This document shows, piece after piece, positions 1-24,096 of a DNA stretch of 24,096 nucleotides. Positions within the stretch are counted from its first letter, which is position 1. Every line of letters begins with the position of its first letter. This DNA comes from Clostridia bacterium (lineage in GTDB: Bacteria > UBA6262 > WVXT01 > JAUXBS01). Location: the NCBI GenBank assembly GCA_030618495.1, contig JAUXDE010000011.1, forward strand, positions 1-24,096, in the 5' to 3' direction. The position numbers and the translations under genes were made by a program. The notes beneath the pieces are model-generated. The model ran no database searches, was not told where the DNA came from, and saw nothing but the letters and a program-made list of their open reading frames with translations.

Positions 1-45
1 AAGAAAAAAATAAAGCATAACCATAAATTCTTAATGGGAGGAATA

Positions 46-1617
46 ATGCCAAAAATCAGAAGGGCGCTTATCAGCGTATCAAACAAGACGGGAATTGAGT
101 CATTTGCAAAAGGATTGAACGAACTGGGAGTGGAAATTCTTTCCACCGGAGGCACCGCCAAAAGGTTGAAAGACCTGGGGATACCTGTGCGTTCGGTATC
201 TGATTACACGGGGTATCCAGAGATGATGGACGGCAGGGTGAAAACGCTTCACCCGAAAATACATGCAGCCCTGCTTGCCCTCAGGGAAAACGAGAAACAC
301 ATGGAACAGGTGAAGGAGCACAATATTGAACTCATAGACATGGTTGTAGTCAATCTTTACCCGTTTAAAAGGACGATATCGAAACCCGGTATTACCCTGG
401 AAGAGGCGATAGAGAACATTGACATAGGCGGTCCTACGATGCTGCGTTCAGCGGCAAAGAATTATAAGAATGTAGCAGTAATATGCAATCATACGAGATA
501 CCAGCATATTCTTGAGGAAATGAAGAATAATGACGGGTGCGTGAGTGAAAAGTCATGCGCGGTGCTTGCTTTTGAGGTTTTTGACCACACGACAAAGTAC
601 GATGAAATGATTGCCAAGTATCTCGGCAAGCAGTTCCTTGAAAAGGAGAACAGGGTGGAAGTGGATTTTCCCGACAGGCTTGAAATCCATATGCAGAAAA
701 TCCAGGACCTGAGATACGGGGAAAACAGCCACCAGAAGGCGGCTTTCTACAGGAGGGCGGGAGAGAGCGTCAAGGGGCTGGTTAACCTGAAGAAACTGCA
801 CGGCAAGGAACTTTCGTTCAACAATATACTGGACCTTGAGGCGGCGTGGAGGATAGTTCTGGATTTCAAGGAGCCGGTTTCGGTGATAATCAAACACACG
901 AATCCCTGCGGGGTTGCAACGGGAAAAGACATGTGCGCGGCTTACCTTGCGGCGCTTGAGTGCGATCCCATAAGCGCCTTTGGCAGTGTCGTAGGTTTCA
1001 ACAGGGAAGTTGATGAAAAAACGGCTTTGGAGGTTAGCAAAAATTTCGTTGAAGCGGTTATTGCCCCGCGTTTTGAAGAAGCCGCGCTGGCAGTGCTCAA
1101 GAAAAAAGAAAATATACGGCTGATAGTATTGAATGAAGATGAGTTCAAGAAAAAGGATTACGATTACAAGAGGATATCGGGCGGTTTGCTGGTCCAGAAC
1201 AACGATGGCGCCGTGTTTGGCGATGAACTGAAGGTTGTGACTAAAAAGAAACCCACGGATGAGGAAATGAATGCCCTGAAATTCGCATGGAAAATCTGCA
1301 AGCATGTCAAGTCAAATGCGATTGTCTATACCACGAAGGACAGGACCATAGGCATAGGCGCGGGACAGATGAGCAGGGTTGATTCAAGCGAGCTTGCGAT
1401 AGCCAAGGCAATGAAACAGAAATTGAAGATAAAGGGCACTGTCCTTGCGTCGGATGCCTTCTTCCCGTTCAGGGACGCAGTTGATGCCGCCGCAAAGGCA
1501 GGCGTTACGGCCATAATTCAGCCGGGGGGCGCAAAAAAGGATGATGAAGTGATAGCCGCCTGCGATGAATACAAAATTTCAATGGTGTTCACTGGAATGA
1601 GGCACTTTAAACATTAG
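46..1617 (+). CDS. purH: Bifunctional AICAR formyltransferase / IMP cyclohydrolase
   Basis: Catalyses the last two steps of de novo purine synthesis in the cytoplasm: formylation of AICAR with 10-formyl-THF and ring closure to IMP. The 523-residue length is usual for the family. The N-terminal MGS-like cyclohydrolase domain shows STGGT (33-37) and DGRVKTLHPKIHA (62-74). The C-terminal transformylase domain has the KHTNPCG motif (283-289), whose Lys-His pair is catalytic in known enzymes. I chose the ATG at 46 because a GGGAGG Shine-Dalgarno lies at 36-41; the in-frame ATG at 34 overlaps that site and adds four residues. It is the first gene of a purine block with purB and purA downstream. A 7-bp AT-rich inverted repeat (1606-1612/1623-1629) spans its stop codon and is too weak to call a terminator. 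Confidence 0.97.
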   Translation: MPKIRRALISVSNKTGIESFAKGLNELGVEILSTGGTAKRLKDLGIPVRSVSDYTGYPEMMDGRVKTLHPKIHAALLALRENEKHMEQVKEHNIELIDMVVVNLYPFKRTISKPGITLEEAIENIDIGGPTMLRSAAKNYKNVAVICNHTRYQHILEEMKNNDGCVSEKSCAVLAFEVFDHTTKYDEMIAKYLGKQFLEKENRVEVDFPDRLEIHMQKIQDLRYGENSHQKAAFYRRAGESVKGLVNLKKLHGKELSFNNILDLEAAWRIVLDFKEPVSVIIKHTNPCGVATGKDMCAAYLAALECDPISAFGSVVGFNREVDEKTALEVSKNFVEAVIAPRFEEAALAVLKKKENIRLIVLNEDEFKKKDYDYKRISGGLLVQNNDGAVFGDELKVVTKKKPTDEEMNALKFAWKICKHVKSNAIVYTTKDRTIGIGAGQMSRVDSSELAIAKAMKQKLKIKGTVLASDAFFPFRDAVDAAAKAGVTAIIQPGGAKKDDEVIAACDEYKISMVFTGMRHFKH

Positions 1618-1652
1618 TGTAGGTTTAAATCATAAATAAAACCGGGGTTACT

Positions 1653-2129
1653 ATGAAAAAGGGTAAGAAAAATATCAAGCGTCCGTCATGGGATGAGTAC
1701 TTCATGGAGATTGCGGACGTTGTCAGGAAACGTTCAACGTGTATCAGGAGAAAAGTAGGAGCTCTTGTCGTAATGAATAAGAGGATACTCGCAACGGGCT
1801 ATAACGGGACTGTTAGTGGTCTTACACATTGTACTGATATTGGCTGTCTGAGAGAAAAGATGAAAATTCCCTCCGGTGAAAGACATGAACTGTGCCGAGG
1901 GCTTCACGCGGAACAGAACGCTCTTCTTTTTGCCGCAAGGAGCGGAGAGGATATGAAAGGCGCCGTCCTTTACTGTACGAATCAGCCCTGTGTGGTTTGC
2001 GCGAAAATGATAATACAATCGGGTATAAGAAAAATAATTTACAAGGGTGTTTATCCAGATAAATTATCGCTGGATATGTTAAGGGAAGCCGGGATAAAAC
2101 TGGTGCAGGTCAAAGACGAAAAAAAATAA
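1653..2129 (+). CDS. Deoxycytidylate (dCMP) deaminase family protein
   Basis: A 158-residue zinc-dependent deaminase of the dCMP deaminase/ComEB family. In this family the enzyme converts dCMP to dUMP, feeding dTMP synthesis. The zinc-binding and catalytic signature is complete: H85-A-E87 and P112-C113-x-x-C116. Extra Cys and His residues at about 60-81 resemble the second zinc site of some dCMP deaminases. It sits 35 nt after purH and 15 nt before purB, so it is probably co-transcribed with the purine genes. The Shine-Dalgarno is poor (GGGG at 1644-1647). The exact substrate (dCMP rather than another cytidine nucleotide) is inferred from overall similarity and cannot be proved from motifs. 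Confidence 0.88.
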
Positions 2130-2144
2130 ATTAGGGAGATTGAT

Positions 2145-4765
<2,621 letters not shown>

Positions 4766-4767
4766 TT

Positions 4768-4866
4768 ATGTTTCAATTCCGTTCGCCTGCCAAGATTGTT
4801 TTCGGCGCTTGCCTAAAAAACACTTACCTCAAATTCCACAAAAAAGAACCCCAGGGATGCAAATAA
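4768..4866 (+). pseudogene. N-terminal remnant of an iron-type alcohol dehydrogenase
   Basis: A 32-codon open frame begins 3 nt after the purA stop. It translates to MFQFRSPAKIVFGACLKNTY and about a dozen more residues before TAA. The opening F-x-F-x-x-P-x-K-I-x-F-G is the start typical of group III (iron-containing) alcohol dehydrogenases, where a Gly-x-Gly coenzyme-binding stretch follows. After about residue 15 the similarity fades, and nothing downstream restores the ~380-residue enzyme. There is no Shine-Dalgarno. I read it as a decayed or deletion-truncated gene; a small functional peptide is a less likely alternative. Confidence 0.5.
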
Positions 4867-4960
4867 GGAAGCGATTCTCAAAATCCCAAAAAAAGCATTC
4901 TAAGTAAAAAAGATGTGATATATTACACATTATATAGCGACGATATAAAGAATTATTAAC

Positions 4961-4989
4961 TTGACAAAATTCACGTTCTGTGATATACT
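4961..4989 (+). promoter_or_regulatory. Extended -10 sigma-70 promoter of the envelope cluster
   Basis: The -35 box TTGACA (4961-4966) is a perfect consensus. A 17-nt spacer leads to TATACT (4984-4989), which is preceded by TG at 4981-4982, the extended -10 signature. Transcription should start near 4996, giving a leader of about 90 nt before the ATG at 5088. This is the best promoter in the window, suggesting strong expression of the PorV-like protein. Confidence 0.8.
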
Positions 4990-5040
4990 CTCATTGTAAG
5001 CAATTTGTAAGGATTTAGTAAAAGACCTGTAAAGAAATAA

Positions 5041-5056
5041 GAGTTAGTCGTAACTC
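5041..5056 (+). promoter_or_regulatory. Small leader hairpin
   Basis: GAGTTA / GTCG / TAACTC forms a perfect 6-bp stem with a tetraloop in the predicted 5' leader, 17 nt upstream of the AGGAGG Shine-Dalgarno. There is no T-run, so it is not a terminator. It may stabilise the mRNA or be fortuitous. Confidence 0.35.
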
Positions 5057-5087
5057 GGATAAGACTATTTAAAAGGAGGAGTTAACA

Positions 5088-6152
5088 ATGGACATATTAC
5101 TTAGTGGGAATTTATATCAAAGGAACAGACGGACTTGTATTAGCAGGATTATCACGGTCATCAGGGTTACGCTCATGCTCTGCCTTGGGACCGGCGGCGT
5201 TGTGTATGGAAGTACATCGGAATACGATATCATAGGGGCGGTAGGGTATAACGCAAGGACAATTGCCCTGGGTGGATGTCTTGGAGCCATTACCAGTGAC
5301 GTGGATACTATTTTTCTGAATCCTGCCGGAATAGGGCGTTTCAATTCACAGGAAATAAACCTTAGTTATAACCGGTGGGTAAATGGTATGAGTTATGAGT
5401 CAGTAGGCTACATAGCTCCGATTGGCGGGATGACTCTGGGATTAAACGCGATTTACCAGAACCCGATGGGTGAAAATCCCAGTACAGATAATTTTTCCTC
5501 CCGCAACCTTGCGCTCAGCATGTCAGCCGGGAAAAAACTGGATGAAAGCATAATGCTGGGTGCGAATGTAAAAGCCATTCAGGAGGAAGTCGATGGTCAA
5601 AAGCAAAATTCATTAGTAGTTGACCTGGCAGGGTTGTACAACATAGGTATAATAGGGTTGACTGTTGGGTTTGGAGTGCAGAATATCGGTTCCAGGATAA
5701 AGGAATTAAGTAACGGTGGAGAACTTCCGCTGACTTTCAATCTTGGCGGAACCTACAGCACCCTTGGAGATTCCCTGTTCCTGGGTTTGGACTTGAACAT
5801 CATAGATGAAGGTGTCGTAGTTAATTCCGGCATTGAGTACATGCCCTTCAGTTTTCTGTCGTTAAGGACAGGCTACAGGGCAATGCTGGTTCCGGGTGGT
5901 GGATTTAACAGTTTTAGCAGATTGTCTACTGGATTTGGGCTGAATATTTTCAAGTTTCACGTTGATTATGCCTATGTTTACGACGGCTCCACGCAGGACG
6001 ATCATATTTTTTCAGTAAGGTTTAAGGTTATGATGGAGCCCTTCGGCGTAAAATCACCAAGCCCGGATAGATATGCAAAGAAACTCAAGAAAGGTAAAAA
6101 GCGCAGTTGTATAACCATTGATGGTGTGACCATGTGCTTGTATAATGATTAG
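5088..6152 (+). CDS. PorV/UPF0164-type outer-membrane beta-barrel protein
   Basis: A 354-residue exported protein. The N-terminus has a long basic stretch (RNRR, 13-16) and a hydrophobic segment at about 20-41 ending near VVYGS, consistent with a signal peptide with an extended n-region. The mature start carries ARTIALGGCLGA followed by IFLNPAGIG, the LGG...NPAG signature of the PorV/PorQ and FadL-like barrel superfamily. Alternating-hydrophobicity strands then continue to about residue 320. After the last strand there is an unusual basic tail (KKLKKGKKR) with Cys341 and Cys350. In PorV relatives the barrel serves protein secretion or surface attachment; that role here is inference. The start is fixed by AGGAGG at 5074-5079, 8 nt upstream. 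Confidence 0.8.
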   Translation: MDILLSGNLYQRNRRTCISRIITVIRVTLMLCLGTGGVVYGSTSEYDIIGAVGYNARTIALGGCLGAITSDVDTIFLNPAGIGRFNSQEINLSYNRWVNGMSYESVGYIAPIGGMTLGLNAIYQNPMGENPSTDNFSSRNLALSMSAGKKLDESIMLGANVKAIQEEVDGQKQNSLVVDLAGLYNIGIIGLTVGFGVQNIGSRIKELSNGGELPLTFNLGGTYSTLGDSLFLGLDLNIIDEGVVVNSGIEYMPFSFLSLRTGYRAMLVPGGGFNSFSRLSTGFGLNIFKFHVDYAYVYDGSTQDDHIFSVRFKVMMEPFGVKSPSPDRYAKKLKKGKKRSCITIDGVTMCLYND

Positions 6153-6165
6153 AGGGAGGAATTGA

Positions 6166-6318
6166 GTGGTATACAAAATAAAAAAGATTTTTCTTTGTAC
6201 CTTGATGCTAATGCTGATGATACAGTCCGGCTGTGCATCTGCTTCAAAGAAGAAGGCATCGGAGAATGGTAAGGACGATTGCCCGAAATGCAGGAAAAAA
6301 GCAGATAGAAACCGGTAA
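6166..6318 (+). CDS. Small CxxC lipoprotein (50 aa), GTG start
   Basis: A short gene that begins at GTG 6166 behind a GGGAGGA Shine-Dalgarno (6154-6160). The protein opens with VVYKIKKIFLCTLMLMLMIQ and then SGC, a lipobox-like site (Q-S-G-C, with the usual Leu at -3 replaced by Gln). After the putative lipidated Cys23 come Ser/Ala/Lys-rich residues and a CPKC pair (39-42), a knuckle able to bind zinc or form a disulfide. It lies 13 nt after the PorV-like gene and is followed by a hairpin, so it is probably the last gene of that unit. I do not recognise a family. The gene reality rests on the Shine-Dalgarno, the lipoprotein signal and its position. Confidence 0.65.
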   Translation: MVYKIKKIFLCTLMLMLMIQSGCASASKKKASENGKDDCPKCRKKADRNR

Positions 6319-6374
6319 AAACCGAGACACTATGTTTTCTGACTATTTATGAAAATCAGAACTGTCCCGGTTTT
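6318..6374 (+). terminator. Stem-loop terminator after the small lipoprotein
   Basis: AAAACCGAGACA (6318-6329) pairs with TGTCCCGGTTTT (6363-6374) in a 12-bp stem with one A-C mismatch. A second short stem, TTCTGA/TCAGAA, can form inside it. The 3' arm ends in TTTT followed by CCTGTT, and the 5' arm begins with AAAA, so it could work in both directions. It probably ends the transcript that starts at 4996. Confidence 0.6.
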
Positions 6375-6409
6375 CCTGTTAACCACGCTAATTTAGAGGA
6401 GTAAAGTTT

Positions 6410-7066
6410 ATGAAGGTAACCGTAAAATTAATCTATATTATACTTGTTGTGGTTTTATTCTTGCCGGGGAAGGCATTTTGCCAGGGAAACGAACGGAAGA
6501 TTGTGGATAAAACAGCTTTTAGCCCGTATTATGATACTCTGAACGATAAGAAAGCTCCCGTAAAAGTTGACGATGAAAAACGACTGGTGCCGGAATCCAT
6601 GGAAGAAAAAAAAGCCATCGGTTACGGGGGGGACCCGGGGCTTCATGACGGAATTTCTTTTAAATACTGGTTTAAGAAGGATATGGCTGTCAGCGTTAAT
6701 GCAAAACTACTGTTAGAAACGGAAGGCGGAAACCTTGAACATAATATTAACATAAGGCCCAAGTTGCTTATGAATGTTTCAAAAAGCGATATATTACTGA
6801 TAAACCTTTTTGCGGGTCTTGACATTCTTTTCAGCGATAATATTGACCATACAAGCGAAGGTGACTGGCACGTGCTGTATGCCATTGCCGGGATCTCACC
6901 GGAACTTTTCATAACCGAAAATTTTTCAATAGAGACGTCTTTCGGGGCATATCTTGAACTGCTTGGCGGTAGCAGCGGCGCGGGAGGAAACAATAATACG
7001 GTGTCGTTCGGAACGTTGGGGGATTCGATTAGCCAGGCATCAATAAGTTTTAATATATATTTCTGA
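6410..7066 (+). CDS. Small outer-membrane beta-barrel protein, unknown function
   Basis: A 218-residue exported protein. Residues 1-24 form a clear signal peptide (KLIYIILVVVLFLPGKAF). A charged, Lys/Glu-rich linker follows (about 26-70), then a C-terminal domain of about 140 residues made of amphipathic strands separated by Gly/Asn/Asp turns. It ends in SISFNIYF, with the terminal aromatic residue expected of a BAM-inserted barrel. The size fits a barrel of about eight strands such as the OmpA/OmpX-like fold; this is inferred from pattern, not from a recognised motif. GAGGAG lies at 6396-6401. No promoter is obvious between it and the preceding hairpin. Confidence 0.65.
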   Translation: MKVTVKLIYIILVVVLFLPGKAFCQGNERKIVDKTAFSPYYDTLNDKKAPVKVDDEKRLVPESMEEKKAIGYGGDPGLHDGISFKYWFKKDMAVSVNAKLLLETEGGNLEHNINIRPKLLMNVSKSDILLINLFAGLDILFSDNIDHTSEGDWHVLYAIAGISPELFITENFSIETSFGAYLELLGGSSGAGGNNNTVSFGTLGDSISQASISFNIYF

Positions 7067-7119
7067 CGTAAAAATAACAATTCCCGCAAAAATACCGCAA
7101 AATATTCCATAAATATATC

Positions 7120-7148
7120 TTGACTTCTGGCAGCAATTTTATTAGAAT
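7120..7148 (+). promoter_or_regulatory. Sigma-70 promoter of the TPR pair
   Basis: TTGACT (7120-7125), a 17-nt spacer and TAGAAT (7143-7148). Transcription would start near 7155, about 35 nt before the ATG at 7190. It separates the first envelope unit from the TPR-TPR-barrel unit. Confidence 0.65.
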
Positions 7149-7189
7149 AAAATCAAATAATAACAAAATTAAAAGGAGAAAATATATTA

Positions 7190-8044
7190 ATGAAAAGAGT
7201 TATAATATTATTTCTGACAATCTTTCTTGGCGCCGGATTTTTAAGTTATGTTCATTCAGGCCAGTCAATAAAGGTTGCGGATGAACTGCTTGAAAACGAG
7301 TGTTTTGAAAGGGCCATTGAGGAGTATCTGAAACTGGTTTACCTGAATGTAAGTGATAAATATAACGCAAATGCTGAATATAAGGTCGGTTTATGCCTGC
7401 AGAGGAATAAGAAATATTGGCGCGCGGTCCAGCAGTGGGAGAACGTTATAAAGAAGTACCCCGCGACCGAATGGGCGAAGAAAGCGAAGGACGGCATAAA
7501 GGCGGTTAAAATAATAACGGAGGATGTTAACAGAATATACGATGTAGCCGGCAGGAAGTACGAGGTAAACAGGAATCCCCGGTACCCGCTGAAATTGAGG
7601 GACAAACTTGCTGAAATGTATATAAGGTTCGGAGATGATTTTGCGGACAGGGCGTGGGTGTCCAGCGGTTATAAAATGGAACTTGAGAAATATGAATTTG
7701 AAACAGCGCAGTACTGGTATGAAAAAGTTATATCGGAATACCCGGACTCCTTCATTGCCCCTTATGCGATTGAAAGGCTGGGCTACCTTTATTATAGAAG
7801 CGAACTTCCAGGTAATTATTCAAAAGCCGTCGAACAGTACATGAGGATGCCGGAACTGTTTGGTGACAGGGTTTTATGGGTTCTAAGGGGGTTGAGGCTT
7901 GCCGCGGATACCCACAGGGACAAGTTGAAGAGGAAAGCTTCTATTGAAATCTATGAGAGAATTCGTGACCTTGCTGCCGAAAAAATAGGTGATGATAGTT
8001 TTTATAAAAACTATGCTGAAACACAGATTGAATCTGTGAAATAA
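7190..8044 (+). CDS. Exported TPR-type protein, copy 1 of a tandem pair
   Basis: A 284-residue protein with a signal peptide (1 to about 24, VIILFLTIFLGAGF core) and no lipobox, so a periplasmic location is likely. The rest is helical with TPR-like repeats: ENECFERAIEEYLKLV (35-50), KVGLCLQRNKKYWRAVQQWE (65-84) and ETAQYWYEKVISEYP in the second half. Tyr-Pro repeat ends recall the TPRs of BamD and YbgF. It is a full-length paralog of the next gene: both share ENECF, G-x-CLQR-x-KKYW and the C-terminal SFY...TQ segment, plus a Cys-Cys pair 31 residues apart (C38 and C69 here). AAGGAG at 7173-7178 supports the start. The partner and function are unknown; scaffold or assembly roles are typical of such repeats. 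Confidence 0.75.
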   Translation: MKRVIILFLTIFLGAGFLSYVHSGQSIKVADELLENECFERAIEEYLKLVYLNVSDKYNANAEYKVGLCLQRNKKYWRAVQQWENVIKKYPATEWAKKAKDGIKAVKIITEDVNRIYDVAGRKYEVNRNPRYPLKLRDKLAEMYIRFGDDFADRAWVSSGYKMELEKYEFETAQYWYEKVISEYPDSFIAPYAIERLGYLYYRSELPGNYSKAVEQYMRMPELFGDRVLWVLRGLRLAADTHRDKLKRKASIEIYERIRDLAAEKIGDDSFYKNYAETQIESVK

Positions 8045-8065
8045 AATAAAGTACAGGAGAAAATA

Positions 8066-8923
8066 ATGCTTAAAAGAAAATTAACGGTTTTAGTAATAAC
8101 GGTAGTTCTCCTTGGAGGATTCCTCGGGGTTGCTTCGGGAGAGCAGGGGGGGAATGCCCTGTACAAATACGCTTCCGCGTTATATGAGAATGAGTGTTTC
8201 GTACCGGCTATTGTCCGGTTTAACGAGGTGATAAACACTTACCCGGACAGTAAGCACGTTCAGGAAAGCAAGTATTTAATAGGGGAATGCCTGCAGCGCG
8301 AAAAGAAATACTGGAAAGCCATGAAGCACTGGGAGAAAGTCAGGGACGAGTATCCGGGAACGGATACTGAAAAAAAGTGCGAAGAAGCCATACAAATGGT
8401 GAAAAGAATAACGGAAGTTAACAATTTTACCGACAAGGAAGAGTTTTTACGGTATCCCGTGACGATTAAGGACATGGTGACGCAGACCTGCATTGATAAT
8501 ATAGTTGAGCATGAAAGCATGATGGTTATAAGTGACATGCCTAATAAACCTGAAATTGCAAGGGGGGTGGCATGGTGCGATAAGATACTTTCCGAACTCA
8601 AAGATTCGCCGATAGCCGTGAATGCGTACGATAAAAGAGGATGGATTGATTTCCTGAAAAATTCACCTTCTGACAGCAAGAAGGCTATTGAACATTACCT
8701 CAAGACATTGGATGCGTTCCCTGAAGACTACCAGTGGGTACTGAGAAATATTAAATGGTCTGCCATGATTGCAAGTGACCCCTTATATATTGGCGACTTG
8801 AAGTACGGTGAGGAGTTGTACAGGAAACTGATTGAAGAGTCAAGAAAAAGAATAGGCAAGGTAAGTTTCTATGAATCATTTGCGAAGACGCAGTTAAGAA
8901 TAATGGGAAAAGATGTAGAATAA
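8066..8923 (+). CDS. Exported TPR-type protein, copy 2 of a tandem pair
   Basis: A 285-residue paralog of the preceding gene, starting 21 nt after it behind AGGAGA (8055-8060). The signal peptide is at 1 to about 24 (LTVLVITVVLLGGFLGVASG). TPR-like helices follow: ENECFVPAIVRFNEVINTYP (41-60) and the ECLQREKKYWKAMKHWEKV region (74-92), each ending with a YP-type turn (59-60 and 96-97). Cys44 and Cys75 keep the 31-residue spacing of the first copy; Cys105 is extra. The C-terminal part keeps WVLR (around 224) and the SFY...TQ region. Divergence between the copies is large outside these blocks, which indicates an old duplication with separate roles, perhaps as a heterodimer (inference). Confidence 0.75.
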   Translation: MLKRKLTVLVITVVLLGGFLGVASGEQGGNALYKYASALYENECFVPAIVRFNEVINTYPDSKHVQESKYLIGECLQREKKYWKAMKHWEKVRDEYPGTDTEKKCEEAIQMVKRITEVNNFTDKEEFLRYPVTIKDMVTQTCIDNIVEHESMMVISDMPNKPEIARGVAWCDKILSELKDSPIAVNAYDKRGWIDFLKNSPSDSKKAIEHYLKTLDAFPEDYQWVLRNIKWSAMIASDPLYIGDLKYGEELYRKLIEESRKRIGKVSFYESFAKTQLRIMGKDVE

Positions 8924-8952
8924 ATGGAATTCTAGTTTGAAAGGAGAGAAAA

Positions 8953-9720
8953 ATGAGAAAATGTATGTCTTTGATTCTTGTGGCAGGGTTTCTGGTTGTT
9001 CTTACCGGTACCGCAGCTGCCAGGACAAGAGTTGAAAAATGGATGGATGTATCAGGGAGTTATACAAACAAAGATGTCGAAAGTGGAAATATGGTTGACT
9101 GGATGGTTACGTTAGACGGTAACCTGAACTTCATAATGGGCGTAAGGCAAGAAATAAGAACAAGACTGAAGTTAACAGCCGGTGAAGCAATCAGTTCTGT
9201 CGGTAAGTCTGTCAGGACCGAACAGGAACTCAACTTAAATTTAGATTATACTTACAAGGCCAGTCGTTATACAAGTTTTTCGGTTGTTACCAACCCAGTT
9301 GCTTTTGAGGGAGTTGAACTTTCTACTACAACTTTTGGAGATTCTTTAAAGGTGCGTTCCACGGTTTCAATGAATAAGTACATTTCTAAGCGCTTTGACT
9401 GGACGCTGGGATTAGAGAATTGGATGTATGGGAATACTGTTCTGGAAAAAAACAAGAACAGAATTTATGCAGAAATAATGTACTTCCAGCCGTTTGGCAG
9501 GTACCAGTCAAAGGTTAATCTGACCCAAAAACTCAATTTCACCAAAGATATTGCCGGTAGCGATGATGAAGTAATTTCAACAACCGTAGTTAGTTACGAA
9601 TTATATAAGAGATTAACTTTAGATTTTAATGGAGCATTTGCTTTACAAAGAAAAAATGGATGGAGTGTGAATAAGCTCTGGAAGAATATTTTTACCGGAC
9701 TAACCTGGCATTGGTATTAA
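8953..9720 (+). CDS. Outer-membrane beta-barrel protein, unknown family
   Basis: A 255-residue exported protein with a clean signal peptide (1 to about 23, ending TAAA-R). The mature part is almost entirely amphipathic strands of 8-12 residues with charged or Asn/Asp turns, such as ELNLNLDYTYKASRYTSFSV and the closing TGLTWHWY with a terminal tyrosine. These features indicate a beta-barrel of about 12 strands; the general look recalls DUF481/DUF3078-type barrels, but I cannot assign a family. It lies 29 nt after the second TPR gene with AAGGAG at 8941-8946, so it is likely co-transcribed and may be the membrane partner of the TPR pair. An inverted repeat follows. Confidence 0.7.
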   Translation: MRKCMSLILVAGFLVVLTGTAAARTRVEKWMDVSGSYTNKDVESGNMVDWMVTLDGNLNFIMGVRQEIRTRLKLTAGEAISSVGKSVRTEQELNLNLDYTYKASRYTSFSVVTNPVAFEGVELSTTTFGDSLKVRSTVSMNKYISKRFDWTLGLENWMYGNTVLEKNKNRIYAEIMYFQPFGRYQSKVNLTQKLNFTKDIAGSDDEVISTTVVSYELYKRLTLDFNGAFALQRKNGWSVNKLWKNIFTGLTWHWY

Positions 9721-9754
9721 TACTGTAACACCACACTGATAAAATGATGTTGGA

Positions 9755-9793
9755 ATAACGCTGGACTGTTTTTATTGAATGGTCCAGCGTTAT
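9755..9793 (+). terminator. Perfect 12-bp stem-loop between the barrel and glycosyltransferase genes
   Basis: ATAACGCTGGAC (9755-9766) and GTCCAGCGTTAT (9782-9793) form a perfect 12-bp stem with a 15-nt loop that contains a T5 run. The tract after the 3' arm (ATTTATAG) is only weakly T-rich; a T7 run follows at 9805-9811. It probably ends the envelope transcript, possibly as an imperfect intrinsic terminator. A protein-binding palindrome is the alternative. Confidence 0.5.
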
Positions 9794-9829
9794 ATTTATA
9801 GAACATTTTTTGTTAGGAAACAGGCGAAG

Positions 9830-10951
9830 ATGAAAACGGCAATTATTCATGACTGGCTGGTATCAACGGGAGGAGCGGAAAGATGCCTGGAAGTGTTCTG
9901 CGAGTTGTTCCCGGAAGCCACTATTTTTACACTCGTCCATGATCCCGGCAAAATAGATTCGGATATAATAAACAGGATGGATATAAGAACGTCTTTCATC
10001 CAGCGGCTTCCCCTGGGTAAAAAGAAATACCGTCATTATTTACCACTGATGCCCCGCGCAATCGGGGCTTTTAACCTTTCGGGTTACGACCTTGCGCTGA
10101 GCTCAAGCCATTGCGTTGCAAAGGGCGTAAGGACGCCAAAGGCAACCTGCCATATCAGTTACTGCTATACCCCGATGCGTTATATATGGAACATGTATGA
10201 TGAGTATTTCAGAAGCAATAGAACAGGGCTTGCCGCCAGGTTATTAATGCCCTTATTCCTGGACCGTTTAAGAAAATGGGATGTGAATACTTCAAAAGGA
10301 GTGGATTATTTCATAGCCATATCGGATAACGTAAGACAAAGGATAAAGATGTATTATGACAGGGAGTCCGATGTCATATATCCCCCCGTGAATACCGGGT
10401 ATTTCAGGAATACGGGGAGAAGGAGGGAGGATTTCTTTCTTGCAGTATCAAGATTCGTGCCATACAAACAGCTTGACCTTGCGGTAAGGGCGTTTAACGC
10501 GTTGAAACTGCCGCTTGTCATAATAGGCGGCGGCCCGGAGCTTAATAAGTTGAAGAAAATGGCAAAAGATAATATCAAAATTCTGATAAACCAACCGGAT
10601 TCTTCCCTGAGGGACTATTATTCGCGCTGTAAAGCGCTTGTTTTCCCCGCAAATGAGGATTTTGGTATTATTCCCATTGAAGCGCAGTCATGCGGTTGTC
10701 CCGTAATTGCTTATAAAAAAGGCGGCGCGCTTGAAACCGTGGTTGAAGGCGTAACGGGCAAATTCTTCCATTCACAAACCGTTGAAGCCCTGGTGAAAAC
10801 CGTAGAGGAATTCAGGCCTGAGGAATTCAGTCCTGATGTGATAAGAAATCATGCGATAAAATTTGACAGGAATGCATTTAAGGTAAATATAAAAAAATAC
10901 ATATTTGAAAAATATGAAGATTACAAAAGAACATGTAAAGAATTAAATTAA
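9830..10951 (+). CDS. GT4-family glycosyltransferase
   Basis: A 373-residue GT-B retaining glycosyltransferase, using a nucleotide sugar to extend a glycan at the inner face of the cytoplasmic membrane. The N-terminus has the HDWLVSTGGAERCLEVF segment (8-24). The C-terminal domain has GGGPELNKL (233-241) and the EX7E motif as EDFGIIPIE (Glu276 and Glu284), followed by CGCPVIA and GGALETV, all typical of GT4. The start at 9830 is chosen because the frame upstream to 9779 runs through the stem-loop and encodes an atypical basic peptide. A modest Shine-Dalgarno lies in AGGCGAAG. The donor and acceptor cannot be read from sequence. Nearby UbiA and GlmU-like genes suggest a cell-envelope polysaccharide. 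Confidence 0.87.
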   Translation: MKTAIIHDWLVSTGGAERCLEVFCELFPEATIFTLVHDPGKIDSDIINRMDIRTSFIQRLPLGKKKYRHYLPLMPRAIGAFNLSGYDLALSSSHCVAKGVRTPKATCHISYCYTPMRYIWNMYDEYFRSNRTGLAARLLMPLFLDRLRKWDVNTSKGVDYFIAISDNVRQRIKMYYDRESDVIYPPVNTGYFRNTGRRREDFFLAVSRFVPYKQLDLAVRAFNALKLPLVIIGGGPELNKLKKMAKDNIKILINQPDSSLRDYYSRCKALVFPANEDFGIIPIEAQSCGCPVIAYKKGGALETVVEGVTGKFFHSQTVEALVKTVEEFRPEEFSPDVIRNHAIKFDRNAFKVNIKKYIFEKYEDYKRTCKELN

Positions 10952-10958
10952 AATTCCT

Positions 10959-10987
10959 TTGATAATATAGTTAAATTATTATATAAT
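10959..10987 (+). promoter_or_regulatory. Sigma-70-like promoter upstream of the UbiA-family gene
   Basis: TTGATA (10959-10964), a 17-nt spacer and a perfect TATAAT (10982-10987) in the AT-rich gap after the glycosyltransferase. The start site would be near 10994, about 33 nt before the ATG. AT-richness raises the chance of a fortuitous match. Confidence 0.55.
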
Positions 10988-11026
10988 TTTATAAATAAAA
11001 AGAGTTTTCAATAAAAGGTGGAAATT

Positions 11027-11896
11027 ATGGTGAAGTTATTATTTACGGCAATGAGGCCCCATCAATGGATTAAAAACCTGTTTGTGTTTGCCGCGCTCAT
11101 ATTTGCGAAAAAAATGATATATCCGGGAAAGGTAATTATTGTAACAATCGGTTTTATAATGTTTTGTTTTGTTTCAAGCAGTATCTACATGATAAATGAT
11201 ATTCTTGATTTTAATGAGGACAAAAAACACCCCGTAAAGCGCAACAGGCCTATTGCCTCCGGAAAACTGAGTAAGTCCGCCGCAATCGTAGCAGCAGTAT
11301 TCCTGGCGCTGGTTAGTTTTTCGGGCGCTTTTTATCTGAATTATTATTTTGGCATTATCCTGTCTCTGTATTTCCTGATGAATATTGCTTATTCCTTATC
11401 CCTGAAACATAAAGTTGTGATAGATGTTATAGTGATAGCCCTGGGGTTTGTCCTGCGTGTTCTTGGAGGAGCAGCGGTTATTGAAGTGAGTACGTCAACA
11501 TGGTTGATACTATGCACGTTGTTTGCTTCACTGTTCTTCGGGTTCTGCAAGCGCAGGCACGAACTGGTATTTATGGAAAGTTCAGCCACCGGTCACAGGA
11601 AAGTCCTGGAGGAATACAGTCCTGCTTTTCTGGACCAGATGATATCCGTGGTATCGGCGCTTACCATAATGTCCTATGCTCTTTACACTGTGTCTTCGGA
11701 AACCATCGCCAAATTCGGGACAGGTAACCTTATTTACACCGTTCCGTTCGTTATTTACGGGATTTTCAGGTACTTTTATCTTGTTTATAAGAAAGAACTG
11801 GGGGGAAATCCCACCAGGATAATACTGAAGGATAAATCAATAATTACGGTTGTATTCTTCTGGATGGTAACATGTTGTTATATCATATATTTATAG
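11027..11896 (+). CDS. UbiA-family prenyltransferase, DPPR synthase-like
   Basis: A 289-residue polytopic membrane protein with about eight to nine hydrophobic segments. It resembles decaprenyl-phosphate phosphoribosyltransferase, the UbiA branch that transfers phosphoribose from PRPP to a polyprenyl phosphate. The start MRPHQWIKNLFVF is typical of that branch. The metal/diphosphate-binding motif is N57-D-x-x-D61-x-x-x-D65, followed by KRNRPIASG (71-79). A second Asp region is reduced to YSLSLKHKVVIDV (122-134, Asp133), again as in the DPPR-synthase group. The ATG at 11027 fits AGGTGG upstream; an in-frame GTG at 11018 lies inside that site. Together with the glycosyltransferase and GlmU-like genes it suggests a polyprenyl-linked sugar donor. 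The exact substrate is inferred. Confidence 0.8.
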   Translation: MVKLLFTAMRPHQWIKNLFVFAALIFAKKMIYPGKVIIVTIGFIMFCFVSSSIYMINDILDFNEDKKHPVKRNRPIASGKLSKSAAIVAAVFLALVSFSGAFYLNYYFGIILSLYFLMNIAYSLSLKHKVVIDVIVIALGFVLRVLGGAAVIEVSTSTWLILCTLFASLFFGFCKRRHELVFMESSATGHRKVLEEYSPAFLDQMISVVSALTIMSYALYTVSSETIAKFGTGNLIYTVPFVIYGIFRYFYLVYKKELGGNPTRIILKDKSIITVVFFWMVTCCYIIYL

Positions 11897-11917
11897 TTAA
11901 AGCACTTAGGAGCAAAA

Positions 11918-13159
11918 ATGAAAAGAAATATCTGTATTTTTGAGGACAGAAAAAACGTCAGGCTTACACCGCTGGCTCATACGAGGGCGGTTTATGAAAT
12001 AAGATGCGGTATGGAAAGCCTGATGAGTAAAATAATCCGGGAGTACCCGAATATAAGCGTTAATTTATTCTGCAGGGAGTATCTTAAGGACGTAGTGAAA
12101 GAAAGGTATAGTTACAAGGTTAACGATATCAGTAAAGACGGATGTCTTTTTATTAACGGAAGAGTAGTAATGAATGACCCTATTCCGGTATCCGGTGATG
12201 AAGAAATGGGAATAATGGATAATACGCTGGTTTATGCAAGGTTGAACAAAGATAACGCGGTCTTATTAAAGCCGTCTTCGTTCCTCACGGATAATGTGAT
12301 AAAGAACTTGAAAACCAGGGTAAAGGTTAAAAAGGTTAACGTTGCGATAATCGATTACTTGTGGGATATTGTCCATATGAATCCGGAACAGATAGAAAAA
12401 GATTTTAAAAAGCGCGGCGGAGGGGGAGTTTTAAAAAGTAAAATATACGCTGGGGCTCATATAATTAACAAGAAACTTGTATACGTAGGCAAAAATACAA
12501 AAATTATGCCGGGGGTTATCCTAAATGCGGAGGAAGGCCCTGTTTACATAGATGACGGTGTTACCGTAATGCCGAACGCGGTTATAGAGGGGCCGGTGTA
12601 TATAGGGAGAAAATCACTTGTAAAGGCGTGTTCTAAAATATACAAGGGGACGAGTATCGGCGAAGTATGCAAAGTAGGCGGTGAAGTGGAGGGGTCGATA
12701 ATTCACGGATACAGCAACAAACAGCATGAGGGGTTTTTAGGGCATTCATACATCGGCATGTGGGCAAATCTCGCTGCGGCAACCGATAACAGTGATTTGA
12801 AAAACAACTACAGCAATGTCAGGGTTTATACCGAAGGAAAATATATTGACAGCGGATCGATGTTCGTGGGCATGTTTATCGGGGATTACACGAAGACCAG
12901 TATTGGTACGAAGATGTATTCAGGTTCAATCGCCGGAATAATGTGTAACATACTGGGTGCGGGCATACCCGAGAAGTACATCCCTTCATTTGTGTGGGAA
13001 GAATCGGAGAAAATGGCCACCTATGATTTAAAGAAAGCCAGGGAAACTACGAAGAGAGTCATGGGCCGCAGGAATAAGAAACTATCACGCGCAGAGGAAA
13101 AAATGATTGAGGATGTATTCAGATTTACGAAGAATGAAAGAATACTGACAACAAAATAA
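11918..13159 (+). CDS. GlmU-like sugar nucleotidyltransferase / acyltransferase
   Basis: A 413-residue protein resembling the alternative GlmU type known from Bacteroidetes, a UDP-GlcNAc pyrophosphorylase joined to a hexapeptide acetyltransferase. The N-terminal domain opens CIFEDRKNVRLTPLAHTRAVYEIRCG, matching the family's R-x-x-L-x-P-L-x-x-T-R-P-x-x-x-x-R-x-G pattern but with Ala instead of Pro after Thr-Arg. From about 180 the left-handed beta-helix repeats begin (VYIDDGVTVMPNAVIEGPVYIG). The HGYSNKQHEGFLGHSYIG and NLAAATDNSDLKNNY segments are the acetyl-CoA/active-site region of this family. The Shine-Dalgarno AGGAG is at 11908-11912. It may make UDP-GlcNAc or another activated sugar; the substrate is uncertain. 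Confidence 0.78.
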   Translation: MKRNICIFEDRKNVRLTPLAHTRAVYEIRCGMESLMSKIIREYPNISVNLFCREYLKDVVKERYSYKVNDISKDGCLFINGRVVMNDPIPVSGDEEMGIMDNTLVYARLNKDNAVLLKPSSFLTDNVIKNLKTRVKVKKVNVAIIDYLWDIVHMNPEQIEKDFKKRGGGGVLKSKIYAGAHIINKKLVYVGKNTKIMPGVILNAEEGPVYIDDGVTVMPNAVIEGPVYIGRKSLVKACSKIYKGTSIGEVCKVGGEVEGSIIHGYSNKQHEGFLGHSYIGMWANLAAATDNSDLKNNYSNVRVYTEGKYIDSGSMFVGMFIGDYTKTSIGTKMYSGSIAGIMCNILGAGIPEKYIPSFVWEESEKMATYDLKKARETTKRVMGRRNKKLSRAEEKMIEDVFRFTKNERILTTK

Positions 13160-13211
13160 TTATCCAGACTTGAATATATATTTTCTGTATGTTTTGTCGT
13201 ATTATACTTTA

Positions 13212-13255
13212 AATGTAAAGAACTGACCCGGGATTCCCAAATTTTCCTTTACATT
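13212..13255. repeat. Inverted repeat overlapping the tRNA promoter
   Basis: AATGTAAAG (13212-13220) and CTTTACATT (13247-13255) are perfect 9-bp inverted arms around a 26-nt centre that contains ACCCGGGATTCCC. The right arm contains the TTTACA -35 box of the tRNA promoter. It may be a relic of a palindromic mobile element, the terminator region of the preceding gene or an operator. Confidence 0.5.
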
Positions 13256-13275
13256 ATTATATAATTAACTATAAT
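13248..13275 (+). promoter_or_regulatory. Promoter of the tRNA cluster
   Basis: TTTACA (13248-13253), a 16-nt spacer and TATAAT (13270-13275). The predicted start near 13282 lies only about 7 nt before the tRNA-Arg 5' end, as is common for tRNA transcripts. No promoter is obvious between the tRNAs and tig, so the transcript may continue into tig. Confidence 0.65.
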
Positions 13276-13288
13276 TACAAAAAAATGA

Positions 13289-13362
<74 letters not shown>

Positions 13363-13384
13363 TCCAATAGAAAAAGAAGAAGGT

Positions 13385-13460
13385 GCGCCATTAGCTCAAT
13401 CGGTAGAGCAACTGCCTCTTAAGCAGAAGGTTGTGGGTTCGATTCCCTCATGGCGTACCA
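13385..13460 (+). tRNA. tRNA-Lys (anticodon CUU)
   Basis: Acceptor GCGCCAT/ATGGCGT, D-arm GCTC/GAGC, anticodon loop CTCTTAA giving CUU (reads AAG) and T-loop TTCGATT. The discriminator A is followed by an encoded CCA. Two imperfect pairs are visible: A-A at 27-43 and T-T at 50-64. It lies 22 nt after tRNA-Arg. Confidence 0.93.
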
Positions 13461-13484
13461 AAGTGCTCTGAGACAGAGCGTTAA

Positions 13485-13567
13485 GCGAGGGTGGCGGAAT
13501 TGGCAGACGCGCCAGACTTAGGATCTGGTCCCTTATAGGGATGGGGGTTCAAATCCCCCCTCTCGCA
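13485..13567 (+). tRNA. tRNA-Leu (anticodon UAG)
   Basis: A class II tRNA. Acceptor GCGAGGG/CTCTCGC, anticodon loop CTTAGGA giving UAG (reads CUA and relatives), a long variable arm with a TCCCTTATAGGGA hairpin, and T-arm GGGGG/CCCCC with TTCAAAT. The 3' CCA is not encoded. It ends 31 nt before the tig start. Confidence 0.95.
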
Positions 13568-13598
13568 TGAGGCATTAACGGATAAGAAAGGAATATTA

Positions 13599-14909
13599 TT
13601 GAAGACACAGATAATAAAGGAAAAAGATTGTGAAGTAGTTCTTGAGGTTAATATACCAACGGAGAATATCAGGCGTGAGCTTGAAACCGCGGACAGGAAA
13701 CTCTTGAAATCAGCTAAAATAAAAGGGTTCAGGAAAGGAAAGGTCCCGGTTGACATGGTAAAAAAGAAGTTTACCGAGGAGCGTAATGAGGCAGTGATAA
13801 GGTCATTGATTCCCGAAACCCTGGAAAGCGCCTTAAAAGAGAATAATCTAAATGTAATTGCAACTCCAAAAATAAGTGATTTAAAGTATGATTTTGGAAA
13901 AGACATATCAGCAGTGTTCAAGGCAACCGTTGAAGTAATGCCGGTGTTTGAGGTAAAAAAATATAAGAATTTTAAGGTCAAAAAAGAGATAAAGGAAATA
14001 AAAGAGCGGGATGTCAAAGAAGTGCTTGATAAACTACAACAGCAAAATGCAAAGCTCGTGGCTTCCGCAAGTGAGATTGCGGAAAAAGAAAAATATGCCG
14101 TTATAGATTACCAGGGTTATATGGACGGAAAGCCTGCCGGTGGGGCTTCGGGTAAAGGGCAGCTTGTTGACATGAGAGGGGATTTCATATCAAAGGATTT
14201 TATAAATAAAATAACCGGCATGAAAAAAGGGGAAAAGAGAAAGTTGTCGGTGGTTTTTGATGATAACTATTACAAGAAGGACTTCGCGGGCAAGGGGATT
14301 GATTTTAGCGTAACGTTAAATGAAATCAAGGAAAAATCGCTGCCGGCCCCGGATGATGAATTAGCCAAAACCATGGGGTTTAAGTCAGCCGAAGAACTAT
14401 TGGATAGTATAAGGAAAAACCTCGTAAAAAATGAGGAGAAAAAATTTGACGATTCTGTCAGGAATGAAATCATTGATTCCTTGATTGAATGGAACCCGTT
14501 CCCGGTTCCAAAATCGCTGGTTGAAGAGGAATATGGCTACACGTTACAGTATTTGAAACAGAGCTATGGTATGAAAAAACTTACCGAGAATGAGGAGAAG
14601 GAACTAAGGGAAAAGTATTATCCTGTTGCCGAAAAAAGAGTTCGCAGCGCATTGATATTCAAAAAGGTCATTGAAAAGGAGAATATTAAAGCCGAGGAAG
14701 AAGATATAAAGAAAGAAAAGAAAAAGATAATCGAGCAGAAAAAGTATAAAGCGGATGAAATTGAAAAATTCTTTAATAAAAACATTAATTCTATTAAAGA
14801 GCAAATATTAACGGAAAAATTGTTTGATTATTTTATTGAAAATGCTAAAATCAAGAAGAAGTATGTTAAATCCAAACCGGACGATAAAATGAAATTAGAG
14901 GAGGCTTAA
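13599..14909 (+). CDS. tig: Trigger factor, ribosome-associated chaperone (TTG start)
   Basis: Binds the ribosome at the tunnel exit and shields nascent chains. The 436-residue protein shows the three-part layout: the N-terminal ribosome-binding domain with the GFRKGKVP signature (43-50), an FKBP-type peptidyl-prolyl isomerase domain (about 165-245, including [12 protein letters not shown]), and a long helical, Lys/Glu-rich C-terminal chaperone domain. The start is TTG 13599 with AAAGGA at 13587-13592; the next in-frame ATG lies after the ribosome-binding signature and would remove it. It leads the tig-clpP-clpX-lon operon, with its stop 1 nt before the clpP start. Confidence 0.95.
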
Positions 14910-14910
14910 A

Positions 14911-15501
14911 TTGAAAGCTCAATTAATTCCCATGGTAGTGGAACAGTCGCCAAGAGGAGAAAGAGCTTATGATATTTATTCACGTTTGTTGAAAGATAGA
15001 ATAATATTTGTAGGCACTCCCATAGTAGATGAGGTTGCAAATGTGCTGATTGCGCAGATGCTGTTTCTTGAGGCGGAGAATCCGGATAAGGAAATATCCA
15101 TTTATATCAACAGCCCGGGAGGAGTTGTGACGGCAGGCCTGGCGCTTTATGATACCATTCAATATATAAAACCGGAAGTTTCCTGTATCTGTATGGGGCA
15201 GGCTGCAAGCATGGGCGCTTTGCTTCTTACGGCAGGTACGGAAAAGAAACGTTTTGCGCTGCCAAATGCCAGGATAATGATACATCAACCACTGGGTGGA
15301 GTGCAGGGGCAGGCAACCGACATAGGGATACAGGCTGAGGAAATCATGCGCATGAAGGGGCGGCTGAATGAACTTCTTGCAAAGCATACCGGTCAACCCA
15401 TCAAGAAAATAGAAAAAGATACTGATAGGGATTTTTTCATGACCGCTGAACAGGCAAAAGAATACGGGTTGATAGATGAAGTAATAGAGAAAAGGAAGTA
15501 A
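14911..15501 (+). CDS. clpP: ATP-dependent Clp protease proteolytic subunit (TTG start)
   Basis: The serine protease barrel that degrades proteins unfolded by ClpX. It is 196 residues, the normal size. The catalytic triad is in place: Ser100 in [11 protein letters not shown], His125 in MIHQPLGG and Asp174 in DTDRDFF. INSPGG (67-71) forms the oxyanion region. The TTG start at 14911 has a strong AGAGGAGG Shine-Dalgarno (14897-14904) that lies inside the end of tig, implying translational coupling. It is immediately followed by its ATPase partner clpX. Confidence 0.97.
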
Positions 15502-15506
15502 GGAAT

Positions 15507-16763
15507 ATGGCTTACGTTTCAGGACAGAATAATTTTCAATGCGTTTTTTGCAGCAAGAAAAAGCATGAGGTGAAGAAAATGATTGGGGGGCAGGGTGTAT
15601 ACATATGTGATGAATGCATTAATATATCCTATAAACTTCTGAATAAAATCATAAGCGAGGAAAGCAGGGACACTATAAAATCCGTTCCCAAGCCAAGTGA
15701 AATTGTCAGGGTTCTTGATAAATACGTAATCGGACAGAGTGAGACGAAAAAGGTGCTTGGAGTTGCTGTTTATAACCATTACAAAAGAGTTGGGCTGAGT
15801 AATTTCAGCCAGAGCAAAAAAAGTGAGCTGGATGATGTTGAAATCCAGAAATCCAATATATTATTAATAGGACCGACAGGTACGGGTAAGACGCTGCTTG
15901 CCCAGACGCTTGCCGAGTACATGCACGTGCCGTTTGCCATAGCGGATGCAACCACACTGACCGAGGCAGGATACGTTGGAGAAGACGTTGAGAACATACT
16001 GTTGCGCCTGCTGCAGAGCGCCAATTACAGCAGGGAAAAAACAGAAAGGGGCATAATCTATATTGATGAAATTGACAAGATTGCCCGCAAGTCGGAAAAT
16101 ATTTCGATTACAAGAGATGTTTCAGGTGAGGGGGTACAGCAGGCGTTATTAAAAATAGTAGAGGGTACGAGAGCAAACGTTCCGCCGCGGGGAGGCAGGA
16201 AACATCCCCAGCAGAGTTTTATTGAAATAGACACTAAGAATATACTTTTTATCTGCGGGGGCGCTTTTGACGGGCTGGAAAAAATTATTGAAGCCAGGAT
16301 AAAGCAAAGGGGGTTGGGTTTCACGGCGGACATTAGAAGCAGGAAGGAAAAGAACATAGGTGAAATACTGAAACACGTTGAACCGGAAGACCTTTTAAAT
16401 TACGGGCTTATACCTGAATTGATAGGAAGACTGCCCGTTGTCGCATCTTTGCATGAACTTGATGAAGAAATGCTCGCTGAAATACTCGTAAAGCCAAAGA
16501 ATGCTCTCATTAAACAATACAAGAAATTATTCTCGCTGGAAGGAGTGAAGTTAACGGTAAAGGATGATGCCCTGAGGCTGATTGCGCATAAAGCCAGGAA
16601 AAAACCCAGCGGCGCCAGGGGGCTGAGGGGCGTTATTGAGGGGATAATGTGTGAAATCATGTATGAACTACCTGACAGGCAGGACCTTGAAGAATGTATA
16701 ATTGATGCTGATATAATAGAAAGGAAGAAAAAACCAATATTAAGACGTAAAAAAATAGCATAA
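15507..16763 (+). CDS. clpX: ATP-dependent Clp protease ATP-binding subunit ClpX
   Basis: An AAA+ unfoldase that feeds substrates into ClpP. It is 418 residues. The N-terminal zinc-binding domain has Cys12, Cys15, Cys34 and Cys37. Walker A is GPTGTGKT (122-129) and Walker B is IYIDEIDK (184-191). The pore-1 loop is GYVG (155-158), an RKH loop lies at 231-233, and the sensor region has [10 protein letters not shown] with Arg308. The LGF at 270-272 fits the ClpP-docking tripeptide position. It starts 5 nt after the clpP stop, with AAAGGAAG at 15491-15498. Confidence 0.97.
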
Positions 16764-16797
16764 CCGCAGGCCTGAAAAATAATATCAAGGAGCCCTT

Positions 16798-19209
16798 ATG
16801 ATTTTTAACGATAATAAAAAAAAGAAAGAAATTATTGTTCCCGAGATCCTGCCCTTACTGCCCGTCAGGGACGTGGTAGTGTTTCCTTATATGGTTATAC
16901 CACTTGCCGTGGGCCGCAAGAAGTCCATCAAAGCCCTTGAGGAGGCGATGCTTAAGGGGAGGCTGATATTTCTGGCAACACAGAAAAATATGCAGGTTGA
17001 AGACCCCGGAAGGGATGATATTTACAGGGTAGGGGCTGTTGCCGAGGTTTTACAGTTGTTGAAAATTCCGGATGGTACTATAAAGATCCTGGTTGAAGGA
17101 TTGCAAAGAGGTGAAATAACAGAGTTCTATAAGGAAGAAAGCATGTTGCGCGTAAAGATAAAAAAGGTTGATGAGAAAACGGTTGTTAATCGCCAGACAG
17201 AAGCTCTTATGCGCACCGTAGTGAATCTTTTTGAGCAGTATGTGAAATTGAATAACAGGATACCAATTGAGACCATTGCCACGGTAAATAACATATCAAA
17301 CCCGAGCAGGCTGGCGGACGTGATTGCCTCGCATATCCTGGCAAAAATAAAACAGGAGCAGGTAATTCTTGAAACTATTGACGTATACGCCAGGTTGATG
17401 GAGATTTCAAAAATCCTCTCCAGCGAAATTGAAGTTCTTTCAATTGAGAAGAAAATACAGGGAAGGGTAAGGGGCCAGATAGAGAAAACCCAGAAGGAAT
17501 ATTACCTGCATGAACAGATGAAGGCTATAAAGAAAGAACTAAATGAAACCGATGAAACCTTAAAGGAAATAAATGAATTGAGGGGGAAGATTAAAAAAGC
17601 AAGAATGTCTTCGGAAGCAAACGAACAGGCGAAGAAAGAACTTTCCAGGCTCGAAAAAATGACGCCGTATTCGCCTGAAGCAACGGTCATAAGGACTTAC
17701 ATTGACTGTCTCATAAAGTTGCCGTGGTCGGTAGGGACAAAAGACAGGATAGTTATCAGGGATGCCGAGAAAATTCTTAACGAGGACCATTATGGACTTA
17801 AGAAGGCAAAGTCCAGGATCCTGGAATACCTTTCCGTATGCAAATTGGCAAAAAAGATAAAAGGGCCTATTTTATGTTTCGTTGGTCCCCCCGGCACAGG
17901 CAAGACTTCTTTAGGGCGTTCGGTTGCAAGGGCAATGGGGCGGAAGTTTAACCGTGTTTCACTGGGAGGAATGCATGATGAAGCCGAAATACGCGGGCAC
18001 AGGAGAACATACATAGGGGCGCTGCCGGGCAGAATAATTCAATCCCTGAGTAAGGTAAAATCGAAAAATCCCGTATTCCTGCTCGATGAAATAGACAAGG
18101 TAGGCAAGGACTTTCGCGGTGACCCATCTGCCGCGCTGCTTGAAGTGCTTGACCCTGAACAGAACAGTACTTTTGCCGACCATTACCTGGAAGTTGAGTT
18201 TGACCTGTCGAATGTTCTGTTTATAACCACGGCAAATACCCTGCATTCCGTTCATCCGTCATTATTGGACAGGATGGAAGTAGTTGAATTCCCAGGGTAC
18301 ACCAAGGAAGAGAAAATTGAAATTGCCAGGAAGTATCTCGTTCCAAAGCAAATAGGGGAGAACGGACTCAAGAAGACCGACATAGAATATACCAAGGAAG
18401 GGATTGATGCTATAATCGTTGATTATACAAGGGAAGCCGGGGTAAGGAACCTGGAAAGGGAAATAGGCAATATCTGCCGTAAGGTTGCAAGGGAAATCGC
18501 TGAAAACGGCAAAACGAAGTCAAAGGTGAGTATTGTACAGAAGAATGTGCGCCAATACCTTGGTGTGCCAAAATACATCCGTGATGATAACAAGAAGAAT
18601 AAGGTAGGGGTAGCCACGGGACTTGCATGGACTGAAATGGGAGGGGAAACACTTTCAATAGAAGTTGCCATAATGAAGGGAAGGAGCAAGTTAAATTTGA
18701 CAGGCAAGCTTGGTGATATTATGCAGGAATCGGCCCATGCCGCTCTTTCGTACATAAGGTCAAATGCAAAGAAGTTCGGTTTATCCGAAAAGTTCTATGA
18801 AGACAAGGAAATTCATATTCACATTCCCGAGGGAGCAATACCCAAGGATGGCCCTTCTGCCGGAGTTGCAATGGTAACGGCGCTGCTTTCAGCTCTGACC
18901 AACAAACCTGTGAAGAAGGATCTTGCAATGACAGGTGAAATAACCTTAAGGGGAAGAGTGCTGGCTATTGGCGGGTTTAAGGATAAAATCCTGGCAGCGC
19001 ACAGGGCAGGCATAAAGACCGTCGTTTTCCCTGAAGACAACAAGGTAAATATGGAGGAAGTTCCAAAAAAAATCCAGGACAAGTTAAAACTTATTCCTAT
19101 CAATAATATTTACGATGTAATTAAGGTTTCTCTTGTGGAAAAACCAAAGAAAATAAATCAAAAAAGGAAGCAAGGGAAAACTCCGTACGAACACTTGCCG
19201 TACGTGTAG
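16798..19209 (+). CDS. lon: Lon protease, ATP-dependent serine protease
   Basis: Degrades misfolded and regulatory proteins in the cytoplasm. It has 803 residues, typical of bacterial LonA. The N-terminal substrate-binding domain opens with [19 protein letters not shown]. The AAA+ module has Walker A GPPGTGKT (363-370) and Walker B FLLDE (Asp430, Glu431). The protease domain has [11 protein letters not shown] with Ser687 and Lys730, keeping the catalytic Ser-Lys dyad at the usual spacing of 43. AAGGAG lies at 16787-16792. Its stop codon TAG overlaps the first base of a nested inverted repeat, which may act as the operon terminator. Confidence 0.97.
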
Positions 19210-19346
19210 AATTATGGAGACATGGGATAATTTGGGGACACGTACCTAATTATTCTTAAAAAACATAATGCTGAACAATTCTTTAGTATAATAAATAATT
19301 AGGTACGTGTCCCCAAATTAAAATTAAGTACGTGTCCCCATAATTC
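19209..19346. repeat. Nested palindromic element with GGGGACACGTAC arms
   Basis: The inner arms at 19228-19254 and 19294-19320 are a perfect 27-bp inverted repeat (core TTTGGGGACACGTACCTAAT) around a 39-nt AT-rich loop. Outside them, GAATTATGG (19209-19217) and CCATAATTC (19338-19346) pair perfectly. The right side holds a second core, AAGTACGTGTCCCC, in direct orientation, and the left side holds a degraded copy of it (GGAGACATGGG). The result is four related cores in two nested inverted pairs. It looks like a REP/BIME- or MITE-like relic of a Y1-transposase family element; no transposase is present. As RNA it could also act as a terminator-like hairpin after lon. Confidence 0.8.
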
Positions 19347-19362
19347 CAAGAAAGGAGAAGAA

Positions 19363-20496
19363 ATGAAAAAGTATTTATTAACACCCGGACCGACACCGGT
19401 GCCGAATAGTGTCAGGTTAGCGGAGGCCCAGGAGATTATTCATCACAGGACTCCGGAATTCAGCAAGTTATTCATGGAAGCTTCTGAAGGGATGAAGCAC
19501 ATATTTCAGACGAAGGAGGATGTTTATATATTCCCATCGGTGGGTTCCGGGGCAATGCAGTCCGCGGTGGTCAACCTGCTTTCACGGGATGATACTGCGC
19601 TGGTGCTTGAAACGGGAAAATTCGGTGAAAGGTGGAGGGATATATTAGGAAAATACGGAGTAAAGGCAGAAGTGATTGCCTACGATTGGGGAAAAGCGGC
19701 AAGGGTGGAAGACGTTGAGAAAAAACTGAAGGCTCATCCTGAAATCAAGGCTGTTTTTACACAGCTTACGGAAACTTCAACCGGTATAGTAAACGACCTG
19801 GCCGCCCTCGGCGCATTAATCAAGGATACTGATGCGGTTCTGGTTGTTGATGCCGTCAGCGGTCTTGCGGGGCAGGAGTTCAGAATGGATGAATGGAATG
19901 TTGATGTGACCGTTGCGGGCTCCCAGAAGGGATTAATGCTTCCACCCGGACTTGCTTTCATCAGCGCAAGCCGGAAGGCGTGGAAGTTAGTGGAAAACTC
20001 AACATTGCCTAAATTCTATTTTGATCTAAAATCCTATAAAAAGAATTTTGAGAAAAAAACACAGCCTTTCACATCTGCCGTAAGCCTCATAGCCGCGCTT
20101 AACGAAGCTATTAACTTAATTAAGAAGGAAGGGTTGGAAAATGTCTTCAAACGCTGCGCAAGACTGGCTTCCGCGACCAGGTCCGGGGTTGGAGCGCTTG
20201 GGCTGAAGATGTTTGCGGAAACGCCCTGTGATGTTGTAACTTCCGTGAGAGTCCCCGAAGGTGTTGACGGCGCTGCCCTTGTAAAAAGGATGAGGGATGA
20301 ATACGGTGTTGGAATTGCCGGCGGGCAGGCGGATTACAAGGGAAAGATATTCAGGATTGCGCATATGGGGTATATGTATGATTTTGATATCATCATTGCG
20401 ATTTCAGCGCTTGAAATGATGTTGAATGAAATGGGGCACAAGGTGGAACTTGGCAGGGGTGTAGCAGCGGTAGAGAAGGAATTACTAAGAAAATAG
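19363..20496 (+). CDS. Class V aminotransferase, probably serine-pathway
   Basis: A 377-residue PLP enzyme of the alanine-glyoxylate/serine-pyruvate aminotransferase type. The N-terminal LTPGPTPVP (6-14), the PLP-ring Asp163 in VVDAVSG and the Schiff-base Lys189 in GSQKGLMLPPG fit this group. It stands 44 nt upstream of serA, as in some bacteria (Thermotoga has a similar pair). It may therefore supply the transamination step of serine synthesis in place of a classical SerC, or interconvert serine and hydroxypyruvate, or glycine and glyoxylate. The substrate is inferred. AAAGGAG lies at 19351-19357, just outside the repeat. Confidence 0.88.
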   Translation: MKKYLLTPGPTPVPNSVRLAEAQEIIHHRTPEFSKLFMEASEGMKHIFQTKEDVYIFPSVGSGAMQSAVVNLLSRDDTALVLETGKFGERWRDILGKYGVKAEVIAYDWGKAARVEDVEKKLKAHPEIKAVFTQLTETSTGIVNDLAALGALIKDTDAVLVVDAVSGLAGQEFRMDEWNVDVTVAGSQKGLMLPPGLAFISASRKAWKLVENSTLPKFYFDLKSYKKNFEKKTQPFTSAVSLIAALNEAINLIKKEGLENVFKRCARLASATRSGVGALGLKMFAETPCDVVTSVRVPEGVDGAALVKRMRDEYGVGIAGGQADYKGKIFRIAHMGYMYDFDIIIAISALEMMLNEMGHKVELGRGVAAVEKELLRK

Positions 20497-20540
20497 CAGT
20501 CCTGTTACCGTTAATATAAAATAGAATAAGGAAGGGAAAC

Positions 20541-22130
20541 ATGATTAAAGTTCTGATAAGCGACAAGATGTCAAAAACCGGCATAGATATGCTGAAGAAG
20601 AACAAGAAAATAGAAGTGGATGTTAAGACGGACATGAGCCCCGATGAACTGCTTGGCTGCATCGGGGAGTATGATGTCCTGCTGGTCCGCAGTAAAACTA
20701 AGGCGAAAAAGGACGTTATTGATGCGGGAAAGAAGCTCAAGATAATCGGCAGGGCGGGTACGGGGGTTGATAATATAGATATTCCTTATGCCAGTAAGAA
20801 AGGTATTATAGTGATGAATACCCCCTGGGGAAACACCGTATCGGCTGCCGAACACGCAATAGGGCTGATGATGTCGTTATCAAGAAATATACCCCAGGCG
20901 CACATGTCCATAAAGAATAAAAAATGGGATAAGAAGAAGTTTATGGGGACAGAGGTGAGGGACAAGGTCCTTGGAGTGATAGGGCTGGGAAGGATAGGCG
21001 GGGAAGTTGCCAAGAGAGGAATAGGGCTGGTAATGAAGGTTATAGGTTATGACCCTATCATGAGCAAGGAACGGGCAAGAGAGATGGGTGTTGAACTGGT
21101 TACACTTGAGAAGCTGTTCAGCCAAAGCGATTACATTACGATTCATGTGCCGATGACCAAGGAAACAAAATATTTAATTAATAAAAATACAATAGCAAAG
21201 ATGAAAGAAACCGTAAGGATAATAAACTGCGCCCGGGGCGGCATAGTTAATGAAAAGGATCTTGCTGAGGCGGTAAAGACGGGAAGGATTGCCGGCGCTG
21301 CCCTTGATGTTTATGAGAATGAACCGGCGCTGGACAGCCCAGTCATGGATGTGGATAATATTGTTGTCACACCCCACCTCGGGGCTTCAACCAGGGAGGC
21401 CCAGGAAAACGTCGCGGTTGACCTTGCAAAACAGGTTCTGGCCTATTTTGAAAAGGGCATGGTAATCAATGCCGTTAATATGCCGGCAGTTGACAACGAA
21501 CAGATGAAAATACTCCGGCCGTATATAGAACTTTCGGAGAAACTCGGGATGCTGCTGACACAGATAAGAGAAGGAAGCGTCAGTAAAATAAGTATAAGGT
21601 ACTTTGGTGATATAATAAAATACAATATAACGCCATTAACGCTGTCAGTTTTAAAGGGATTCCTGGAACCCGTCCTTGAGAAAGACAGCGTCAATTTGAT
21701 TAATGTATCGTTAATTGCCGCAGACCGTGGTATAAAAGTTGAAGAGAGCAAGACAAGCGGTTTGGACAAGGACTATGCCAACCTGATTGAAGTGAGTGTT
21801 GAATCAGGTAAGGGTACAGACAGGATAGCGGGAACGTTGTTTGGCAGTAAGGATGCAAGAATTGTCCGCATAAAGGAGTATAAAGTGGACGTTGTTCCGG
21901 GCAAGTACATGCTTCTGTGCTACAACCGGGATAAGGCCGGTGTTATCGGCAAGCTCGGAACCATGCTGGGCGAAAATAAAATAAATATCGCAAGTATGCA
22001 GACGGGGCGGAGCAAAGCCGGCGGTACTGCCATCACCGTTATTAACATAGATTCCAGTGTGTCCCAGGGTTTGATGAAGAAGATAAAAAGCATAGAAGAA
22101 ATTATTGATGCCAGAATGCTGAAATTGTAA
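20541..22130 (+). CDS. serA: D-3-phosphoglycerate dehydrogenase
   Basis: Oxidises 3-phosphoglycerate to 3-phosphohydroxypyruvate with NAD, the first step of serine synthesis. It is 529 residues, the long form. The NAD-binding GLGRIG is at 148-153. Catalytic residues are visible as Arg232 (NCARGG), Glu261 (YENEP) and His279 (PHLGAS). An intervening ASB-type domain (about 315-450) and a C-terminal ACT domain (about 455-529; DKAGVIGKLGTMLGE) suggest allosteric control, classically by serine. The Shine-Dalgarno AAGGAAGGGA is at 20528-20537. It is probably co-transcribed with the upstream aminotransferase. Confidence 0.96.
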   Translation: MIKVLISDKMSKTGIDMLKKNKKIEVDVKTDMSPDELLGCIGEYDVLLVRSKTKAKKDVIDAGKKLKIIGRAGTGVDNIDIPYASKKGIIVMNTPWGNTVSAAEHAIGLMMSLSRNIPQAHMSIKNKKWDKKKFMGTEVRDKVLGVIGLGRIGGEVAKRGIGLVMKVIGYDPIMSKERAREMGVELVTLEKLFSQSDYITIHVPMTKETKYLINKNTIAKMKETVRIINCARGGIVNEKDLAEAVKTGRIAGAALDVYENEPALDSPVMDVDNIVVTPHLGASTREAQENVAVDLAKQVLAYFEKGMVINAVNMPAVDNEQMKILRPYIELSEKLGMLLTQIREGSVSKISIRYFGDIIKYNITPLTLSVLKGFLEPVLEKDSVNLINVSLIAADRGIKVEESKTSGLDKDYANLIEVSVESGKGTDRIAGTLFGSKDARIVRIKEYKVDVVPGKYMLLCYNRDKAGVIGKLGTMLGENKINIASMQTGRSKAGGTAITVINIDSSVSQGLMKKIKSIEEIIDARMLKL

Positions 22131-22155
22131 TATAAAAAGACATTTCTAAATTTAG

Positions 22156-22184
22156 TTGACATATAATAATGATTTTAGTATTAT
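22156..22184 (+). promoter_or_regulatory. Sigma-70-type promoter of the hrcA operon
   Basis: TTGACA (22156-22161), a 17-nt spacer and TATTAT (22179-22184), directly abutting the CIRCE operator. Predicted transcription starts near 22191, inside the operator, so bound HrcA would block RNA polymerase. Confidence 0.75.
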
Positions 22185-22185
22185 A

Positions 22186-22211
22186 TTAGCACTCTTTTTG
22201 TAGAGTGCTAA
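22186..22211. promoter_or_regulatory. CIRCE operator (HrcA binding site) with 8-nt spacer
   Basis: TTAGCACTC (22186-22194) and GAGTGCTAA (22203-22211) are both perfect CIRCE half-sites. The spacer TTTTTGTA is 8 nt, where the classical operator has 9. The symmetry extends: with flanking bases the arms are 11 bp (ATTAGCACTCT/AGAGTGCTAAT) around 6 nt. It implies autoregulation of hrcA-grpE-dnaK by HrcA with GroEL-dependent activity, as known for this system. Confidence 0.95.
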
Positions 22212-22231
22212 TTTTTTGGTGTGAGGTTTCC

Positions 22232-23272
22232 ATGCAAAAAATGACGTTAACCGACAGGAAAAGCAGAATACTGCAGGTGGTAATACACCAGTATATAAAA
22301 ACCGCAAAACCCGTGGGTTCAAAGATTATAGCCAAACAGCGCGGATTTAATTTAAGTCCGGCCACAATCAGAAGCGAACTTCTGGAACTTGAGAACAGCG
22401 GTTACCTGACCCATCCATATACATCGGCGGGGCGTGTTCCGACCGACAGGGGGTATCGTTTTTACGTTGAAGCGCTTGAAAAAGTGCAGTATCTAACGAT
22501 TGATGAGATGGATAGAATCAGGAAGGAGTACCGGAAAAGAAAGAGCGAACACGATGAAATCCTGAGCAAAACGACTCATATGTTATCACTGATATCATCT
22601 TATGCGGGATTTGTGATGGTGCCGAAATTTGACAAGAGCAGATTGAAGCATATAGAGATAGTGCTGCTTGATGATAACAAGTTGTTGGTTATTCTGGTAA
22701 CAGACAAAGGAATAGTAAGGCACAAAACCCTGGGTTTTAATGAAACCCTTTCCCATTCATTTGTCGAGAGGTTATCGGAAGTATTAAACGAGAAATTATC
22801 CGGGTTGAGCCTGAGCCAGGCAAAGAAGGAAATGGACCACATAGTTGAAGGGGAATTTAACAGGTATCGCATGGATATGAGGATTTTAAAAACCTTCTTC
22901 AAGAAAGCGTTTGATTTCACCGACAGGGAAATGTACCTTGAGAGTTCAAGTAAAATATTTTCAGATAAGGATTATGATAATTATTCCCAGATAAAGCCGA
23001 TACTTGAGGCAATAGAAGAGAAAAAAAGATTAGCTAATGTATTGCAGTCAATAACGGATGGAGAAGGTATTAAAGTTGTAATAGGCGAAGAATCGATTGA
23101 ACCAAAGATGAAGAACTGCAGCATGGTGACTTCAACTTACAGGACTGATGACAGGACGGTGGGGGTGCTGGGAATAATCGGACCGAAACGGATGGAGTAT
23201 TCAAAAATGATTTCCCTTGTTGAATATGTTTCCCGGTTTGTAAATAAAATGCTGAAAAACAAAAAAGGTTGA
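22232..23272 (+). CDS. hrcA: Heat-inducible transcription repressor HrcA
   Basis: The repressor of class I heat-shock genes that binds CIRCE. It is 346 residues. An N-terminal winged helix (1 to about 65) with ATIRSELLELENSGYL is followed by the family signature TSAGRVPTDRGYR (64-76). A GAF-like middle domain and a C-terminal part with GPKRMEYSKMI close the protein. The frame is open from 22205, but that start would lie inside CIRCE; ATG 22232 has GTGAGG at 22221-22226 (a second ATG at 22241 is possible). The CIRCE site just upstream confirms the assignment. Confidence 0.96.
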   Translation: MQKMTLTDRKSRILQVVIHQYIKTAKPVGSKIIAKQRGFNLSPATIRSELLELENSGYLTHPYTSAGRVPTDRGYRFYVEALEKVQYLTIDEMDRIRKEYRKRKSEHDEILSKTTHMLSLISSYAGFVMVPKFDKSRLKHIEIVLLDDNKLLVILVTDKGIVRHKTLGFNETLSHSFVERLSEVLNEKLSGLSLSQAKKEMDHIVEGEFNRYRMDMRILKTFFKKAFDFTDREMYLESSSKIFSDKDYDNYSQIKPILEAIEEKKRLANVLQSITDGEGIKVVIGEESIEPKMKNCSMVTSTYRTDDRTVGVLGIIGPKRMEYSKMISLVEYVSRFVNKMLKNKKG

Positions 23273-23289
23273 TATGACGGAGAAAATGC

Positions 23290-24096
<807 letters not shown>

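Follow-up and report, generated by a model that had tools for sequence, protein, structure and literature searches.

Probably separate envelope units between purine-synthesis and glycan genes: a PorV-family barrel, a lone small barrel and a genus-specific TPR–barrel operon

The window, a stretch of 24,096 nt that represents contig C29 of a 1.69-Mb genome (G000; 98% complete), carries six consecutive open reading frames on one strand between genes of purine synthesis and genes of glycan formation. Each of them is preceded by a purine-rich ribosome-binding site and encodes a hydrophobic segment at the N-terminus, which, together with the coordinates, bears out the original prediction of six neighbouring, same-strand exported genes. 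An enzyme had not been expected among them, and indeed no credible enzyme family was found in the six ORFs using Pfam and NCBIfam. Our comparison within the genus used one genome, that of a second species (G001; relevant contig JAUXBS010000112), and six genomes were compared for the order, to which all relatives closer than domain level among the searched genomes belong. The label of the sister contig, “Clostridia bacterium”, is at odds with outer-membrane protein genes of this kind. The features of the locus and of the genes that follow it are:

4961..4989, + strand: promoter-like site TTGACA-17-TATACT upstream of the PorV-like gene; a consensus match only (11/12), with TG before the second hexamer
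5088..6152, + strand: PorV/PorQ-family outer-membrane barrel, 354 aa, whose short C-terminal tail contains two Cys
6166..6318, + strand: possible CxxC lipoprotein, 50 aa; GTG start, Shine-Dalgarno sequence GAGGGAGG, imperfect lipobox IQSGC
6318..6374, + strand: hairpin between the lipoprotein and the small barrel; z -2.7, the weaker one
6410..7066, + strand: small predicted outer-membrane barrel without a family, 218 aa
7120..7148, + strand: promoter-like site TTGACT-17-TAGAAT upstream of TPR1; a consensus match only (10/12)
7190..8044, + strand: TPR1, secreted TPR solenoid protein and paralog of TPR2, 284 aa
8066..8923, + strand: TPR2, secreted TPR protein, 285 aa
8953..9720, + strand: predicted outer-membrane barrel of a genus-restricted orphan family, 255 aa
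9755..9793, + strand: 17-bp hairpin between the 8953–9720 barrel and the GT4 gene; z -7.8, the strongest of the window
9830..10951, + strand: GT4 glycosyltransferase, adjoining the TPR–barrel trio in both species; start moved from 9779 to 9830 after comparison with G001
11018..11896, + strand: decaprenyl-phosphate phosphoribosyltransferase (UbiA family); NF008977, 310 bits, cut-off 234
11918..13159, + strand: GlmU-like nucleotidyltransferase/acetyltransferase; TIGR03991, 387 bits, cut-off 225

Cysteines were found in four of the six proteins, as had been predicted. In the mature sequences, these are C64, C341 and C350 of the PorV-family barrel, C38 and C69 of TPR1, and C44, C75 and three more in TPR2, while the lipoprotein has C39 and C42 in addition to a putative lipid Cys 23. 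In the 6410–7066 and 8953–9720 barrels, the sole Cys lies within the signal peptide or at its cleavage site. The recurrent cysteines had been taken as a hint of disulfide linkage. The pair in ENECF and CLQ is conserved in all three TPR sequences covering this part; the confidence of the TPR1 AlphaFold model around this pair is too low to judge a disulfide. The ORF at 6166–6318 has a good ribosome-binding site, and we are uncertain whether it is a genuine 50-aa lipoprotein gene. A lipoprotein signal had been proposed here, but the lipobox, with Gln at -3, is imperfect. For the small barrel no family was identified in Pfam or NCBIfam, and no counterpart was found in G001, whose assembly has a gap across the middle of the block. 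A single clear but remote match (28% over 111 aa, E 1.4e-6) is to a 178-aa exported protein in a genome of another lineage (G141). The small barrel appears to stand alone.

Both hairpins of the original prediction exist. The one at 9755–9793 is the only uninterrupted stem of at least 12 pairs in the window (loop of 3–15, G–T pairs allowed) and has a counterpart in G001 that likewise separates the barrel and GT4 genes (L032:2748-2885, - strand); there, the 5′ arm (AACGCUGGACU) is identical, the pairing of the 3′ arm is preserved and the loop has changed. This hairpin may be a terminator, a processing site or a regulatory structure. A classic T-run directly 3′ of the stem is absent at both hairpins. 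The two proposed promoters could be retained as matches to the consensus, but promoter-like sites are no more common in the region than in shuffled sequences (27 found versus 23.0 ± 5.9). Taken together, the hairpins and the promoter-like sites at 4961 and 7120 suggest three transcription units, into which the stretch is likely split.

The TPR pair and the barrel downstream of it (7190–9720) had been proposed to form a unit, and this view is supported by a three-gene order that is conserved in both species of the genus compared. TPR1, TPR2, the barrel and GT4 follow each other in the same order in G001, and the gaps of 21–29 nt between TPR1, TPR2 and the barrel are kept as well. Identity to the G001 orthologs is 59% for TPR1, 46% for TPR2, 36% for the barrel and 69% for GT4, and reaches 79–85% for purH, purB and purA. 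The two TPR proteins are 34% identical to each other; TPR2 passes the cut-off of PF13174 (33.2 bits, cut-off 26.3) and TPR1 falls just under it (24.9). In the AlphaFold model of TPR1, residues from about 140 on mostly have a pLDDT of 70–97, and a comparison with known structures yielded VIA Z values of 13–16 to TPR proteins including YbgF and BamD. The barrel has around 11–12 amphipathic strands and its C-terminal GLTWHWY resembles a BAM beta-signal; an AlphaFold model built from two sequences was discarded (pLDDT 31), and no PDB sequence matched even at E 10. Scans of genome contigs, one using TPR2 and one the barrel alignment, matched the sister contig alone. A scan of viral contigs gave none, PHROGs gave nothing useful, and the barrel profile detected nothing convincing among 288 other genomes outside the genus (the best was a partial match, E 6e-4). 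TPR matches in other genomes were rejected as generic TPR segments rather than orthologs. Most likely, the TPR proteins act as periplasmic scaffolds that hold or recruit the 8953–9720 barrel.

In both genomes that were read from the order's sister family, an ABC transporter gene comes after purA. PorV-family and sorting-domain genes lie near purA in one of these genomes and sorting-domain genes in the other, and neither contains a comparable TPR pair or barrel there. The sister family also shows arrays of histidine kinase/response regulator pairs beside PorV and sorting-domain genes (L057, L058 and L059).

The barrel encoded at 5088 follows purA here and in G001 (the G001 copy is 68% identical over 108 aa) and belongs to the NCBIfam PorV/PorQ family NF033709 (112.7 bits, cut-off 90; residues 53–313 on model positions 10–325), with a weak sequence match to the solved PorV chain 6h3i_F (E 1.5e-4). 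It scores below the cut-offs for PorV proper (NF033710, 33.3 versus 250 bits) and PorQ proper (80 versus 220 bits). The family call, combined with a homolog of the SprA/Sov translocon in the same genome, agrees with the earlier proposal of a PorV-type barrel working with a secretion machine. This homolog (1759 aa; contig C106, L094:1202-6481; E 8e-51) scores 172.6 against a curated cut-off of 200, and 28.5 against a cut-off of 27 for PF14349. The 5088 barrel resembles the PorV/PorQ family in its score and in its genomic company; it differs in being one of many paralogs, in having no cargo gene and in its short tail with two Cys. Since no sorting-domain cargo gene lies beside it, the 5088 copy is probably an orphan shuttle.

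Our search of the genome revealed at least 14 PorV-family matches including the 5088 copy. The neighbourhood was read for 11 copies, and six of these immediately follow a gene with a C-terminus that exceeds the cut-off for a type IX sorting domain: two at L060 (contig C95) and one each at L085 (C20), L096 (C168) and L098 (C151), all with type A domains, and one with type B at L100 (C40). For a seventh copy the sorting-domain score of the upstream gene is just below the cut-off (22.1 versus 23). This arrangement suggests one-to-one pairs of cargo and shuttle. Several gene pairs of this group (L060, L085, L096, L098, L100) have overlapping stop and start codons, and two PorV barrels of the genome are fused to C-terminal TPR domains (L060:3202-5133 and L097:4595-6550). 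Several genes of the genome exceed the cut-off of 23 for the sorting domain TIGR04183, and each of the six genomes compared for the order has PF18962 matches. For GldM and the C25 peptidase (PorU-type sortase) there was no match in this genome, and no control genome matched either. Across 60 genomes, SprA is present in 21 of the 25 with PorV versus two of the 35 without (p 3e-10; p 2e-8 when the order is counted once), which ties the PorV family in these bacteria to an SprA-type translocon.

Pairing of shuttle and cargo genes has been described in Flavobacterium for PorP/SprF with type B cargo, whereas all type A cargo reportedly depends on a single PorV; orphan shuttles for type B cargo are known from F. 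johnsoniae, too (PMC12618676). The other PorV loci of our genome resemble the PorP/SprF pairs in that the shuttle gene lies directly 3′ of the cargo gene; they differ in having a PorV-family shuttle and mostly type A sorting domains, and the 5088 copy is unpaired. A survey by Abby et al. detected the T9SS only in Bacteroidetes (PMC4793230), and a study from 2024 stated that it may extend over the FCB phyla but does not occur in others (PMC11285876). We make no claim that the SprA–PorV set represents a T9SS outside the FCB group.

In our preferred reading, which we regard as probable, three separate envelope transcription units rather than one cassette lie side by side between the purine-synthesis operon and the glycan operon. 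The first would comprise the PorV-family shuttle barrel, possibly together with the tiny lipoprotein; lacking a cargo gene of its own, this PorV copy would be an orphan shuttle that collects surface proteins with a C-terminal sorting domain on their exit from the SprA-type translocon. The second would be the lone small outer-membrane barrel. The third would be an operon restricted to the genus that combines a duplicated pair of secreted TPR proteins with an outer-membrane barrel of about 12 strands; the TPR proteins in the periplasm may hold the barrel or recruit it to a partner.

The original prediction had instead joined all six genes into one surface export or assembly complex, in which the TPR pair links PorV and the lipoprotein with the second barrel. 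All six genes indeed encode exported proteins, are contiguous and lie on the same strand, and the PorV paralogs with C-terminal TPR domains show PorV and TPR combined in one protein. As to the expected six-gene order across genomes, G001 has both ends of the block on two contigs, each of which breaks inside the block, one within PorV and the other within TPR1, and conservation of the whole order thus remains compatible with this assembly; the sister family, however, keeps none of the order. Moreover, the PorV paralogs are dispersed across the genome, mostly next to cargo genes, the small barrel was not found in G001, and the block is split by the hairpins and promoter-like sites. The single cassette is therefore not supported, and we consider a six-part complex improbable. 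Similarly improbable is a scenario in which PorV shuttles, in many copies of which some are TPR-fused and most are cargo-paired, diversified around an SprA translocon without a recognisable motor of the Bacteroidota type, and the 5088 PorV is an unpaired general shuttle assisted by the adjoining TPR pair and barrel.

Two further alternatives concern the trio. Several polysaccharide exporters combine a TPR protein with a barrel, and the trio, which has this layout, could export or assemble the glycan made by the GT4, decaprenyl-phosphoribose synthase and GlmU-like genes that follow it, in the manner of AlgK/AlgE or PelB. With GT4, the decaprenyl-phosphate phosphoribosyltransferase and the GlmU-like gene downstream of the trio, a glycan role stays a rival, and the GT4 and UbiA-family genes beside it are kept in G001. 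There, an extra membrane protein that weakly matches a family for glycopolymer formation lies between the GT4 and UbiA genes (L032:467-1651, - strand); it is absent from the window. The likeness to such exporters is that of a TPR protein beside an outer-membrane barrel near glycan genes. However, at around 231 aa the mature barrel is small for a 16-strand export porin and gave no family match, no sequence similarity to these exporters was found, and the TPR proteins lack a lipidation Cys. Furthermore, the conserved hairpin sets the trio apart from the glycan genes as a separate unit, and the barrel evolves much faster than GT4. We regard this explanation as unlikely. Still less likely, and in our view very improbable, is that the pair represents a lineage-specific variant of BamD or CpoB serving general outer-membrane assembly or Tol–Pal constriction. 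CpoB, YbgF and BamD are the closest sequence relatives of the TPR proteins, which share with them the TPR fold, seen in the TPR1 model, and periplasmic export. In contrast, TPR1 and TPR2 score far below the cut-offs for YbgF/CpoB (TIGR02795, 43.0 and 42.4 versus 90.1; NF008068, 26.9 and 21.1 versus 383) and BamD (TIGR03302, 30.5 and 26.7 versus 81.4), and they differ further in their tandem duplication, a partner barrel without a known family, and a signal cleavage region that is devoid of Cys, and the absence of a lipid anchor. BamD and CpoB are widely conserved, whereas orthologs of the TPR pair were seen only in this genus.

Overall, under the reading of three units side by side, the six-gene block is mostly ordinary envelope content, composed of one known family and a genus-specific orphan operon. 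Beyond the block, our analysis revealed a set of SprA, PorV and sorting-domain proteins in a little-sampled lineage, in which PorV genes are often paired one to one with cargo. If confirmed, this would represent a different organisation of type IX-like secretion, and the question of a translocon without a motor would become testable.
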